A model generated the notes under the pieces. The model did not search any database. It was not told the origin of the DNA and worked only from the letters and a program-made list of their open reading frames with translations. A DNA stretch of 64,000 bases, taken from positions 1-64,000 of the forward strand of contig JASJBF010000027.1 in assembly GCA_030066685.1 (NCBI GenBank). Direction: 5' to 3'. The position numbers were made by a program, and so were the translations under genes. Origin of the DNA: Kiloniellales bacterium. GTDB lineage: Bacteria > Pseudomonadota > Alphaproteobacteria > Kiloniellales > JAKSBE01. Shown here one piece after another: positions 1-64,000 of this stretch; positions within the stretch are counted from its first letter, which is position 1, and every line of letters starts with the position of its first letter.

Positions 1-477
1 CCGAGGCCGCTGTTGTCGCCGCCGGAGTCCTCCTTGAGGAGCTGCTCGAAGTCCTCGAGGCGCAGGGACTCCTTGTCGAGCAGCTTGTCGTCCGACAGCA
101 GGTCGCCGCCGCCTTGGCCGCCCGCCGCGACCCGCGGCTGCGGCGCCGCGGCCGGGGCGGCGGGCTGCGCGGCCTGCGGGGCGGCCTCCGCCGGTGCGGT
201 CTCCTCGGCGGCTTTCTCGACCGGAGCTGGCGCGCCCTCGGCGGGCTTGCCCGGCGCCGCGTTGAGCCCCGGCCGTTCCCCGGCCCTGGGCGGTGGCGGC
301 GCGCCCTTGGCGGGCTCGGGCGCGGCCGCGGCCTCCGGCTTGGCGGGCGCGCCGCCAGAGGGCGCGATGTCCCCGAGGCCGCTGTTGTCGCCGCCGGAGT
401 CCTCCTTGAGGAGCTGCTCGAAGTCCTCGAGGCGCAGGGACTCCTTGTCGAGCAGCTTTTCGTCCGACAGCAGGTCG
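1..477 (-). repeat. Direct repeat inside the multihaem cytochrome gene (1-105 and 373-477)
   Basis: Bases 1-105 and 373-477 are nearly identical, with about one difference in the first 100 bases, and are exactly 372 bases (124 codons) apart in the same frame. Each encodes an acidic segment containing LRLEDFEQLLKEDSGG. The intervening linker is Ala/Pro rich. The identity at synonymous positions suggests recent duplication or gene conversion. The second copy reaches the window edge, so more copies may follow. Confidence 0.85.
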
Positions 478-2126
478 TCGCCGCTCTGGGCCAGCTGCAG
501 CCCGCCGGGAACGCGGCGGCCCTGGGTCGGATGGCCGCCGAGCGGGCCCGGTCCCGCGGCCGCGGCCAGCCGGGGCCCGGCGACCGGCAGGGAGAAGCCC
601 CGGAAGGAATAGGTGCTCCACCTGCGCGGCTTCGGCAGCTCGAGCGCGGCGCGTTTCTGGCGCCGCTCCTCGATCTCCCGCTTCAGCGCCGGGAACCAGT
701 CGCGCTGGGCGCTGCGCATCACGTCGAGGGGGATCTGCGCGATCAGCTGGGCCGCGATGTCGGCATCCAGGTTGCGGTTCAAGCTCAGCTCGACCCGGGC
801 CCGGACCGTCTCGGCGCCGGTGACCACGATGTCGTGCAGCAGCGCCTTGATGGCCCAGGCGACCCGCTGCACGGCGCGCAGCTCGCCCTCCTTGGCCTCG
901 GTCAGGTCGTTGAGCTGCAGCCGCTGGACCAGTGCCAGGTCGATCTCCAGCCCGGGCTGGCCGTTCAGCATCATGATCATGAAGGGCGACAGGCTCTGGG
1001 CGATGGCGTACTCCGGCCATTCGCCGATGTCGATCTTCCGCTCCTGCAAGGTCTCGAGATCGAGCTCGGGCAGGGCGAAGACCGGCAGGCCCTTGGTCCC
1101 GGCCAGGCCCTCGCCCTGGATGTCCTTGCGGTGGCAGGTCGCGCAGGTCTCGTCGAAGGGCTTGACCTCCATGTAGCGCCCGCTGTCGTCGGGCACGTGG
1201 CAGGAGGCGCAGGTCCGCGGCGGGTTCTTGACCTTGGATTCGGCGAAGTTGCGGTTGAAGTGTCTCTCGTGGTTGAAGGCCAGGCGGGTCCGCCGCAGGT
1301 AGGGATAGCGGTCGAAGGGCGGATGGCCCTCGGAGAAGCTGGCGAACTTGACCGCGTGGCAGGTCTGGCAGCGGTCGTCGGGCACCGCGGTGGCGTCGAA
1401 CTCGGCGCCGCGATGCTCCTTGTGGCAGGTCGCGCAGGCCAGGGCGTCCTCGGCCTGGGGCGGCAGGTCGAAGACCGAATCGCGCAGCGCGACCATCCAG
1501 GACGGCCGGGATTGCGGCGTGTTCGCGGTGATGGTCTTGGTATGCTGCTTCAGGACCGCGGGCGCCTGGTTGTGCGGATGGGTCGCATGGCGGCCGCGGT
1601 CGTGGCAGGCGACGCACTTCTTGCTGTCGCCGTGCGGGTCGTCCGGCCGCACCGAGGCCCGCAGCCAGCCCGCCGGCCCGCCCTCGAAGGCGACGTGGCA
1701 GACGCCGCAGTTGCCGACCTCGCCGTGGCCCTGGATCACCGGGCCCGGGTCGAAGGCCGGCGCGCGCAGCTCGGTGCCCAGCACCAGGGCGGCCAGGGCC
1801 AGGGTCAGGGCGGTCGCCCAGAAGGTCACCTTTCCGCGCTTGCGGCGCAGGCTGGCCTGGGGGACGCAGGGCGGGCGCTGCTGGCAGCAGCCGCCGTCGC
1901 GGTCCGGTCCCTGTTCGCAGGGCCCGCCCTGCTCCTCCGACCTGGTGCAGAGCCAGCGCTCGCCGTCGTGCCGCGGCTCGCACTCGCTCCGTGACTGGCA
2001 GCGGCCCTTGGCGGTCGGGCCGAGGCGGCAGGGCCGGCCCTCGGCGGCGTAGCCGCAGACCCACTGGTCCGAGACCCGCTGGTAGGGGCTGCGGTCGAAA
2101 TCGAAGCTCTGGAGTCGCCGCATCAT
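1..2126 (-). CDS. Membrane-anchored multihaem c-type cytochrome, 3' end outside window
   Basis: The frame is open from an ATG at 2126 to the window edge (708 codons). Residues 1-89 form a cysteine-rich cytoplasmic head made of two similar units (Trp22-Cys24-Cys33-Cys43-Cys49 and Trp58-Cys60-Cys70-Cys80/81-Cys87). A single hydrophobic anchor follows near residues 98-116. Six haem motifs come next: CGVCH, CVACH, CATCH, CQTCH, CASCH and CATCH, between about residues 142 and 330. After residue 500 the protein becomes Ala/Pro/Glu rich and carries a 34-residue segment twice, 124 codons apart. The start overlaps the upstream membrane gene by 4 bases (ATGA), so it is the fifth gene of the operon. I infer a periplasmic electron-transfer role. 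The redox partner and the true C-terminus are unknown. Confidence 0.85.
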   Translation of the reverse strand, partial: MMRRLQSFDFDRSPYQRVSDQWVCGYAAEGRPCRLGPTAKGRCQSRSECEPRHDGERWLCTRSEEQGGPCEQGPDRDGGCCQQRPPCVPQASLRRKRGKVTFWATALTLALAALVLGTELRAPAFDPGPVIQGHGEVGNCGVCHVAFEGGPAGWLRASVRPDDPHGDSKKCVACHDRGRHATHPHNQAPAVLKQHTKTITANTPQSRPSWMVALRDSVFDLPPQAEDALACATCHKEHRGAEFDATAVPDDRCQTCHAVKFASFSEGHPPFDRYPYLRRTRLAFNHERHFNRNFAESKVKNPPRTCASCHVPDDSGRYMEVKPFDETCATCHRKDIQGEGLAGTKGLPVFALPELDLETLQERKIDIGEWPEYAIAQSLSPFMIMMLNGQPGLEIDLALVQRLQLNDLTEAKEGELRAVQRVAWAIKALLHDIVVTGAETVRARVELSLNRNLDADIAAQLIAQIPLDVMRSAQRDWFPALKREIEERRQKRAALELPKPRRWSTYSFRGFSLPVAGPRLAAAAGPGPLGGHPTQGRRVPGGLQLAQSGDDLLSDEKLLDKESLRLEDFEQLLKEDSGGDNSGLGDIAPSGGAPAKPEAAAAPEPAKGAPPPPRAGERPGLNAAPGKPAEGAPAPVEKAAEETAPAEAAPQAAQPAAPAAAPQPRVAAGGQGGGDLLSDDKLLDKESLRLEDFEQLLKEDSGGDNSGL

Positions 2127-2947
2127 GGCGCCGCCGAGCCAAAGGCGTAGGCCAGGCCCACGTGAACCACGCTGAGGACCAGGACCGAGTAGCTCAGCGG
2201 CAGGTGGAAGAACAGCCAGAGCTTTAGGGTCAGCTGCAGGGCGTACTGGTGGTCCAGGTTGTCCTTGGCCGCCGTGATCTCACCGAGCCGGGTCAGCAGG
2301 TCGCGGCCCTTGGTGTTCTCGTAGCGCTGCAGCTCGCGAATCTGGTTCTCCAGGCGCCGGGCGTGCTTACGCGAGCCGGCCAGGTGCGCCAGCAGGTTGC
2401 GCGGTTTGCGCAGGTAGGGCGCCAGCACGGTCCAGTAGAAGTTGGCGACCGCGGTGTTGCCGGTCTCGTCCAGCGAGTTGTAGGCCAGGCCCTCGGCCTC
2501 GTTGGCGAGCTGGGCGCGGAACTGCGGGATCCGTTCGAAGAGGATCCGCTCGCCGCCGGCGCGCAGGCGCAGCGGCAGGCGGCGCGAGATCACCAGGCCG
2601 AAGACGCCGGTGGCGAAGAGCCCGACCGTGGTTCCCCAGAGCAGGATCTCGAAGCGGCCGTTGGGCAGCCTGAAGTCCGAGTGCAGAAAGAACAAGAGGG
2701 CGCAGATCAGGCCCAGGTAGACGTGGATCTGCAGCCAGGTCGAGGCCGCCATCAGGGGCAGGAAGGGCAGCTTCTTGCGGGCGTTGAACAGAATCAGAAA
2801 GACCATGCCGCCGAACAGCAGCCAGCCGTTCAGGAAGGCCGCGTCGCGCAGCGACATCTCGTAGAGGCCGTTGAACAGGACCAGCAGGCTCGCGGCCAGG
2901 AAGGCCAGGACGATGTTGACGAAGCGGCGTTGCGCGAAGCTGTTCAT
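2123..2947 (-). CDS. Predicted di-haem b-type integral membrane protein
   Basis: The 274-residue protein begins MNSFAQRR and has about five hydrophobic segments: residues 10-28, 38-54, 65-85, 95-115 and 235-270. Two segments each hold a pair of histidines 14 residues apart: the one after WLQIH, ending LLFFLH, and the one from FFHLP to SVVH. That arrangement is what bis-histidine haem b helices use, so I infer a quinol- or cytochrome-linked membrane electron carrier. Residues 130-225 form a charged soluble loop. It overlaps the ferredoxin gene upstream by 4 bases (ATGA) and the multihaem gene downstream by 4 bases, so all three are translationally coupled. No family name is certain from sequence alone. 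A cytochrome b561-like or ferric-reductase-like fold is possible. Confidence 0.75.
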   Translation of the reverse strand: MNSFAQRRFVNIVLAFLAASLLVLFNGLYEMSLRDAAFLNGWLLFGGMVFLILFNARKKLPFLPLMAASTWLQIHVYLGLICALLFFLHSDFRLPNGRFEILLWGTTVGLFATGVFGLVISRRLPLRLRAGGERILFERIPQFRAQLANEAEGLAYNSLDETGNTAVANFYWTVLAPYLRKPRNLLAHLAGSRKHARRLENQIRELQRYENTKGRDLLTRLGEITAAKDNLDHQYALQLTLKLWLFFHLPLSYSVLVLSVVHVGLAYAFGSAAP

Positions 2948-4743
2948 TGGCTGGCCCAGCGCCACAGGCTGTCGCGGTCCCTGAGGTCGAGGCGGACCAG
3001 GGCGTCGTGCGGGCAGGCCCGCTGGCAGGCCGGGCCGCCGAGCTGGTCGATGCAGAGATCGCACTTGGTCGCCTTGACGATCGGGTTGCCGCCGGTCTGG
3101 TCGACGATCGGCGAGCCGTCGTCGTCGCGGATCTCGACCATGCGGATGTTGTTGTAGGGGCAGGAGTTGGCGCAGGTCGCGCAGCCGATGCAGGTGGTGT
3201 CGTCGATCAGCACGTTGCCGCTGCCCGGGTCGCGGTGGATCGCGCCGGTCGGGCAGCCGATCAGGCAGACCGCGTCGACGCAGTGCAGGCAGGCGTTGGC
3301 GATCATGATGTTCTCGTGCTCGGGGCCGTGGCGCAGGAAGCGCGGGTTGTTGTCGTGGGCGGCGGCGCAGGCGCGCACGCAGTCGTCGCAGGCGGTGCAG
3401 CGGTCGGTGTTGATCGCCATGACCGCGGTCCCGTTCATGGTCCGGGTGTTGACCAGGAAGTCGATCAGGGTCGGGTCGACCGTCGCCTCGCGGCGGTCGG
3501 CGAAAGCCGAGAGGTGCCGGGTCGGGTCGTCGCGGGTCGCCGCGGCCAGGGCCTCCTCCGGCAGGCCGGGCAGCACGAAGCGCTCGACCAGGACCGTCGG
3601 CACCCGCAGCAGGTCGACGTAGCCGACCGCGTGCAGGCCGAAGCGGTGGTTGAGCGGCGCGTCCCGGCGCCAGTGGTCGATGATCTCGGGCAGGCCGAAG
3701 GTCTCGTTGCGGGTCAGGAAGCCCGCCGTGCGCAGGCCGCCGGCCTCCTGCTCGGTGATCCGGCCGAAGCCGGAGCGGATCAGGATCAGGCCGTCCAGGT
3801 AGTCGCCGTACTCGGCGATCACCGGCTCCGCCTTGACCACCTCCTGCGGGCTCTCCGAGGCCAGACGCTTGAATCCGTGCGCCCACTCGAACTCGCCGTG
3901 GGTCTCGAAGAGGGTGTTGCGGGCGATGTGGTCCAGGACCTCGTCGTCGAGGTGGCGGAACAGCGGCGATTCCTGCAGGTGCATCCTCAGGTCGCGGCTC
4001 TGGTAGAGCGAGTCGATCCGGGCCCGGAAGCCCTTGTTGCAGCGCCGGATGTCGCGCAGGCCCTGCCAGCGCAGCTCCAGGACCACCGCCCGGCCCTCGG
4101 CGAAGTAGGTCCGGTTGTAGGGCTGCCGGGTCAGGGCCTCGGTCTCGCCGAACATGTCGTCCTCGGTCAGCAGGTCGGTCTGCTGGCTTGCCAGGATGGC
4201 GCCGACGTCCTCCAGCCGCTCGCGCGGGCCTTCCTCCTCGGCCATCGCCCAGGGTCCCGCGAGCACCGGGTAGTCCTCGATGTTGCGGCGCTCGGGCACT
4301 GGCGAGTTGCGCCAGAGCTGGCCGATCGCCGAGAAGACGGAGCGCTTGGTCCTGGCGCCCTTGCGCGGCGCTCGGCCCCCGGCCTCGACCCGCAGGCTGC
4401 GGACCCGGCCGGCCATGACCTGGAAGAAGGAGCCGCCGAAGTCGCCGGCCTGCACGATCACCTCGCCGTGCTCGTAGTGCCGGATCCGCGCGTCGTTCAG
4501 CAGGATGCCCTGCAGCGGCAGGTTCCGCGGGAACTCCTTGGGGTCCATCTTCTGGAAGACCGGCGTATCCATCACCAGGTCGACGTCGCGCTCGGTCATC
4601 TCGGGGTCGAAGGGGCGGTCCCAGCGCTGCGGCCGGGGAATGCCGACCGCCCGCTGGCTGCGGCCGCGGTCGCTCTGGATCCGCGGGCTGCGCTCCGGCT
4701 CCGCGCGAAAGTCGATCGGCAGGCTGTCCCGGCCCCGGGCCAT
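2944..4743 (-). CDS. Cyclic-nucleotide-binding domains fused to a four-cluster [4Fe-4S] ferredoxin
   Basis: The 599-residue protein begins MARGRDSLP with a GGGAGAG ribosome site 8 bases after the previous stop. Residues 60-230 resemble a cyclic-nucleotide-binding domain, with the phosphate-cassette-like FGETEAL and a following NRT, interrupted by a basic insertion. Residues 235-390 look like a second, more degenerate domain. From about residue 440 there is a ferredoxin module of the DmsB/HybA type with four cysteine groups: CTACDDCVRAC, CLHCVDAVCLIGCP, CIGCATCANSCP, and CDLC with CQRACP. Four [4Fe-4S] clusters are therefore expected. There is no signal peptide, so it is probably cytoplasmic and sits against the coupled membrane cytochrome b. 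The fusion suggests nucleotide- or ligand-gated electron transfer. That is inference, since the ligand is unknown. Confidence 0.85.
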   Translation of the reverse strand: MARGRDSLPIDFRAEPERSPRIQSDRGRSQRAVGIPRPQRWDRPFDPEMTERDVDLVMDTPVFQKMDPKEFPRNLPLQGILLNDARIRHYEHGEVIVQAGDFGGSFFQVMAGRVRSLRVEAGGRAPRKGARTKRSVFSAIGQLWRNSPVPERRNIEDYPVLAGPWAMAEEEGPRERLEDVGAILASQQTDLLTEDDMFGETEALTRQPYNRTYFAEGRAVVLELRWQGLRDIRRCNKGFRARIDSLYQSRDLRMHLQESPLFRHLDDEVLDHIARNTLFETHGEFEWAHGFKRLASESPQEVVKAEPVIAEYGDYLDGLILIRSGFGRITEQEAGGLRTAGFLTRNETFGLPEIIDHWRRDAPLNHRFGLHAVGYVDLLRVPTVLVERFVLPGLPEEALAAATRDDPTRHLSAFADRREATVDPTLIDFLVNTRTMNGTAVMAINTDRCTACDDCVRACAAAHDNNPRFLRHGPEHENIMIANACLHCVDAVCLIGCPTGAIHRDPGSGNVLIDDTTCIGCATCANSCPYNNIRMVEIRDDDGSPIVDQTGGNPIVKATKCDLCIDQLGGPACQRACPHDALVRLDLRDRDSLWRWASQ

Positions 4744-4751
4744 GCTCTCCC

Positions 4752-5792
4752 TCAACTGCCGGGCGTCCTGGTCTTGCCCTTGTGCTCGGCGGACTTGGGC
4801 AGGAAGCGGTCGATGGCGGCCAGCTTCGAGCCGTCGTGGGTCTCGGCGAAGGCCTGAGCCGCCTTGGCCACCAAGTCGGCCACGGCGACCAGGGACTTGA
4901 CCTCGGCCAGGTTCAGCTTGGCGGCGCTGGCGGCGCGGGCCAGCTTGACCAGCTCCGGGTCCTTGGTGGCCCGGGCCAGGCGGCGGGCGCGCAGCCGGGC
5001 GATCTGCACGCGCTTGGCCATGGTCACCGCGAAGCGGTCCTTCTCGGTCGCCTTGCTCAACGCGCGCAGGGCGCTCTCCAGCTCGACCGCGACCCCGACC
5101 GCGTAGAACAGCCGCAGGCGCTCCTGGCTCAGCGGGCGGTTCTCCTTGCCGGAGTTGTGCCAGGTATTGTGGCGGACCTCGCCCTGGGACCAGCGGACCA
5201 GCTCGAAGGGGCTGCCGGCGGGATGGCCGCCCTTGTTGACCAGCTTCTCCTCCGGCACGACGTGGCAGCTGTAGCAGTTCTTGGTCAGGGTGTAGATCAT
5301 CTTGGGCCGGATCATTCCGGCCGCCTCGGCGTCGATCCAGCGCTGCTTGGCCTCCTCCGGCGTCTCGGTGTTCTTCTTCTTGCCGCTGTACTCGCTGTGC
5401 CGCTTCAGCCAGTCCTTGGCCGGGCTGTGGCAGGACTCGCAGGAGATGCCGGCGATCGGCCTGGTCTTGCCCTTCTGCTCCTTGCTCGAGAAGTGGCAGC
5501 TCACGCAGAGACCTTCGGCGCGGATCCGACGCAGGCCCAGGGCCTTGGCGATCTCCCGCCCCTTCTTGTTGCGCGGCAGCGCCTTGAAAGTCTTGTAGTG
5601 GTGGGTCTTCTTCCAGGTCTCCGTCTCTTGCTTGTGGCACTCCGCGCATTCGGTCGCGCCGACCACCTTGGCTGGATCCGGCGCGCGCGCCAGGGCGCCG
5701 CTCGAAGACGCCAGCAGGAGGCCGAGGGCCAGACTCGCGCCGGTGACGGCCAAGCGGATCCCGTGGTGCTGTCTTGCCTGCGTCATGGTCAT
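4752..5792 (-). CDS. Periplasmic tetrahaem cytochrome c (c554-like)
   Basis: The 346-residue protein begins MTMTQARQ; an internal ATG two codons later is an alternative start. A signal peptide ends near residue 36 (SGALARA). Four haem motifs follow: CAECH, CVSCH, CESCH and CYSCH, within residues 50-185. Spacing and residues such as GISCESCHSPAKDW are those of the cytochrome c554 family. Extra histidines (THHYKTF, RHSEY, RHNTWHN) can serve as distal ligands. Residues 205-346 form a haem-free, Lys/Ala-rich helical tail. The gene lies 9 bases after the reductase gene and 8 before the ferredoxin fusion, so it is operonic. I infer a periplasmic electron shuttle. The substrate is unknown. Confidence 0.88.
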   Translation of the reverse strand: MTMTQARQHHGIRLAVTGASLALGLLLASSSGALARAPDPAKVVGATECAECHKQETETWKKTHHYKTFKALPRNKKGREIAKALGLRRIRAEGLCVSCHFSSKEQKGKTRPIAGISCESCHSPAKDWLKRHSEYSGKKKNTETPEEAKQRWIDAEAAGMIRPKMIYTLTKNCYSCHVVPEEKLVNKGGHPAGSPFELVRWSQGEVRHNTWHNSGKENRPLSQERLRLFYAVGVAVELESALRALSKATEKDRFAVTMAKRVQIARLRARRLARATKDPELVKLARAASAAKLNLAEVKSLVAVADLVAKAAQAFAETHDGSKLAAIDRFLPKSAEHKGKTRTPGS

Positions 5793-5801
5793 CGCCGGGC
5801 C

Positions 5802-7067
5802 TCAGGCGTCCAGGACGAGGTCGCTTTCGGGGACGGTGATGCAGGCCAGGCATTGTCCCCGCGGCGGGGTCTGGCCCGGCTTGGCCAAGTAGCGGACCCG
5901 GCCCTCCTTGATCCCGATGGCGCAGCTCCCGCACTGGCCGGCGCGGCAGCCGCTGTTCAGGCTGACGCCGTTGCTCTCGGCGAGGTCGAGCAGGCTGCGC
6001 GCGGCCGGGCTCCAGTCCAGGGTCTTGCCCGAGCGCTGAAAGGCGATCTTGACCGTCTCCTGCTTGCCGCGGGCCTGGGCCGGCGGCTGGGCGGCCGGTT
6101 CCAGGGAGGCCGGGCCGAAGGCCTCCATCTTGATGTCGGCCTCCGGCACGCCGCTGTCCTTCAGCCCCTCGGTGATCGAGCGGATCATGCCGCCGGGGCC
6201 GCAGAGGTAGAACTCGCAGCCCTTGAAGGGCAGCAGGAATCGCATCAGCGGAACCGTGACGTGGCCCTTGTGGTCGTAGTCGCGGCCCTTCTTGCAGGTC
6301 GGGGACGGCCGGCTGTAGCAGACCACCAGGTGGAAGTTCTTGTGCCTGCGCTGCAGCTCCTTCAGGTGGTCGTACATGGCGTGGTGGCTGTGGTCGCGCA
6401 CGCCGTAGAACAGATAGACCTCGCGCTTGAGGCCGTAGGTGCAGATCGTGTTCAGCATCGAGAGCACCGGCGTGATGCCGATGCCGCCGGCGATCAGCAC
6501 GACCGGACGGGCCCGCCTGACGTCGAGGAAGAACTGGCCGGCGGGCGCCCGGACGTTGATGGTCGCGCCCTCGGGCAGCTCGTGCAGGCGGCTCGAGACC
6601 ACCCCGGCCGGCGAGCTTGGGCCCTTCTCGCCTTCGCCGATCCGCTTGACCGTGATCCGGTAGAAGTCGCGCGATCCGGGCGCGTCCGACAGGCTGTAGC
6701 AGCGGACCTGGGCCTGCGTCTGTCCCGGCACCGGGACCTCGACGGTCAGGTATTGCCCGGGCACGAAGGGCGGCAGCGGTTTGCCGTCGTGCGGCTTCAG
6801 GTAGAAGGAGTAGATGCCGGCCGCCTCGCGGACCTTGCGTTCGATGGAGAACTTCCGGACCCCGGTCCAGTTCTCGACCCGCTTGGCCGGTTTCGGCCGC
6901 GCCCGCCCGACGGCGCGCCGGGCGCGATGGACGAAGCCTTCCAGGGCCAGGGCTTCGCGCTGCCGGACACGGGCGTTCTGGCGCGCGACCCGGAACAGCA
7001 GCGCGGCCGCCTGGATCATGGCTCCGCCCAGGACCACGGCGCTGACGACTTGTAGAATCTCCTCCAT
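5802..7067 (-). CDS. Membrane-anchored FAD/NAD(P) oxidoreductase with C-terminal [2Fe-2S] domain
   Basis: The 421-residue protein begins MEEILQVV. Residues 1-27 form one membrane helix. Residues 70-180 are a ferredoxin-reductase-type FAD barrel with RCYSLSDAPG. Residues 185-310 form the nucleotide-binding half (GGIGITP and CGPGGMI). Residues 340-421 are a plant-type [2Fe-2S] domain with CRAGQCGSC and a later Cys. The order resembles NqrF in reverse and the electron-supplying components of oxygenases. It is the first gene of the five-gene redox operon. It probably draws electrons from NAD(P)H, or delivers them, on the cytoplasmic face. A conserved 31-bp element lies about 330 bp upstream. Confidence 0.88.
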   Translation of the reverse strand: MEEILQVVSAVVLGGAMIQAAALLFRVARQNARVRQREALALEGFVHRARRAVGRARPKPAKRVENWTGVRKFSIERKVREAAGIYSFYLKPHDGKPLPPFVPGQYLTVEVPVPGQTQAQVRCYSLSDAPGSRDFYRITVKRIGEGEKGPSSPAGVVSSRLHELPEGATINVRAPAGQFFLDVRRARPVVLIAGGIGITPVLSMLNTICTYGLKREVYLFYGVRDHSHHAMYDHLKELQRRHKNFHLVVCYSRPSPTCKKGRDYDHKGHVTVPLMRFLLPFKGCEFYLCGPGGMIRSITEGLKDSGVPEADIKMEAFGPASLEPAAQPPAQARGKQETVKIAFQRSGKTLDWSPAARSLLDLAESNGVSLNSGCRAGQCGSCAIGIKEGRVRYLAKPGQTPPRGQCLACITVPESDLVLDA

Positions 7068-7394
7068 CCGTTCCCTTACCTTGCCTTCTTGTCTAGCCCC
7101 GAAGGCCCGGCGCGATCCCGTTGCTCGAGACCCCGCCCTTCGCCTCCCATGTCCGCTCCGTCAACAGCCCCCGGCTTCCCCGCTGCCTGCTGCGCGGCGG
7201 CACGATCCTGCGCCCCGCCTTCAACGTCAGCATTTCTGGAAGCCGCGACCGCGCGGGCAGATCGACTGCAACGTCATTTGGTGCACGCCTCCCGATCAGA
7301 GTTCCAAGCCAGCCGTGATCGCCGTGCCGGCGATCCTGATGAGACGTTTGCTTCGAGCAGCCCACCATCCGAAGTTTCCCCCTTATTCCGGGGC

Positions 7395-7425
7395 TTTGGT
7401 GCGTTATTCCGGTGACAGAATTCGG
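7395..7425 (-). promoter_or_regulatory. Shared upstream element, copy 1 (before the reductase/cytochrome operon)
   Basis: The 444-bp gap 7068-7511 holds no credible gene. Bases 7395-7425 match 11070-11100 at 27 of 31 positions, including an uninterrupted 18-base core TCCGGTGACAGAATTCGG. Each copy lies upstream of one of the two minus-strand redox operons. Copy 1 has an imperfect inverted repeat (TTCCG and CGGAA, minus strand). It could be an activator site or a promoter for an alternative sigma factor. No standard -35/-10 pair was obvious. Confidence 0.55.
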
Positions 7426-7511
7426 AACGCGCGCGCCGCTTTTGAGCGGCCCGCCGGCCGGGTTGTCGGCCCGACCCGCGGGGCGCGGCCTCGCGGTCGA
7501 GATCGCTCGCC

Positions 7512-9011
7512 TCAGAACTGATAGAGGATCTCGGTGCGGCCGCCGTAGGCGGTCTTGTCGCCCTGCTGCCGCACGCCGAAGCCCTCGATCTGCAGCAGCA
7601 TCTGCTGGGTCAGCTTCTGCTGGAACTGGAAGCCGATGCCCTGCTGGTCGAAGCCGATCTCGTCGCCGTCCAGGCCCAGGTCCTGCCGGATCGCCAGCTC
7701 GACCGCCAGGTTGGTCCAGTTGTCGTTCCAGAAGGCCTGGTAGCCGAGCGCGATCCCGCCGACGTCGTTGGCGCGGTTGTTCAGCTCCGATCCGAAGTTG
7801 CCGATGTTTGGCGAGGCGAAGAGGATTCCCAGGGGCGCCAGCGGGCCGCCGCCGTCGACCAGCTCGCGGCCGGCCTGCAGGAACTCGCCGAAGGCGACGA
7901 AGGGATTGGCGTAGAGGGTGTCCTCGGTGCCCCAGGGAGTCCAGGACAGCTCGGCGGAGAGCAGGATGCCGTCGCGGGTCAGGGCGGTCTCGTTCTCGGA
8001 GCCGAGCGCGAGCGATCCGTTGGCCCGGAAGGTGGTGTTGAAGTGGCCAATGCGCTGGGCCGCCGAGAAGCCGAGGAACACCCCGTCGTTGCTGTTCTTC
8101 TCGTCCAGGGTATAGACGGCGTCGAAGTTCAGCGTGGTGTCCGGCAGGTCCCACTCGGTGAGGAGGCCGAAGAGCTGGACGTTGTCTTCCTGGGTCTCCG
8201 CGACGCCGGTGGCCGAGCGGGTCACCTCGTTCCAGCCCCAGACGCCGGCGACCCGAAGGTTGGAGACCCCGGGCATTCGGATGTTGTTGCGCACCAGCCC
8301 GACCGAGTCGATGGTGTCGCTCAGCAGGATGCCGTCCTGCACGATCAGCGGCTGGCGCCCGACGGTGAAGCCGAAGTCGAGCAGGGACGTGCCGTTCGGG
8401 TCGAGATTGGGGAAGAGGCTGCCGAAGTCGCCTTCCGCGAAGAGCGTCCGGATGTTGAATTTGTACTCGTCCTGGCGGCCGCTGTCGTCGTCCGGCTCCA
8501 GGCGGTAGCCGGAGAAGTCGTCCGGCTCGTTCTTGTCGAAGGGCCGGACGCCGAACACGACCTTCTCGGTGCCGGTCAGCTGCAGGTTGGCGAAGAAGTC
8601 GCCGCGGTTGACGAATTCGGTGGTGCGCTCGGCCCGGCCGGTGTCGATGGTCTGGATCGAGGTGCGGTAGGTCCCGAAGACCCAGAGCCGCGGCTGCCAG
8701 ACCGCGCCGGTCGGCAGCTCGAAGCCGTTGTCGAGCTCGCCCTCGCCCAGGAAGTCGTCGCCGATCTCCAGGATCAGCGGCGGGCGATCCGGGATGTCGC
8801 CCTCGGTCAGGAAGGGCTTGGGCTCGTCCGACAGGCGGCTCTTGCTCTCCTTTTCCCCGGCGTCGTCGACCGGGCTTTCGGCGAAGCCCGGCTCGGCCGC
8901 AAGCAGCGCGGCCAGGGCGATGGCCAGGACCGGGGCCGCGCCGCCGCGGCGCGCGGCCCGCAGGGCGGCCGCTCCGGCCGCCGGGCGGGGTCGGGGTGCC
9001 GTCGCGTCCAT
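7512..9011 (-). CDS. Outer-membrane beta-barrel protein paired with the pentahaem cytochrome
   Basis: The 499-residue protein has a long n-region and signal peptide ending near residue 44 (EPGFAES). From about residue 90 it consists of alternating amphipathic strands with aromatic girdles (RLWVFGTYRTSIQT, GLLTEWDLPDTTLNFDAVY). It ends in the outer-membrane sorting signature, with phenylalanine as the last residue (EILYQF). An acidic periplasmic stretch precedes the barrel. It follows the cytochrome gene by 13 bases. I infer a porin, either a channel for a substrate or a sleeve for electron transfer as in porin-cytochrome conduits. At about 450 mature residues it is smaller than MtrB-type barrels, so this is unproven. 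Confidence 0.8.
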   Translation of the reverse strand: MDATAPRPRPAAGAAALRAARRGGAAPVLAIALAALLAAEPGFAESPVDDAGEKESKSRLSDEPKPFLTEGDIPDRPPLILEIGDDFLGEGELDNGFELPTGAVWQPRLWVFGTYRTSIQTIDTGRAERTTEFVNRGDFFANLQLTGTEKVVFGVRPFDKNEPDDFSGYRLEPDDDSGRQDEYKFNIRTLFAEGDFGSLFPNLDPNGTSLLDFGFTVGRQPLIVQDGILLSDTIDSVGLVRNNIRMPGVSNLRVAGVWGWNEVTRSATGVAETQEDNVQLFGLLTEWDLPDTTLNFDAVYTLDEKNSNDGVFLGFSAAQRIGHFNTTFRANGSLALGSENETALTRDGILLSAELSWTPWGTEDTLYANPFVAFGEFLQAGRELVDGGGPLAPLGILFASPNIGNFGSELNNRANDVGGIALGYQAFWNDNWTNLAVELAIRQDLGLDGDEIGFDQQGIGFQFQQKLTQQMLLQIEGFGVRQQGDKTAYGGRTEILYQF

Positions 9012-9024
9012 GCTCCGCCCCCGC

Positions 9025-10911
9025 TCAGCCGTCGACCTCGAAGACGATCTCCTTCTCCCAGAGCGTCTCCGCGCCCGCGACCACGGCGTCGGCCAGCTCC
9101 CGGGCGCTCATGTTGTAGTCGAAGCCGACCCGCTCCACGGCAGCGATCAGGTTGACCGGGATCATCTGGGCGTTGAGCTTGACCGTCGCCCGGTAGGGAC
9201 CCTTGCCGGTCAGGGCGTCGCCGTCGACGCTGTAGTCCGCCCAGCGGTTGCCCAGGGGCTCGATGCCCTTGCGGTGGTTGCGCTCGGTGGGCGGCTCGCC
9301 GGTCAGGATCAGCGACAGGGTCGAGGGCCGCACGATGGGCAGGGCGGTCACGGTGAAGGGGATCGGGATCACCGCCTCGCGCTCGCCGCCGCGGCCCTGG
9401 GTGACGACGAAGCGGGACTGCAGGTTGAAGAGGTAGTCGTCCAGCGGCAGCTCGCCGTTGTGGACGTAGAGGGAGTGCAGGTCGCGGACGTCGCCGTTGG
9501 GATCCCGGTCGCCCGATTGGAACAGCACCTTGCCCTCGGCGTCGAAGACCGTGACCTCGAGCCAGACCAGGCGCTCGCCGGTGAAGCCGGTCGGCACGTT
9601 GTGGCCGTCGGTGATGTTCTTGACCTCGACGCTGAAGTCCAGGCCGTCGCTGTCCGCGTCCTCGATGACGATGTCGCCCAGCATGTAGCCGTTGCGCAGC
9701 AGTTCCAGGCGCTTCTTCCTGGCGGTGGCGAGGCGGGCGAACTGCACGTCGAGGATCTCGCGGGCGTCGTAGCGGTCGTCCGGGGCTTCCCAGCGCTCCG
9801 GGAAGACCTGGTCGTCGCTCACCGTGTCCTCGAAGGCGTCGGTGCCCCAGCCGGCCTCGACGTCGAACTTCAGCCAGTCCTCGAGAGTCGCCAGCTTCTG
9901 GGCGTCGCTGTTATGCGGGAAGATCCCGGGATGGATCACCGAGTAGTCCGGGCCGGCGAAGGTGTGGTCGGTCAGCTTCCGCGGCTTGGTCTCGACCCCG
10001 CCGACTTCGGCGGCCGGCCCGTGGGCGTAGCCGCTGGCGACGCCCTGGACCTTGCCCATGTGGCAGTCCTGGCAGGTCTCGCCGCGCGCCGCCGCCGGCG
10101 ACATGCGGTACTCGCTGAAGGCCTCCTCCAGGCGGAAGCCGTTGAACAGGGTCACGTCGTGGCAGCTGCCGCAGAAGGTCGAGGAGGAGATGCCCGCGAA
10201 CTTCTTGACCTGGGTGTGGATCTGGCGGCCCTGCTGCTCGCGCTCGGTGACCACGCGGTAGTCGTCGTCCTTCAGCACGCGCTCCAGCTCCGAGTTGCCG
10301 GTCGGGCCGTAGACCGGCTCCAGGAGGTCGCCCTCCTGCAGGCCGATCCGGCCGCTGGCCTTGTTGTAGGCCTTGTTGACCCGGTGACAGACCACGCAGG
10401 TGATTCCCTCGCGCGAGGTCGGGTGGCGCTCCAGGTTGGAGATGAAGGGCGACTCGCCGAGGTTGGCGCCGACCTGGTTGTGGCAGCGCAGGCAGAAGTC
10501 GCCCATCGAGCTGCTGGTGCTGAAGTTGAGGAAGTTGTTGATCGCCATGTAGACGGGGCTGAGCTGCGCGTAGGAGTGCTGCGAGACCGACCACTCCTTG
10601 TAGTGCTTCGGATGGCAGGTGCCGCAGGTCGCCGCTGAGGGATAGCGGGTCTCCTGGAACAGCAGCTCGTGCTGGCGCTCGGCCTCGTCGAAGAAGGCCT
10701 CCTCCTCCTCGGCCCCGGGTCCGGCCTCGGCGGGTGCGGCCTCCACCGCCTCGGCCAGCGTTTCCGCTTCGACCTCGGGCGCTTCGGCCCTGGGCGCTTC
10801 GACCGGCTCGCCGCGTTCGGAGCCGACGGCGGGCCAGGCGACAGTGGCGCAGATCGTGAATGCGATCGTGAGCGCGAGGAACTTGGGCTTGGGGGGGAGC
10901 TGTGACGACAT
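9025..10911 (-). CDS. Periplasmic pentahaem cytochrome c with C-terminal beta domain
   Basis: The 628-residue protein has a signal peptide ending near residue 30 and then an acidic, alanine-rich linker to residue 75. Five haem motifs (CGTCH, CLRCH, CVVCH, CGSCH, CQDCH) lie between about residues 93 and 275. The family is cytochrome c554-like multihaem proteins. Residues 400-628 form a haem-free beta-rich domain beginning near NITDGHNVPTGFTGERLVWL, a feature of many secreted multihaem cytochromes. It is first in a two-gene operon with the outer-membrane barrel. A 31-bp element shared with the neighbouring redox operon lies about 160 bp upstream. I infer an electron carrier between the inner-membrane system and the cell surface. 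The acceptor is unknown. Confidence 0.85.
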   Translation of the reverse strand: MSSQLPPKPKFLALTIAFTICATVAWPAVGSERGEPVEAPRAEAPEVEAETLAEAVEAAPAEAGPGAEEEEAFFDEAERQHELLFQETRYPSAATCGTCHPKHYKEWSVSQHSYAQLSPVYMAINNFLNFSTSSSMGDFCLRCHNQVGANLGESPFISNLERHPTSREGITCVVCHRVNKAYNKASGRIGLQEGDLLEPVYGPTGNSELERVLKDDDYRVVTEREQQGRQIHTQVKKFAGISSSTFCGSCHDVTLFNGFRLEEAFSEYRMSPAAARGETCQDCHMGKVQGVASGYAHGPAAEVGGVETKPRKLTDHTFAGPDYSVIHPGIFPHNSDAQKLATLEDWLKFDVEAGWGTDAFEDTVSDDQVFPERWEAPDDRYDAREILDVQFARLATARKKRLELLRNGYMLGDIVIEDADSDGLDFSVEVKNITDGHNVPTGFTGERLVWLEVTVFDAEGKVLFQSGDRDPNGDVRDLHSLYVHNGELPLDDYLFNLQSRFVVTQGRGGEREAVIPIPFTVTALPIVRPSTLSLILTGEPPTERNHRKGIEPLGNRWADYSVDGDALTGKGPYRATVKLNAQMIPVNLIAAVERVGFDYNMSARELADAVVAGAETLWEKEIVFEVDG

Positions 10912-11069
10912 GGCGAGGGCCTCTCCTGTGACTGCGTCACTCGGCCCTCGGCGAGAAACCCGCCCTGCTTGGGAAACCCGGCCCTACCTGGGAAATCGGA
11001 TTCGGACAACCGAAGGACCAGAGCCGCAGTCAGCATTCTGTCCGGCGGAGACCGCGCTCGGTAAGCGAA

Positions 11070-11100
11070 ATTGATGCGTCAATCCGGTGACAGAATTCGG
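11070..11100 (-). promoter_or_regulatory. Shared upstream element, copy 2 (before the pentahaem cytochrome operon)
   Basis: This 31-base element matches 7395-7425 at 27 positions and in the same orientation relative to the downstream operon. It lies in the 346-bp gap 10912-11257 between divergent genes, 159 bases from the cytochrome start. Nothing else recognisable was seen in the gap. Confidence 0.55.
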
Positions 11101-11257
11101 CGCGCTGCGACCTTTCGCGTCGGGAAGCGGCTGCCACCGGCCGCGCAGCGTCACGGCTCTACACAGAAATCACACATCATGGCCGGGGTGCGGCTGCATA
11201 ATATATGAGCGTCCGCGAAAACGGTGTTGAGCGGCCCAGCAGTCGAGAAATCGCGCC

Positions 11258-12565
11258 ATGACAGGAAGTGTCGGATCGAACCGCGCGCTGCCCCGCCAGC
11301 GCCTTCAACACCCTGCGGCCGGCGCGGCGCTCGGCCGTGGCGATGGACATGCCGGGTCGCTTGTCCTCGGGCCTCGGCTGCGCCTTGCGCTCGCCTGCCT
11401 GCTGGCGGCCCTGGTCCTCGCCCTGGCCGCGCCGGGCCGCGGCGTCGCCGGCGAGGTCGCCTGGGAGCGCTACTCCGATCTCGGTCGCAAGGCGCTTCAG
11501 GATCAGGACTACGGCGAAGCCCGCGCGATGTTCGAGGCGGCGCTGCGCGAGGCCGAGCAGATCTCGCCCTGGGACATGAGGGTCGGCCACAGCCTCAACG
11601 ACCTGGCCGCGACCTACTACGCCGAGGGCGGTCATGCCGAGGTCGCCGAGCTCCTGACCCGGGCCCTGCAGGTGATCGAGGTCGGGCTCGGGCCGGACCA
11701 TCCGGACGTCGCCCAGGTTCTCAAGAACCTCGCGGCGGTCGAATACCTGCAGAACGATTACGCCTCGGCCGAGACCAAGATGCTCCGCGCCGTGGAGATC
11801 TGGGAGGCCAGCCTGGGCGGCGACAACCACAGCGTCGCCGCCGCGCTGAACAACCTCGCCGGCATCTACGAGGCCCAGGGACGCCATCCCGAGGCCGCGA
11901 TCGCGCTGGAGCGCTCGCTGCTGATCTGGGAGAAGATCGTCGGCCCCGACCACGAGGCCGTGGTCGAAAGCCGGCGCCAGCTGAACGAGCTGCAGCGGGT
12001 CCACGGGCTCCTGCCCTCCGCAGTCGCGGCGGACCGCTCCCGCCAGGTCGCGCCGGCCGCCCGGGCCGCCGGGCTCGAGGCGCCAACCCGGCCGCAGCCG
12101 GCCGCGGCCATTCCGGCGCCGGCCGCAGCGCCGGAACCGGCGCCGGCCGCAGCGGCCGCCCCGGCGCCGCAGATCGCAGCGCCGGATACGATCTTCCTGG
12201 AGCCGGCCGGCCAGGCCGCGCCGGCGGGGATCGACGCGGCGGCCAGCCCCGCGCGCAGCCCGCCCGTCGAGGCGGCGCCGGCCCGGGTGCAGGTCGCCCA
12301 GGCCGCGCCGGCGGTCCGCCTGATCAACCTTCACCTCGGGTCCTTCCGTTCCCAGGCCTCGGCCGAGGACAGCCGCAGCCGCGTCCTCGATAGCTACCGG
12401 GACATCCTGGCGGCGCAGGAGATTTGGGTCGAGCGGGCACAGGCCGGACCGCGCGGCGACTTCTTCCGGGTCATGGCCGGCCCTTACGAGAGCGCCTCCG
12501 TCGCCCAGGACGTCTGCACCCGCCTGCAAAGCCTGCGCCAGGACTGCTTCCTACGTCAGCGCTGA
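11258..12565 (+). CDS. TPR-repeat protein with C-terminal SPOR domain
   Basis: The 435-residue protein has a 40-residue n-region and then a hydrophobic export segment (LRLALACLLAALVLALAA), so the true start may be later. Residues 68-235 contain about four tetratricopeptide repeats of the 42-residue kind (SLNDLAATYYAEGGHAEVAE, ALNNLAGIYEAQGRHPEAAI). Residues 255-350 are an Ala/Pro linker. Residues 355-435 are a SPOR fold (LHLGSFRSQASAEDSRSRVL), which binds denuded peptidoglycan at the septum. It is convergent with another SPOR protein, so the two may act together in envelope or division functions. The TPR and SPOR assignments are firm; the specific role is not known. Confidence 0.75.
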   Translation: MTGSVGSNRALPRQRLQHPAAGAALGRGDGHAGSLVLGPRLRLALACLLAALVLALAAPGRGVAGEVAWERYSDLGRKALQDQDYGEARAMFEAALREAEQISPWDMRVGHSLNDLAATYYAEGGHAEVAELLTRALQVIEVGLGPDHPDVAQVLKNLAAVEYLQNDYASAETKMLRAVEIWEASLGGDNHSVAAALNNLAGIYEAQGRHPEAAIALERSLLIWEKIVGPDHEAVVESRRQLNELQRVHGLLPSAVAADRSRQVAPAARAAGLEAPTRPQPAAAIPAPAAAPEPAPAAAAAPAPQIAAPDTIFLEPAGQAAPAGIDAAASPARSPPVEAAPARVQVAQAAPAVRLINLHLGSFRSQASAEDSRSRVLDSYRDILAAQEIWVERAQAGPRGDFFRVMAGPYESASVAQDVCTRLQSLRQDCFLRQR

Positions 12566-12677
12566 ACCGGGGCCCGCCGCGTCTCTGAAACGAACTCGCG
12601 TTCCGGCCGCACGCTGGGCCGGGCTCGCCATAGGGGAGTGGTCTTTCGCTTCGGTCCGCGGTTGCGCGTCGGCTCTT

Positions 12678-14006
12678 CTACTGCAGGCGCTGCAGGACCC
12701 GGCGGGCCTCCTCGTTGCTCGCCGATCGTTGCTGGAGCCACTTGATCAGCTTCTCCAGCCGAGGCACGGCGCTGGCGTCGCCGGCATCGATCGCCCGCCG
12801 GTACCAGGCCACCGCGCTCTCGGGGTTCGGCGTCATGCCGACCACCCCGGCCTCCTGGTAGTAGACCGGGTCGAAGGTCAGAGCCATGCCGGCGGCGGCG
12901 GCGGCGTCGCCTTGGTTGAAGGCCTGCTCGTAGAGCAGCCGCGCGGAGGAGAAGTCGCCCATCTGCAGGAACTCCTGCGCCCGGGCGGTCAGGGGATTGC
13001 TGCTCCTCGGAAGCGGCGCAGTCACGGCGCCGGCGGCGCCGAGGCCGCCCGTGACCCCGGCCGGCTGGCCTTGCAGGGCGGGCGTCGTCGCGGCGTCGAG
13101 CGGCAGACTGACGCTGGACGAGACCTGGCCGGCGGGCTGGCTCGCCGCCGGGGCCGCCGCGAGCCGGTCCAGCAGGTCGCTGGTGATCTGCCCGGTCGGC
13201 TCCAGGCCGGCGGAGATCTGGTAAGCCCGAATCGCGTCAGTGGTCTCGGGGCCGATCTGGCCCGAGACGCCGCCGGGGCGGAAGCCCGCTTCGCGCAGGC
13301 GCCGCTGGACCATGGCGATGATCTCCGGGCTGGCGCCGGTGGCGACCGGCTGCGCCGGCCGGAGCGGCTGGGCCGGCGCCGCGGCGACGCCGGCGGGGGC
13401 CGCCGTCTGCGGCAGCACGCTGCAGGGATCGCCGTAGCCCGCGTCCTCGATCTGGCCGCAAAGGTCGTCGGCCGTCACCGGGCTGAACAGCGGGCCCGCG
13501 ACCACGTAGTAGACCGGCGCGCCGCCCTGGGCCTGCTGCGCCCGCAGCGACACCTTGAGGCTGCCCAGGAGGTTGGCGTAGGTGGCCTCCAGGCGCGCCT
13601 GCATCTGATCGGCCTGCTGGATGGTGAGCGCCGGAGAGAGCTGGATCATGTAGTGGCTGACCGTCGCGGCCGCGGGTCCGGTCCCGAGGCTGCCGCCCTG
13701 GGCCGTGCCCGGCGGGGCCGTGCCTTGCGGATCGGTCAGGGCGCTGCTTGGCTCCTCCGAACCCTTGAAGAGCAGCAGGTAGCCAGCCTGGTAGGTCAGG
13801 AAGACCACGCCGACGAGGAGTCCCAGGATCACGGCGGATTCGATCACGACCCGCCAGACGAAGCGTTTGACCGTCGGGTCGGTCTCCGACTGAACGGGCC
13901 GGTCCCGGTAGCCCGCGAAATCGAAGTCCTGGCGACGGCGATCCGAAGGATGCGGCATGGGATAGGTGCTTTGGCGCCGAGAAAAGCCTCGTTTAAGTCG
14001 AGACAT
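12678..14006 (-). CDS. Inner-membrane SPOR / peptidoglycan-binding / Sel1-like repeat protein
   Basis: The protein of about 442 residues begins MSRLKRGFSRRQ. A TTG one codon upstream sits 7 bases from AGGAGG and could be the true start. Cytoplasmic residues 1-50 precede one membrane helix at 51-75. The periplasmic part has a SPOR-like domain (residues 110-200, YMIQLSPALTIQQADQM), then a peptidoglycan_binding_1-like module (230-280, VQRRLREAGFRPGGVSGQIG). It ends in Sel1-type helical repeats (350-430, AVAWYRRAIDAGDASAVPRL). It likely binds cell-wall peptidoglycan and scaffolds partners. Confidence 0.75.
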   Translation of the reverse strand: MSRLKRGFSRRQSTYPMPHPSDRRRQDFDFAGYRDRPVQSETDPTVKRFVWRVVIESAVILGLLVGVVFLTYQAGYLLLFKGSEEPSSALTDPQGTAPPGTAQGGSLGTGPAAATVSHYMIQLSPALTIQQADQMQARLEATYANLLGSLKVSLRAQQAQGGAPVYYVVAGPLFSPVTADDLCGQIEDAGYGDPCSVLPQTAAPAGVAAAPAQPLRPAQPVATGASPEIIAMVQRRLREAGFRPGGVSGQIGPETTDAIRAYQISAGLEPTGQITSDLLDRLAAAPAASQPAGQVSSSVSLPLDAATTPALQGQPAGVTGGLGAAGAVTAPLPRSSNPLTARAQEFLQMGDFSSARLLYEQAFNQGDAAAAAGMALTFDPVYYQEAGVVGMTPNPESAVAWYRRAIDAGDASAVPRLEKLIKWLQQRSASNEEARRVLQRLQ

Positions 14007-14433
14007 CAAGAGGGCACCTCCTCTCAGAAGAAGGCGCTAAGTGGGGCCATCCTCTTTGTTTTTCCCTCTCCAGCGGCACGTGTAGCCACCGAGGCCGTAG
14101 ACTACGGCCTGCAGATGACCCAAGAATAACGCGGATTGCAGCGGCCGATGGCGTGACATCTTTGAGCCTTTCATGTGCCATAAAACCGTAGCGTGTAAAG
14201 TAATGGCATAGATTGCGCCCGATTCGTTGTCTTGGAAAGGTTAATAAAACCTTACATTGACGGCACGCTCGCGGCCTGCTTCAAAGGCGCCGGCCCGGAT
14301 GGGGACGCCGCGCGGTCGCGCCGCGGCGACTCGGCGATTTACAACCGCGAGGGCGCCGAGCGGGGCTTGGCCCCGGCCGGGCCTTCGGCGCCGCCCCCTG
14401 GAACTCGGCAAGCAGAGACCAAGAGGATCCCAA
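14007..14433. other. Divergent intergenic region upstream of bipA
   Basis: These 427 bases separate the SPOR gene and bipA, which point away from each other. The part from 14160 to 14265 is unusually A/T-rich for this genome and contains a short inverted repeat (AAGGTT at 14237, AACCTT at 14248). It probably carries both promoters. The bipA frame stays open back to 14257, but that extension is low-complexity Arg/Ala/Pro and is not credible protein. Confidence 0.5.
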
Positions 14434-16257
14434 GTGCAGATCCGCAACATCGCCATCATCGCGCACGTCGACCACGGCAAGACCACCCTGGTCGACGCCC
14501 TGCTGCGTCAGAGCGGCACCTTCCGGGCGAACCAGCAGGTCGCCGAGCGGGTGATGGACAGCAACGAGCTGGAGCGCGAGCGCGGCATCACGATCCTCGC
14601 CAAGTGCGCCTCGGTGGCGTGGCAGGGCGTGCGGATCAACATCGTCGACACCCCCGGCCACGCCGACTTCGGCGGCGAGGTCGAGCGCATCCTCGACATG
14701 GTCGACGGTGTCCTGCTGCTGGTCGACGCCGCCGAGGGCCCGATGCCGCAGACCAAGTTCGTCACCGCCAAGGCCCTGCGCCTGGGGCTCAAGCCCATCG
14801 TCGTGGTCAACAAGGTCGACAAGCCCGACGCCCGCCCCGACTTCGTCCACGAGGAGGTCTTCGACCTCTTCGTCGCCCTGGGCGCCACCGAGGCGCAGCT
14901 CGACTTCCCGATTCTCTTCGCCTCGGCCAAGCAGGGCTGGGCGCGCCTCGACTCGGCCGAAGCCGGAACCGATATGGCGCCGCTCTTCGATACTGTGGTC
15001 GCCAAGGTCCCGGCCCCCGCCGTGCCCGAGGACGGGCCCTTCCGCCTGCTGGCCACGACCCTGGAGAGCGATCCCTACCTGGGCCGGGTCCTGACCGGCC
15101 GGATCTTCTCCGGCAGCGTCCGCCCGAACATGACCGCCAAGGCCCTCTCCCCCGACGGCAAGACGGTCGAGCAGGCCCGCATCACCAAGGTCCTCGGCTT
15201 CCGCGGTCTCGGCCGCCAGGGGATCGAGGAAGCCGAGGCCGGCGACATCGTCGCCCTGGCCGGCTTCGGCACCGCGACCGTCGCCGACACCCTCTGCGAT
15301 CTCGCCGTGGAGGAGGGCCTGCCGGCGCAGCCGATCGACCCGCCGACCCTGGCCATGATCTTCTCGATCAACGACTCGCCGCTGGCCGGCCGCTCCGGCA
15401 GCAAGGTCACCTCGCGGATGATCCGCGACCGGCTCTTCGCCGAGGCCGAGGGCAACGTCGCGATCCGGGTGTCCGAGACCGAGTCCAAGGACGCCTTCGA
15501 GGTCGCCGGGCGCGGCGAGCTGCAGCTCGGCGTCCTGATCGAGACCATGCGCCGCGAGGGCTTCGAGCTCTCGATCAGCCGCCCGCGCGTGCTGACCAAG
15601 GCCGACCCCGAGACCGGCCAGACCCTCGAGCCCTTCGAGGATGTGGTGGTCGACGTCGACGAGGCCTACGCCGGCGCGGTGGTCGAGGCGCTCGGCAGGC
15701 GCCGCGGCCGCATGGAGGATATGCGGCCTTCGGGCGGCGGCAAGCAGCGCCTGACCTTCGTCGCGCCCTCGCGCGGCCTGATCGGCTACCACGGCGAGTT
15801 CATGACCGAGACCCGGGGCACCGGGGTCCTGCACCGGCTGTTCCGCGAGTACGGCCCCTACGCCGGCAAGATCCCCGGCCGGCGCAACGGCGTCCTGATC
15901 TCCAACGCCAAGGGCAAGAGCGTGGCCTACGCGCTCGCCAACCTGGAGGAGCGCGCGGCCTTCTTCATCGGCTCCGGGGTCGAGGTCTACGAGGGCATGA
16001 TCATCGCCGAGAACAGCCGCGACAACGACCTCGAGGTCAACCCGCTCAAGGCCAAGCAGCTGACCAACTTCCGCGCCGCCGGCAGCGACGAGGCGATCCG
16101 CCTGACCCCGCCGCGCAAGCTGTCGCTCGAGCAGGCCATCGCCTACATCGCCGACGACGAGCTGGTCGAGGTCACGCCCGAGACCATCCGCCTGCGCAAG
16201 CGCGAGCTCGACCCCCACGCACGCAAGCGCCAGGCGCGCCGCGCCGAAAGCGCGTGA
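14434..16257 (+). CDS. typA: Ribosome-associated GTPase BipA/TypA
   Basis: The 607-residue product has the usual family length when translation starts at GTG 14434, 7 bases after AGAGGA. The sequence then begins [19 protein letters not shown], with the P-loop AHVDHGKT, the switch II motif [12 protein letters not shown] and the G4 motif [11 protein letters not shown]-like domains III and V and the BipA-specific C-terminus ([29 protein letters not shown]) follow. BipA is a translational GTPase that aids 50S subunit assembly and growth under stress or cold. Its stop overlaps the next gene by GTGA. Confidence 0.97.
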
Positions 16258-17372
16258 GGCCGGCGGTGCGGCGGGCGCTTGCGATCCTCCTGGTCACGCT
16301 CGGCGCGGGCCTGTGCCAGGTTGCCGGAGCAACGGACCCGCAAGAGGTGGTGCCCGGCACCTGCGTTTCGAAGCTCAGATCCGGTCCGGAGTTCGGCAGC
16401 GGCATCGCGACGGGCGGCGTTGTGCGGGTGGCCGACGTCCTGCTCTGCGACGGCGCGGTGGCGACCTTGTCTGCCTTCGACGGCGCGATCGGACTGAAGG
16501 AGACCCCCGGTGACTACCGGATCGTGGAGTCGCGGATCCGGCTCGGTTCGGGCGCAACTCCGCAGAGCGAGGACGAAGGCGTCGGAAGCGAAGTCGCCTG
16601 CGCCGCCGACATGCTCTACGACGCCGAGCCCAGCGTCATCGAAAACACGTCCTTCGCCCTGCTGATCGGACCGACGGAGGACTACCGGCACGCCATCCTC
16701 GGCGATCCCATCGAGGCCTCCGGCTTCTGCGCGCTCGACCTCTGGTCCGGCGAGACCGCGACCCTGGACCTGTCGGCCGGCTCGGTCTTCGAGGACCTGC
16801 GGGTGCGCCTGGTCGATCTCACCGGCGACGGCCGGGCGGAGTTCGTGGTGATCCGCAGCTACCTTGACCGCGGCGCCGCGCTCGCCGTCTACCGCCTGGT
16901 CGAGGGCCGCATCGAGCACCTCGCCGAGACCCCGCCCATCGGGATCGCCAACCGCTGGCTCAACCCGGCCGGCGCGGCCGACTTCGACGGCGACGGCCGG
17001 GTCGAGATCGCCTACGTCGAGACCCCGCACATCGGCGGGACCCTCCGGGTCTGGGAGCTGGTCGAGGGCGAACTGCGCCAGGAGCAGGCGGTTGCCGGCT
17101 TCTCCAACCACGCCATCGGCAGCCGCGAGCTCGACCTCTCGGCCGTCCTCGACTGGAACGCCGACGGCGTCCCCGACCTCGCCGTCCCGGCCAACGGCCG
17201 CCGGTCCCTGCGCATCGTCAGCTTCGCCGGCGGCACCTTCGCCGAGCTCGACACGGTGCCTCATGACGCCGAGATCGCAACCGCCATCCTCGCCACCGAC
17301 CTCGACGCCGACGGCCGCCCCGAGCTCCTCTACGGCCTCGAAGACGGCCGCCTCATGCTGGCCCGGCCTTAG
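16254..17372 (+). CDS. Exported FG-GAP/VCBS-type repeat protein
   Basis: A GTG start at 16254 overlaps the bipA stop (GTGA), giving a 372-residue protein with a signal peptide ending near residue 22 (GLCQVAGA). An in-frame GTG four codons later is an alternative. From residue 180 there are at least four Asp-rich calcium-loop repeats (DLTGDGRAEF, DFDGDGRVEI, DWNADGVPDL, DLDADGRPEL) spaced about 45-55 residues apart, as in integrin-like beta-propellers. The N-terminal 150 residues are Cys-containing and not recognised. The likely location is periplasmic or surface. The partner is unknown and coupling to bipA is probably incidental. Confidence 0.75.
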   Translation: MRPAVRRALAILLVTLGAGLCQVAGATDPQEVVPGTCVSKLRSGPEFGSGIATGGVVRVADVLLCDGAVATLSAFDGAIGLKETPGDYRIVESRIRLGSGATPQSEDEGVGSEVACAADMLYDAEPSVIENTSFALLIGPTEDYRHAILGDPIEASGFCALDLWSGETATLDLSAGSVFEDLRVRLVDLTGDGRAEFVVIRSYLDRGAALAVYRLVEGRIEHLAETPPIGIANRWLNPAGAADFDGDGRVEIAYVETPHIGGTLRVWELVEGELRQEQAVAGFSNHAIGSRELDLSAVLDWNADGVPDLAVPANGRRSLRIVSFAGGTFAELDTVPHDAEIATAILATDLDADGRPELLYGLEDGRLMLARP

Positions 17373-17378
17373 CCGGAT

Positions 17379-17488
17379 CCCCTCACCCGCTCGCGGCCTT
17401 GGCCGCTCCCACCCTCTCCCGTGGGGGGAGGGTTGTGGAGGCTTGGCGAGGCGACCAGCCGAGCCCTAGCCGGAGCTGGGTGAGGGGT
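17379..17488. repeat. GC-rich inverted repeat (CCCCTCACCC family)
   Basis: The outer arms CCCCTCACCC and GGGTGAGGGG enclose an inner pair of CCCTCTCCC and GGGGGAGGGT. The same architecture recurs at 21932-22060 and in variant forms at 51811-51914 and 63391-63540. Such dispersed palindromes are common between genes in proteobacteria. Here the RNA form could act as a terminator for the upstream gene. Confidence 0.7.
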
Positions 17489-17552
17489 CGCACCTTCCGA
17501 CGCGACGCCACGCCGGATTGAAGCAGTGGAACCCGGAGCGGAGCCCTGCAGC

Positions 17553-17593
17553 TTGACGCAAGATCCATCACAACTGTATCATTCATATATGAA
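17553..17593 (+). promoter_or_regulatory. Promoter and 12-bp palindromic operator of the marR-type gene
   Basis: TTGACG at 17553-17558 and TATCAT at 17577-17582, 18 bases apart, form a plausible promoter. The perfect palindrome TTCATATATGAA (17582-17593) abuts the -10 box and contains the ATG start codon, as expected for autorepression by a MarR dimer. Transcription would begin near the ATG, so the mRNA may be leaderless. Confidence 0.6.
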
Positions 17594-18032
17594 CCAGAGG
17601 CGCAGCCAGAACCGCGGCCGCGGCGAGAAGGACCGCCAGCTGATGTTCTCCCTGGTCAACGCCGGGCGCGCCGTCGAGCGGCGCCTGGGGGAGGCCTTGG
17701 CGCGAGTCGGACTTTCGCTCGCCAAGTTCGGCGCCCTGACCCATCTCATCGAGGCCGGCGAGCCGCTCAGCCTGAGCGACTGCGCCAGGAAGATGACCTG
17801 CGTGCGCTCCAACATCACCCAGCTCATGGACCGGCTCGAGGCGGACGGTCTGGTCCGGCGGGTCGAGGATCCGCAGGACCGCCGCGCGGTCCGGGCCGAG
17901 GTGACGCAGCGCGGTCTGCAGCGCCAGGCGGCCGGCGCGAAGGAGGTCGCGAAGGTGCAGGCCGAGCTGGCGAGGACCCTGAAGGGCATGGACCAGCGCG
18001 CGCTGCAGCGCGCGCTCTCGGCCGTCGAATAG
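17589..18032 (+). CDS. MarR-family transcriptional regulator
   Basis: The 147-residue protein begins MNQRRSQNRGRG. I chose this ATG because the promoter lies inside the longer open frame. A winged-helix domain spans residues 30-125: LAKFGALTHLIEAGEPLSLS, the recognition helix around CVRSNITQLMDRLEADGLV, and the wing VEDPQDRRAVRAEVT. Two Cys residues precede the recognition helix and might sense oxidants. It probably represses its own gene and the YCII gene 70 bases downstream. The ligand is unknown. Confidence 0.85.
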   Translation: MNQRRSQNRGRGEKDRQLMFSLVNAGRAVERRLGEALARVGLSLAKFGALTHLIEAGEPLSLSDCARKMTCVRSNITQLMDRLEADGLVRRVEDPQDRRAVRAEVTQRGLQRQAAGAKEVAKVQAELARTLKGMDQRALQRALSAVE

Positions 18033-18102
18033 CAGATACTTTTTCGGCCAAATAATACAGGCATGAAAAATTCAACCATAAAATACCAGGAGGACCCATC
18101 GG

Positions 18103-18390
18103 ATGTTCATCGTGCTTCTCAAGTTTTCGGAGAACCGGGAAAAGGCCAGCCAGTTCATGGACGGCCACGTGGACTGGGTGAAGCGCGGCTTCGAGGACGG
18201 CGTGTTCCTCTTGACCGGCAGCCTGCAGACCGGTCTGGGCGGCGGGATCCTGGCCCACGGCACCTCGCGTGCGGAACTGCAGAGCCGGGTCGAGGCCGAT
18301 CCCTTCGTGGCCGAGAAGGTGGTGGAAGCCGAGATCCTGGAGCTCGCCCCCTCCAACGCCGAAGCGCGTCTGGAGTTCCTGCTCCCTTGA
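18103..18390 (+). CDS. YCII-family protein
   Basis: This 95-residue protein, MFIVLLKFSENREKA, has an AGGAGGA site 9 bases upstream. It matches the YCII fold throughout: GHVDWVKRGFEDGVFLLTGSL and the typical DPFV before the last strand. The fold is a ferredoxin-like dimer with a conserved His-Asp pair (here around GHVDW and ADPFVAEKV), seen in chlorohydrolase-like enzymes and in proteins of unknown activity. It lies directly behind the MarR gene and is probably its target. The reaction is not known. Confidence 0.8.
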   Translation: MFIVLLKFSENREKASQFMDGHVDWVKRGFEDGVFLLTGSLQTGLGGGILAHGTSRAELQSRVEADPFVAEKVVEAEILELAPSNAEARLEFLLP

Positions 18391-18466
18391 GCGGTTTCTC
18401 CACCGGCTTGCCCGGAAGGAATTCGCAAGGCCGCGCGGGAGGCGATCGCTCGGGGAGCAAAGGCCC

Positions 18467-19078
18467 ATGAGCGCAACGATCACGGGCCCCGACGGGAAAC
18501 GGCGCTGCCGCTGGTCCGCGGCCGCACCGGCGTTCCTGGACTACCACGACAGGGAATGGGGCTTTCCGGTCGGCGACGACCGCCGCCTCTTCGAGAAGCT
18601 CAGCCTCGAGGGCTTCCAGTCCGGGCTGAGCTGGCGCACCATCCTTGCCAAGCGCGAGAACTTCCGCGGCGCCTTCCACGGCTTCGACTTCGACCGCATC
18701 GCGCGTTTCACACAGGACGACCTCGACCGCCTGCTCGCGGACGAGGGTATCGTCCGCCACCGCGGCAAGATCGAGGCGGTCATCAACAACGCGCGGCGCG
18801 CCCGGGAGCTCGTCGCGCGGGAAGGCTCCCTGGCGGCCTTCCTCTGGCGCTACGAACCGGACCCGAAGCGGCTCGCCGCGCCGCAGACGGTCTCGACCTC
18901 GCCGGAATCGACCGCCCTCTCGAAGGACCTGAAGAAGCTGGGCTGGAAGTTCGTCGGCCCGACGACCGCCTACGCCTTCATGCAGGCCATGGGGCTGATC
19001 AACGACCACGTCGAAGGCTGCGCGATCCGGGCCGAGGTCGGGCGCGCGCGCGAGGGCTTCAAGCGACCGGGGCGCTGA
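18467..19078 (+). CDS. tag: DNA-3-methyladenine glycosylase I
   Basis: The 203-residue protein begins MSATITGPDGKRRCRW. It removes 3-methyladenine from alkylated DNA by base excision. The whole Tag signature is visible: CRW near residue 14, YHDREWG, the catalytic LEGFQSGLSW with its Glu, and the C-terminal NDHVEGC. The Cys/His pairs at both ends make the zinc snap. It is 76 bases after the YCII gene and may be co-transcribed with it. Confidence 0.95.
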   Translation: MSATITGPDGKRRCRWSAAAPAFLDYHDREWGFPVGDDRRLFEKLSLEGFQSGLSWRTILAKRENFRGAFHGFDFDRIARFTQDDLDRLLADEGIVRHRGKIEAVINNARRARELVAREGSLAAFLWRYEPDPKRLAAPQTVSTSPESTALSKDLKKLGWKFVGPTTAYAFMQAMGLINDHVEGCAIRAEVGRAREGFKRPGR

Positions 19079-19165
19079 GACGGCGGCGCCGGTTCTTGCC
19101 CGATCCCGCGCCTCTTGTAGGGTCCTGACACTAGAGGAACATCCCAAGCCAAGGAGGGGAATCAC

Positions 19166-19549
19166 ATGGCCATGCGATCCATCAACTCGGAGGCCGCGCC
19201 GGAGTCGGTCGGCGGCTATTCCCAGGCGGTCGAGACCAGGGGCACGACCCGGCGGCTCTACATCAGCGGCCAAATCCCTCTGGCGCGCGACGGGACCCTG
19301 CCGTCGAGCTTCGAGGACCAGGCGCGCCAGGTCTGGGCCAACATCGAAGCCCAGCTCGCGGCCGCCGAGATGACCCTCGACCACCTCGTCAAGGCGACCA
19401 TCTTCCTGTCGGACCGCGCCCACATCGCGGAGAACCGCCAGGTCCGCCGGGAGGTCCTGGGCGACCGCGCCCCGGCCTTGACCGTCATCATCGCCGGCAT
19501 CTTCGACGAGGCCTGGCTGCTGGAAATCGAGGCCATTGCCGAAGCTTGA
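19166..19549 (+). CDS. Rid-family (RidA-like) protein
   Basis: The 127-residue protein begins MAMRSINSEAAPESVG, preceded by AAGGAGGGG. It has the Rid fold with LYISGQIPLARDG, the trimer core and the C-terminal loop ending LEIEAIAEA. RidA enzymes hydrolyse reactive 2-aminoacrylate and related imines. The catalytic Arg of true RidA (near residue 105, in a V-R-P/A context) is not evident here, so it may be another Rid subfamily. It precedes the dehydrogenase and TRAP genes, and functional linkage is possible. Confidence 0.85.
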   Translation: MAMRSINSEAAPESVGGYSQAVETRGTTRRLYISGQIPLARDGTLPSSFEDQARQVWANIEAQLAAAEMTLDHLVKATIFLSDRAHIAENRQVRREVLGDRAPALTVIIAGIFDEAWLLEIEAIAEA

Positions 19550-19644
19550 GGTCTCTTCATGGCACAGGCGCGGGGCCCGGATTCCCTGGGGGCCGAAACT
19601 GGTCTAGGCTCGTTCCCAGGGGAAGTAAGGGGGAGCGCTCGGCC

Positions 19645-20631
19645 ATGAAAGCCCTGGTCTACACCGGCACCGAGGCGACCGAGATCCGCGACCAGCCGGA
19701 GCCCGAGCCCGGGCCCGGCGAGGCCCTGGTCGCGGTCGAGGCGGTCGGCATCTGCGGCTCGGACCTGCACGCCTGGCACGGCCACGACCCGCGCCGGGTG
19801 CCGCCGATGATCCTCGGCCACGAGGCCGCCGGCCGGGTGCTGGAGGGCAAGACGCCGGGGCAACGGGTGGTGCTCAATCCGGTGATCGCCTGCGGCCGCT
19901 GCCGCTACTGCACCGGCGGGCGGAGCAACCTCTGCCCGGAGCGCGAGCTGATCGGCATGCAGCACCCCGGCGCCTTCGCCGAGCGGGTCGCGATCCCGGA
20001 GCGCAACCTGATCCCCGTGCCCGAGGGCATGGCCGCGGAGCACGCGGCGCTGACCGAGCCCTGCGCCACCGCCTGGCACGCCGTCGAACTCGGGCTGGCC
20101 GCGCTCTGGCAGCCCCTGGCCGAAAGCCGGGCCCTGGTCATCGGCGGCGGCTCGGTCGGCCTGCTCGCCGGCCTGATCCTGCGCCACCACGGCTGCGCCG
20201 AACTGCGCCTCGCCGAGACCAACCCCCTGCGCCGGGGGACCGCCGAGGCCGCCGGGCTGGAGACCCTCGATCCCGCGGCCGCGCCGGCCGAGGCCGGCGG
20301 CTACGACCTGGTGGTCGACGCGGTCGGCAGCACGCGGACCCGCGCCGCCGCCCTCGAGGCCGTGGCCGCCGGCGGCGTGGTCTCCCACCTCGGCCTGCAG
20401 GACTGGGCCGGCGACTTCGACGCCCGCCGGGTCACCCTGTCGGAGATCGCCTTCCTCGGCGTCTACACCTATACCGAAACCGATCTCCGCGCCTCGCTCG
20501 ACGCCCTGCACCGCGGCGTCCTCGGCGAGCTCGCCTGGGCCGAGCCGCGGCCCCTCGAGGCGGGCGTCCAGGCCTTCCACGACCTCGACCGGGGTCGGAC
20601 CGCCGCCGCCAAGATCGTCCTGCGGCCCTGA
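19645..20631 (+). CDS. Zinc-dependent medium-chain alcohol/polyol dehydrogenase
   Basis: The 328-residue protein begins MKALVYTGTEATEIRD; the open frame extends upstream but this ATG has family homology at residue 1. Catalytic zinc residues are present (GICGSDLHAWHGHD and GHEAAGRV). The structural zinc loop has CGRCRYCTGGRSNLC. The NAD-binding turn GGGSVGLLAG follows. The relatives oxidise sugar alcohols, threonine or similar secondary alcohols with NAD(P). It lies just before dctP, so its substrate may be what the TRAP transporter imports. The exact substrate cannot be read from sequence. Confidence 0.88.
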   Translation: MKALVYTGTEATEIRDQPEPEPGPGEALVAVEAVGICGSDLHAWHGHDPRRVPPMILGHEAAGRVLEGKTPGQRVVLNPVIACGRCRYCTGGRSNLCPERELIGMQHPGAFAERVAIPERNLIPVPEGMAAEHAALTEPCATAWHAVELGLAALWQPLAESRALVIGGGSVGLLAGLILRHHGCAELRLAETNPLRRGTAEAAGLETLDPAAAPAEAGGYDLVVDAVGSTRTRAAALEAVAAGGVVSHLGLQDWAGDFDARRVTLSEIAFLGVYTYTETDLRASLDALHRGVLGELAWAEPRPLEAGVQAFHDLDRGRTAAAKIVLRP

Positions 20632-20778
20632 CCCGGGACATCCCTGAGACGGCTTTTCCTTGTCGATGGCCGCCGCCCGTGTGAAGCTTTTCCGAAGGGA
20701 CGGCGCAAGACCGCCCGGAATAAAGCCCCAAACGTGCGACAGGGCTCGGGGGCCAACATAAGCCATGGGAGGCAAAAA

Positions 20779-21897
20779 ATGCGGAGAGTGAAGAGCTTGC
20801 TGGGCGCCCTCTGGGCGCTGCCGGTCGCCTTCGGCCTGGCGGCGGCCGGCAGTCTGCCGGCCTCGGCCGAGGTCAAGATCCGGGTCCAGTCGGTGATCCC
20901 GGCCAAGGCCGACGAGGTCACCATGCTGAAGCAGTTCGGCGAGAACGTCAGCGCTTTGACCAACGGTGAGGTCGTGATCGAGGTGCTGCCGGCCGGCGCC
21001 GTGGTCGGCGTCAAGGAGACCCTGGAGGCCGTCGACAAGGGCCTGGTCGAGGGCGGCTTCGCCTGGACCCACTACTGGTCCGGCTATCACCCGGCCGCCA
21101 TGCTCTTCGGCTCGCCGGTCGCCGGCGCCGGGGTCGGCATCGACAACATCGCCTTCGTGTCCTGGTTCATGTACGGCGGCGGCAAGGAGCTCTACGACGA
21201 GCTCTGGGGCGAGATGGGCATGAACGTCAAGGGCTTCATGCTGCAGCCGGTCGGCCCCGAGGCGCTCGGCTGGTTCAAGGAGCCCATCGCCTCCATGGAG
21301 GACTTCCGCCAGTACCGCTTCCGCACCCCGCCAGGGATCCCGGGCCAGACCTACAAGGACATCGGCATTGCCGCGGTCGCCATGGGCGGCGGCGATATCC
21401 TGCCGGCACTGGAGAAGGGCGTGATCGACGCCGCCGAGTGGTGCTGCCCCAAGCCTGACAGCGTCTTCGGCTTCCAGAAGGTGCTCAAGCACTACTACCT
21501 GCAGGGCCTGCACCAGGTCGTGGTCAACGCCGACATCTACATCAACGGCGACGTCTACAACAAGCTGACCCCGCACCAGCAAAAGGCGATCGAGGTCGCG
21601 GCCAACGCCTCCCTGATCCAGTCCCTGGCCTACCGCATCTACGAGAACGGCAAGGCGCTCAAGGACCTGACCGAGAACCACGGCGTCCAGCTCCACGACA
21701 CCCCGGCCGACTACTTCACCGAGTACATGAACGCGGCCAAGGCGACCCTGGAGAAGAACGCCGCCGAGAACGCCTTCTTCAAGAAGGTCTGGGATTCCCA
21801 GAAGGCCTTCGCCGAAGTCGCGGTGCCCTTCTGGGCCGGCGCCCAGACCTCCAACGCCAACCTCGGCAACGCCTTCGCCAAGCAACTGAAGAAGTAG
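20779..21897 (+). CDS. dctP: TRAP transporter solute receptor, DctP family
   Basis: The 372-residue periplasmic receptor begins MRRVKSLLGALWALP, with GGAGG 6 bases upstream and a signal peptide ending at LPASA-EV. The ligand-site region RFRTPPGIPGQTYKDIG holds the conserved arginine that anchors the substrate carboxylate. The EWCCPKPD motif is characteristic of the 2-oxoacid-binding TakP branch. A keto acid or similar monocarboxylate is therefore the best guess. DctQ and DctM follow, separated from it by a large inverted repeat. Confidence 0.92.
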   Translation: MRRVKSLLGALWALPVAFGLAAAGSLPASAEVKIRVQSVIPAKADEVTMLKQFGENVSALTNGEVVIEVLPAGAVVGVKETLEAVDKGLVEGGFAWTHYWSGYHPAAMLFGSPVAGAGVGIDNIAFVSWFMYGGGKELYDELWGEMGMNVKGFMLQPVGPEALGWFKEPIASMEDFRQYRFRTPPGIPGQTYKDIGIAAVAMGGGDILPALEKGVIDAAEWCCPKPDSVFGFQKVLKHYYLQGLHQVVVNADIYINGDVYNKLTPHQQKAIEVAANASLIQSLAYRIYENGKALKDLTENHGVQLHDTPADYFTEYMNAAKATLEKNAAENAFFKKVWDSQKAFAEVAVPFWAGAQTSNANLGNAFAKQLKK

Positions 21898-21931
21898 GGT
21901 CGTCGAAGGGTATTCGATCGTCGCGGGACTT

Positions 21932-22060
21932 CCCCTCACCCGCTCGCTCCGCTCGCCGCCCTCTCCCCCGGGGAGAGGGCTGCGGTGCGGCTCTCATTCC
22001 CTCTCCCCGGGGGAGAGGGAGGGGCCCGCAGCGCAAGAGCGCTGTGGGAGGGTGAGGGGC
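21932..22060. repeat. GC-rich inverted repeats between dctP and dctQ
   Basis: Outer arms CCCCTCACCC (21932) and GGGTGAGGGG (ending 22060) enclose two inner CCCTCTCCCC/GGGGAGAGGG pairs and an 18-base AGCGCAAGAGCGCT hairpin. Being within an operon, it could stabilise the dctP message or attenuate expression of the membrane subunits, as REP elements do between malE and malF. Confidence 0.7.
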
Positions 22061-22113
22061 CGACCCTCCGCGACGGCGACCGGAATCTCCGAAGACCACG
22101 CAGGGGAAGCACC

Positions 22114-22716
22114 ATGTCCGGCGCCGACGACACGGTTGACGAACTGATCGCCGAGCGCAGGTCCGGGGCGCCCGGCCGGCTGCCGCCGGACATGCCGCCC
22201 TGGATGGCACGGACCATCACCTGGATCGACGTCTTCTCGCTCTGGGTCGGGCGTGGGGTCTGCCTGCTCGTGATTCCGCTGATCTGCGCCATGGTCTACG
22301 AGATCTTCATGCGCAAGTTCTTCGTCGCGCCGACCATGTGGGCCTACGACGTCAGCCGCATGCTCTACGGCGCCAGCTTCATGCTCGGCGCCGGCTACGC
22401 CCTGTCCAAGGGGGTGCACATCCGCGCCGACTTCCTCTACCGCGGCTGGACCAGCCAGACCCAGGGCCGGATCGACGCCGCGCTCTACCTCTTCCTCTAC
22501 TTCCCCGGTCTGCTGGTCTTCCTCTGGACCTCGACCGACTTCGCCCAGCTCGCCTGGATGCGCGGCGAGCGCGGCATGGACACCGCCTGGATGCCCCACG
22601 TCGGGCCGATCAAGACCGCACTGCCGATCGGTATCGCCCTGCTGCTGATCCAGGGCGTCTCCGAGTTCCTGAAGAGCTGGTACGCTGCGACCCGCGGCCG
22701 CTGGCCCGACCGCTGA
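22114..22716 (+). CDS. dctQ: TRAP transporter small permease, DctQ family
   Basis: The 200-residue protein begins MSGADDTVDELIAER, with AGGGGAAG 6 bases upstream. It has four predicted membrane helices after a soluble 45-residue N-terminus, and the DctQ landmarks YEIFMRKFFVAPTMWAYDVSRML and GYALSKGVHIRADFLY. DctQ couples the receptor to the large DctM permease in the inner membrane. It lies 10 bases before dctM. Confidence 0.9.
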   Translation: MSGADDTVDELIAERRSGAPGRLPPDMPPWMARTITWIDVFSLWVGRGVCLLVIPLICAMVYEIFMRKFFVAPTMWAYDVSRMLYGASFMLGAGYALSKGVHIRADFLYRGWTSQTQGRIDAALYLFLYFPGLLVFLWTSTDFAQLAWMRGERGMDTAWMPHVGPIKTALPIGIALLLIQGVSEFLKSWYAATRGRWPDR

Positions 22717-22726
22717 GGCCTGAAGG

Positions 22727-24049
22727 ATGAGTTACGAGGAACTCCTCGGCCTGGTCCTGATCGGCTGCATGCTCTTCGCGATCTTCGTCGGCTATCCGAT
22801 CTCCTTCACCCTGATCTTCCTGGGCATGGTCTTCGGCTATCTCGGCTTCGGCGATCTGGTCTTCTACCTCATGACCTTCCAGTTCTACTCGGTGATGATG
22901 GAGCAGACCCTGGCCGCGGTGCCCCTCTTCGTCCTGATGGGCATCCTGATGGAACGGGCCGGGCTGATGGAACGGCTCTTCGAGGCGGTCCAGCTCATGC
23001 TGTCCCGGGTCCGCGGCGCCCTCTACATCGCGGTGCTCTTCGTCTCGACCATCTTCGCCGCGGCGACCGGGATCGTCGGCGCCTCGGTCACCATCCTCGG
23101 GATCATGGCCGCGCGGACCATGAACCGCTCCAACTACGACGTGCAGCTCGCCTCGGGCACCATCACCGCCGGCGGCACCCTGGGCATCCTGATCCCGCCC
23201 AGCATCATGCTGGTGGTTATGGGCCCGGTGCTCGAGGTGCCGGTGACCGACCTCTTCGCCGCCGCCATCATCCCCGGGATCATGCTGGCCTTACTCTACA
23301 CCGGCTACGCCCTGCTGCGCTGCGCGATCAATCCCGCGCTCGGGCCGCCCCTGCCGGAGGACCAGCGCGCCGAGTCCATGGCCCACGTCGTCCGCGAGTT
23401 CGTCATCGGGCTGGTGCCGCCGGCGGCCCTGGTCTTCGCCGCCCTGGGCAGCATCCTCTTCGGCCTCGCGACCCCGACCGAGGGCGCGGCCTGCGGCGCC
23501 TTCGGCGCCTTCTTGCTGACCCTGGCCTACCGCAAGCTGACGCCGCGCATGCTGATGGACGCGATGATCAAGACCCTGGAGATCTCGGTCCTGATCCTCT
23601 TCCTGGTCGCGGCCTCCAACTTCTTCGGCGCGGTCTTCTCGCGCCTCGGCACCCCGACCATGCTGACCGAGGTCCTGCTCGGCCTCGACCTGCCGCCGAC
23701 CGCGATCCTCCTCATGGTCATGGCCCTGATCTTCCTCCTGGGCTGGCCGCTCGAATGGGTGCCCATCGTCCTGATCATCGTGCCGATCCTCCTGCCCCTG
23801 ATCGAGAAGCTCGGCTTCAACCTCACCTGGTTCGGGATCCTGGTCGCCGTCAACCTGCAGACCGCCTGGCTCTCGCCGCCGGTCGCGCTCTCGGCCTACT
23901 TCCTCAAGGGCGTGGTCCCGCAATGGGACCTCAAGGACATCTACAAGGGCATGATGCAGTTCATGGTCATCCAGCTCTTCGGCCTCGCCCTGATCATCCT
24001 CTTCCCCCAAATCGCCCTTTGGCTCCCGGCCGTGATCTACGGGGAGTGA
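22727..24049 (+). CDS. dctM: TRAP transporter large permease, DctM family
   Basis: The 440-residue permease begins MSYEELLGLVLIGCML and has about 12 membrane segments. It carries family motifs such as GILIPPSIMLVVMGP and LVAVNLQTAWLSPPVALSAYF. It drives sodium- or proton-linked uptake of the solute delivered by DctP. The last 190 bases are the source sequence for eight decayed copies scattered over the next 23 kb. The C-terminal residues LALIILFPQIALWLPAVIYGE make the copies easy to recognise. Confidence 0.95.
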   Translation: MSYEELLGLVLIGCMLFAIFVGYPISFTLIFLGMVFGYLGFGDLVFYLMTFQFYSVMMEQTLAAVPLFVLMGILMERAGLMERLFEAVQLMLSRVRGALYIAVLFVSTIFAAATGIVGASVTILGIMAARTMNRSNYDVQLASGTITAGGTLGILIPPSIMLVVMGPVLEVPVTDLFAAAIIPGIMLALLYTGYALLRCAINPALGPPLPEDQRAESMAHVVREFVIGLVPPAALVFAALGSILFGLATPTEGAACGAFGAFLLTLAYRKLTPRMLMDAMIKTLEISVLILFLVAASNFFGAVFSRLGTPTMLTEVLLGLDLPPTAILLMVMALIFLLGWPLEWVPIVLIIVPILLPLIEKLGFNLTWFGILVAVNLQTAWLSPPVALSAYFLKGVVPQWDLKDIYKGMMQFMVIQLFGLALIILFPQIALWLPAVIYGE

Positions 24050-24344
24050 GGGACGGCCGCCGGAGCGTGCGGGCGCAAGTGGAACCGCCGCTGGCGTCCC
24101 AGTCCGCGCGCCTCAAATGGCCGACACCGGCCAAGGGGCGCCATTCCTTCGAGCCGTTCGCGACGTCGGCTTTCTGATCCGAAAGCCGACGCGCGAGGAT
24201 CATCACGCCGACGGTGAAGCGTGACCCAGGGCGGAAGTTTCTGTCTCCGGCTGATACCCATTCACTGCCGTTGAGCGGAAACGCTAACGTTTGCATAAAT
24301 TGATCTGTACCCTTTGACGGAGCGCTGAATTCAGGGAGACGGCG
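24050..24344 (+). repeat. dctM 3' flank with hairpin; left member of a 300-bp direct repeat
   Basis: Together with the end of dctM from 23935, bases up to about 24235 are repeated at 29128-29425 with roughly 85% identity by eye. The hairpin GTCGGCTTTC (24165-24174) / GAAAGCCGAC (24181-24190) lies inside and is perfectly paired in both copies. It lacks a U-run but could act as the dctPQM terminator. The last 110 bases before the next gene hold nothing recognised. Confidence 0.75.
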
Positions 24345-25046
24345 ATGGCTGAACTAGTTCTGGTGCTAACGCCGATTGCTTTGCTGGACAGCACCTCGAT
24401 CATTCCTCTTTGCATTGTAGTCTTGGTAATTCTGCTTGGCGGTCCGAGCCCTCTGTTTCGAAGCACAGCCCTACTGGCTGGCATTCTCGTGACCTACCTG
24501 GTCTGCGGATTGTTGGTCCTGTTCGGCCTGCAGAGCGTGTTCGATACGATCAACGCCTACGCCCTAAAGGTCTGGCAAGACCCCAATACCGAAGAGCTGA
24601 TATTTCAGATCTTGATCGGCTTCGTACTTGTCGTCCTTGGCCTTCGCATTGCCCGAGCCCGCAAACAACAGACCGAGAAAGAGGCTCCCACTGCGGTGAC
24701 GGCTAGACAGGCCTTTCTCGCCGGCGCCGGAATGACCATTGTTGGATTACCGGGTGCTGTGCCCTATCTCGCAGCCATCGACCTCATCCTCAGAAGTGAT
24801 CAGACGACCAGGCAGGAAGTCATGGTACTCGTCGTCTACAACATTGTTTTCGTTGCGCCTCTCGCTGCAATCGTGGCCTTGAGTCTAGTGCTCGGTGAGC
24901 GCGGCCAGCGCCTTCTACACAATATCAGGGGCTTTTTTGACCGATGGGGCCAGAGGCTCATCGTTAGCCTGTTGCTCGTGCTTGGAGCTCTGCTCATTAT
25001 GGATGGTGTCGGTTGGTTCCTTGGTACACCGCTGATCCCGGTTTGA
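24345..25046 (+). CDS. GAP-family (LysE-like) six-helix membrane protein
   Basis: The 233-residue protein begins MAELVLVLTPIALLDS with AGGGAGACGGCG upstream. It has about six membrane helices in two halves separated by a charged linker (RIARARKQQTEKEAP). The pattern with PIALLDSTSIIPLCI near the N-terminus and GAGMTIVGLPGAVPYLAAID in the second half matches the GAP/Sap family, relatives of LysE exporters. In mycobacteria these assist glycolipid transport; the role here is unknown. Base composition is visibly more A/T-rich than the dctM side, consistent with transfer. Confidence 0.6.
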   Translation: MAELVLVLTPIALLDSTSIIPLCIVVLVILLGGPSPLFRSTALLAGILVTYLVCGLLVLFGLQSVFDTINAYALKVWQDPNTEELIFQILIGFVLVVLGLRIARARKQQTEKEAPTAVTARQAFLAGAGMTIVGLPGAVPYLAAIDLILRSDQTTRQEVMVLVVYNIVFVAPLAAIVALSLVLGERGQRLLHNIRGFFDRWGQRLIVSLLLVLGALLIMDGVGWFLGTPLIPV

Positions 25047-25080
25047 AACTCATCGGCATCCCTCCACCCTCTTTGGTCTG

Positions 25081-25188
25081 CCTTTGGCTACTTTCGCCCT
25101 ATTCGATGGCCGACGTCGGATGACCGGTCTGAAATCCGAAAGCCGACGTCTCGATCGTCGATCGAGAAGGGTCGGCTTGGGTCGATCA
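25081..25188 (+). repeat. Composite intergenic element, copy 1 (left of the cyclase)
   Basis: This sequence of about 108 bases aligns with 27546-27652 through CCTTTGGC..TTTCGCCCT, GACCGGTCTG and ATCCGAAAGCCGACG at roughly 75% identity by eye. The AAGCCGAC core is also present in the hairpins at 24165 and 29362. Each copy is followed by a dctM-tail remnant, so the pair forms a composite unit flanking the cyclase gene. Confidence 0.65.
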
Positions 25189-25301
25189 CAGCCGCTCCGT
25201 CTCACCGGCAAGTATCTTGTTGGATCGCCGGCTATGGACATAGGCTTGGCGCTCTGCGCGTGCCGAAGGTCGCTTTGGTTTTGAGGCGGGGAGAATTGAG
25301 A

Positions 25302-25380
25302 CCGTCTCCTCGGCCTCGCCCTGATCATCCTCTTTCCCCAGATCGCCCTCTGGCTCCCGGCCGTGATCTACGGTCCCTGA
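25302..25380 (+). repeat. dctM-tail remnant A
   Basis: It is nearly identical to dctM from the CCAGCTCTTCGGCC block onward (CTCTTTCCCCAGATCGCCCT, CTCCCGGCCGTGATCTACGG) and ends with an in-frame TGA. No upstream part of dctM is attached. The rest of the gap 25047-25562 outside this and the composite element shows nothing recognised. Confidence 0.85.
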
Positions 25381-25562
25381 TGTCAAGGAGCGCTGAGTGG
25401 ACGGGCGAAAATGACCCCTTGCTGAGCTTCGCGCACGACTGCAGGGGAAGCCAGCTCTCTGATGTGCTGGCCAGACAGGGCGGGCTTTGAGCCCTACTAC
25501 CGGCTTCCGGCATATAGCAGTATCATTCACCCTCAAGAGGCCGCTCTTTCTCGGGATGGGAG

Positions 25563-27506
25563 ATGGGATTGGAGCGGAGGCTAGCAGCAATCCTCGCTGC
25601 CGATGTGGTCGGCTACAGCCGCCTTATGGAAAGCGATGAGGCGGGCACCCACTCTGCGCTCAACGCTCACCGAGAAGAACTGATCGACCCCAAGGTCGCT
25701 GAGCATCATGGGCGTATTGTCAAGTTGACGGGAGACGGCGCGCTCGTCGAGTTCGCAAGCGCGGTTGATGCGGTGGAGTGCGCGGCCGCCGTTCAGCGCG
25801 GTATGGAAGAGCGCACCGCCCAAGAGCCAGAAGATCGGCGCATCAAGTTTCGGATCGGCATCAACATTGGCGACATCATCGTCGAGGAGAGTGACATCTA
25901 TGGCGATGGCGTCAATGTTGCCGCCCGTCTGGAGAGCGTGGCCGATCCCGGTGGTATCTGCATTGCCCGCAACGTCTTCAACCAGGTGAAGAACAAGGTA
26001 GACCTTGGATTCGAGGACCTGGGCGAGCACCGGGTCAAGAATATTGCGGAGCCGGTCCCGGTTTATCGTGTCCACCTCGATGCCGGTGCGGTGCCGAAGC
26101 TGAGCGAGGCGAGGAGACGACTCTGGCGGCGCGAAGCCTTGGTCGCTGCCGCAATCGTGGCTTTCCTGATTGCCGGACTTGCCGCCTGGAATTTCATTCT
26201 GAGGCCGTCAGATGGGCCGAGGGAGGTCGCCTTCGTTGAGGCCGCGGTCCTCGCTCTGCCGAGCGGTCCTTCGATTGCGGTGCTGCCATTCGCCAATCTG
26301 AGTGGCTCTCTGGAGCAAGAGTACTTCTCTGACGGCATCACCGAGGAGATCATCACTGCCCTCACGCGATACCGAGAGCTCCACGTGCGCGCCCGGAGCG
26401 CGACGACCCAATACAAAGGCCAAGCCATCGACCCCAGGCAAATAGGGCAGGACTTGGATGTCGCCTACGTCCTCAAGGGAAGCATTCGTCGTGCCTCGGA
26501 CACGATTCGCGTCACGGCGCAGCTTATCGACACCACCTCGGCCGCGCTTGTTTGGGCGGAGTCCTATGAAGCCGATTTGACCCCTGCCAACGTCTTCAAC
26601 GTGCAAGCCGAAATCACAGAAAAAGTCGTCAATGCGATTGCCTCGTCTTATGGCGGTGCCATCGCAAAAAGCCGCCTCGCCCATGCCCGCGGCAAGCCGC
26701 CGCAAAGCCTATCGGCCTATGAGTGCGTGCTGACGGCAAGGCAATGGATCCGATCGCCCTCCGAATCCAATGCCCGCAGAGCCTACGATTGCCTAAAGCC
26801 CACGGTCGAGCTTGATCCCAACTATGCGCATGCCTGGGCGTTACTCGCCTACGTCTACGCAGTGGAGTACGCCTTCGAGTTTGGACTCGCACAAGCCGAG
26901 GGAGGAGATCCTCGAGCGCTAGCCCTGGAGGCGGCGCGACGAGCGGTCGAGCTCGACCCCGGCAGCGCAGAAGCCAGTTGGGCCCTCACGCGGGCTTATC
27001 TCGTCAACGGTGATCTTGAGAAGTTTTACGATGAGGCAGAGCGGACGCTCTTGCTCAGCCCGAACGACATCACCATCGGCGTGATCGGTAGTTGGATCGG
27101 CTATACCGGCAAGTGGGAAAAGGGCAAAGCGCTGGTTCGCAAGGCCATCGCGCTCTATCCCAAAACCTATCCCAAATACATCTGGTACGTTTTCGCCAAG
27201 GATCACTACCGAAAGGGGGAGTACGAAGCAGCGTTGGACTATTTCCATCGTGCATTCATCCCTGGCTTCTGGTTGGCCCAGTTGCAATACGCCTACACTT
27301 ACGGCTGGCTTGACGATGAGGCAAAAGCGTCTGCGGCCGTCGCCAAGCTGCTTGAGCTCAGACCCGGCTATGCAATCGAAAACGCCGTGCACTTCTATCG
27401 CGCTTTCGGGTTCCAGCCGTCCTATATCGACCGCATGGTCGAAGGCCTGCGTAGGGCTGGACTGCCCGAGCGCTCGGCCTCCGCAGAATTGCCCTCCCCC
27501 GAGTAG
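25563..27506 (+). CDS. Class III adenylate/guanylate cyclase with TolB-like and TPR domains
   Basis: The 647-residue protein begins MGLERRLAAILAADVVGYSRL. The cyclase homology domain (residues 1-170) has the metal aspartates in AADVVGYSRL and LTGDGALVEF, and YGDGVNVAARLE for dimer catalysis. One membrane helix follows near residues 195-215. A TolB-like/FlgO-type domain (residues 235-360, GPSIAVLPFANLSGSLEQEY) and C-terminal TPR-like repeats (residues 380-640) come next. It makes a cyclic nucleotide in the cytoplasm in response to an unknown periplasmic or protein signal. Composition is more A/T-rich than the core genes, and it is bracketed by composite repeats, suggesting it arrived as a module. 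Confidence 0.9.
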   Translation: MGLERRLAAILAADVVGYSRLMESDEAGTHSALNAHREELIDPKVAEHHGRIVKLTGDGALVEFASAVDAVECAAAVQRGMEERTAQEPEDRRIKFRIGINIGDIIVEESDIYGDGVNVAARLESVADPGGICIARNVFNQVKNKVDLGFEDLGEHRVKNIAEPVPVYRVHLDAGAVPKLSEARRRLWRREALVAAAIVAFLIAGLAAWNFILRPSDGPREVAFVEAAVLALPSGPSIAVLPFANLSGSLEQEYFSDGITEEIITALTRYRELHVRARSATTQYKGQAIDPRQIGQDLDVAYVLKGSIRRASDTIRVTAQLIDTTSAALVWAESYEADLTPANVFNVQAEITEKVVNAIASSYGGAIAKSRLAHARGKPPQSLSAYECVLTARQWIRSPSESNARRAYDCLKPTVELDPNYAHAWALLAYVYAVEYAFEFGLAQAEGGDPRALALEAARRAVELDPGSAEASWALTRAYLVNGDLEKFYDEAERTLLLSPNDITIGVIGSWIGYTGKWEKGKALVRKAIALYPKTYPKYIWYVFAKDHYRKGEYEAALDYFHRAFIPGFWLAQLQYAYTYGWLDDEAKASAAVAKLLELRPGYAIENAVHFYRAFGFQPSYIDRMVEGLRRAGLPERSASAELPSPE

Positions 27507-27545
27507 CAGCAGCATGCCTCGGGCTCCCAGGGCAGAGCCATGTCG

Positions 27546-27652
27546 CCTTTTGGCCAGTTTCGCCCTAACCGTTGATCGCTGTCGGAAGACCGGTCTGGGA
27601 TCCGAAAGCCGACGTTCGGATCACGGATCAAGAAGGATCGAGTTGGTTCGAC
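27546..27652 (+). repeat. Composite intergenic element, copy 2 (right of the cyclase)
   Basis: It aligns with 25081-25188 over its full length and contains GATCCGAAAGCCGACG. It is followed within 20 bases by dctM-tail remnant B. The adenylate cyclase therefore lies between direct copies of the same two-part unit. Confidence 0.65.
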
Positions 27653-27654
27653 GG

Positions 27655-27745
27655 CTGACCTTGGCCAGTAGGCGCCCTCCCGGCCGATCTCCTCGAGGTC
27701 GTGATCTTGCAGTGGGTGCTCCAGGGCAAGCTGCAGTTTGGGCTT
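27655..27745 (+). repeat. dctM-tail remnant B (degenerate, lacks the 3' end)
   Basis: CTCCCGGCCGATCTCCTCGA and TTGCAGTGGGTGCTCCAGGG align with the dctM segment at 23889-23960, with a short deletion. Only the part encoding the ALSAYFLKGVVPQWDLKD region is recognisable. The remaining 200 bases before the next gene contain no feature I can name. Confidence 0.6.
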
Positions 27746-27952
27746 GCTGACGGCGGCTCAGATCGGCCGGAAGCGGCCGTCCGCCTGCGCCGCACGCACC
27801 GTGCGATTTCTAATCGAAAGACCAGTCGCTCGGCCGCTGCCCCTCTTTCCACCGGCCATGACCTTGGACTGTCGAGGTTTGGGAGTGTCGGTCTTTGCCT
27901 CCAGCGGCTATCCTCGGAGATCAGATTACAAGCTGGACAGAGGGGACGGATC

Positions 27953-28894
27953 CTGAAAGCCCTGTTACTCGAAGGCGAGCGCCGGTTGTCATTGCTGGAC
28001 ATTGATGCGCCCGTCGCGGGACCGGGTCAGGTCTTCGTTGATGTGGAAGTTGCCAGCATCGGGGGCAGCGAATACCTCGGCTACAAAAATCCTGGAATAC
28101 GGAGACTGCCGAACATCATGGGCCACGGGATTGCCGGGGTGACGGCTGAAGGCCGGCGTGTGGCAGTGAATCCGTTGCAAAGCTGCGGAACCTGCGATGA
28201 CTGTCTGCGCGGTCGCTACCAGTTGTGCAGTTCGTGGGAACTGATAGGTGTGCAGTCCAACGGCGGTTTCGCGCAAAAGGTCGTCGTTCCAGCGACAGCA
28301 CTGGTTGATCTGCCCGACGATCTGAGTTGGGAACAAGCAGCCTTCGTCGAGCCCTTCGCTAACTCGGTGAACGCCTGGGAACTTTCCGGTGCGGATACCG
28401 GTGATACGGTGGCGATTGTCGGTGCGGGAGGACTCGGTTTGGGGCTGGTTGCCTGTGCGGCAGAGGCCGATTGCGAAGAAATTGCTGTGGCCGATCTCTC
28501 AAGCGGCCGACTCCGTGCTGCGACGGAGCTGGGAGCAAACAGCGTTTCGGCAGATCTTACCGGAAGGTATGACGTCGTGTTTGATACCGTCGGTTCGGCC
28601 GAGGCCAGACAGAAGGCGATCGCGTTGACCCGCAAATCCGGGACATGCGTCCTTTTGGGCTTCGCCACTCCCATGCTGGAAATAGATGCGGGGGATTTCA
28701 TCCGAAGCCAGAAGCGGATTGTCGGCGCCTTCGTCTACTCAGTTCAGCACTTCATGAACGCCATCCAACTCGTCAGGCGATGTCGTAGGGAGTGGGTGAC
28801 GAACCTGACGTTCTTGGAAGTTGAACCCCTGTTGCTGAAATACCTCGATGGTGATTTTTCGACTGTGAAAGCGGCCCTTCGGCCAAATCGGTAG
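27953..28894 (+). CDS. Medium-chain dehydrogenase relative with altered catalytic-zinc site
   Basis: Homology begins LKALLLEGERRLSLLD, so the start is probably CTG 27953, which has GAGGGGACGG just upstream. There is no ATG, GTG or TTG near it, and the frame further upstream is made of repeat sequence. The protein is about 313 residues. The structural zinc loop CGTCDDCLRGRYQLC and the NAD turn GAGGLGLGL are intact. The first catalytic zinc ligand is missing: IGGSEYLG stands where its homologue at 19645 has ICGSDLH, and GHGIAG replaces GHEAAG. It may be zinc-free, inactive or a decaying gene. It resembles the 19645 dehydrogenase in domain order and length. Confidence 0.65.
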   Translation: MKALLLEGERRLSLLDIDAPVAGPGQVFVDVEVASIGGSEYLGYKNPGIRRLPNIMGHGIAGVTAEGRRVAVNPLQSCGTCDDCLRGRYQLCSSWELIGVQSNGGFAQKVVVPATALVDLPDDLSWEQAAFVEPFANSVNAWELSGADTGDTVAIVGAGGLGLGLVACAAEADCEEIAVADLSSGRLRAATELGANSVSADLTGRYDVVFDTVGSAEARQKAIALTRKSGTCVLLGFATPMLEIDAGDFIRSQKRIVGAFVYSVQHFMNAIQLVRRCRREWVTNLTFLEVEPLLLKYLDGDFSTVKAALRPNR

Positions 28895-29069
28895 AGTCGT
28901 GTCTCGGCATCCGCCAATGACATTCTGCGAGCGTCACCAAAAGGGCCGTCGAAACGTCGTCGGGCACCCGACTGCCTAGCCGATCGTTGCGGCAGGACGA
29001 AGGGATAGCAGTCCGAAATCCGATCTTGCCGGCGGTAAGCTGGAACGGCCGCCCCAGGTCGACGGTTGA

Positions 29070-29425
29070 TCTTGGCCACCGGCTACCCTTTTGACAGATC
29101 GCCTCGAGGTCGTGACTCCGCGACAGGAGTTCCAAGGACATCTACAAGGGCGGACTGCAGCTTGTAGTCATCCAGCTCCTCGGCCTGGCCCTGATCATCC
29201 TCTTCCCCCGGATCGCCCTCTGGATCCCGGACGTGATCTACGGGGAGTGAGGGGCGCCGGAGCGGGTGGGCGCAAATGGAACCGCCGCAGGCGCCCCAGT
29301 CCGCGCGCCTCAAATGGCCGGTGCCGGCCAAGAGCCGCCGTTCCTTCGAGCCGTCCGCGACGTCGGCTTTCTGATTCGAAAGCCGACGCGCGAGGATCAT
29401 CACGCCGACAGCGAAGAATGACCCC
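29070..29425 (+). repeat. dctM-tail remnant C with 3' flank; right member of a 300-bp direct repeat
   Basis: From about 29128 to 29425 it repeats 23935-24235, including the TGA, the 3' flank and the hairpin (29362-29387). The upstream part, 29070-29127, is a more decayed match to dctM. The gap 28895-29069 contains a faint match to the composite element (CCGAAATCCGATC) and nothing else seen. Bases 29426-29532 are unassigned. Confidence 0.85.
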
Positions 29426-29532
29426 TTCCAGGCATCCGGTCACAAGCATCGCACGACTGAAGCCAGAAAGAGTCGATTGATGAACTTGCAGTGGCCCGCG
29501 CTCATGCGGGTTGTCCGTTGCCGATGCAGAGG

Positions 29533-30951
29533 TCACGATTTGGGTCCGTTCTTGTCTGCCTCTGCGCCCAATTTCATGTGCCTGTGCGCCCAGCGATCCG
29601 CGATCTCGGAATGATGCGTCACCAGGAATACGGCGATGTTTCTCTCATCGGCGAGGCTTGCGATCACATCCATGGTCTCGCGCTGCGTGATCGGATCGAG
29701 GCGTGAGGTTGGCTCATCTGCCAGCAGGACCTTGGGAGAAATGCAAAGCGCACGGATCAAGGCGACCCGCTGCAACTCGCCACCCGAAACAGCGTTCGGG
29801 CGCCGCGCGAGCAGCGCTGGGGATACCTTCAGTCGTTCCAGCAGATCGGTGATCACCGACCATTCGATGTCATGGCGTTGCGCCACGTCGCCGACGCTGC
29901 GCCCGAGGCTGAGTCGCTGCGGGAAGGCGGCGGGCGGGTCCTGATAGAGCTTTTGCACGCCTGTCGGCCCTACCGAAGCTGCGCGCTCCACGCGCCCCGA
30001 AGACGCTGGGCGCAGACCGGAAAGCGTATCGAGGAGGGACGTCTTGCCGACGCCGCTCGGCCCGGAGATGGCAACCCGCTGCCCGGCGCGCAAGTCAAGG
30101 TCGAAGCCCTCAAACAGGGTGCGGCCGCCACGGGCCACGGCCACGGCGTCGGCGCGGAGGAGGGTCGCTCCCGCTTGGGCGGCCGACGGCTTTGGCCAGC
30201 GGGCCGGATCGGCAGCGAGAAGGGCCTGGGTATAGGGCGCCTGTGGCGTCTCGAGCACGCGCGCAGCTGGCCCCTCCTCGACCAGAGTCCCGTGGCGGAG
30301 AACCATCACGCGTCCGCCCAAACGACGGGCCAGCGCAACCTCATGGGTGATCACGACCAGAGTTCCGCCCGCTTCGGCCACGCCGAGCAACATGTCGGCC
30401 ACCAGATCCCGACGGGCCAAATCCAAGCCTTTGGTCGGCTCGTCCGCAATCAGGATTGGAGCGCCACCGGCCCGTGTGGCAGCGAAGGCGACCCGCTGGG
30501 CCATGCCCCCGGAGAGCGCGCCTGGCAGCCGATCCTGAGCCCCGCGCAGGCCAAGCGCGTCGAAATCCTCCTGCGCCGCGCGCCGCGCAGCTGTTGGCGC
30601 AAACGCCTCGACGTAGCGGTAGGTCTCGGCCACCTGCGGCATAGCCGTCATGAGCGGGTCGAGGGCGCGCCATGGCTCTTGCGGCAACATGGCGATGCGC
30701 CGTCCCCACAATGCGGCGCGGGCGCGCGGGTGAAGCCCATCGATCCGCGCCGCGTCGAGCCAGATGCTCCCCGTCGCGGACAGGCCGGTCGGCAGAGCGC
30801 CCAGGATTGCCTGCGCAAGAAGGCTCTTGCCCGCCCCCGTCTCACCCATGATGACCAGCACTTCGCCGGCGCCACTGCAGAAGCCGAGAGGACCGACGAG
30901 GCGGGTCGATCCGACGGCGACTGTCAGGTTTTCGGCCGCCAACCTCGTCAT
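29533..30951 (-). CDS. ABC transporter ATPase with two nucleotide-binding domains (peptide/nickel type)
   Basis: The 472-residue protein begins MTRLAAENLTVAVG; its ATG overlaps the stop of the upstream permease (ATGA). The first ATPase domain (residues 1-245) has GETGAGKS, LSGGMAQRV and ILIADEPT. The second (260-472) has GPSGVGKTS, VSGGELQRV and VLLADEPT. It therefore replaces the DppD/DppF or NikD/NikE pair with one chain. It powers the importer formed with the two permeases and the binding protein in the same operon. Confidence 0.92.
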   Translation of the reverse strand: MTRLAAENLTVAVGSTRLVGPLGFCSGAGEVLVIMGETGAGKSLLAQAILGALPTGLSATGSIWLDAARIDGLHPRARAALWGRRIAMLPQEPWRALDPLMTAMPQVAETYRYVEAFAPTAARRAAQEDFDALGLRGAQDRLPGALSGGMAQRVAFAATRAGGAPILIADEPTKGLDLARRDLVADMLLGVAEAGGTLVVITHEVALARRLGGRVMVLRHGTLVEEGPAARVLETPQAPYTQALLAADPARWPKPSAAQAGATLLRADAVAVARGGRTLFEGFDLDLRAGQRVAISGPSGVGKTSLLDTLSGLRPASSGRVERAASVGPTGVQKLYQDPPAAFPQRLSLGRSVGDVAQRHDIEWSVITDLLERLKVSPALLARRPNAVSGGELQRVALIRALCISPKVLLADEPTSRLDPITQRETMDVIASLADERNIAVFLVTHHSEIADRWAHRHMKLGAEADKNGPKS

Positions 30952-31814
30952 CGGACCGCGCCTCGCTCGCGCCGGCTGAATCCAACGGATAGATGCAGCG
31001 CCAGCACCGTCAGGACGAGACACAGCACCGGCTGCAGAATCAGCCAGGGCGTCTCACGCCAATAGGGCAGCAGCTCGGTCATCATCACGCCCCACTCCGC
31101 GGTCGGCGGGCGGATGCCAACGCTGACGAAGCCGAGCGCGGCAACCGCCGTTACCGCTGTGGCGGTCCCAAAGGCGGCGAGGGTCAAAAGGCCCGGGCCA
31201 ATTTCGGGAACCAGGTGCCGGCGCACGATGTAGATCGGGCCGAAGCCCAGCAGTAGCGAGGCTTCGACCGCCGGTTCGGCCAACAGGATCCGAGCGCGCT
31301 GGCGCGTGTAGCGAAAGTACTCGACCCAGAGAGTCAGCGAGATCCCGACGTAGAGGGCCCACCAAGAGCCGGGCGAAATGGCCGCCAACATCAACACCAA
31401 CAGCAATCCGGGCAGGGCCAAGACCGCGTCGGCAAAGGCGCCGAGCCCTCGGTCCAGCCAACCTCCCGTCCAAGCCGAGAGCACGCCCAGCGCGCTGCCC
31501 GGGACCGCTGCGGTCAAGACCGAAAGTCCCGCAAGCATCAGCGACAACTGAGCGCCCGAGAGAAGTCGCGCGGCCATATCCCGGCCAAGGTGGTCAGTGC
31601 CGAGCAGATGCGCCGCACTTGGCGCCTGGAGTGTGGCGCGTAGCGACTGCGCCGCGGGATCGATCCCAACCAAGTCGGGCCCCGCGACCGCGCAGACGCC
31701 GAGGAAACCGAGCAACCCGAAGCCGATGGCGCGCGCCGCGCCGACCCTCGGCCAAGCGAGGACCAGACCGTCGCGCGCCCGTGGCTCTTGTGCGGCGGAC
31801 TCTCGGGCCGTCAC
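30948..31814 (-). CDS. ABC transporter permease, DppC/NikC type
   Basis: A GTG start at 31814 overlaps the preceding permease stop (GTGA) and gives 288 residues. About six membrane helices are visible. The N-terminal GTDHLGRDMAARLLSGAQLSL block is diagnostic of DppC/NikC/OppC proteins. The coupling loop EPAVEASLLLGFGPIYIVRR contacts the ATPase. It forms the inner-membrane channel with the permease encoded just upstream. Confidence 0.9.
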   Translation of the reverse strand: MTARESAAQEPRARDGLVLAWPRVGAARAIGFGLLGFLGVCAVAGPDLVGIDPAAQSLRATLQAPSAAHLLGTDHLGRDMAARLLSGAQLSLMLAGLSVLTAAVPGSALGVLSAWTGGWLDRGLGAFADAVLALPGLLLVLMLAAISPGSWWALYVGISLTLWVEYFRYTRQRARILLAEPAVEASLLLGFGPIYIVRRHLVPEIGPGLLTLAAFGTATAVTAVAALGFVSVGIRPPTAEWGVMMTELLPYWRETPWLILQPVLCLVLTVLALHLSVGFSRRERGAVR

Positions 31815-32779
31815 GGCGCGACCCGAGTTCGCGGATCGAGCCAGCGGCAGGCTAGGTCGATCCCGAGATTGAGGATCACGTAGAGGAGACCCAGCGACAG
31901 CGCGGTGCCTTGGACCATGGCAATATCGCGATCGAAGATCGCGTGGACCAGCGCGTGCCCGATCCCCGGCCAGGCGAAGACCGCCTCGACAATCACCACG
32001 CCCTCGATCAGATAGGCGAGCTGCACGCCAACGTAGGCAACGACCGGAACCGCTACGTTGCGCGCCACGTGGCGCAGCATCGTGACCGCGGCCGAGAGCC
32101 CCTTCGTCCGGGCGAAAAGCTGCCACTCCGCCGCCAAAGCGTCGACCACGGCATCACGCAACACCCGGTTCGACACCGCCGCAAGCCCAAGACCCAGGGT
32201 CAGCGAGGGCAGCACCAGATGCTCGGGCCCACGATAGCCCGCAACCGGAAGGAGCTTGACCTGCACCGCAAGGACCAGAATCAGCACGATGCCGAGCGCA
32301 AAGGCCGGCATCGCGCGCAGCAGGACGGAAAGGCCAAGGGAGGCGCGATCGACCAGCCCGCCGGGCTTGAGACCGGCCGCGACCCCGACCGGCACGGCGA
32401 TCAAGATGGAGACCACAACCGATCCACCCGCCAATATCAGCGAGTGCCCGAGCTGATGGGCAATCTCCTCGACGACCGGATCGCCCGTGACCAGCGATCG
32501 TCCCAGGTCGAGGGTCGCCAGGTGACCGAGCCAATCGAGCAGTTGCCAAAACCACGGCCGCTCCAGCGCAAGCTCACTGCGCACCGCCTCGGCCGACGCC
32601 GCGTCCATCAGGTCATAGCCATAGCGTGCGGCCGCGATGCGGAAGGCCGCATCACCGGGCAGCGCTTGCATCATGGCAAAGCTGACGCCCCCGACGATGA
32701 TCGCGACAAGCAAGGCTTGCAGCCCGCGGGCTGCCAGAGCTGTGGCGAGGTTACTGCCGGGCCGGTCTAGTCCGCCCAT
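31811..32779 (-). CDS. ABC transporter permease, DppB/NikB type
   Basis: The 322-residue protein begins MGGLDRPGSNLATAL. It has an N-terminal membrane helix, the LPGDAA periplasmic block, and the DppB-type core with LRDAVVDALAAEWQLFARTKGLS. The typical GVVIVEAVFAWPGIGHALVHAI follows near the C-terminus. It overlaps the binding-protein gene by 13 bases. It is the channel partner of the DppC-type permease. Confidence 0.9.
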   Translation of the reverse strand: MGGLDRPGSNLATALAARGLQALLVAIIVGGVSFAMMQALPGDAAFRIAAARYGYDLMDAASAEAVRSELALERPWFWQLLDWLGHLATLDLGRSLVTGDPVVEEIAHQLGHSLILAGGSVVVSILIAVPVGVAAGLKPGGLVDRASLGLSVLLRAMPAFALGIVLILVLAVQVKLLPVAGYRGPEHLVLPSLTLGLGLAAVSNRVLRDAVVDALAAEWQLFARTKGLSAAVTMLRHVARNVAVPVVAYVGVQLAYLIEGVVIVEAVFAWPGIGHALVHAIFDRDIAMVQGTALSLGLLYVILNLGIDLACRWLDPRTRVAP

Positions 32780-34290
32780 GTCATGCCGCTCAGCCCATAG
32801 CTTCGCTCAAGCGGATCGACCACGACACCGCGGAGCCCTTTCGCGATGGCCACAGTGTGCTGATACCAGACGATCGGGATGACCGGCAGATCGCTCTGTA
32901 GGGCCTCGCGCACCTCGGCGATCTTGGGCCGCCGAGCGGCATCTTTATCGGTAGCGGCGATCACCTCCAAGGCGCTCGCAACCGTTGGCTCCTGCCAATT
33001 CATTGCGCCCCAGTCACCACCGCCCGTACCGAAGTCCGCGAGCACGGTCCCGATAGGGTCCGGCGTTAGGCCATAGTTCCGAGCATAGAGCGCCACATGC
33101 AGGGAGCCGTCCTGATGACCGGCCGGGATCTCGGAATAGTTGCTCACGCTGACCTCCAGCTCGACGCCGATGGCCCGCCATTGATCTTGCAGCGCCGCTG
33201 CAATCAGGGGCAGCTCGGGGCGATCCGGGAAGGTGCGCAGAACCAGCGCGAACCTCTGGCCGTCACGGGTCAGGATGCCGTCGTCGCCCTTCTCCCAGCC
33301 AAGGTCCGCCAGCAGTCGCTCGGCCTCGGCAGGGTCGTTGACGAGCGGCGGCAATGCCGGGTCGTGCCAATCTCCCAGTGCCGGCGGGAAGAGCTGCGTT
33401 GCACCTGCCTCGGGGAACCGGGTGATCCCCGCCGCTATGCCGTCGCGGTCGATGGCGAGACTCAGGGCCCGTCGCGCCTCGGGCGCGGCAAGGAACGGGT
33501 GGCCGGCGTTGACCTTCAGCGTCACCACGCGCGGAATCGGTATGACAACCGTCTCGATATCCTTGACCGAGCCCAGGCGCGCGTAGCCGGAGGGATCGAG
33601 CGTGAACACCAGGTCGGCATCGCCGCTTTCCGCCAACAGCGCCCTGGTTTCCGCGCGGCCGGCGGCCAAATAGCGCGCCGATTCGATCGCAGGCGCATCT
33701 CCCCAGTAGTCCTCAAATCGAACCACGTCCAGGCTTTGCGGGGGAGAGAGAGTCTCGACCTTGAACGGTCCGGTCCCTATGGCTGCGACCGGTGTGCCGC
33801 TGGCATCGAAGGCCGCGGGAGCCGGGATGACCGTGGTCGAATGAGTCAGGAGTGCGGGGAGCGCCGCAAAGGGTCGCGCCAGCGATATGACGACAGCCTC
33901 GTCCTTCGCGGTAATGCTCTCGACAGGTGCCTTCTTCAGAACGCCCGGCTGCGCGCTGGCTCGAACCAGCGCTGCGGCGGCAGCCTCAGCGGTGAGCGGC
34001 GTGCCGTCGTGAAACCTTACGCCGTCGCGCAACGCGAAGGTCCAGACGAGCTTGTCGTCCGAGACGTCCCAGGTGTTCGCGAGAGCGGGTCTCAGCCGCC
34101 CTTTGGAATCGGCATCTACGAGGGTCTCCATGACCTGCATCCGCTGCAAGGCAAAGCCCGAAATCGCCGGGTCGGTGCTGGTGATCTCCCAAGGCGCCGC
34201 GATGGAGACCGAGGTCTTCTCTGCAGCCTCTGATGACAGTGACGCGACCAATCCAAACGCGCAAAGTGCGATGCCAAGCAGTCTCTTCAT
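32767..34290 (-). CDS. ABC transporter solute-binding protein, SBP_bac_5 family
   Basis: The 507-residue protein begins MKRLLGIALCAFGLV, with a signal peptide ending near residue 24 (SSEAA). The open frame continues ten codons upstream, so a start at 34308 or 34320 is possible. Family markers include WTFALRDGVRFHDGTPLTAE, the family signature around residues 60-90, and AIGTGPFKVE. Family ligands are peptides, nickel chelates or glycosides. Histidines that would identify a nickel receptor cannot be judged here. It is the first gene of a four-gene operon ending at 29533. Confidence 0.88.
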   Translation of the reverse strand: MKRLLGIALCAFGLVASLSSEAAEKTSVSIAAPWEITSTDPAISGFALQRMQVMETLVDADSKGRLRPALANTWDVSDDKLVWTFALRDGVRFHDGTPLTAEAAAAALVRASAQPGVLKKAPVESITAKDEAVVISLARPFAALPALLTHSTTVIPAPAAFDASGTPVAAIGTGPFKVETLSPPQSLDVVRFEDYWGDAPAIESARYLAAGRAETRALLAESGDADLVFTLDPSGYARLGSVKDIETVVIPIPRVVTLKVNAGHPFLAAPEARRALSLAIDRDGIAAGITRFPEAGATQLFPPALGDWHDPALPPLVNDPAEAERLLADLGWEKGDDGILTRDGQRFALVLRTFPDRPELPLIAAALQDQWRAIGVELEVSVSNYSEIPAGHQDGSLHVALYARNYGLTPDPIGTVLADFGTGGGDWGAMNWQEPTVASALEVIAATDKDAARRPKIAEVREALQSDLPVIPIVWYQHTVAIAKGLRGVVVDPLERSYGLSGMTWAD

Positions 34291-34511
34291 GGACCAAGAT
34301 ATCCTCATCCCAGGGAGCATTCCTTCACCGACGGCGCGGTGATCACAGCATCCGTTATATTATAACATCTCAAAAATCTGAAGCTCTGCTTCGGTGGATA
34401 AGTCAGACCCAGAGGCAAGCGGCTCAGCTTCAACTATGGATTTTAGCGAAGCAGAGATCGCGCGCTTGGCGGGCATTTCGTCATGGGCCTCGATCGTTGC
34501 CCCGGGCCACA

Positions 34512-34593
34512 GGCCATCATCTCGGCCTCGCCCTTGTCATCCTCTTCCCCCCGGATCGCCCTCTGGCTCCCGGCGGCCAACTATAGGGAGTAA
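34512..34593 (+). repeat. dctM-tail remnant D
   Basis: CTCGGCCTCGCCCTTGTCAT, CCTCTTCCCC and CCCTCTGGCTCCCGGC match the end of dctM, followed by an altered but aligned stop (GGGAGTAA). It is in the gap 34291-34683 and in the same orientation as dctM. The rest of the gap shows nothing recognised. Confidence 0.8.
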
Positions 34594-34683
34594 ACGCGGC
34601 TGAGATGGCCGGGCTTGGCGTCACCTTTTTCGCCGCTCGACCGGTCATGGGACAAGAACGCTCGGGACAGGGCCCCTGCGAAC

Positions 34684-36279
34684 TCAGCTGACGAAGTGGG
34701 ATACGACCGGCCGGACGCCCGGCTTCTGCATCCCGGCGATGCGGTCCTGGAGCGCCCGGTCCGCCTCCGTGACGCGCCCGTGGTGACGCTGGTGATCGAG
34801 CCAGGAGGCCTCCCACCAGGTCTCCAGATGGCGCTCGGGATCGGCGGCATCCTGCACCAGGGTCCAGCGATAGCCGCCGCCGCGGCGGCGGCTGTCGGCG
34901 AGCGCCGCCATGAGGGCGCGGAAGGGCGCGCGCTCACTCTCGCCCACGCGATACTCGACCTGGATCATCACCGGCCCGTCGGGCGCCGCGCCTAGCGACA
35001 GGACCGGTTCCGGCCAATGCATGGAGGGGCTGTGGTCGAGCGCTTCGCCCTGTCCCAGCCGGGCCCGCTTGGTCAGCGGGATCAGCAGCACGGCTCCGAC
35101 CGCGGCGGCGAGCAATGCCGCCGGAATGCCCCAGATCGCCGCGACCTGACCCCAGAGGAGGCTGCCCGCCGACATGGCCCCGAAGAAGACCGTCAGAAAG
35201 ATCGACAGCCCACGGGCGCGGACCCAGTCCGGCAGGGCGGTCTGCGCCGAGACGTTGAGGCTCGAGAGCACGGCGATCCACGACAGCCCCGCAACCCCGG
35301 CCGCAAGCACGGCGACGACCTGATCGGGCAGCACGGCCAGGGCGACGAGGACGCCGGCGGTGCCGAGCGTCCCGGCGGCGACCGTCCGGTCCGGGCCCAG
35401 GCGGGCCTTGATCGCCGGGAGCACGAGCGCGCCGCCCACCGCGCCCGCGCCGACGGCGGCGAGCAGGGTGCCGTAGAGCGTCGGCCCGCCGGACAGCACC
35501 GACCGTGCGATCAGCGGCAGCATGGCCCAGAAGGCGCTGGCGAAGACGAAGAATGCCGCTGCGCGCAGCAAGGTCGCTTTCAGGGGCGGGGCGTTCAGGG
35601 CATAGCGCAACCCGGCGCGGATCGCGGGGCCGACGTGCTCCGCCGGCAATCCCGTCGGCGCGCTCGGGGCCTGGCGCCACCACCAGAGGGCGGCGATGAT
35701 CCCGAGGAAGCTCAGCGCGTTGACCAGGAAGGGGGCGGCCAGGCCCGCGCCCACGATCAGGAAACCGGCCAGCGCCGGCCCGATGGCCCGGCTGACGTTG
35801 ATGCCCATGGAGTTGAGCGAGATGGCTGGAGACAGCTCGTCGCGCGGCACCAGACGGGGCACGATGGCCTGCCAGGCCGGCGCCATGAAGGCGGCGCCGG
35901 TGCCGAAGAGAAAGGTGAAGGCGAGCAGCAGCAAGGGCGTCACCAGCTCGAGATGCACGAGACCGGCCATCAGCCCTGCCGCCACGGCCATCGCGGCGTT
36001 CACTAGGATCAGCAGCTTGCGCCGGTCGACGATGTCCGCGACGGCCCCGGCGAGAAGCGCGAAGAGGAAGATCGGCAGGGTCGTCGCCGCCTGCACGGCC
36101 GCGACGATCAGCGGCGACGGCGACAGCTCGGTCATCAGCCAGCCCGCGCCGACATCGTGCATCCAGGTGCCGATGTTCGACGCGACGGTGGCCAGCCACA
36201 GCACGGCGAAGGCGCGGTGCCGGAAGGGCGCCATCGCGGTGGGCGCCGCCCGAACCTTGGCGGCCTCGGGCGCGCTCAT
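34684..36279 (-). CDS. MFS efflux transporter (EntS/MFS_3 type) with C-terminal alpha-beta domain
   Basis: The 531-residue protein begins MSAPEAAKVRAAPTAM; the ATG overlaps the fusion-protein gene stop (ATGA). Residues 20-410 form about 11-12 membrane helices with the signature ADIVDRRKLLI after helix 2 and the typical SLNSMGINVSRAIGPALAGF. From residue 425 to 531 there is a soluble domain (MIQVEYRVGESERAPFRALM, TWWEASWLDHQRHHGRVTEAD), resembling the small alpha-beta barrels attached to this family. It is probably an exporter of a small molecule. The substrate is unknown. Confidence 0.85.
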   Translation of the reverse strand: MSAPEAAKVRAAPTAMAPFRHRAFAVLWLATVASNIGTWMHDVGAGWLMTELSPSPLIVAAVQAATTLPIFLFALLAGAVADIVDRRKLLILVNAAMAVAAGLMAGLVHLELVTPLLLLAFTFLFGTGAAFMAPAWQAIVPRLVPRDELSPAISLNSMGINVSRAIGPALAGFLIVGAGLAAPFLVNALSFLGIIAALWWWRQAPSAPTGLPAEHVGPAIRAGLRYALNAPPLKATLLRAAAFFVFASAFWAMLPLIARSVLSGGPTLYGTLLAAVGAGAVGGALVLPAIKARLGPDRTVAAGTLGTAGVLVALAVLPDQVVAVLAAGVAGLSWIAVLSSLNVSAQTALPDWVRARGLSIFLTVFFGAMSAGSLLWGQVAAIWGIPAALLAAAVGAVLLIPLTKRARLGQGEALDHSPSMHWPEPVLSLGAAPDGPVMIQVEYRVGESERAPFRALMAALADSRRRGGGYRWTLVQDAADPERHLETWWEASWLDHQRHHGRVTEADRALQDRIAGMQKPGVRPVVSHFVS

Positions 36280-37097
36280 TGCGAGACCTCCTTCCCTTTC
36301 GCGATCTCGGAGAGGACGGTGACCGACATGCCCGGTCGCAGGACCGCGTCGGGGTTCGGGAAGGCGGCCCAAACGGTCAGCGTGCCGTCGCTCTGATCGA
36401 TGCTGGTGGAGGCGAAGTCCGGCCTGGCTTCGTGCGGGTAGATCCGCCCGCCGGGCATCTGGATCCTCAGCTCGATATGCTCGAACAGCGCTTCGATGCT
36501 GTCGGCGCCGGTCCGTGCCATGGACTCCAGGCGCACCCCATAGGGGACGCGATAGGCGATGAGCGCCGGATCGATCTGGAGGATCTCGCCGAGCGCCGCG
36601 CCGGACTCGGCCTCCACGAAGGCGCCCAGGGCCGTCTTCGGACGGCCTGCGAAGCCGTCGATCGGCGCCCGGATCACCGCCCGGCGAAGATCGAGCTCCG
36701 CGCGCCGCAGGGCGACGCGCGCCGCCTCGAGCCGGGCGGCGGCATCCTTCAAGGCGGCCTCCGTCGCGTCGGCGCGCACCTCCGTCGCGACCCCCCGGGT
36801 CTCGAGGGCGCGCGTCCGTTGCGCGTCCCGCTGCGCAAGGACATGCGCGGCTTCGGCGCGCGAAACCTCCGCCTGCTCGGTCGCGACCGAAAGCTCGAGC
36901 TCCTCCGTGTCCATCAGGATCATCGGTGTTCCGGCCGTGACGTACTCGCCGCCGGAGAACAGGATCTCCGCGACGACCCCATCCAGCCGGTTCGACAGCT
37001 CGGCCGTGCGATAGGCCTCGACCCTGCCCTCGAAGGACAGCGGCTCGGCGAGGGCCGGCGCGGCGGCGCAGAGCAAGAGGAAGACCGCGATCCTCAT
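36276..37097 (-). CDS. Periplasmic membrane-fusion protein (HlyD/RND type)
   Basis: The 273-residue protein begins MRIAVFLLLCAAAPALAEP with a clear signal peptide. Residues 20-70 form the first half of a lipoyl-like domain (GVVAEILFSGGEYVTAGTPM), 75-140 a coiled coil rich in Ala/Arg/Glu, and 145-170 the second lipoyl half (RAVIRAPIDGFAGR). A beta-barrel region follows. The stop overlaps the MFS gene (ATGA), so this adaptor pairs with an MFS protein. No RND pump or outer-membrane TolC homologue is present nearby. Confidence 0.85.
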   Translation of the reverse strand: MRIAVFLLLCAAAPALAEPLSFEGRVEAYRTAELSNRLDGVVAEILFSGGEYVTAGTPMILMDTEELELSVATEQAEVSRAEAAHVLAQRDAQRTRALETRGVATEVRADATEAALKDAAARLEAARVALRRAELDLRRAVIRAPIDGFAGRPKTALGAFVEAESGAALGEILQIDPALIAYRVPYGVRLESMARTGADSIEALFEHIELRIQMPGGRIYPHEARPDFASTSIDQSDGTLTVWAAFPNPDAVLRPGMSVTVLSEIAKGKEVSQ

Positions 37098-37195
37098 TTC
37101 GGTGCCCAATCTGGCCCCCGGAGACCCGCCGTCGTGGCCGGCGCCGGAGAAGGGCCGCCCCGACCGCCGAGGACCGCGTTCATCGACACCCTCCT

Positions 37196-39148
37196 TCAGA
37201 CCGCGAAGCAGGAGCAGCCGAGCGCACCCCAGAAGCTCTTGGCGTCCGAGACGGGCAGCGGCATTGTCCAGGCGATGCCGTGGTCGTGGCCGTGGACGCC
37301 GCAGTGGTTGCTGCAGCCCGCGTGACAAGCGGCGGCGTACTGCGGCGTCTTCGCCTCCGCGCGCTGCCCGGGACTCGCCTCGGTGTTCACCGGCGACCAG
37401 GACGGGGAGGCGGGCGGGAGCGGCGGCGACAGGTCGGAGAAGTCGCCCTCGCCGTAGACCACCTTGCCGCCGACAACGGTCAGGACGCTGTTGAGCCGGC
37501 GGATCTCCTCAGGCGGCACCGCCAGGTAGTCGGCCGAGAGCACCGCCAGGTCGGCATACATGCCGGGCGCGAGCCTGCCCTTGACGTCGGCCTCGCCGGA
37601 GAACCAGGCGGAGCCGTGGGTCCAGAGGCCCAGCGCCTCCTCGCGCGACAGCACGTTGGCCTCGCCGTAGAGCGGCAGCCCGCCCAAGGTCTTGCCGGTG
37701 GTCAGCCAGTAGAGCCCGACCCAGGGGTCGTAGCTCGCCACCCGCGTCGCATCGGTGCCGGCGCCGACGGGCACGCCGGTCTGCAGCATGCGCCGGACCG
37801 GGGGCGTCAGCTCGGCCGCCTTGGGGCCGTAGCGCTCGACGAAGTACTCGCCCTGGAAGGCCATGCGGTGCTGGATGGCGATGCCGCCGCCGAGGGCCTG
37901 GATGCGTTCGATGTTGCGCGGGCCGATGGTCTCGGCATGGTCGATGATGAAGCGGGTCTCGAAGGGCCTCCGCCCGTTCACCCGCTCGAACACGCTGAGA
38001 AACCTGTCGATGCTCTCGTCGTAGGTCGCGTGGATTCGGAACGGCCAGCGGTTCGCCGCCAGAAGTTCGACGATCGGCTCCAGCTCCGCCTCCATGGTCG
38101 GCGCCAGGTCGGGGCGCGGCTCGAGGAAGTTCTCGAAATCCGCCGCCGACCAGGTCAGGTTCTCGCCCGCGCCGTTCATGCGCAGCATGTCCGAGCCCGC
38201 GCCCGGTTCCGTCATCCCCACCCAGCGCTCGTAGTCGCTGAGCTCCGAGCCGGCAGCCTGGGCGAAGAGGTTGTAGGCCACGCGCACCGTCAGCTGGCCG
38301 TCGTCGTGCAGGCGCTGGATGACGTCGTAGTCCTCCGGGAAGTTCTGCCCGCCGCCCCCGGCGTCGATGACCGAGGTGATGCCGAGACGGTTCATCTCGC
38401 GCATGTAGTGCCGGGTCGAGTTGATCTGGTCCTCGACCGGCAGCCTCGGACCGCGCGCCAGGGTCGAGTAGAGGATCAAGGCCGAAGGCTTGGCGATTAG
38501 CAGGCCGGTCGGGTCGCCCTTGGCATCCCGCTGGATCTCGCCGCCCGGCGGGTTCGGCGTGTCCTTGTCGAAGCCCAGCGCCTTCACCGCCGATTGGTTG
38601 ATCAGGGCGCGCCCGTAGAGGTGCAGGATGAAGACCGGGGTGTCGGGGGCCGCGGCGTTGATCTCGTCCAGGGTCGGCATCCGGCGCTCGGCGAACTGGA
38701 ACTCCGACCAGCCGCCGACGACGCGGACCCATTGCGGTGCCGGCGTGCGCTCGGCCTGTTCCTTCAGCATGCGCAGCGCATCGGCCAGGGACGGCACGCT
38801 TTCCCAGCGCAGCTCCATGTTGTAGTTCAGTCCGCCCCGGATGAGGTGCGTGTGGCTGTCGTTCAAGCCCGGGATCACGCGTCGCCCGCCCAAGTCGATC
38901 TTCCGCGTGGCCGCGCCGGCCAGCCGCAGGATCGCCTCGTTGCTGCCGGTCTCGAGGACCCGGCCGTCGGCGATCGCCAAGGCCTGCACCTCGGGATTGG
39001 AAGGATCCAGGGTCGTGATGCGACCGTTGGTCAGTATGGTATCCGGCGTTTCGGTCATCGTCTGGCTCCAGGCGCGGGGCGTGCGCATCAGGCCAAGCGC
39101 GCCCGTTGCGGCCAGACCCTTCAGAACGCCGCGGCGGCGCGGACTCAT
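37196..39148 (-). CDS. Exported amidohydrolase 3-family metal hydrolase (YtcJ-like)
   Basis: The 650-residue protein begins MSPRRRGVLKGLAATGALG, a possible twin-arginine signal. The amidohydrolase body shows GLNDSHTHLIRGG with the metal HxH pair, a long insertion, FIIDHAETIGP, and GAGTDATRVASYDPWVGLYW with the catalytic Asp. It is metal-dependent and probably hydrolyses an amide or related bond in the periplasm; the substrate is unknown. The last 45 residues are rich in Cys and His (CHAGCSNHCGVHGHDHG and GCSCFAV), unusual for the family. Its gene lies between the efflux pair and a YcaC-like hydrolase. Confidence 0.85.
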   Translation of the reverse strand: MSPRRRGVLKGLAATGALGLMRTPRAWSQTMTETPDTILTNGRITTLDPSNPEVQALAIADGRVLETGSNEAILRLAGAATRKIDLGGRRVIPGLNDSHTHLIRGGLNYNMELRWESVPSLADALRMLKEQAERTPAPQWVRVVGGWSEFQFAERRMPTLDEINAAAPDTPVFILHLYGRALINQSAVKALGFDKDTPNPPGGEIQRDAKGDPTGLLIAKPSALILYSTLARGPRLPVEDQINSTRHYMREMNRLGITSVIDAGGGGQNFPEDYDVIQRLHDDGQLTVRVAYNLFAQAAGSELSDYERWVGMTEPGAGSDMLRMNGAGENLTWSAADFENFLEPRPDLAPTMEAELEPIVELLAANRWPFRIHATYDESIDRFLSVFERVNGRRPFETRFIIDHAETIGPRNIERIQALGGGIAIQHRMAFQGEYFVERYGPKAAELTPPVRRMLQTGVPVGAGTDATRVASYDPWVGLYWLTTGKTLGGLPLYGEANVLSREEALGLWTHGSAWFSGEADVKGRLAPGMYADLAVLSADYLAVPPEEIRRLNSVLTVVGGKVVYGEGDFSDLSPPLPPASPSWSPVNTEASPGQRAEAKTPQYAAACHAGCSNHCGVHGHDHGIAWTMPLPVSDAKSFWGALGCSCFAV

Positions 39149-39210
39149 GTCGAAGTCTCCTGTTTTCTGTGGCCCGGCCCCTCGCGGGGCCGGGCGCGGG
39201 AAGTTCGGGG

Positions 39211-39900
39211 CTACTCGGCGGCGATCGCGGCTGCGGCCGGGTCGATTCTCGGGCCGTGCTCGACGCGTTCCGGCGCCTTGTGCACCATGGTATAGGCGTA
39301 GTCGACGCCCATGCCATAGGCCCCGGAATGCTCCTGGACCAGGGCGATGACCGCGTCGTAGGTGTCCCGGTGCGCCCAGTCTCGCTGCCATTCCAGCAGC
39401 ACCTGCTGCCAGGTCATTGGCACGACGCCCGCCTGGATCATGCGCTGCATGGCGTAGTCGTGCGCCTCCTGCGAGGTGCCCCCGGAGGCGTCGGCGACCA
39501 TGTAGATCTCGTAGCCGCCCTCGGCCATCGCGCTGAAGGCGAACATGTTGTTGCAGACCTCGGTCCAGAGACCCGAGACGATGACCTTCTTGCGCCCGTT
39601 CTTGGCCAGGGCGTCGCGGACCTTCTGGTCGTCCCAGGAGTTCATCGAGGTCCGCTCCAGCAGGGGCGTCTCGGGGAACACCGCCAGGAGCTCCGGATAG
39701 GTGTGGCCCGAGAAGCTTTCCGTCTCGACGGTCGTGATCGTCGTCGGGATGTCGAAGATCTTCGCCGACTTGGCCAGCGCGACCGTGTTGTTCTTCAAGG
39801 CCTGACGGTCGATCGACTGGACACCGAAGGCCATCTGCGGCTGGTGGTCGATGAAGATCAGCTGGGAATTCTGCGGTGTCAGCAGATCGGGCATGGTCAT
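39211..39900 (-). CDS. Isochorismatase-like hydrolase (YcaC type)
   Basis: The 229-residue protein begins MTMPDLLTPQNSQLIFID with GAGGAGAG just upstream. The family triad is visible as Asp in LIFIDHQPQM and the nucleophilic Cys in SGLWTEVCNNMFAF. The usual Lys is replaced by Arg in LLERTSMNSWDD, as in E. coli YcaC. It is cytoplasmic, as no signal peptide is seen. It is 62 bases from the amidohydrolase and transcribed with it, so the two could act on one degradation route. Confidence 0.87.
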   Translation of the reverse strand: MTMPDLLTPQNSQLIFIDHQPQMAFGVQSIDRQALKNNTVALAKSAKIFDIPTTITTVETESFSGHTYPELLAVFPETPLLERTSMNSWDDQKVRDALAKNGRKKVIVSGLWTEVCNNMFAFSAMAEGGYEIYMVADASGGTSQEAHDYAMQRMIQAGVVPMTWQQVLLEWQRDWAHRDTYDAVIALVQEHSGAYGMGVDYAYTMVHKAPERVEHGPRIDPAAAAIAAE

Positions 39901-40048
39901 TCTTCTCTCCTCGATGAATAGATCTGGCCGAGTGGCAAAAACGCCTTGTTCCTGCTCTGATCTGGGCCAGGTCACGTAAAAGGTATTGCACCGGCTTGCT
40001 GTCAGCTTTTGCCTATGCTTGCCGGCATCACGACTTTGGGGGGACTTC

Positions 40049-40951
40049 ATGGGAAAGCACGCCTTCGAACAGGAATCGGAGATCTGCCGGCACGACCGCA
40101 GCGACAGGGCTGCGGCCTTGCCGAGGATCTACGGCGTCGAGGCTCGGTGGAACATGCCGGTCTCCCGGCACCGCCGCCCGATCACGGAGCGGCAGGGCAT
40201 GCCGGGCGTCGATCACTACGTCCTGATCTACTATCTGGGCGGCGCGCCGGTGCGGCGCCTCGACGAGGCCAAGGTTTGGGGGGTCGCCCAGCGGGGCGAT
40301 CTCTCGCTTGAAACGCCGGGGAGCCGTGGCACCTATGCGTCGAACGGCACGGTGGAGTACGCAGAGCTTCACTTCCGTCAGAACCTGATGTGCGAGATCG
40401 CCGACGAGGTGGGCTTGGGCTCGGTCGCCGAACCGGAGGACTTCTTCGGCCTGCGCGATCGGGACTGGGCCAGAGATGTCGAGACCTATATCGCGCGGGC
40501 CGGCGATTGCAGCGATCCGCCGGGCCCCATGGAAATGGACAGCAGAGCCTATTTGATCGGGCTTGGCGTGTTGCGGACCCTTCGCGATGTCTCGGCGAAG
40601 CTCGACGTTCTGCATGACCGCGTGACACGGGCCGACCTCCGTCCCGTTCTGGGGGTCATCGAGGAGAAGCTGTCGGAGACCATCAGGCTCAGCGACCTAT
40701 CGGCGCACCTGGGGATGAGTCCCTTCCACTTCGCGCGCGTCTTCAAGGCGGAGATGGGCGAGGCGCCGGCTCAATACCTGATGCGCCGGCGCACGGAGCG
40801 GGCCATCGAACTGATCGCAGGCACCGGTTTGAACCTGGCCACGATCGCCTACCGAAGCGGCTTCTCGAGCCAGTCACACATGCACCGCCGGATCAAGCAG
40901 GCAACGGGAAAGACGCCGGGTGCGCTCCGCGCCGACACCACGACGCCGTAG
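40049..40951 (+). CDS. AraC-family transcriptional regulator
   Basis: The 300-residue protein begins MGKHAFEQESEICRHD. Residues 10-180 are an AraC-type ligand-binding cupin (LETPGSRGTYASNGTVEYAE). Residues 200-300 are the two-helix-turn-helix domain: IRLSDLSAHLGMSPFHFARV and GLNLATIAYRSGFSSQSHMH. It is divergent from the hydrolase/amidohydrolase operon across 148 bases and is the likely regulator of that cluster. The ligand is unknown. Confidence 0.9.
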   Translation: MGKHAFEQESEICRHDRSDRAAALPRIYGVEARWNMPVSRHRRPITERQGMPGVDHYVLIYYLGGAPVRRLDEAKVWGVAQRGDLSLETPGSRGTYASNGTVEYAELHFRQNLMCEIADEVGLGSVAEPEDFFGLRDRDWARDVETYIARAGDCSDPPGPMEMDSRAYLIGLGVLRTLRDVSAKLDVLHDRVTRADLRPVLGVIEEKLSETIRLSDLSAHLGMSPFHFARVFKAEMGEAPAQYLMRRRTERAIELIAGTGLNLATIAYRSGFSSQSHMHRRIKQATGKTPGALRADTTTP

Positions 40952-41059
40952 CGCTCACGATAGCGACCGACAGCAGGAAGGTTCGACCGTGTCTGGCTCG
41001 CGCAGCTTCAGGCGGAGGACCGCTTTCCGATTCCAAGGCCGCCATTCGCTGTCACGCTC

Positions 41060-41115
41060 CGATCCTCCTCCTCCAAACAGCCTCCTGGCTCCCGGGGGGG
41101 ATCTTCGGAAAGCAG
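41060..41115 (+). repeat. Probable dctM-tail remnant E (very degenerate)
   Basis: GATCCTCCTCCTCCAAACAG, CCTCCTGGCTCCCGGG and a following ATCTTCGG align with the last 55 bases of dctM, but with many changes. It is weaker than the other copies. The gap 40952-41241 has no other recognised feature. Confidence 0.4.
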
Positions 41116-41241
41116 GCTGCGCAAGGCAACACGCGCCAGCCAATCGTCGTCGGACTGGCGGTCAAGGATCTTAACCTGATGGCCGGCGAGGGTCTTCCCC
41201 TCGCCCCACACCGCGCGTTCTGTACGGCCTTGGGCCAGGGC

Positions 41242-41787
41242 CTACTGCGCCGGCAGGACGAAGCTCAGGCTAGCGTCGTAGTAAGTCTCGCCGCCGCCTT
41301 CCATAAGGCTTACGCGCTGGCCCTTGAAGCTGCCGCTCCCCTTGATGCCCTCATAGCCGCCGGAGCCTCGGGTCTGCGTGTACCCGCCTTCGAAGCGGGT
41401 GACGCCGTCCGCGTCCATCACGCTCTTGCCCTCGAAGCTCATCCAGATCTTCGAGCCGTCTTCGAAGGCCAGGATCGAATGCCCGTTGAAGGGCCCGCTG
41501 CCCCGGGTGTAGTCGAAGTTGACCGTGTACCCGGTCGCGCCGACCTTGCCGTCGTCGAAGAAGGCCAGGCCGCTGAACTTGGCAACGCCCATGACATGTC
41601 CGTCGGCGTCGCCGACCTTGATGACCTGAACTTCCCGATTGTGCGTGACGGCCCGCCACTCCAGCTTCGCCTCCCCGGCGTTGACGGATGCCGGCGGCCA
41701 GAGAAGCGGCAGCAAGAGAACCAACAGCGAGAGGCAAAGCCGAGGGCTCCTGGCTCCCCTCTTCGCAGCCAAGCCAAGTCGTGACAT
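41242..41787 (-). CDS. Secreted protein of unknown function
   Basis: The 181-residue protein begins MSRLGLAAKRGARSPRLCL and has a signal peptide ending at ASVNA near residue 37. The mature part is beta-rich with repeated aromatic-glycine strands (YTVNFDYTRGSGPFNGHSIL, GGYTQTRGSGGYEGIKGSGS), like a small barrel. I do not recognise a family; allene-oxide-cyclase-like barrels have a similar rhythm. It stands alone, flanked by dctM-tail remnants E and F, so it may be cargo. Confidence 0.6.
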   Translation of the reverse strand: MSRLGLAAKRGARSPRLCLSLLVLLLPLLWPPASVNAGEAKLEWRAVTHNREVQVIKVGDADGHVMGVAKFSGLAFFDDGKVGATGYTVNFDYTRGSGPFNGHSILAFEDGSKIWMSFEGKSVMDADGVTRFEGGYTQTRGSGGYEGIKGSGSFKGQRVSLMEGGGETYYDASLSFVLPAQ

Positions 41788-41973
41788 GATCTGCTCTCCC
41801 CGTGAAGATCGCGCCCTGCCCGGCTCCGGAACGATGGACTCATCCCCGCCCGAGAGACTCCCTTGCGGCGCTCGGGCAGAAGACGCTCTTGCACATTTTT
41901 GCGATAGATAAGCCTATTCCGCCGGCCTTGCGGCCGCAAGGCCGGGTCGGACTTCGGCCTTCCGGGAGCGTGG

Positions 41974-42048
41974 CGCCTCGGCCTCGCCCTGATCATCCTC
42001 TTCCCCCAAATCGCCCTCTGGCTCCCGGCCGTGATTTACGGGCCCTGA
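41974..42048 (+). repeat. dctM-tail remnant F
   Basis: It is close to identical to dctM over CCTCGGCCTCGCCCTGATCA, TCCCCCAAATCGCCCTC and CTCCCGGCCGTGATTTACGG, ending in GGGCCCTGA like remnant A. The gap 41788-42354 holds this; bases 42085-42130 faintly resemble 27740-27785 (CAGAAGCGGCCGT). No gene is seen there. Confidence 0.85.
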
Positions 42049-42354
42049 GACACCCTCAAGGACCACCGCCCGAACCCGCAAGGGCTTGCCGACGACAGCC
42101 TCGGCCAGAAGCGGCCGTTGCTGATGGTCGCCAAAACGACCGGATCGAGTCCGAAGGAGACATTGCGGAGAGGAGAGAGAAGAGCCGGTTCGTGCCATGA
42201 TCGGGGGTGACGACCGGCTTGTCGCAAGTACACACCTCAATGCTGCCATTTCTGTCGATCGCGCTGTTGTGCTACGCCCGATGCGAGACGGAAATTTCGA
42301 CGCGAAGCAGGAGATTCGCGCTATCTCTCGGGTCAACGATGACGCACGGAGAAA

Positions 42355-42843
42355 ATGACCATGGCGGATGAGGCCGCTTCGACTGTGATTACAGGGCGGT
42401 GCTATTGTGGTGCAACCAAGATCAGCGCGACGCAGGCGCCGCACACGATCGCCTACTGCCACTGTACCGATTGCCGGCGGGTAACGGGGGCACCCGTCGC
42501 GGCGTTTGCGGCCTTCGATGAGACTGCGGTGACTTTCTCGCCGGACGAAGGGCGCAAGGTGGTCGCCAATCCTGGCGTGATGCGCACATTCTGCGCAATC
42601 TGCGGGTCTCCGCTCGCAGGACGCTACGAGTATCTTCCAGGACAGGTCTACGTCGCGGTAGGCCTTCTCGACCAAGCCAACGAACTCGCGCCGCAGCTTC
42701 ATGCCCATGACTCGCAGCGCCTTCAGTGGCTCCATATCGATGACGACTTGGAGCGCTTCCCGAACACCTCGCGGTCGCGGCTCACCGATGCGGCTGCGAG
42801 CTTAGGTAAAGGAAACCGAAAGGCATCGAGGAACAGAGCATGA
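42355..42843 (+). CDS. GFA-family (glutathione-dependent formaldehyde-activating fold) protein
   Basis: The 162-residue protein begins MTMADEAASTVITG; the ATG at 42361 has better spacing to GGAG. It has the zinc-binding pattern of the GFA fold: GRCYCGATK, YCHCTDCRRVTGAP and FCAICGSPL. Fold members include Gfa and centromere-type proteins, but most have unknown reactions. Its stop overlaps the next gene (ATGA), so the two are coupled. Confidence 0.87.
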   Translation: MTMADEAASTVITGRCYCGATKISATQAPHTIAYCHCTDCRRVTGAPVAAFAAFDETAVTFSPDEGRKVVANPGVMRTFCAICGSPLAGRYEYLPGQVYVAVGLLDQANELAPQLHAHDSQRLQWLHIDDDLERFPNTSRSRLTDAAASLGKGNRKASRNRA

Positions 42844-43847
42844 GATCGCTGGTCGTAGGTGGAACCGGGTTCCTCGGCGGCGCTATCGCCGAAGCGGCCG
42901 TGGACGCCGGTCACGACGTCGTCGTGCTGTCGCGCGGACAGACGCAGCGGGCCCTGCCCGATAGGGTCGGGGTCCTGCAGGGCGACCGTTACGGTGACCT
43001 GAAGGTCCTTGAGGGCGAAGGCTTCGACTTCGTCTTCGACACCTGCGGCTACGCACCGGAGGCGGTGGAACGGCTCTTGCAGGTCGTCGGATCAGAGCTC
43101 CAGCGCTACGTCTTCGTTTCCTCCATATCGGCCTATGGCGACTATTCCAGCCCGCTCCTGTCCGAGATCGATCCCGCGCCGACGGCCGGCGAAGCGGATC
43201 TCGAGGTCGCGCGGAACCTGCCGGCGGAGCGACGCTCGGACGCCGGCGCCTATGGCAGGTCCTACGGGCCCCTCAAGCGGGCCTGCGAGATCGTCGCGCA
43301 GCAGAAGCTGGGCGACAGCGCGATCCTTCTGCGCTTAGGCCTGCTGGTCGGAGCGGGCGATTACACGGACCGCCTGACCTGGTGGGTTCGCCGGATCGAC
43401 CAGGGCGGTCGGATCCCCGTGCCGGCGCCGAAGGACGGCGTCTTTCAGATGATCGACGTGCGCGATGCGGCCGCCTTCGCGGTCCGCGCCGCGACGGAGG
43501 GGCGCAGCGGGATCTACAACCTGACGGGCCGGGACATGCCGCTGTCCGCGCTCTTCGAAGCTATCATCGGGGTTACGGGCTCCGGGGCCGAGCTGGTCTG
43601 GGTGGCGGAGCAGAAGCTGCAAGAGGCCGGCATCCAGCCCTGGACGGAGATGCCCCTGATCCTGCCGCCGGGCGCAAGCCGGCGCTACCTGTTCCAGGTC
43701 GACACCGAAAAGGCCCGTCGCGACGGCCTGTCCTGCCGGCCGATCGCCGAGACCCTCGGAGATCTTCTTCGCTGGGACCGGGCGGAGCGGGATCGTCCCT
43801 TGAAGTGCGGGACTTCCCGCGAGCAGGAGCGCGCGCTCTTGGCTTAG
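42840..43847 (+). CDS. NAD-dependent epimerase/dehydratase family protein
   Basis: The 335-residue protein begins MRSLVVGGTGFLGGAIAEA with the nucleotide-binding GGTGFLGG. The SDR-type active-site pair appears as YGRSYGPLK, with the preceding serines in FVSSISAYG. C-terminal residues around QMIDVRDAAAFAV are typical of the extended SDR family. The sugar-nucleotide or other substrate cannot be named. It is translationally coupled to the GFA gene. Confidence 0.88.
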   Translation: MRSLVVGGTGFLGGAIAEAAVDAGHDVVVLSRGQTQRALPDRVGVLQGDRYGDLKVLEGEGFDFVFDTCGYAPEAVERLLQVVGSELQRYVFVSSISAYGDYSSPLLSEIDPAPTAGEADLEVARNLPAERRSDAGAYGRSYGPLKRACEIVAQQKLGDSAILLRLGLLVGAGDYTDRLTWWVRRIDQGGRIPVPAPKDGVFQMIDVRDAAAFAVRAATEGRSGIYNLTGRDMPLSALFEAIIGVTGSGAELVWVAEQKLQEAGIQPWTEMPLILPPGASRRYLFQVDTEKARRDGLSCRPIAETLGDLLRWDRAERDRPLKCGTSREQERALLA

Positions 43848-43859
43848 GCACGATCATAT

Positions 43860-43876
43860 GAGGTCGAATCGACCTC
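43860..43876. repeat. Near-palindrome GAGGTCGAATCGACCTC, copy 1
   Basis: It lies between the convergent ends of two genes. A copy differing by one base (GAGGTCGATTCGACCTC) is at 49040-49056, again next to the 3' end of a minus-strand gene. Both are preceded by TAT. It could be a small dispersed repeat or a terminator-like hairpin. Confidence 0.55.
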
Positions 43877-43879
43877 TCA

Positions 43880-44899
43880 TCATCCGGCCGCGCTTGGACC
43901 GGACCGGGTCACCTCGTCGCGCTCCGGGAGATACCAACTGTCCCACCATTTCAGCACCCGCAGCGCCCTGAGGGTGATCCACCGGGAGGGCTTGCCAGGT
44001 CCCTCGTCCAGGTCAAACCAGACGCGGCCGGAGGCCCGCCAGTCGAGGGGCCAGGTGCCGTCCTCGCAACGCTTGGACCGAAGGTGGTCTACGGCGTCGC
44101 CGAGGCGCTCGTCTGGCCGGGCGCCGCTATGCATCGCGCTGGCACGAAAATAATCCAAGGCCCGCAAGACATCGTAACGCCAGCGATTCGGATGCAAGAG
44201 AGACAGAAAGGTCTCGTCCGCCGGCTCGCCCGTGCTGAGACGTCGGAAGAGACTCCTCCTTAAAAGGTATTCCTCCCCTGACCGGCGTGCCGCCTTCGAC
44301 TCCTTCGTGCCGCCGGTCGAGACCTCGTACTCAAGAAGTCCTTCGAGCACGTTGATCGTGCTGGCAAACGACGAACAAAGCGAGCCGTTGATGCGTTCGC
44401 AGTTCCAGCCCCCGTCCTCCTGACGCTCGCCCAGCAGCCTGTCGACGATGGGCGAAACCTCGACGCCGAAGTAGGCGCCGTCGGCGACGGTCCGACCGTT
44501 GATGCATTCCTCGATCTCGCCCTCCCAATAGGGCTGGCCGCCCTCGTCCCAGCGTGAACTCTGTCCGACCAGCTCGACTGTTCGCCGGGCCCTGCCCGAT
44601 GCGGGATCGAGACCGAGTTCGCGGAGCTGCGTCAGCGCGAAGCAGGTGGCCGTCCAGGGCTGCCCCTCCTTTTTCCAATCGCTCCGGGTGAAACCGCGCG
44701 GCACGAAGGCACCGCCCGCCCATTGCCCGTCGTCGTCCTGAAAGGAGAGAAGTCGGGCGCCCCAGCCCTCGGTTTCCACCTTGACCCGCTCCGCCTTCCA
44801 ATCAGCCTCTGGAGCGTCGAGCAAGTCGCGCATCGCTTGCCAGCGAAGCGAGGGGTCGGAGGCAAGAAGCCACGCGATCACGGGACCAGGAACAACCAT
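43880..44899 (-). CDS. Terpenoid-cyclase/prenyltransferase alpha-toroid-like protein
   Basis: The 339-residue protein begins MVVPGPVIAWLLASDPSL. It contains three QW-like motifs (DDDGQWAGGAF, QEDGGWNCERI, CEDGTWPLDW) in a mostly helical protein, as in squalene-cyclase-like alpha/alpha toroids. The aspartate-rich catalytic motif of true cyclases is not visible. No function can be assigned. It is convergent with the epimerase gene. Confidence 0.6.
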   Translation of the reverse strand: MVVPGPVIAWLLASDPSLRWQAMRDLLDAPEADWKAERVKVETEGWGARLLSFQDDDGQWAGGAFVPRGFTRSDWKKEGQPWTATCFALTQLRELGLDPASGRARRTVELVGQSSRWDEGGQPYWEGEIEECINGRTVADGAYFGVEVSPIVDRLLGERQEDGGWNCERINGSLCSSFASTINVLEGLLEYEVSTGGTKESKAARRSGEEYLLRRSLFRRLSTGEPADETFLSLLHPNRWRYDVLRALDYFRASAMHSGARPDERLGDAVDHLRSKRCEDGTWPLDWRASGRVWFDLDEGPGKPSRWITLRALRVLKWWDSWYLPERDEVTRSGPSAAG

Positions 44900-45035
44900 C
44901 GGGGTGCATCGCCCCTTCTCGGGGATTCACTTGCCGCAGCCTACGGCAAGCGTGTGACACGTCAAAGTCCGCTTCGTCCGAACCGGTATCCTTCGCCCGG
45001 CCTGGGCGGAACGACCGCAAGACCGGGCGGCCGAC

Positions 45036-45210
45036 CTTGGCCGGTGGTTTTCCTCCCGGCCTATTTCCTCAAGGGAGTGGTCCCGCAGTGGGACCTCAAG
45101 GACACCTGCAAGGGCATGATGCAGTTCATGGTCATCCAGCTCTTCGGCCTCGCCCCGATCATCCTCTTCGCCCAGATCTCCCTCTGGCTCCCCGCCGTGA
45201 ACGACGGCCT
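45036..45210 (+). repeat. dctM-tail remnant G (longest intact coding match)
   Basis: This copy reproduces dctM from about 23890 to the end: TTCCTCAAGGGAGTGGTCCC, TGGGACCTCAAGGACACCTG, GGTCATCCAGCTCTTCGGCC. Translated in frame it still reads FLKGVVPQWDLKD and LFGLAPIILFAQISLWLPAV. The gap 44900-45208 otherwise holds only GC-rich sequence upstream of the toroid gene. Confidence 0.9.
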
Positions 45211-46087
45211 ATGGCCGGGCATGCTCCAGGTCTGAAGCTTCCGAGACGATGGTTTCCAGAAGCGCCAGCCCCGCTCCGAGGGTCACGCCCTGTGGATCGA
45301 CGTCGGGGTCGTAGGCGCCGAGATAGGCGGCGGCCACCGGGACGCGCCTCGAGATGAAGGCGACCAGCTCTCGTAGTCGTTCCGGCGTCACCCCGCCCGG
45401 CGGCCGGAAATGGTTGGCCGGTGCTATCCGCGGGTCGTGGACGTCGAGATCGACATGGAGATAGAAGGCATCGACCTGCGGCGCCAAGCGATCCAAGGCG
45501 TCGCCGAGTCGCCGCTCGATGCCGCCATCGTTGAGGTCCCGGTCCGACAGGCAGGTGATCCGCGATTCCGCAAGACGCTCCCGCTCGCGCGCATCGAAAT
45601 CCCGGGCCCCGGCCAGGATCACCCGCTCCTCCGGAACCGGCGCGTATCCCGGGACGCTCTCCGCCAGGGCACGCCAGCAGTGGCCGGTCAGGATCGCAAG
45701 CCCCATGCCGTCGAGGAATCCGCTGGTCGAGGAGTCCGGCGTGTTGAAGTCGGCATGGGCATCGAACCACAGGGCAGCGATCCGTCGCGGCGCCAGGCCG
45801 CTGACGGTGCCGACCGCCGTGTTGCAGTTCCCGGCCAGCACCAGGGGAAAGGCCTTGGACGCGCGCGCTTTCCTGACCTCATCGGCGACACCGCGCATGA
45901 CCGCGAAGCCTGTCGCCACTTCGGCGGGCAGTTCCGGCCTCGGGTCCACGGTTCCGAGGCTGACCTCGTGCCCCAGGGCCTCGAGGCGCTCGACGGCACC
46001 GCCCTCAAGCAAGCGCCCGGGTCCCCGCCCCATCCGGGTATCATAGAGCGCCGTGTCATAAGGTGCCTGGATCAGCCGCACCTTCAT
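45209..46087 (-). CDS. Arginase/agmatinase-family protein
   Basis: The 292-residue protein begins MKVRLIQAPYDTALYDT; its ATG overlaps the upstream gene stop (ATGA). Manganese motifs II and III are present as WFDAHADFNTP and HVDLDVHDP. The first motif, normally GGDHS, reads AGNCNTAVG, so the His ligand is replaced. It may use a different metal site or substrate. Its C-terminal end and stop fall at the edge of dctM-tail remnant G. Confidence 0.8.
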   Translation of the reverse strand: MKVRLIQAPYDTALYDTRMGRGPGRLLEGGAVERLEALGHEVSLGTVDPRPELPAEVATGFAVMRGVADEVRKARASKAFPLVLAGNCNTAVGTVSGLAPRRIAALWFDAHADFNTPDSSTSGFLDGMGLAILTGHCWRALAESVPGYAPVPEERVILAGARDFDARERERLAESRITCLSDRDLNDGGIERRLGDALDRLAPQVDAFYLHVDLDVHDPRIAPANHFRPPGGVTPERLRELVAFISRRVPVAAAYLGAYDPDVDPQGVTLGAGLALLETIVSEASDLEHARP

Positions 46088-46653
46088 GGGGCAAGGCTGC
46101 GCAGGAAAGCGCGGGCGCGCTCGAGACAGAGCTCGGCCGCCGCGGCGTCGTAGTCCGGCAGGCTGCGGTCGAGGAAGAAATAGTGCCCGACTCCGTCGTA
46201 GCGATGCATCTCGAGCGCCGCTTCGCCGGCATCGGCGCGCCATTCGGCGAAGAAGGCCTCGTCATCGAAGGGATCGGGACGCGCGATATGGGCCGAGACC
46301 GGGAGGCCGGGCCGGCGCGGCGTCATCCACGGTGCGACACCGGCGAACAGCAAAGCGCCCGGCATCCGCGGGCGTTGGCCCCAGAACCGCCCGACCAGGA
46401 AAGCGCCCAGGGACACGCCCGACAAGACGGCGTCGTTGGGTGCCTCCTCGATGGCCGAACGGGCGTGCGCGTCGATCACGGCGTCCCCGATCTCCTCCTT
46501 GAGCCGAAAGCCCGCGTCGTAGTCGTCCGTCGCGCGGCCGTCATAAAGGTCCGGAAGGGCGACCCTGTGGCCGTCCTGCACCAGAGCGGCCGCGATCTCC
46601 TGCTCGGCCGGCCTCAGGCCGAGGATGGAGTGGAAGAGCACGACGTGGGCCAC
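46084..46653 (-). CDS. Dienelactone hydrolase-family alpha/beta hydrolase
   Basis: A GTG start at 46653 gives 189 residues beginning VAHVVLFHSILGLRPAEQE. The longer open frame upstream has no family similarity. The triad is plausible: nucleophilic Ser in LSGVSLGAFLVG, Asp in HIARPDPFDDEAF and His in YDGVGHYFFLD. It overlaps the arginase gene by ATGA, so the two are co-translated. The specific ester substrate is unknown. Confidence 0.82.
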   Translation of the reverse strand: MAHVVLFHSILGLRPAEQEIAAALVQDGHRVALPDLYDGRATDDYDAGFRLKEEIGDAVIDAHARSAIEEAPNDAVLSGVSLGAFLVGRFWGQRPRMPGALLFAGVAPWMTPRRPGLPVSAHIARPDPFDDEAFFAEWRADAGEAALEMHRYDGVGHYFFLDRSLPDYDAAAAELCLERARAFLRSLAP

Positions 46654-46869
46654 TGTACTGCGAGGTCCGTTCCTGCAGATCAACCGTCGGTCGAGACTGC
46701 GGCTCGCGTCCAACCGCGTCAAGGACGCGTCATCGAAGGCGCAGGAAGGCCGGCGCTTCGGCTAATGAGCCGAAGTCGATGGTTCCGATACAAGGCTTTC
46801 ACGTCGCCGGAGCCCAAGGTGTCTGCCGTGCAGGGAACCGCTGAAGACCGCTGGACCCGGTTTCTCGCA

Positions 46870-46952
46870 GTGATCCAGGTCCTCGGCCTCGCCCCATCAC
46901 CCTCGTCGCCCAGATCGCCCTCTGGTTCCCCAGCGTGATATATGGGGAGTGA
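46870..46952 (+). repeat. dctM-tail remnant H
   Basis: GTGATCCAGGTCCTCGGCCT, GCCCAGATCGCCCTCTGGTT and GCGTGATATATGGGGAGTGA align with the dctM end including stop, with a small internal gap. It lies in the gap 46654-46983, just before the following gene. The first 210 bases of the gap show nothing. Confidence 0.8.
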
Positions 46953-46983
46953 GCGCCCGGCCATGAGCGATCGGAGGCGTGGC

Positions 46984-47358
46984 ATGCGAAACGAGACACT
47001 CGACCGGATCCTCGCGGCGGCGAAGCCCGGACTCGCCGCGCATTGGTCGTCCTGCATCGAACACGGCCTCACCGGCTTTTCGCTCGCGGCGACAGGGCAG
47101 GTGGATGGCTGCATCGAGGCCTACTTCAAAAGGCTCAAGGCGCTGCCCGAACCGGCCGCCAAGCCCGCCATACTGGAAGAGATCAAGGCGTTGTTCGGCG
47201 CCTTGGACCGGGTGAACGCCGGGGCCGGCGGCGGCTTGCTGGAAACCGACGAGCGCGAGCTCCTGGTGCCGCTGGTCATCGATGCCGCCGTGGCCGCGGG
47301 CCTCGATCCCGCCGGCTTCGAGGACGGCGACCCGACCCTCGCGTTCAGGACCTTCTGA
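46984..47358 (+). CDS. Small helical protein of unknown function
   Basis: I chose ATG 46984 (MRNETLDRILAAAKPGLAAH) because GGAGG lies 6 bases upstream. An ATG at 46963 is open, and a longer reading begins inside remnant H. The protein is 124 residues, helical and acidic near the C-terminus (LETDERELLVPLVIDAA). I do not recognise a family. It is convergent with the SUKH gene. Confidence 0.6.
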   Translation: MRNETLDRILAAAKPGLAAHWSSCIEHGLTGFSLAATGQVDGCIEAYFKRLKALPEPAAKPAILEEIKALFGALDRVNAGAGGGLLETDERELLVPLVIDAAVAAGLDPAGFEDGDPTLAFRTF

Positions 47359-47373
47359 CGGCCGCCCGCCCCT

Positions 47374-48195
47374 TCAGCCGCCCTGGAGGTAATCGCGCAG
47401 CGGCCTGACCGCGAGCTTCGCGGCCCGGCAGGCCTCGCGGACCCGGGTGCGCGCGCCCGCCGTCGTCGCCAGGAGGAAGCTGCCCTCCGGTGCTTCGGGA
47501 TAGCGCAGGGCCTCCCCCGGCAGCAGGTCCTTCAGCGCCTCGTAGCGATCATCCTCCGGGCGGACGAAGCCGCGCGGCACCAGGTTCGGGCTGAGCCAGA
47601 GCCATTCCGGACTGCCTTTGTTGCCGAGGGCGGCGCTGCGCTGCGGATAGCCGTGCGCCCAGCTGTCGGGCGGGTCGAAATCGACGCCGAGCGCCGCGGA
47701 AAGGCGCGCGACGATCTCCTCGACCTCCAAGGTGGTCTCCAGAACGTCGTCGTCCGCCTCGATGCGCAGCAGGGCGAGGTAGTCCGCGAAGCTCGGCGCC
47801 AGGCGAGCCTGCTCGTCGCATTCGATGTCGACGTAGGTCACCGCTGCGCCGGTGCCGTCGTCCCGGTAGTCCAGGCAGAGGTGCCAGTGCCCGTCCCCGT
47901 CGAAGGGCACCAGTCCGCCGAGGGGGAAGCTCACGTGGTCCTGGACTTCGGTCCAGTCGAAGTCGGTCAGGGACGGAAAGTGCGGCCCGATGCCGGCGAT
48001 CATCTCGTGCGCGTACTCCGGCAGCGAGAAGCGAATGTAGCCGCCGTTCTGCTTGCGCAGCAGGTCGAGGTAGGCCTCGGGCAGGCGATGGCCGATCTCG
48101 CGCTCCGCCGCGGCGACGGCGGTCTCGGTCAGCGGCGGTTGCAGATAAGGCAGGTAGGCGGGCACCTGCCAGATCGTCTCCGGATTGGCCGCCAT
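47374..48195 (-). CDS. SMI1/KNR4 (SUKH) family protein
   Basis: The 273-residue protein begins MAANPETIWQVPAYLPYL. Its N-terminal half fits the SUKH fold: AEREIGHRLPEAYLDLLRKQNGG, then GLVPFDGDGHWHLCLDYRDD and TYVDIECDEQ. SUKH proteins often serve as immunity proteins against toxins in bacteria, but no toxin gene is nearby. The C-terminal 110 residues (SWAHGYPQRSAALG) are less conserved. Confidence 0.8.
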   Translation of the reverse strand: MAANPETIWQVPAYLPYLQPPLTETAVAAAEREIGHRLPEAYLDLLRKQNGGYIRFSLPEYAHEMIAGIGPHFPSLTDFDWTEVQDHVSFPLGGLVPFDGDGHWHLCLDYRDDGTGAAVTYVDIECDEQARLAPSFADYLALLRIEADDDVLETTLEVEEIVARLSAALGVDFDPPDSWAHGYPQRSAALGNKGSPEWLWLSPNLVPRGFVRPEDDRYEALKDLLPGEALRYPEAPEGSFLLATTAGARTRVREACRAAKLAVRPLRDYLQGG

Positions 48196-48261
48196 CAGAG
48201 GAGTCTCCCGGGTTGCCCGATTGGGGTGGTGCGGACGACTTGCAGTGTATCATGCGGGGAG

Positions 48262-48540
48262 GAACAACGGACTTAGCCCCCAAGCCCTCCAAGTCGAAGA
48301 CGATCATTCCCTCTTTGTGTTTAAGAAGCGCGAAGCGGGGCAGCGCAAGCTCGTGGAGCTGTGGTTCTTCCGGGCCGCCGACCACGTTGCCGCCGTTGGC
48401 AATGTCGGCGAAGTCGAGTGCCTCGGGATCGTTGACCGCGAGAAAGACCTGGGCCTGGTGGCGGGGGATGATTTCGGTGAGAGGCTTCGTATCCAGGCAT
48501 AGGAACTCGCCTTTAGGCCGAGCCTGCGATGGCGCGGGGA
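48262..48540 (-). pseudogene. Possible gene remnant, open on the minus strand
   Basis: In the gap 48196-48630 the minus strand reads coherently for about 90 codons (PKGEFLCLDTKPLTEIIPRH, ALLKHKEGMIVFDLEGLGAK) with protein-like composition. It lacks a recognised start and merges out of frame into the SUKH gene. LCLDTKP resembles the SUKH motif seen in its neighbour, so it may be a fragment of a related gene. This is tentative. Confidence 0.3.
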
Positions 48541-48630
48541 GGATGTCCGATACTAGGACGGCTTCCGAGACACTAGGGCGCCAAGACCGCTGCCGATGGC
48601 AGCCACGAACCCGAACCAGAGGATCCAGAC

Positions 48631-48819
48631 ATGGCTATTCCCATAATTCCATTCGTCGCCGGCGCGGTGATCGGTGGGCTGGGCGTCTATTTCTATCGCG
48701 ACAAGAAAGTCCGCGGTGCAGTTGGTCGAACTGCACGCGGCCTGCGTGAAAAGGTCTCGTCCAAGTCGGAAGAAGCACCCACCAAGAAAGGAAAAACGGC
48801 AAAGGCGGCGGCAAAGTAG
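48631..48819 (+). CDS. Small membrane-anchored basic protein with truncated Lys/Ala tail
   Basis: The 62-residue protein begins MAIPIIPFVAGAVIGGLGVY, a single hydrophobic helix, and then turns basic and polar, ending AKAAAK. AGAGGA lies 11 bases upstream. The frame continues past the TAG for 23 codons of the same Lys/Ala/Pro composition to a TGA at 48891, so the TAG may be a recent nonsense change. The function is unknown. Confidence 0.6.
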   Translation: MAIPIIPFVAGAVIGGLGVYFYRDKKVRGAVGRTARGLREKVSSKSEEAPTKKGKTAKAAAK

Positions 48820-49039
48820 CCTGTCGCCCCGACAAGGAAGGTCCGGAAGAAGGCGGCTGTAAAGGAAAAGGCCGCAATCAAGACCCCCTGAATCAGGCGC
48901 GCAATCGGCCGAATGTCGCAGGCGCCTGAGGCAATCCGGCACTACCGCGTCGATCGGCCCTGCGCTCCGGATGAGCCTCGGACCGATCGACACTTCCGCC
49001 AAACTGCCGTGAGTCCAAACCAGAGCGGGCTTCGAATAT

Positions 49040-49056
49040 GAGGTCGATTCGACCTC
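49040..49056. repeat. Near-palindrome GAGGTCGATTCGACCTC, copy 2
   Basis: It is one base different from the copy at 43860-43876 and likewise lies at the 3' end of a minus-strand gene. The two copies are 5.2 kb apart. Confidence 0.55.
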
Positions 49057-49069
49057 GTGTCTTCGTGCC

Positions 49070-49456
49070 CTAGCAACTGCGCCGGCGGCCGCTGCGCAGG
49101 CGCTTGCGGAAGCTGGCCGGCGCGTCCCCCGTCCAGCGCCTGAAGGCCCGCGTGAAGTGCCCTGGATGGGCGTAGCCCAGGGCGCGCGCGGTCTCCGCGA
49201 CGCTATTGTCGGAACGGACCAGCAGGTGGATCGCGGTCTCCAGGCGGACCTCGTCGAGCAACTGGTGATAGGTGAGGCCGGCCGCCAGCAGACGCCGCTG
49301 CAGGGTGCGGACGCTCAGTTTGGCCGCCTCGGCGGCCCTGGCGATCCTGGGATCGCCGTCGGCGAGCGACCGGGCGATGAAGCATCGGACGAAGGCGACC
49401 AGGTTCCGGCCGCAGAGTGCGTGTCCTTGACTTGCCGAGATTTCATGCAGCTTCAT
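49070..49456 (-). CDS. AraC-type DNA-binding-domain-only protein
   Basis: From ATG 49456 (MKLHEISASQGHALCGRN) the protein is 128 residues and holds a complete AraC double helix-turn-helix: LSVRTLQRRLLAAGLTYHQL and NSVAETARALGYAHPGHFTR. The usual 150-200-residue sensor domain is absent. Upstream codons to 49882 are open but of shadow composition. It is either a natural stand-alone domain or a truncated paralogue of the divergent neighbour. Confidence 0.65.
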   Translation of the reverse strand: MKLHEISASQGHALCGRNLVAFVRCFIARSLADGDPRIARAAEAAKLSVRTLQRRLLAAGLTYHQLLDEVRLETAIHLLVRSDNSVAETARALGYAHPGHFTRAFRRWTGDAPASFRKRLRSGRRRSC

Positions 49457-49742
49457 TGCGGTCACCTTGGGCTTCGAAACGGTGGCGACGGCGAGGCTTC
49501 GCCGTCGCTTGTCATGAACGGGGCAAGGGCTGAATCCCTCGCGGCGGTCGCCCCCGGACCTGCCGTCCTCGGCTGCCGCATCGGGCCCTTGGCTCAGGAC
49601 CCTGCCGCCGCCAACCCTCGCGGGAAGGCGACGCGGCAGCGGCCTCTCCGCAGCCCCAAGATGGGGATATTTTCCGAGCTCCCATTGATTTCGCCCGCCA
49701 TAGAGTTGATATTCACCGTCAGTCCGTGGCCGGGAGGTGACC

Positions 49743-50750
49743 TTGGCCGACCTGCGCATGATCGACGCCCGCTGGGCCTGCGTTATTGTCGAGAGCCTGA
49801 AGGCGGAGCGGGTTCCGATCGATCCGATCCTCAAGAGGGCCGGCCTCGCCCGGCGGCAGGTGAGCGACCCCGACGCCCGCATTCCCTATCGCAAGCACGC
49901 CGCGCTCCTGACCCTGGCCACCGAGGCCACGGGCGACGGCTGCTTCGGCCTGCGTCTGACCACCTCCATCCTCCCCAAGCAGGCGGGCGTGCTCGGCTAC
50001 GTGCTGCTCAATTCCGCCACCCTGGGCGACGCTCTGGAGAACTTGGTGCGCTACTTCCGGGTCTCGACCGACGGCCTGGAATTCGATCTCGAGCGCGACC
50101 GGAATCACGTCGTCATGGTCAGCAGGATCGTCGACCCCTTCGTCTCGCAGGCGAATCAGGACGTCGACTGCGCGCTGGGGCTGCTCTACCGCTTCTCTCA
50201 GCTGATCACCGGCCGGAATATCGCCCTCGACTGGGTCGACTTCCGGCATGCCGAGCCCGCGGAGGCGCCGACGGTCGCCCGGATCTTCGGCGCCCCGGTC
50301 CGCTATCTGCAGGACAGGAACGCCATCGCCTTCGCCCCGCGGTTCCTGGACCTACCGATAACCGGGGCGGACAGCGAGCTGCTCAAGATCCTGAAGCACC
50401 ACTGCCAGCTGATCCTGGGCGCGCGCCCGGAGAAGGAAGACCTGACCTACGAGGTGCGGCGCCTGATCACCAACCTCCTGCCCTCCGGACAGCCCAGGAT
50501 GGACACGGTCGCCCGGGAGTTCGGTATGTCCGCCCGCACACTGTCGCGGCGCCTGGCGGCCGAGGGGCAGACCTTCAAGGGTCTCCTCGACGAGGTCCGC
50601 CGGGGCTTGGCCTTCCAGTACCTGAAGGACAGGCGGATCAGTTTCAAGCAGGTCGCCTACCTGCTGGGCTACTCCGAGGTCGCCGCCTTCTATCACGCCT
50701 TCCGCCGCTGGTCCGGCGCCAGCCCGCTGCAGCACCAGCTGGCGGACTGA
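49743..50750 (+). CDS. AraC-family regulator with arabinose-binding-like sensor domain
   Basis: A TTG start at 49743 has GGAGG 5 bases upstream; GTG 49737 overlaps that site. The 335-residue protein has an N-terminal sensor of the OruR/ArgR-like kind (residues 10-200). The C-terminal DNA-binding domain has MSARTLSRRLAAEGQTFKGL and LLGYSEVAAFYHAFRRWSG. It is divergent from the short AraC gene. The ligand is unknown. An orphan binding-protein gene lies convergent next to it. Confidence 0.85.
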   Translation: MADLRMIDARWACVIVESLKAERVPIDPILKRAGLARRQVSDPDARIPYRKHAALLTLATEATGDGCFGLRLTTSILPKQAGVLGYVLLNSATLGDALENLVRYFRVSTDGLEFDLERDRNHVVMVSRIVDPFVSQANQDVDCALGLLYRFSQLITGRNIALDWVDFRHAEPAEAPTVARIFGAPVRYLQDRNAIAFAPRFLDLPITGADSELLKILKHHCQLILGARPEKEDLTYEVRRLITNLLPSGQPRMDTVAREFGMSARTLSRRLAAEGQTFKGLLDEVRRGLAFQYLKDRRISFKQVAYLLGYSEVAAFYHAFRRWSGASPLQHQLAD

Positions 50751-50787
50751 GGGCGCCGCGCCGCCCGGCTCCGCGGCTCTGCGGGGC

Positions 50788-51678
50788 TCAATCGCCGGCC
50801 GGCGGCCGGGCGCAGACCTGGTCGTAGCGGTAGCGCGCTTCGATCAGGCCGTTGTACTCGAAGATGTCCAGGGTCTTCTCGAAGGCCGCCTCGGTGATCT
50901 CGACGTGGGGCGTCCAGCAGCCGAGTTGCTGGTAGGTCGCGATGCAGTCGGCCAGGACCGCCTCGTCGATCTCGGGGAAGTAGGGCTTCTCGGCCCGGGC
51001 GATCTCGGCCGCCGGGGTCTCGACGATGTAGGCCCGGGTCTTGCGGTAGGCGCGCATGAAGGCCTTGGCCATGTCGGTCTCCAGCCAGTCGCGGGTCGCC
51101 GCCAGGCTGGAGAAGCCGCAGGGGCCGATCTGCGGGCCGACCTGGGCCACCACGTGGCCGACGCCGTCGGCCTGGAGCTGCTGCGGGTAGGGGCCCTGCT
51201 GCTGCACGTACTGGCCCCGGCCGGCGCGAAAGGCCTCGTCGATCGCGGCCGCGCCGCCGGGCGTGATCGGCGTGATCCTGTCGAAATCGATGCCGGCCTT
51301 GTGGCAGGCGTACTTGAACATGGCGAGCGGCTGGCCGCCCCCGAAGAGCACCACCTCGGCGCCCTCCAGCTTGTCCCAGGTGAAGTCGGGGTCCGCCGCG
51401 CGCCCGGTCAGGAAGAAGCCGTCCATCTCGTTGACCTGGGCGAAGTGGACCGCGCTCGGCGTCTCGCCCCTGTTGAGCGGCCCGAAGGCCTGGCTCAGCG
51501 CCGACTGGATCACCTGCGCCGCGCCCGCCTCCAGGGCGGCGATCGCCGAGACCCCCGGCGGCGAGACCGACCATTCGGGCTCGAGCCCCTCGGCCTCGAG
51601 GAAGCCGCCCGACATGGTCGAGATCAGCGGCGAATAGAAGGCGGAAAACAGGCTGAACTGGATGTCGATCCTGGCCAA
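50788..51678 (-). CDS. Orphan NMT1/THI5-like solute-binding protein without signal peptide
   Basis: A TTG start at 51678, with GGGAGAG 6 bases upstream, yields 296 residues beginning LARIDIQFSLFSAFYSPL. The longer frame upstream is repeat-like. The protein matches the periplasmic-binding fold used for nitrate, sulfonate and thiamine precursors (SPPGVSAIAALEAGAAQVIQ). No export signal is visible, and no permease or ATPase is adjacent. It may be cytoplasmic or act as an enzyme of the same fold. Confidence 0.65.
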   Translation of the reverse strand: MARIDIQFSLFSAFYSPLISTMSGGFLEAEGLEPEWSVSPPGVSAIAALEAGAAQVIQSALSQAFGPLNRGETPSAVHFAQVNEMDGFFLTGRAADPDFTWDKLEGAEVVLFGGGQPLAMFKYACHKAGIDFDRITPITPGGAAAIDEAFRAGRGQYVQQQGPYPQQLQADGVGHVVAQVGPQIGPCGFSSLAATRDWLETDMAKAFMRAYRKTRAYIVETPAAEIARAEKPYFPEIDEAVLADCIATYQQLGCWTPHVEITEAAFEKTLDIFEYNGLIEARYRYDQVCARPPAGD

Positions 51679-51810
51679 GGCGCGCTCTCCCTTGCATAGG
51701 CGTTTGATGCTGCCGCGGCATCCTAGTCCAGGACGCGGCGGATCGCGAATGCTGGCCGCGCATCGGGCGGAAGGGTGATTAGGTTGGTGACAACTCGCCT
51801 GGTTCGAAGA

Positions 51811-51914
51811 GTCACCCCCACCCCGACCCTCCCCCATCCAGGGGGAGGGGGAAGCTCAACACCGGCGCCCAACCGAACCCTCCCCCTCGATGGGGGAGGG
51901 TAGGGAGGGGGTGA
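51811..51914. repeat. GC-rich inverted repeats (GTCACCCCC family)
   Basis: Outer arms GTCACCCCCACCC and GGGAGGGGGTGAC flank two hairpins (CCCTCCCCCATC/GGGGGAGGG and CCCTCCCCCTCGA/TGGGGGAGGG). The structure is related to the repeats at 17379, 21932 and 63391. It separates two divergent genes. Confidence 0.7.
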
Positions 51915-51964
51915 CTCTCCGATAACGGCAAGCTAGGACTCTGCGGCAAGAGGAGACGAGAAGC

Positions 51965-52618
51965 TTGGCAGCGGGCACAGCGGGCGGCATGCAGGACTCG
52001 GGCGCCTTCTCCACGGAGGTCAAGATCCTGCTCGGCGGCGCGGCGCTGGCGCTGGTGGTCTCCGGCATCGCGCCCGCGGACGGCCTGACCTGGTTCTTCG
52101 AGACCCTGCCGATCATGATCGGCCTGCCGCTCCTGGTCTGGACCCGGCGGCGCTTTCCCCTGACACCACTGCTCTACCGGCTGCTCTTCCTGCACGCCCT
52201 GATCCTCGCCCTTGGCGGCCACTACACCTACGCCCAGGTGCCCCTGGGATTCTGGGCCCAGGACTTCTTCGACCTCTCGCGCAACCACTACGACCGCCTC
52301 GGCCACGTCGCCCAGGGCTTCGTGCCCGCGATCCTGGTCCGCGAGATCCTGGTCCGCCGCTCGCCGCTCGTCGGCAGCCGCTGGCTCCCGGTCCTGACCG
52401 TCGCCTTCTGCCTCGCCTTCAGCGCGCTCTACGAGCTGATCGAGTGGTGGGCCGCCCTGCTTCTCGGCGCCGAGGCCGACGCCTTCCTCGCGACCCAGGG
52501 CGATCCCTGGGACACCCAGTGGGACATGTTCCTGGCGCTCTGCGGCGCGCTGGCCGCGCTCATCCTGCTGTCGCGCCTCCATGACCGCCAGCTCGCCTGG
52601 CTCGGCCGGTCCCGCTAG
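51965..52618 (+). CDS. DUF2238 (YjdF-like) integral membrane protein
   Basis: The 217-residue protein starts at TTG 51965 with GAGGAGACG upstream, or at ATG 51989. It has about six membrane helices and the DUF2238 signature HYTYAQVPLGFW, NHYDRLGHVAQGFVPAILVR and ALYELIEWWAALLLG. The function of the family is unknown; acidic and histidine residues in the membrane suggest metal or ion handling. Confidence 0.85.
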   Translation: MAAGTAGGMQDSGAFSTEVKILLGGAALALVVSGIAPADGLTWFFETLPIMIGLPLLVWTRRRFPLTPLLYRLLFLHALILALGGHYTYAQVPLGFWAQDFFDLSRNHYDRLGHVAQGFVPAILVREILVRRSPLVGSRWLPVLTVAFCLAFSALYELIEWWAALLLGAEADAFLATQGDPWDTQWDMFLALCGALAALILLSRLHDRQLAWLGRSR

Positions 52619-52939
52619 GCCATCTCCGCCTTCGGGCCGGCCGGCCCCTCTCCAAGCGCAGCGACAGGTGCCCTGCAACCGTCCGAGCCGGGCGCGAAGC
52701 CGTCGTGCCGATTCGGGCGCGGCGATACCGCGGCTTTCGGCGCGGCACAGCAGATTGGCGGCCGCAGCTCATGCTTCCGCGGCGGCAGTCCCCGGGCCGG
52801 CGAAGCGAGAGCGCCACAAGAACGCGGGGCCGCGGCCCTGACGCTTGAGTTTTTTTGCCCCCGGCGCGACTCTGGCGTCACCCGTCCGTGTGTGCATGCG
52901 CGTCGCGCGAAAACCGGATGAGGCGCGCTCAGGGGGGGC
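52619..52939. other. Intergenic region without recognised genes
   Basis: No credible coding sequence was found in these 321 bases. A T-rich run (GAGTTTTTTTGCC near 52848) follows a GC-rich stretch and may terminate transcription from the DUF2238 gene. The promoter of the downstream symporter should lie after it. Confidence 0.4.
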
Positions 52940-55114
52940 ATGCGCATGAACCTCGCAACACAGGTCCTCGTCGGTCTGGGTCTGGGCGTGGTGGCGGGTG
53001 TCTTCTTCGGCGATCTGATGGAGGTCCTCGGGGTCGCCGGGGACGCCTTCATCATGCTGTTGCAGATGACGGTCATTCCCTACATCGTCGTCGCCCTGAT
53101 CTGCGGGCTCGGCCGGCTCGACTACCAGCAGGCCAAGCGGCTCGCGCTCTGCGGCGGCGGCGTCCTGCTGACGCTTTGGGCGATCGGCCTCGCGCTCGTT
53201 TTTCTCGGGCCGCTCGCCTACCCGGATTGGCCGACGCCCTCGTTCTTCAGCACCAACCTGATCCGCGAGCCCGAGCCGGTCGATTTCCTGGCGCTCTACA
53301 TCCCGGCCAATTTCTTTCACGCCCTCTCCAACGCGGTCGTGCCGGCGATCGTGGTCTTCAGCGCGCTGATCGGGCTCTGCCTGATCGGGATCGAGAACAA
53401 GCGCGTTCTGCTGGAGCCCTTGTCGGTCGCCTCCGAGGCGCTGATTCGTCTGACCGGCCTGGTCGCCAGGCTCGCGCCCTTCGGCGTGTTCGCGATCGTC
53501 GCCAGCGCCGCGGGCAGCCTGCGCCTCGACGAGTTGGGACGTCTGCAGGTCTACCTCGCAATCGACATCCTGCTCGCCGTCGTCCTCAGCTTCTGGATTC
53601 TGCCAAGCCTGGTGGCGGCACTGACGCCGCTCCGCTATCGCGACATCCTCACCTATCTCCGCGCCCCGCTGATCACCGCCTTTGCCACCGGAAGCCTGCT
53701 GATCGTCCTGCCGCTGCTCGCCACGCAAAGCAAGGAGCTGCTCGACAAGATCCATGACCAAAAGGACGACCGGGCAAAGCGGGCCAGGGCCTCGGTCGAT
53801 ATCTTGATCCCGACCTTCTTCGCCTTTCCGAATCTCGGGCTCGTCATGTCCCTGGCCTTCGCGCTCTTCGCCGGCTGGTATGTCGGATCGAGCGTTGCGG
53901 CAGAGAACTATCCGACCCTGGCGGTCGTCGGCATCGGCAGCCTGTTCGGCGGGCCCGTGCTTGCGATCCCCTTTCTCCTGGATCTGCTCCGACTGCCGAC
54001 CGATCTGTTCCACCTCTACGTCACCGTCGACGTGCTGAGCAGTCGCTTCGGCACGCTCCTGGCCGCGATGCATCTGACCACGATCGGGTTGATCGGCGCC
54101 GTCGCGATGGAGGGCAGGGTGCGGGCCCGGCCGTGGCCTCTGCTGCGCTTCACCTTGGTCACGACACTGCTGGTCGTTGCGGTCCTCTTCGGCCTGCGCG
54201 CCTTCTACACGAACGTCCTGGTCGTGCCCTACACCAAGGCCGAAGCGCTGGCGGGTCTGGAGCTTCTCCGCACGCCGCAGCCCGCCAGGGTGTTCGAGGA
54301 ACCGCCGCCGGCCGCGCACAACGAGCTCGGCAGGCCCCGCACCTATGTCGAAGTCCTGGAGAGCGGGGTGCTCCGCGCCTGCTACGGACCCAAGACCTAT
54401 CCGACGGCCTACTTCAACGCCTCCGGCGACTTGGTCGGTTTCGACGTCGAGATGGCGCATAGGCTGGCGCGGGATTGGGGCCTGACGCTCGAGTTCGTGC
54501 CCTTGGTCAGGGCTGAGGGCTGGTTCGACACGGTGAACAGCGGCTACTGCGACATCGCCATGATTCAAGTTCCCCTGCTGGCCAGCAATTCCTCGCGGGT
54601 CGACCTGACCAGAGCCTTTACCAGCGAGACCGCGGCTTTCCTCGTGCCGGACCATGCGCGTGACCGCTTCTCGAGCTGGCTCGAGGTTCGGGACCGTGGC
54701 GATCTCCGGATCGCCGCCTACGATTTCGAGCACACGCAGACCCTGATCCGGCGGCTGATCCCCGACGCGACGGTGGTTCCCCTGCAGACCGCGACCGAGT
54801 ACCGCAGGCTGATCGAGTCCGGGCTCGAGGAGGTCGACGCGATCCTGAGTCCCGCGGAGGAGGCGGTCGCCTGGACCATCCTCTATCCGCAATACACCGT
54901 GGTCATTCCCAGGCCGGTCGCCAGCTTTCCCATGGGCTACGTCTTGCCGAAGGGAAGCGTGGAGCTGCTCAAGGCCGTGAACGTGTGGCTCCAGTTCGCC
55001 GAGCGAAACCGCACGATCGAGGGGCTCTACGATTACTGGATCCAGGGCAAGACGGACGAGCAGCGGGCGCCGCGCTGGTCGGTGATCCGCGACGTCCTAC
55101 ACTGGGTCGACTGA
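52940..55114 (+). CDS. Dicarboxylate/amino-acid:cation symporter fused to a SBP_bac_3 solute-binding domain
   Basis: The 724-residue protein begins MRMNLATQVLVGLGLGV; ATG 52946 is an alternative. Residues 1-420 are a DAACS/SDF-type transporter with about eight helices. The Ser-rich loop and NMDGT motif that bind Na+ and dicarboxylates are not conserved (TAFATGSLLIVLPLL and SVDILIPTFFAFPNLG stand there). Residues 450-715 are a periplasmic binding domain of the amino-acid type (VLRACYGPKTYPTAYFNASG, GFDVEMAHRLARDWGLTLEF). A receptor fused to a secondary transporter is unusual and implies delivery of a captured solute. Confidence 0.88.
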   Translation: MRMNLATQVLVGLGLGVVAGVFFGDLMEVLGVAGDAFIMLLQMTVIPYIVVALICGLGRLDYQQAKRLALCGGGVLLTLWAIGLALVFLGPLAYPDWPTPSFFSTNLIREPEPVDFLALYIPANFFHALSNAVVPAIVVFSALIGLCLIGIENKRVLLEPLSVASEALIRLTGLVARLAPFGVFAIVASAAGSLRLDELGRLQVYLAIDILLAVVLSFWILPSLVAALTPLRYRDILTYLRAPLITAFATGSLLIVLPLLATQSKELLDKIHDQKDDRAKRARASVDILIPTFFAFPNLGLVMSLAFALFAGWYVGSSVAAENYPTLAVVGIGSLFGGPVLAIPFLLDLLRLPTDLFHLYVTVDVLSSRFGTLLAAMHLTTIGLIGAVAMEGRVRARPWPLLRFTLVTTLLVVAVLFGLRAFYTNVLVVPYTKAEALAGLELLRTPQPARVFEEPPPAAHNELGRPRTYVEVLESGVLRACYGPKTYPTAYFNASGDLVGFDVEMAHRLARDWGLTLEFVPLVRAEGWFDTVNSGYCDIAMIQVPLLASNSSRVDLTRAFTSETAAFLVPDHARDRFSSWLEVRDRGDLRIAAYDFEHTQTLIRRLIPDATVVPLQTATEYRRLIESGLEEVDAILSPAEEAVAWTILYPQYTVVIPRPVASFPMGYVLPKGSVELLKAVNVWLQFAERNRTIEGLYDYWIQGKTDEQRAPRWSVIRDVLHWVD

Positions 55115-55151
55115 GCCGGGGATCGCGCCGCACGCCGGCCGCCCCGCCCGC

Positions 55152-55586
55152 TCAGGCGGGGGGATCCCAGATGCCGGGGTCCGGGTTCTTCTCGGCGCAG
55201 GGCAGCTCCCTGTCGATCCGGTGCCAGGGCTGGGCCGAGGCAGTCCAGATGCTGCCCTGGGACTCGAAACCGCTCGGGTCGTCCAGGGTGCCGGCCTTGA
55301 TCGATTTGAACTCGGGATGGCTGCCGTTGTAGGAGATCAGGTGCACGCCGCAGCGCGGGCAGAACTCCCGGAAGACCTCGGCGCCGCTGTCGGCTTTGAC
55401 CCTGTAGGTTCGGGTCTCGCCGGCGGTCACGGTCACGGCCGACGCCGGGTACATGGAGCCGTAGGCGGCGCCGCCGCCGGCGACCACCTGGCAGTCGCGG
55501 CAGTAGCAGGCGCCGGAGACGATCGGCTCGCCCTCGACCAGATAGCGGACCGCGCCGCAGAGGCAGCCGCCCTCGCGTTTCGTCAT
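55152..55586 (-). CDS. GFA-family (glutathione-dependent formaldehyde-activating fold) protein
   Basis: The 144-residue protein begins MTKREGGCLCGAVRYLV; AGGAG lies 7 bases upstream and the ATG overlaps the MarR stop by one base. Zinc ligands follow the GFA pattern: GCLCGAVRY, CYCRDCQVVAGG and FCPRCGVHL. It is co-transcribed with the MarR-type regulator and probably controlled by it. The reaction is not established. Confidence 0.87.
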   Translation of the reverse strand: MTKREGGCLCGAVRYLVEGEPIVSGACYCRDCQVVAGGGAAYGSMYPASAVTVTAGETRTYRVKADSGAEVFREFCPRCGVHLISYNGSHPEFKSIKAGTLDDPSGFESQGSIWTASAQPWHRIDRELPCAEKNPDPGIWDPPA

Positions 55587-56059
55587 CACCGGTCTCCTTC
55601 CTGCCGTTCTCTGGCTTCGGCGTTGTGCGCTCCGAAGGCGCGGATGATGTCCTGCAGGGTGGCCCGGGTCGTGTCCACCGCCGCCCGGTCCAGGGCCAGG
55701 GCGATGGGCTGCATCACCGCCGCCTCTCGCGCCTTTATGCCGGTGATCGCCGTCAGCCCGGCCGGGGTCAGGGCCAGCAGCATCGAGCGCTTGTGCGCCG
55801 CGTTGGTCCGCTTGGCGAGGAGGCCGGCGTCGAGCAGCTCGTTGGCGGTCTTCTGGATGAACTGCCGCGGCAGAACCAGGCGCCGACCGATCGCCGGCAC
55901 CGTCAGCGGCCCCCGGTCGAGGAGCTGCTCCAGCACCGCGCGCTGCGGCACCGTGATCCCGGTCCCCGCCAGCTCGATCTGGACCGCCGCCTCCAGGACC
56001 TTGTAGAGCGGCCGCACCAGCCGGATCACCTCATAGAGCGCCTCGGTCCGCGATGCCAT
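55586..56059 (-). CDS. MarR-family transcriptional regulator
   Basis: The 157-residue protein begins MASRTEALYEVIRLVRP. A winged helix spans residues 35-125 (VPQRAVLEQLLDRGPLTVPA, LPRQFIQKTANELLDAGLLA, NAAHKRSMLLALTPAG). A strong operator-like inverted repeat lies immediately upstream of its start, so autorepression is likely. The downstream GFA gene is the probable second target. Confidence 0.85.
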   Translation of the reverse strand: MASRTEALYEVIRLVRPLYKVLEAAVQIELAGTGITVPQRAVLEQLLDRGPLTVPAIGRRLVLPRQFIQKTANELLDAGLLAKRTNAAHKRSMLLALTPAGLTAITGIKAREAAVMQPIALALDRAAVDTTRATLQDIIRAFGAHNAEARERQEGDR

Positions 56060-56061
56060 GA

Positions 56062-56098
56062 TGACATGTAGACTGTCATATTGACACTCTACATGTCA
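56062..56098. promoter_or_regulatory. Nested inverted repeat, probable MarR operator
   Basis: The perfect arms TGACATGTAGA (56062-56072) and TCTACATGTCA (56088-56098) enclose a second pair TGTCA (56074) / TGACA (56082). It begins 2 bases upstream of the regulator's ATG and includes TTGACA boxes on both strands, so it could serve the divergent promoters. Confidence 0.65.
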
Positions 56099-56209
56099 AT
56101 AGGTGCTCAGCGTGGGCGACTCACGTCGATCCGCCCGCAGACTGGCCGCTTTCGGACCTCATCATCCCTTGCGTCTCGCGCCCGCGCCGCCGAGGTGTTA
56201 GGCAAGGCC

Positions 56210-56848
56210 ATGCTCGATTTCGAAACCTGCAACCAGGCCCGGCTGCGGCGCGATCCCGCCTTCGACGGCGTCTTCTTCGTCGCGGTGCGGACGACCCGGA
56301 TCTACTGCCGCCCGGTCTGCCCGGTGAAGCAGCCGCTGACCCGCAACGTGACCTTCTACCCCAGCGCCGCGGCCGCCGAGCGGGCCGGCTACCGCCCCTG
56401 CCTGCGCTGCCGGCCCGAGACCGCGCCCTTCTGCCCGGCCTGGCAGGGCACCCGGACGACGGTGGCGCGAGCGCTCCGGCTGATCGAGGCCGGCGCCCTG
56501 GACCGGGACGGCGTCGAGGCCCTGGCCGCGCGCCTCGGCGTCGGTCCGCGCCATCTCTCGCGGCTCTTCGCCCGGCACGTCGGCGCCCCGCCGCTGCAGA
56601 TCGCCAGGACCCTGCGCCTCCAGCGCGCCAAGCGGCTGCTCGACGCGACCGCGCTGCCGATGACCGAGATCGCGGCCCGCGCCGGCTTCCGCAGCCTGCG
56701 CCGCTTCAACGCGGCCTTCGCCGTGCTCTACGGCCGCCCGCCCTCGGCCCTGCGCCGCCGCGCGGCGGTCCCGGAGCCCGAGGGCCGCCCGCCTGCGGTC
56801 CCGAAAGGAGCGCCGCAACGTCAGATCCGCGCCGCCGCGTCGCCCTGA
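56210..56848 (+). CDS. Ada-type metal-binding and AraC-domain regulator (AdaA-like)
   Basis: The 212-residue protein begins MLDFETCNQARLRRDPAFDG. Residues 5-80 are the Ada zinc domain with its four cysteines in YCRPVCPVK and CLRCRPE, which becomes methylated by methylphosphotriester in Ada. Residues 85-190 are an AraC DNA-binding domain (VEALAARLGVGPRHLSRLFA). No methyltransferase or AlkA part follows, so it resembles AdaA or the N-terminal half of AlkA fusions. It probably activates alkylation repair genes. Confidence 0.85.
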   Translation: MLDFETCNQARLRRDPAFDGVFFVAVRTTRIYCRPVCPVKQPLTRNVTFYPSAAAAERAGYRPCLRCRPETAPFCPAWQGTRTTVARALRLIEAGALDRDGVEALAARLGVGPRHLSRLFARHVGAPPLQIARTLRLQRAKRLLDATALPMTEIAARAGFRSLRRFNAAFAVLYGRPPSALRRRAAVPEPEGRPPAVPKGAPQRQIRAAASP

Positions 56849-56875
56849 TGCCGCGCGCCCAGACAGGAGGAGCCG

Positions 56876-57646
56876 ATGTCCCAAGCCGAGAAAGCCCGCG
56901 CCTTCGCCGACCTTCACAAGCCCGGCGCGCCGCTGCTGCTCTACAACATCTGGGACGCTGGCGGCGCCAAGGCCATCGCCGAGGCCGGCGCCAAGGCGGT
57001 CGCGACCGGCAGCTGGTCGGTGGCGGCGGCCCAGGGCTACCGCGACGGCCAGGCGATCCCGCTCGACCTGGTGCTGACCCTCCTCGCGCGCATCGCCGGC
57101 AGCGTCGAGCTGCCGGTCAGCCTGGACTTCGAGGGCGGCTACGCCGAGGCGCCGGAAGACCTGGCCGCCAACCTCGCCCGGGTCATCGAGGCCGGGGCAA
57201 TTGGCATCAACTTCGAGGACCAGGTGGTCGGCGGCGCCGGCCTCCACGCACCCGAAGTGCAATGCGCGCGGATCGCCGCCCTGCGCGCCGCCGCCGAGGC
57301 GGCCGGGCTGCCGTTCTTCCTCAACGCCCGGACCGACCTCTTCCTGAAGGAGAAGGACCGCGGCAGGCACGCCGATCTGGTGCCGGAAGCCATCGAGCGC
57401 GCCGCCGCCTACGCCGAGGCCGGGGCCAGCGGCTTCTTCGCGCCCGGCCTGGTCGCCCCGGACCTGATCGGCGCGGTCTGCGAGGCCACCGCCCTGCCGG
57501 TCAACATCATGATGCTCGACGGCGCGCCTTCGATGGCGGCCCTGGCCGCCCTCGGCGTCGCCCGGATCAGCCACGGGCCGGGGCCCTACGTCACCGCGAT
57601 GGCCGACCTCGCCGCGGACTTCCGGGAGGCCGCCGGCGCCGGGTGA
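56876..57646 (+). CDS. PEP-mutase/isocitrate-lyase family protein
   Basis: The 256-residue protein begins MSQAEKARAFADLHKPG, with CAGGAGGAG upstream. Barrel motifs of the family are visible: LYNIWDAGGAKAIAEAGAKA, GSWSVAAAQGYRDG, SLDFEGGYAEAPED, NFEDQVVG and FFLNARTDLF. It likely cleaves or rearranges a C-C or C-P bond of a 2-oxo or hydroxy acid with Mg2+. The substrate is unknown. It follows the Ada-like gene by 27 bases. Confidence 0.87.
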   Translation: MSQAEKARAFADLHKPGAPLLLYNIWDAGGAKAIAEAGAKAVATGSWSVAAAQGYRDGQAIPLDLVLTLLARIAGSVELPVSLDFEGGYAEAPEDLAANLARVIEAGAIGINFEDQVVGGAGLHAPEVQCARIAALRAAAEAAGLPFFLNARTDLFLKEKDRGRHADLVPEAIERAAAYAEAGASGFFAPGLVAPDLIGAVCEATALPVNIMMLDGAPSMAALAALGVARISHGPGPYVTAMADLAADFREAAGAG

Positions 57647-57707
57647 CGGGGCCGGGCGGCGACCGGAGCGCGAGTCCCTGGGGCGGGCCCACGAACGAGC
57701 TGCGTGG

Positions 57708-58121
57708 TCAGGCGATCGGCTTTTCGAGGAAGCAGAGTGGGTTGCCGCCTTCATACTCCGGCAGCTCGCCGAAAATGCGGAAGCCCAGCTTTTCGTACAA
57801 GCTTCGCGCCTTCGGGTTGCGGGTCTCGAGATGGATCCGGTTGCAGCCTCGGTCTTTGGCCAGGGTCTCGGCCTGACTGAGCAGCCGGCTGCCCAGGCCC
57901 TGTCCGCGGTGGCTGTGAGCCACCCAAAGCTCGGAGACGTGGGCCGCCTTGAAGGCGATCTCTCCCTTGCACCCGGCCAGGAGTTCCTCGTCGTCCGACA
58001 GGGCGGCGAGAAAGAAGGTCGGCATCTCGTGATCTTGGAGCGCCTGACCGGCTTCGGCCAGGCGCAGGTGCAGTTCTTCGGCCATGTCCTCGGGGGCGGG
58101 CAGGTAACGGCGAATGATCAT
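57708..58121 (-). CDS. GNAT-family N-acetyltransferase
   Basis: The 137-residue protein begins MIIRRYLPAPEDMAEEL. The acetyl-CoA-binding motif reads RGQGLGSRLLSQAET and the C-terminal block RNPKARSLYEKLGFRIFG is typical. The substrate is unknown. It is a short single gene with no operon partner. Confidence 0.87.
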   Translation of the reverse strand: MIIRRYLPAPEDMAEELHLRLAEAGQALQDHEMPTFFLAALSDDEELLAGCKGEIAFKAAHVSELWVAHSHRGQGLGSRLLSQAETLAKDRGCNRIHLETRNPKARSLYEKLGFRIFGELPEYEGGNPLCFLEKPIA

Positions 58122-58470
58122 CGCGAGCTCCCGGCGATGGGATTGCGCACATGTGCGAGCACTCTATTGCAGTCCTCTCGATTTCCAAGGCGAAGGATCG
58201 CTCCCGCAAGGCGTCGAGGTTCGCGATGAAGCGATCTCTCCCCTGATCGCGCGAAGCCGACCGAGAGCGCCCACAGGGCTTGGCTGCTTCCCAAGCAGAT
58301 CTGGCGGCTTAGAATGAGCTGCCGCCGACCGGCTCCTTCATCGCGCGGATCGGTCGAAGATCCCCGGCGATGGCCCTGGGACGGGAAGCCGGTCCGGGAG
58401 TCGACCGCGCCGCCGCTTGGGCCCGGTCGGGGCGGCGACACCTGAAACCTCGAGCCCAGAGGGGAGCATC
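58122..58470. other. Intergenic region without recognised genes
   Basis: These 349 bases between the divergent GNAT and dodecin genes contain no convincing coding frame, repeat or RNA that I can name. Both promoters must lie here. Confidence 0.4.
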
Positions 58471-58680
58471 ATGTCCGAAAGCGTCTACAAGATCATCGAA
58501 CTCGTCGGGACCAGCAGCGAGTCCTGGGAGAAGGCGGCCGCCGCCGCGGTCGAGCGGGCCGGCAAGTCCCTGCGCGGCCTCCGGGTCGCCGAGATCTCCG
58601 AGATGGACATGACCATCAAGGACGGCCGCGTCGAGTCCTACCGCGCCAAGGTCAAGGTCTCCTTCAAGTACGACAGCTGA
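58471..58680 (+). CDS. Dodecin flavoprotein
   Basis: The 69-residue protein begins MSESVYKIIELVGTSSESW with GAGGGGAGC upstream. It covers the whole dodecin fold, with the buried Trp (ESWEKAAAAAVERAGKS) that stacks on flavin and the C-terminal strand VSFKYDS. Dodecins assemble as 12-mers that store or buffer flavins in the cytoplasm. Confidence 0.94.
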   Translation: MSESVYKIIELVGTSSESWEKAAAAAVERAGKSLRGLRVAEISEMDMTIKDGRVESYRAKVKVSFKYDS

Positions 58681-58695
58681 GGCCGCTGCCCCGCT

Positions 58696-59079
58696 CTAGT
58701 CCTTGACGGCCTCCGCCTCGATCTCGACCAGGTGCTCGGGCCCGGACAAGGCCGCGATCTCGAGGTAGGTGCAGGCGCAGAGGTGGCCGTTTAGCATGCG
58801 GTCCCGGACCTCGCGGTAGAGCGCGACCTGGCCAGGCACCGTCACGTAGACGGTCGCGCGCAAGAGGTGCCGGACCTCGAAGCCGCCGACGGCCATGACC
58901 GCGAAGACGTTGGACCAGGCCCGTGCCATCTGGGCCTCGAGCCCGTCTTCCGGGGTGCCGTCGGGGCGCAGGCCGAGCTGCCCGGCGACCACCATGCGCT
59001 CCGCCCCCGCCGCGTGCACGATGCCTTGCGCATAGCGGGACAGGGACTTGTAGGACTTGTCGGGAGTTACGACTCGCAT
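58696..59079 (-). CDS. Rid-family protein
   Basis: The 127-residue protein begins MRVVTPDKSYKSLSRYAQG. It has the Rid fold (MVVAGQLGLRPDGTPEDGLE, VYVTVPGQVALYREVRDRML) and the closing HLVEIEAEAVKD. It lies 53 bases from a second, different Rid gene. Rid proteins deaminate imines or related intermediates; the substrate here is unknown. Confidence 0.85.
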   Translation of the reverse strand: MRVVTPDKSYKSLSRYAQGIVHAAGAERMVVAGQLGLRPDGTPEDGLEAQMARAWSNVFAVMAVGGFEVRHLLRATVYVTVPGQVALYREVRDRMLNGHLCACTYLEIAALSGPEHLVEIEAEAVKD

Positions 59080-59132
59080 CCGGAGCTCCTTGGCAGGATG
59101 TCGAAATCGGGGTCTCGGGGCCGGGCCGGCGA

Positions 59133-59531
59133 TCAGCCGTCCCGGACCATGGCAATGCCCTTGACCTCGCAGATCAGGCCCGGCTGCGCCAGCTCGGCGA
59201 TGCCGATCATCGTCATCGCGGGATAGGGCGCCTCGACGTAGCGGTTGCGCACCGTCATGAACAGCTCGAAGTCGCGCTGCAGCCGCGTGAAGTAGGCGGT
59301 CATCTCGACCAGGTCGCCCCAGCCGCAGCCGGCTTCGGCGAGCACCAGTCCCATGTTCTCGAAGATCCTCGTGATCTGGGCTTCGGGTTCGCGGACGACG
59401 GCCAAGTCCGCGTCGCGGCCCAGCATGCCGGAGATCAGGAGCAGGGACCCGACGCGCACTCCCGGCGAATGGCCCCGCTGCGAATGCAGCAGGCCGAGGG
59501 CCTCGGGGACGATCGAGCGGAATCGGCTCAT
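59133..59531 (-). CDS. Rid-family protein
   Basis: The 132-residue protein begins MSRFRSIVPEALGLLHSQRG. Rid-fold landmarks are SLLLISGMLGRDA, FENMGLVLAEAGCGWGDLVE and the closing LICEVKGIAMV. It lies between the hydrolase gene and another Rid gene, all on the minus strand and probably one operon with the CoA transferase region upstream. Confidence 0.85.
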   Translation of the reverse strand: MSRFRSIVPEALGLLHSQRGHSPGVRVGSLLLISGMLGRDADLAVVREPEAQITRIFENMGLVLAEAGCGWGDLVEMTAYFTRLQRDFELFMTVRNRYVEAPYPAMTMIGIAELAQPGLICEVKGIAMVRDG

Positions 59532-59558
59532 GTCTTCCTCCTTGGTCGCACTGACCCC

Positions 59559-60368
59559 TTACGGCGCGGCCGGACAACCAGGTTTTCGCTTCCCCGCCAG
59601 GTAGTCGTCGATGATCTCGACCATGCGCGGGCGGCCCAGGCTTTCGTAGTGCCCGGGATGGACGATCTCGGCCGGGAGATCGCGCAGGCGCTCGAGGCTC
59701 GCGATGTAGTCCGGGATGTCGGAGTGATAGTGCTCGTCGATTGGCGCGCCTTCGGTGACCACGTCGCCGGAGAGGAGCGTCCTGGTCGCCGCCTCCCACA
59801 GGCAGATCGAGCCCGGCGAATGTCCCGGCAGGTGCATCACCTCGAAGTGCCGGTCTCCAAGGTCGACGATGTCGCCCTCGGCGACCAGCCTGGTCGCTGG
59901 GGCCGCGGCGATCCCGTAGCGCCCGATGTCGAAGCCGGCATAGGGCAGTGCCTGGAAGCAGGCTTCCCGGTTGGCCGAGAGCAAAGTCCGTTCGTCGTCG
60001 GGCGCGGCGAGGATGTCGGCTTCCGCCGCGTGCACGAGGCGCTCCTCGAACTCGTGGTGGCCGCCGATGTGGTCGAAGTGCGTGTGGCTCGCGACGCAGA
60101 CCGGCGGCCGCTCGGTGAGCTGTGCGACCTGCGCGCGCAGGCTCAGCACGCCCGTGCCGGTATCGAGCAGCAGGTCCTTGTCGCGGCCCCGGACGTGCCA
60201 CATGTTGGCGTAGGCCGCGCCGAAGACGTGCGGCTCGCGGATCAGGGTGACGTCGTCGCTGAAGCGCCGCAGTTCGAACCATCGCTCGGCGACTTCGAGG
60301 GCCAAAGGGGATCTCCCGTGAAAGCGGACGGCGGTCCGCCCGCCGTCAAGGCTCTGGTCGAGCGTCAT
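59559..60368 (-). CDS. Metallo-beta-lactamase-fold hydrolase
   Basis: The 269-residue protein begins MTLDQSLDGGRTAVRFHG. Zinc motifs are present: ASHTHFDHIGG (HxHxDH), MHLPGHSPGSICL, LLSGDVVTEG and a later PGHYESLG. The fold serves many thiolester and lactone hydrolases; the substrate is not known. It precedes two Rid genes, so they may handle the same intermediate. Confidence 0.88.
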   Translation of the reverse strand: MTLDQSLDGGRTAVRFHGRSPLALEVAERWFELRRFSDDVTLIREPHVFGAAYANMWHVRGRDKDLLLDTGTGVLSLRAQVAQLTERPPVCVASHTHFDHIGGHHEFEERLVHAAEADILAAPDDERTLLSANREACFQALPYAGFDIGRYGIAAAPATRLVAEGDIVDLGDRHFEVMHLPGHSPGSICLWEAATRTLLSGDVVTEGAPIDEHYHSDIPDYIASLERLRDLPAEIVHPGHYESLGRPRMVEIIDDYLAGKRKPGCPAAP

Positions 60369-60458
60369 GATAGATCGCCGGCCTTCGGCCCGCCATCCCG
60401 TGGCCTTTGTCCAAAGCGCCGTCCGATCGACTTTGCGTTCCGCGGGCCGGGCCGCGGT

Positions 60459-61850
60459 TCAGTCGACTCCGCTGCCCGATCCCGACGTCGCCGACCAGGC
60501 TGCGGGCGCGGACCGCAGCTCGCCAGCCGGATGCGGCCAGTGCGGCGCGATGCCGTCGATCGTGAGCGGAAAGCTGAGCCGCCGGGCCGGGCCCCAGGCC
60601 GTGTCCTCGACCGCCGGCGCCAGGTCGTCGGCGCCCGACTCCAGCGGCGCCGGGCCGGGCGCCGGCGGCCGCTGCGCGGTCAGCAGCCGCGCCGTGCGCG
60701 CCAGGGAGAGGCGCGCCGAAAGGATCCGGCCGCGCCGCCGCGCGCCCAGGGCGTGGATCACGGCGGCGGCCAGGAGGTATCCGGTGGCATGGTCGAGCGC
60801 CTGAACCGGCAGCGGGACCGGTCGCGTGGCGCCGGCGGCCGCCATGCCGGCCTGGGCGATCCCGCTGCTCATCTGCACCAGGCTGTCGAAGCCGCGCCGG
60901 CCGGCCCAGGGCCCGGTCCAGCCGTAGGCGTCGAGCGAGACGTCGACCAGCACGGGGTTGATCCGCCGCCGCGCTTCCAGGTCGTAGCCGAGGCCGGGCA
61001 GGGCGCCGGGGCGATAGCCGTGAAGCAGGACGTCGGCCGAGGCGAGCAGGGACTCGAAGGTCTCCCGCGCCGTCGGGACCCGGAGGTCCAGGCCCGCGCA
61101 GCGCTTGCCGAGGGTCACCTCGGGCACCACGCCGGGCTCCTCCCAGCCCGGCGGGTCGATGCGCAGCACCTCGGCGCCGAAGCCGGCGAGGAAGCGGCTG
61201 GCGACCGGTCCGGCCAGCACCCGGGTCAGGTCGAGCACCCGGACCCCGGCGAGCGGCCGGGCGCACTCGACCGCCGCATCTCGGGGGGCGGCGGCGGACT
61301 CCGCCCAGGCGACCAGCGGCTCCCGCGCCACGGCCCGGCCCTGCGGGTGCCGCGCCCAGGCCTCGAGGCTGTGCATCGCCGCGGCGCAGCCGCCGGCCTC
61401 GACGACCGCCGCCTCCAGCGCCGCCGCGTCCCAGCCCGCGACCGCGCGCTCGACCGCCGATCGCTCCGCCGCCACGCCCAGGACCGACAGGGCCGCCGCG
61501 CGATGCGCCGGGGCGTTGGTGTGGAGCCGGATCCAGCCGTCCTTCGCCGGATAGTCGCCGGCGACCGGGTCCCAGGCGGGCGGCAGGCTCCAGCCCTCGG
61601 GATGCAGCGTCCAGCCGAACCAGAGCGAGGCCAGGCGCCGGTCGACCGACACCGCCGACGCCGCGCGCCCCGCCGCGGCATAGCGCGCCAGGGTCAGGCC
61701 TGCGGCTCCGATCGAGGCGACGGCGAGATCGGTCACGGCGAAGCAGGACGGCAGCTCCCCCGTGCCCGAGAGGGAGAGCGACCAGGGACTCGCCGCGCCG
61801 GCTTCGTCCCGGAAGGCGGTCTCGATCTCGGGCAGGAAGCGAGGGGTCAT
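60459..61850 (-). CDS. CaiB/BaiF-type (family III) CoA transferase
   Basis: The 463-residue protein begins MTPRFLPEIETAFRDEAG. The second half has the family core: GVRVLDLTRVLAGPVASRFL, GAEVLRIDPPGWEEPG, LLASADVLLHGYRPGALPGL and LVDVSLDAYGWTGPWAGRRG. The first 190 residues look like a degenerate second CaiB-like domain, so it may be a fused pair. It transfers CoA between carboxylates; the acids are unknown. Confidence 0.83.
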   Translation of the reverse strand: MTPRFLPEIETAFRDEAGAASPWSLSLSGTGELPSCFAVTDLAVASIGAAGLTLARYAAAGRAASAVSVDRRLASLWFGWTLHPEGWSLPPAWDPVAGDYPAKDGWIRLHTNAPAHRAAALSVLGVAAERSAVERAVAGWDAAALEAAVVEAGGCAAAMHSLEAWARHPQGRAVAREPLVAWAESAAAPRDAAVECARPLAGVRVLDLTRVLAGPVASRFLAGFGAEVLRIDPPGWEEPGVVPEVTLGKRCAGLDLRVPTARETFESLLASADVLLHGYRPGALPGLGYDLEARRRINPVLVDVSLDAYGWTGPWAGRRGFDSLVQMSSGIAQAGMAAAGATRPVPLPVQALDHATGYLLAAAVIHALGARRRGRILSARLSLARTARLLTAQRPPAPGPAPLESGADDLAPAVEDTAWGPARRLSFPLTIDGIAPHWPHPAGELRSAPAAWSATSGSGSGVD

Positions 61851-61913
61851 GGCGGAGTCTCCCGAAGGGCGCAGCCCGGTTGCGCGCGGCGCGCCGGTCC
61901 GATTCGCGTCGGC

Positions 61914-62381
61914 TCAGCCGCCGCAGGCCGCCTTGTAGGCCTGCTCGAAGATGACCGTCCAGCCGCCGGTGTAGCCGCCGCGCAGCATCTCGGCCCGCTC
62001 GCCGAAGGCCTCCCAGTTGCTCTGGGTCAACTCGACCCGGGTGCGCCCGGCGTCGAGCGCGGTGAAGCGCACCTCGACCAGGCTCCATTCGTCCAGGTGC
62101 GCCTCCTCGGCCGGGGCGATGTGGAAGTCCATGCTGACAAAGCCGTGCGGCTCGTAGGCCCTGATTCTGCCCCAGCGGTGCTCGCGGCCGTCGGGACCGA
62201 TCTCGACGATCTCGCCGCCTGGCCGGGCGTCGACCCGGACCGTCTGCGCCGGCGCGCCCGCCATGGCCGAGACCGTGAAGCGGCCGAGCGGCCACCAGCT
62301 GTGCATCTCGCTCACGAAGACCGTGAAGGCCTTCTCCTGGCTGCAGGGCACCTCGATGGTCCTGACGATGGGGTCGTGCAC
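61914..62381 (-). CDS. SRPBCC (AHSA1-like) domain protein
   Basis: The 155-residue protein begins MHDPIVRTIEVPCSQEKAF. It has the AHSA1 rhythm: EVPCSQEKAFTVFVSEMHSW, GGEIVEIGPDGREHRWGRI, and a C-terminal helix GGWTVIFEQAYKA. The gene starts 9 bases after the ArsR-type gene. That pairing is common; the ligand of the hydrophobic cavity is unknown. Confidence 0.87.
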   Translation of the reverse strand: MHDPIVRTIEVPCSQEKAFTVFVSEMHSWWPLGRFTVSAMAGAPAQTVRVDARPGGEIVEIGPDGREHRWGRIRAYEPHGFVSMDFHIAPAEEAHLDEWSLVEVRFTALDAGRTRVELTQSNWEAFGERAEMLRGGYTGGWTVIFEQAYKAACGG

Positions 62382-62390
62382 GCGCCTCTC

Positions 62391-62726
62391 CTATGAATCG
62401 GTTTCGCCGGATTCGGTCTCGTCGCTCATGCGCCGCGCGATCTCGGCGCCGTAGGCCGCCAGGACGTCGCTCCAGAAGCTCTCGACGTAGCGGCGCAGCT
62501 CCTCCAGGCCGTCGCGCTTGATCGCGTAGACGCGGCGGTTGCCGCGCGGCTCCACGCTGACCAGCCGGGCGGACTCCAGCACCCTCAGGTGCTGCGACAC
62601 CGCCGGCCGGCTGACCGGCTGGCCCGCCGCCAGCTCGCCCACGGTCTTGGGCCGCGCGCGCAGGGCCTCGAAGATGTGCCGGCGGGTCGGGTCCGCCAGG
62701 GCGGCGAAGACTTCTCCGTAAGTCAT
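62391..62726 (-). CDS. ArsR-family transcriptional repressor
   Basis: The 111-residue protein begins MTYGEVFAALADPTRRHIFE. The winged helix has VGELAAGQPVSRPAVSQHLR and the wing VEPRGNRRVYAIKRDGLEEL. Metal-binding Cys residues are absent, so it senses something other than arsenic or zinc at those sites. It is co-transcribed with the SRPBCC gene and lies below a 20-bp palindrome. Confidence 0.9.
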   Translation of the reverse strand: MTYGEVFAALADPTRRHIFEALRARPKTVGELAAGQPVSRPAVSQHLRVLESARLVSVEPRGNRRVYAIKRDGLEELRRYVESFWSDVLAAYGAEIARRMSDETESGETDS

Positions 62727-62732
62727 TACTTA

Positions 62733-62752
62733 CCGTAAGCTGCAGCTTACGG
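62733..62752. promoter_or_regulatory. 20-bp perfect palindrome, probable ArsR operator
   Basis: CCGTAAGCTGCAGCTTACGG begins 6 bases upstream of the ATG of the repressor gene. Further GTAAG/CTTAC half-sites occur at 62718-62735 (CCGTAAGTC, TACTTAC), so two dimers might bind. The position just upstream of the start is what a repressor site would need. Confidence 0.65.
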
Positions 62753-62862
62753 ATCTGTCAAGGGGCCCGTTTCGCGCCCGCGGTCGGGGTCTGCTGACGG
62801 CCTCCTGTCAGGAGCGCCCTGCTATCCTTCGCGCCGACGAGGCGACAACAGAGGTGGGGGCC

Positions 62863-63312
62863 ATGAAAGAAGAGGGTTTCGAGACCAAGTCCGCGCGCAT
62901 GGAGCGGCTGCTCGAGGTCAGCGTCTTCGCGCCGCAGGAGGACGTCGACCGCATCATGGCGGCGGTCTGCCGGATCACGCCGCTGTCCCAGGGCGAGAAC
63001 TACGACAGCAACGCCCATCAGACGGCCCCGGGGACCGAGCGCTACCGGCCGCTGGACGGCGCCGTGGCGGGCGCGGAGACCGAGGTCCGCAAGCGCCCCG
63101 GCGTGGTCGAGGTCAGCTTCGAGCTGCCCGACGACCAGGCCCTGCTGGAAGAGGTGGTCGAGGCGGTCTTCCAGGTCCACAGCTACCAGGAACCGGTGAT
63201 CAAGGTCCGCCCGGTCCTGGCCTGCCGCTCCAAGGGCCTCGACGACAGCGACAACCCCCACCGCTGGTGGAACACCACCGGCGACTGGAAGAAGCCGGCC
63301 GCGGGCGGCTGA
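62863..63312 (+). CDS. NIF3/CutA-like alpha-beta domain protein
   Basis: The 149-residue protein begins MKEEGFETKSARMERLLEV, with AGAGGTGGGG upstream. Residues 15-125 resemble the ferredoxin-like domain inserted in NIF3/YqfO proteins (EVSFELPDDQALLEEVVEAV, VHSYQEPVIKV). I cannot identify catalytic residues. The function is unknown. It stands alone, divergent from the ArsR gene. Confidence 0.6.
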   Translation: MKEEGFETKSARMERLLEVSVFAPQEDVDRIMAAVCRITPLSQGENYDSNAHQTAPGTERYRPLDGAVAGAETEVRKRPGVVEVSFELPDDQALLEEVVEAVFQVHSYQEPVIKVRPVLACRSKGLDDSDNPHRWWNTTGDWKKPAAGG

Positions 63313-63390
63313 CGGTCTGCGAGCCAAGCTTGCGTGGTGTTTCTCACGCCAGGACGACTCCGCACACAGGCTTCGAAGCCGAATGCGAAC

Positions 63391-63540
63391 TCCCTCCCCC
63401 CTTGTGGGGGAGGGCTGGGGTGGGGGGTATCGCGAAGCGAAAAGGCGATACCGAGGTTGCCTGTGCGGCCTATCGGCCGCCACCCCCTCCGCGCGAAGCG
63501 CCGCGCATACGCGCCCTCCCCCATCAAGGGGGAGGAGGCG
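63391..63540. repeat. GC-rich inverted repeats
   Basis: TCCCTCCCCCCTTG/GGGGGAGGGCTGGGG and GCCCTCCCCCATC/AAGGGGGAGGAGGC bracket a 60-base spacer. The family is the same as at 17379, 21932 and 51811. It occupies most of the first half of the gap 63313-63871. Confidence 0.65.
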
Positions 63541-63567
63541 TGAGGCTCGACCCGCCTCGATCCAAAC

Positions 63568-63781
63568 CGGGCAACCATGGATCAAGTCCGGGCATGACAG
63601 GAGAGGTGGTGGCGCCGGCGGCGAGACCCGGCACGTTTGAGAGGAGGGCGACGCTGTCTAGTCTCTACGCTTCCAGGTCGCCATCACACTCGCTGTCATC
63701 ACCGGACTTGATCCGGTGATCCATGGCCAGCTCCAGACGCCAAGCGGCGCCGTGGATGCCCGGATCAAGTCCGGGCATGAC
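63568..63781. repeat. Three ATGCCCGGATCAAG-type palindromic repeats
   Basis: Copies centre on GGATCAAGTCCGGGCATGAC at 63579-63598 and 63762-63781, and on the inverted, altered GTCATCACCGGACTTGATCC at 63694-63713. This short palindrome is widely dispersed in alphaproteobacterial intergenic DNA. Its role is unknown; no spacer regularity suggests CRISPR. Confidence 0.7.
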
Positions 63782-63871
63782 ATAAGGGAGAGTTGCCGGT
63801 TGAGATCATGCCACCAGCGGCTGATTCACACCCCGAGCCTTCTGGCCTGGATGCCGTGCCGCGCTCTCGCG

Positions 63872-64000
63872 TCAGCCGGCCGCCGCCGCTTCGGGCCCGG
63901 CGCGCCGCCAGGCGGTCAGGCCCTCGTACATATGGTCGAGGAAGGCGCGCACCCGGGCGTTGCGGCGCAGGTCGCGATGGGTCAGCAGCCAGACGTCGGT
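63872..64000 (-). CDS. C-terminal end of a LysR-family regulator (5' part outside window)
   Basis: The last 42 codons read TDVWLLTHRDLRRNARVRAF then LDHMYEGLTAWRRAG before the stop at 63872. WLLTHRDLRRNARVRAFLD is the typical end of the LysR substrate-binding domain. The rest lies beyond the edge, so no target can be inferred. Confidence 0.8.
   Translation of the reverse strand, partial: TDVWLLTHRDLRRNARVRAFLDHMYEGLTAWRRAGPEAAAAG

Follow-up and report, generated by a model that had tools for sequence, protein, structure and literature searches.

We find that the redox genes at the start of the window, the whole 64,000-nucleotide stretch of Kiloniellales DNA that was analysed, match putative PCC4 subgroup II in gene set and motifs as described in PMC5566968, and we give roughly even chances to the reading that the seven encoded proteins form a trans-envelope path carrying electrons from NAD(P)H outward to periplasmic haems, with the iron-sulfur protein P0003 as its gate. 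PCC4 was first proposed by He et al. in 2017 as a putative set; its subgroup II, reported from Alpha-, Gamma- and Zetaproteobacteria and Planctomycetes, comprises a porin, cytochromes with 4, 5 and 10 haems, an Fe-S gene and an inner-membrane protein with two WX3HX13H motifs, at which the published model places electron exchange with quinone (PMC5566968). The initial annotation had known of no described complex with this set, a reading dropped once PCC4 was found in the literature. The complex has been named and modelled on paper, and in the sources consulted our literature search found neither an experimental characterisation of PCC4 nor biochemistry of any of its components. The condition that close homologues belong to an already characterised complex, which would have refuted the initial annotation, is thus only half borne out.

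Re-derivation of the coordinates bears out five minus-strand redox genes, P0001 to P0005, separated as claimed by 9 and then 8 bases and joined thereafter by two 4-base ATGA overlaps (Table 1). The five genes stand, but the set was incomplete, as the upstream P0006 and P0007 belong to it too.

Table 1. Features of the seven-gene locus, with positions numbered along the window
Feature	Position	Strand	Basis
P0007, periplasmic pentahaem c-type cytochrome: signal peptide, linker, 5-haem domain, C-terminal beta domain	9025..10911	-	5 CxxCH
P0006, outer-membrane beta-barrel, predicted ~18 strands	7512..9011	-	AlphaFold model, PDB matches
P0001, membrane-anchored NAD(P)H:FAD/[2Fe-2S] reductase, FAD/NAD then C-terminal [2Fe-2S], 421 aa	5802..7067	-	NAD_binding_1, Fer2, invariant motifs
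P0002, tetrahaem c554-like periplasmic cytochrome, 346 aa, 4 CxxCH	4752..5792	-	PF13435, 4 haems
P0003, two CNB-like domains and four [4Fe-4S] sites, 599 aa	2944..4743	-	PF00027, Fer4, 16 Cys
P0003 CNB1 phosphate-binding cassette FGETEALTRQPYNRTY, conserved Arg -> Tyr	4105..4152	-	Alignment of relatives
P0003 four-cubane Fe-S region, C449 to C577	3013..3399	-	Invariant or near-invariant Cys quartets
P0004, five-TM inner-membrane di-haem b protein, 274 aa	2123..2947	-	Two W-x3-H-x13-H, [ST]GxxG
P0005, N-terminal cytoplasmic Cys-rich segment, one TM, multihaem c; cut at contig end	1..2126	-	6 of expected 10 haems present
P0005 linker repeat copy 1, DDLL motif	381..482	-	Sequence, motif statistics
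P0005 linker repeat copy 2 (GDLLSDDKLLDKESLRLEDFEQLLKED), contig ends there	9..107	-	Sequence
Candidate 30-bp regulatory site upstream of the P0001-P0005 unit CCGAATTCTGTCACCGGAATAACGCACCAA	7396..7425	-	Genome scan
Second copy of the 30-bp site, upstream of the P0007-P0006 unit CCGAATTCTGTCACCGGATTGACGCATCAA	11071..11100	-	Genome scan

The correspondence with subgroup II extends to gene arrangement: immediately before the gene for the five-TM protein with SGxxG and two WX3HX13H motifs stands the Fe-S (PF13247) gene, and a redox gene precedes that for the tetrahaem cytochrome. The expected cytochromes are present, the window encoding one with 4 haems, one with 5 and a third with 6 before the contig ends (10 in full-length relatives), and the barrel gene has its counterpart in P0006, a predicted barrel tied in by a shared 30-bp site. 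Subgroup I (Hyphomicrobium type), seen in locus L043, differs in that its P0001 homologue has the order Fer2-FAD-NAD, P0003 is missing and P0007-P0006 lie on the opposite strand, whereas the window has P0003 and the order FAD-NAD-Fer2. The cNMP and FHA domains, the cyclase and kinase neighbours, the NAD(P)H reading and the 18-strand barrel set out below do not appear in the main text of the PCC4 paper (PMC5566968).

Loci were picked by a search with P0003, so that its presence is itself no evidence and only its neighbours are. Among the 81 loci so selected, P0003, P0004 and P0005 are contiguous in 77, far above chance; the order P0001 to P0005 is kept in 48 and all seven genes stand in order in 25. 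This conservation spans at least seven phyla and includes Verrucomicrobiota, Nitrospinota, SAR324, Poribacteria, Omnitrophota and Nitrospirota, which go beyond the published list (PMC5566968); the hosts include Nisaea, Thalassobaculum, Tistlia and Opitutaceae. Conservation of order in relatives had been proposed as a check on the initial annotation, which the locus passes. Clustering of the neighbouring genes yielded only cyclases, kinases and lineage-specific genes, and no conserved metabolic neighbour that would name a substrate.

Electrons appear to enter through one of two separate flavoprotein solutions, P0001 in clade I and, in clade II, a pyridine-nucleotide oxidoreductase fused to the cNMP/Fe-S protein. 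P0001 matches FAD_binding_6, NAD_binding_1 and Fer2 in Pfam, the latter two being found in all 64 relatives, and its RxYS flavin motif and Fer2 cysteines (C374, C379, C382 and C409) are invariant. These NAD(P)H flavoprotein modules suggest a link to NAD(P)H rather than the quinone of the published model. P0002 belongs to Cytochrome_C554 (PF13435), and 69 of its 70 relatives have four haems.

P0003 had been called a cNMP-ferredoxin, and both parts of the name hold (cNMP_binding and Fer4 in Pfam; PF00027 with Fer4 in 81/81 sequences), with the refinement that 16 conserved cysteines, arranged in four groups in 77 of the 81 sequences, correspond to four [4Fe-4S] clusters. PF13247 is likewise found in all 81 (E 1.7e-9 in the window). 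The four cysteine quartets are those of the DmsB/NrfC/HydN ferredoxins, unlike which P0003 is fused to CNB domains and has as its partner a di-haem b protein rather than a molybdoenzyme. The CNB1 cassette of clade I follows the consensus FGE(I/L)xALxRxPRxAT(V/I), the cNMP-contacting Glu being present in 91 of 92 sequences and the Arg, and with it the canonical cassette, in 87; the second CNB domain lacks a canonical cassette in this clade. By its Glu and Arg the family is a putative cyclic-nucleotide-binding protein. The Arg is lost only in the window, L059 and L060 (Y), L061 (H) and L097 (Q), and the window copy, with Tyr in its place, departs from the signature of a cyclic-nucleotide-binding protein. 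In the Kiloniellales lineage of the window the gate is thus probably fixed or re-purposed.

For P0004, Pfam gives only a match to Ferric_reduct (PF01794) below threshold (16.9 bits against a cut-off of 28), and a sequence-profile search found no relatives of solved structure. The earlier assignment of a di-haem b protein is nevertheless backed by four invariant histidines, H75/H89 and H248/H262, which in the window follow W71 and W244 and are accompanied by TGxxG; two W-x3-H-x13-H motifs occur in 72 of 73 relatives and [ST]GxxG in all 73. The protein resembles the transmembrane domain of ferric reductase, NOX and MsrQ (PF01794) in its two H-x13-H pairs, in its two b haems and in its pairing with an NAD(P)H-FAD reductase, and differs in that the reductase is here a protein of its own and has an Fe-S relay, and in that the PF01794 score lies below the cut-off. 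P0005 (c7/MtrC-like in Pfam) had rightly been called multihaem, but its ten-haem nature was missed, part of the gene lying beyond the contig end. Six haems are seen because contig C27 ends at base 1 of the window, inside a repeat; full-length relatives have ten, a number found in 62 of the 72 long relatives, and the missing part was not found on the other contigs of the assembly. SDDLL-type motifs are common to two cytochrome linkers.

P0007 has the fold of the pentahaem cytochrome c552 of Thermochromatium tepidum (5ze8; Foldseek E 1.9e-11, profile E 6.6e-15). It shares the haem domain fold and the five haems (5 CxxCH in 36 of 39 relatives) with the c552/ExtKL family, but is set apart by its N-terminal linker, which is long and acidic, and by its pairing with an outer-membrane barrel. 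Identity is mostly 52-75% within A3, falling to 36% in divergent members, and reaches 65-69% to several distant lineages; few proteins of the set are as well conserved as P0007. At least five conserved histidines lie outside the CxxCH motifs (H81, H112, H232, H316 and H437). This sequence conservation suggests that each of the five haems may have bis-His ligation and hence act as an electron carrier. P0006 matches no Pfam family and no solved structure by sequence profile; its AlphaFold model (pLDDT 81), whose best PDB matches are ChiP, the OccK/OprD family, MOMP and AlgE, predicts an OprD/AlgE-like barrel of about 18 strands.

That the pair belongs to the system follows from three observations. 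P0006 adjoins P0007 wherever loci show both; a strong P0007 homologue (E<1e-70) occurs in 24 genomes out of a group of 31, most of which have no full-length copy at the cluster; and a candidate 30-bp site precedes both units. With up to 3 mismatches allowed, the 5.96-Mb genome holds just these two sites, so that a wider regulon was rejected. The site is conserved in L059, the contig of L060 stops short of the upstream region, and no good copy was found in the scanned alphaproteobacterial relatives outside Kiloniellales.

Signalling genes and domains are found repeatedly, either next to the genes of the cytoplasmic subunits or within these subunits: cyclases, kinases, FHA fusions and a phosphodiesterase-like gene. 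Of the 11 planctomycete loci in which P0001 is first in its unit and the flank is available, 8 have a divergently oriented class III cyclase next to P0001, an arrangement limited to Planctomycetota. In L078 and L087 the neighbour is instead a Ser/Thr kinase, and there FHA domains are present on both P0001 and P0003 (shown for L087); overall, they occur in 5 of 81 P0003 and 6 of 64 P0001 sequences. In clade II, 7 of the 11 loci have immediately downstream a gene resembling cyclic-nucleotide phosphodiesterases, with matches below the equivalog cut-offs. A literature search for a cNMP-gated multihaem path found no paper in the library covered.

The initial annotation had judged a complete trans-membrane electron path plausible, and we agree, because gene order is conserved across phyla and the haem, cysteine and histidine ligand counts are constant in every component. 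On the path as we infer it, NAD(P)H would reduce the FAD and then the [2Fe-2S] cluster of P0001. P0003, with its four cubanes, would relay the electrons to P0004, whose two b haems would take them over the inner membrane to P0005 and its ten c haems; periplasmic P0002 (four haems) would then hand them to P0007 (five haems), which would work with the barrel P0006. A second messenger on the cyclic-nucleotide-binding domain of P0003 would open or close the relay, which in other lineages FHA domains on P0001 and P0003 would place under protein phosphorylation. P0004 could alternatively exchange electrons with quinone, as He et al. propose.

The published model would have the path run inward, from oxidation of a donor outside the cell, for example Fe(II) or Mn(II), at the outer membrane through P0004 to the quinone pool, a reading in keeping with the occurrence of PCC4 in Zetaproteobacteria and drinking-water-filter bacteria (PMC5566968). 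A Mariprofundus locus, L124, is indeed among the relatives, but an NAD(P)H flavoprotein and Fe-S centres of low-potential type form the end of the path, and electrons moving inward to NAD+ by way of stacked b haems would have to work against the membrane potential. Nor are many of the hosts (Nisaea, Thalassobaculum, Tistlia and Opitutaceae) known to oxidise iron, and we regard electron uptake as unlikely. Slightly less doubtful, if still improbable, is that nothing extracellular is involved, P0006 serving as a porin specific for a compound that P0007 then reduces in the periplasm. The modelled likeness of P0006 to OccK/OprD, ChiP and AlgE, the constant adjacency of the pair and the conservation of P0007 across distant lineages, as expected for a catalyst, all fit such a scheme; the additional histidines of P0007 point instead towards possible bis-His carriers, and its nearest structure, the T. 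tepidum c552, is without a clear functional role (PMC11976967).

A conduit in which P0007 sits inside P0006 as MtrA does in MtrB, passing electrons directly to insoluble acceptors, would accord with the name and model of PCC4 and with the gene pair; in MtrCAB, MtoAB and PioAB too the gene for a periplasmic multihaem cytochrome adjoins that for an outer-membrane barrel. No Pfam family, however, ties P0006 to MtrB, and the predicted barrel differs in size, with about 18 strands against about 26 for MtrB; as modelled it would be too narrow to sheathe a five-haem cytochrome domain and would fall short of the width of a functional porin-cytochrome conduit. The barrel model thus disfavours a sheathed conduit, which we consider very improbable.

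NAD(P)H-driven export through seven proteins, our preferred reading, may be one case of something broader. We tentatively suggest, with rather less assurance than for the path itself, a widespread class of trans-membrane electron paths whose conductance is set by intracellular signalling, cyclic nucleotides on the Fe-S relay or elsewhere phosphorylation through FHA domains switching export allosterically on and off, and acidic SDDLL-type linker motifs docking the periplasmic cytochromes. The seven-gene set, found in at least seven phyla and previously a bioinformatic proposal only, looks like a complete electron route that starts at NAD(P)H and reaches the outer envelope, which would revise the view of PCC4 as a conduit for iron oxidation and quinone reduction. 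Gating of the relay by cyclic nucleotides or phosphorylation, if real, would link bacterial signalling directly to electron export, and the link is testable in marine bacteria that can be cultured, Nisaea and Thalassobaculum among them.

The seven minus-strand genes at the start of contig JASJBF010000027.1, in a genome of 5.96 Mb, belong to an already known, putative kind of cluster. The initial annotation knew of no described complex with this set, but He et al. (2017; PMC5566968) propose a putative porin-cytochrome cluster under the name PCC4. It comprises a porin, three cytochromes carrying four, five and ten haems, and an inner-membrane protein with five transmembrane (TM) segments, SGxxG and two WX3HX13H motifs, whose gene in subgroup II is preceded by an Fe-S (PF13247) gene. 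The window set shows every testable feature listed there and is therefore a member of this kind; another locus, L043, matches their subgroup I. The five-gene unit P0001-P0005 stands as annotated, its genes separated by 9 and then 8 bases and after that joined by two ATGA overlaps, and its extent is revised by two further genes, P0007 and P0006, directly upstream as a second unit. New here are the signalling links, a probable NAD(P)H electron entry, the predicted barrel size and the linker motifs.

A 30-bp sequence precedes both units, its copies identical at 27 of 30 bases, and no third copy with three or fewer mismatches was found in the whole genome; because the site is common to both, the two units are likely one regulon. 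Kiloniellales metagenome bins are the nearest relatives among the matches listed (P0003 identity 90–92%), and in a tree of P0003 the window's copy clusters with theirs. One such bin, L059, keeps both sites; its P0007 and P0006 look internally deleted (L059:1944-3072; 265 and 104 aa left), through decay or assembly error, and the C-terminal tail of its P0005 resembles the SPOR (peptidoglycan-binding) domain of a TPR gene adjoining P0007 in the window.

Features of the cluster and its surroundings
Feature	Location	Strand	Remark
P0001-P0005	7067-1	-	five-gene unit
P0006	9011-7512	-	second unit
P0007	10911-9025	-	second unit
30-bp site	7396-7425		before P0001-P0005
30-bp site	11071-11100		before P0007-P0006
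P0005 four-cysteine repeats	2126-1850	-	N-terminus
SDDLL-type motif, P0005	482-381 and 107-9	-	disordered linkers
SDDLL-type motif, P0007 N-termini	L035, L105, L109, L064, L113		disordered linkers
TPR + SPOR gene	11258-12565	+	adjoins P0007

The P0003 alignment was scanned against 84,980 species genomes, and the best 80 loci, each aligned over a long stretch and many of them in metagenome bins, came from Pseudomonadota, Planctomycetota, Verrucomicrobiota, Nitrospinota, Nitrospirota, Poribacteria, Omnitrophota and the SAR324 cluster. Genes in the relatives were called by a purpose-written script, so start sites are approximate. Gene order is kept: with the window included, P0003-P0004-P0005 are contiguous in 77 of 81 loci, P0002-P0005 in 62, P0001-P0005 in 48, and all seven stand in order in 25, contig ends cutting many loci short of the full order. 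Some Verrucomicrobiota (L090, L095) divide the set into divergent P0007-P0006-P0001 and P0002-P0005 units. A strong P0007 homologue (E below 1e-70) occurs in 24 of 31 genomes mostly without full-length P0007 at the cluster. Two verrucomicrobial variants, L137 and L138, have no close P0007 in the genome and carry a 1330-aa ten-haem gene upstream.

P0001 combines one N-terminal TM segment, an FAD/NAD domain and a C-terminal [2Fe-2S] domain (NAD_binding_1 and Fer2 in 64/64 sequences), and P0002 has four c haems (69/70). In P0003 two domains resembling cyclic-nucleotide-binding (CNB) domains accompany four cysteine quartets for [4Fe-4S] (CNB and Fer4 in 81/81). P0004, for which comparison with Pfam gave no family above cut-off, has four invariant histidines in two H-x13-H pairs, each with W at -4. 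P0005 has a Cys-rich N-terminal segment, one TM segment and, in full-length relatives, ten haems; the window copy is cut after six. Its N-terminus bears two four-cysteine repeats, C-x8-CxxGP..GxC-x5-C (pattern in 53 of 78), which precede the TM segment, are presumed cytoplasmic and may form a metal or cluster site.

The five-haem P0007 has the fold of T. tepidum pentahaem c552, and P0006 is predicted to be an 18-strand barrel with likeness to OccK/OprD, ChiP, MOMP and AlgE; the structures used, one each for two proteins, were of single proteins rather than complexes. With about 18 strands in the model, the predicted lumen would be too narrow to house the pentahaem domain in the way that MtrB houses MtrA. 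In P0005 linkers beyond haem 6, the motif [SG][DE][DIE][LI][LAVMI] was counted 65 times, where 500 shuffles gave a mean of 6.8 and at most 15; P0007 N-termini contain 35 copies, where shuffling gave 1.5 and at most 8. The 218,808 residues of 632 other genes contain 38. Its forms SDDLL, GDDIL and SDILA recur in disordered linkers of these two different cytochromes of one system, suggesting a common docking partner, and it is a possible docking motif; in the window P0005 has it and P0007 does not. Several assemblies, the window's included, stop inside P0005, which its linker repeats may cause.

The phosphate-binding cassette of the first CNB domain is canonical (Glu in 91/92, Arg in 87/92). Tyr replaces its Arg in the window, as in the two relatives nearest to it among the matches listed, so gating by cyclic nucleotides is least likely in the examined organism itself. 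Among 11 planctomycete loci with P0001 first and the flank available, a class III cyclase is divergently adjacent in eight (L081, L086, L101, L104, L114, L119, L123, L127), an adjacency confined to this phylum and including closely related loci; in two others (L078, L087) the divergent neighbour is a Ser/Thr kinase. L087 carries FHA domains on P0001 and P0003, and in counts of FHA fusions L078, which is sister to it in the tree and has both proteins equally long, is taken to carry them too. Further fusions lie on separate branches, in Verrucomicrobiota (L098), Nitrospirota (L094) and Hwanghaeella (L084); in L098 (4768-6423) the FHA domain sits inside the reductase NAD-binding domain, not at its end.

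A distant clade II (L048-L058), from Alphaproteobacteria and others, also has a di-haem b protein, with an FHA-like N-terminus on its decahaem protein and its CNB/Fe-S protein fused to a pyridine-nucleotide oxidoreductase. A cyclic-nucleotide-phosphodiesterase-like gene, scoring below equivalog cut-offs, lies directly downstream in 7 of 11 loci, and a 1375-aa LVIVD-repeat multihaem protein is close by in some. In this clade as in that of the window, an NAD(P)H flavoprotein accompanies the Fe-S/b/c path, though each clade arrives at this in its own way, which argues for electron entry through an NAD(P)H link and not the quinone link of the published PCC4 model. The pairing speaks to this link and not to direction; on energetic grounds, outward electron flow would be favoured.
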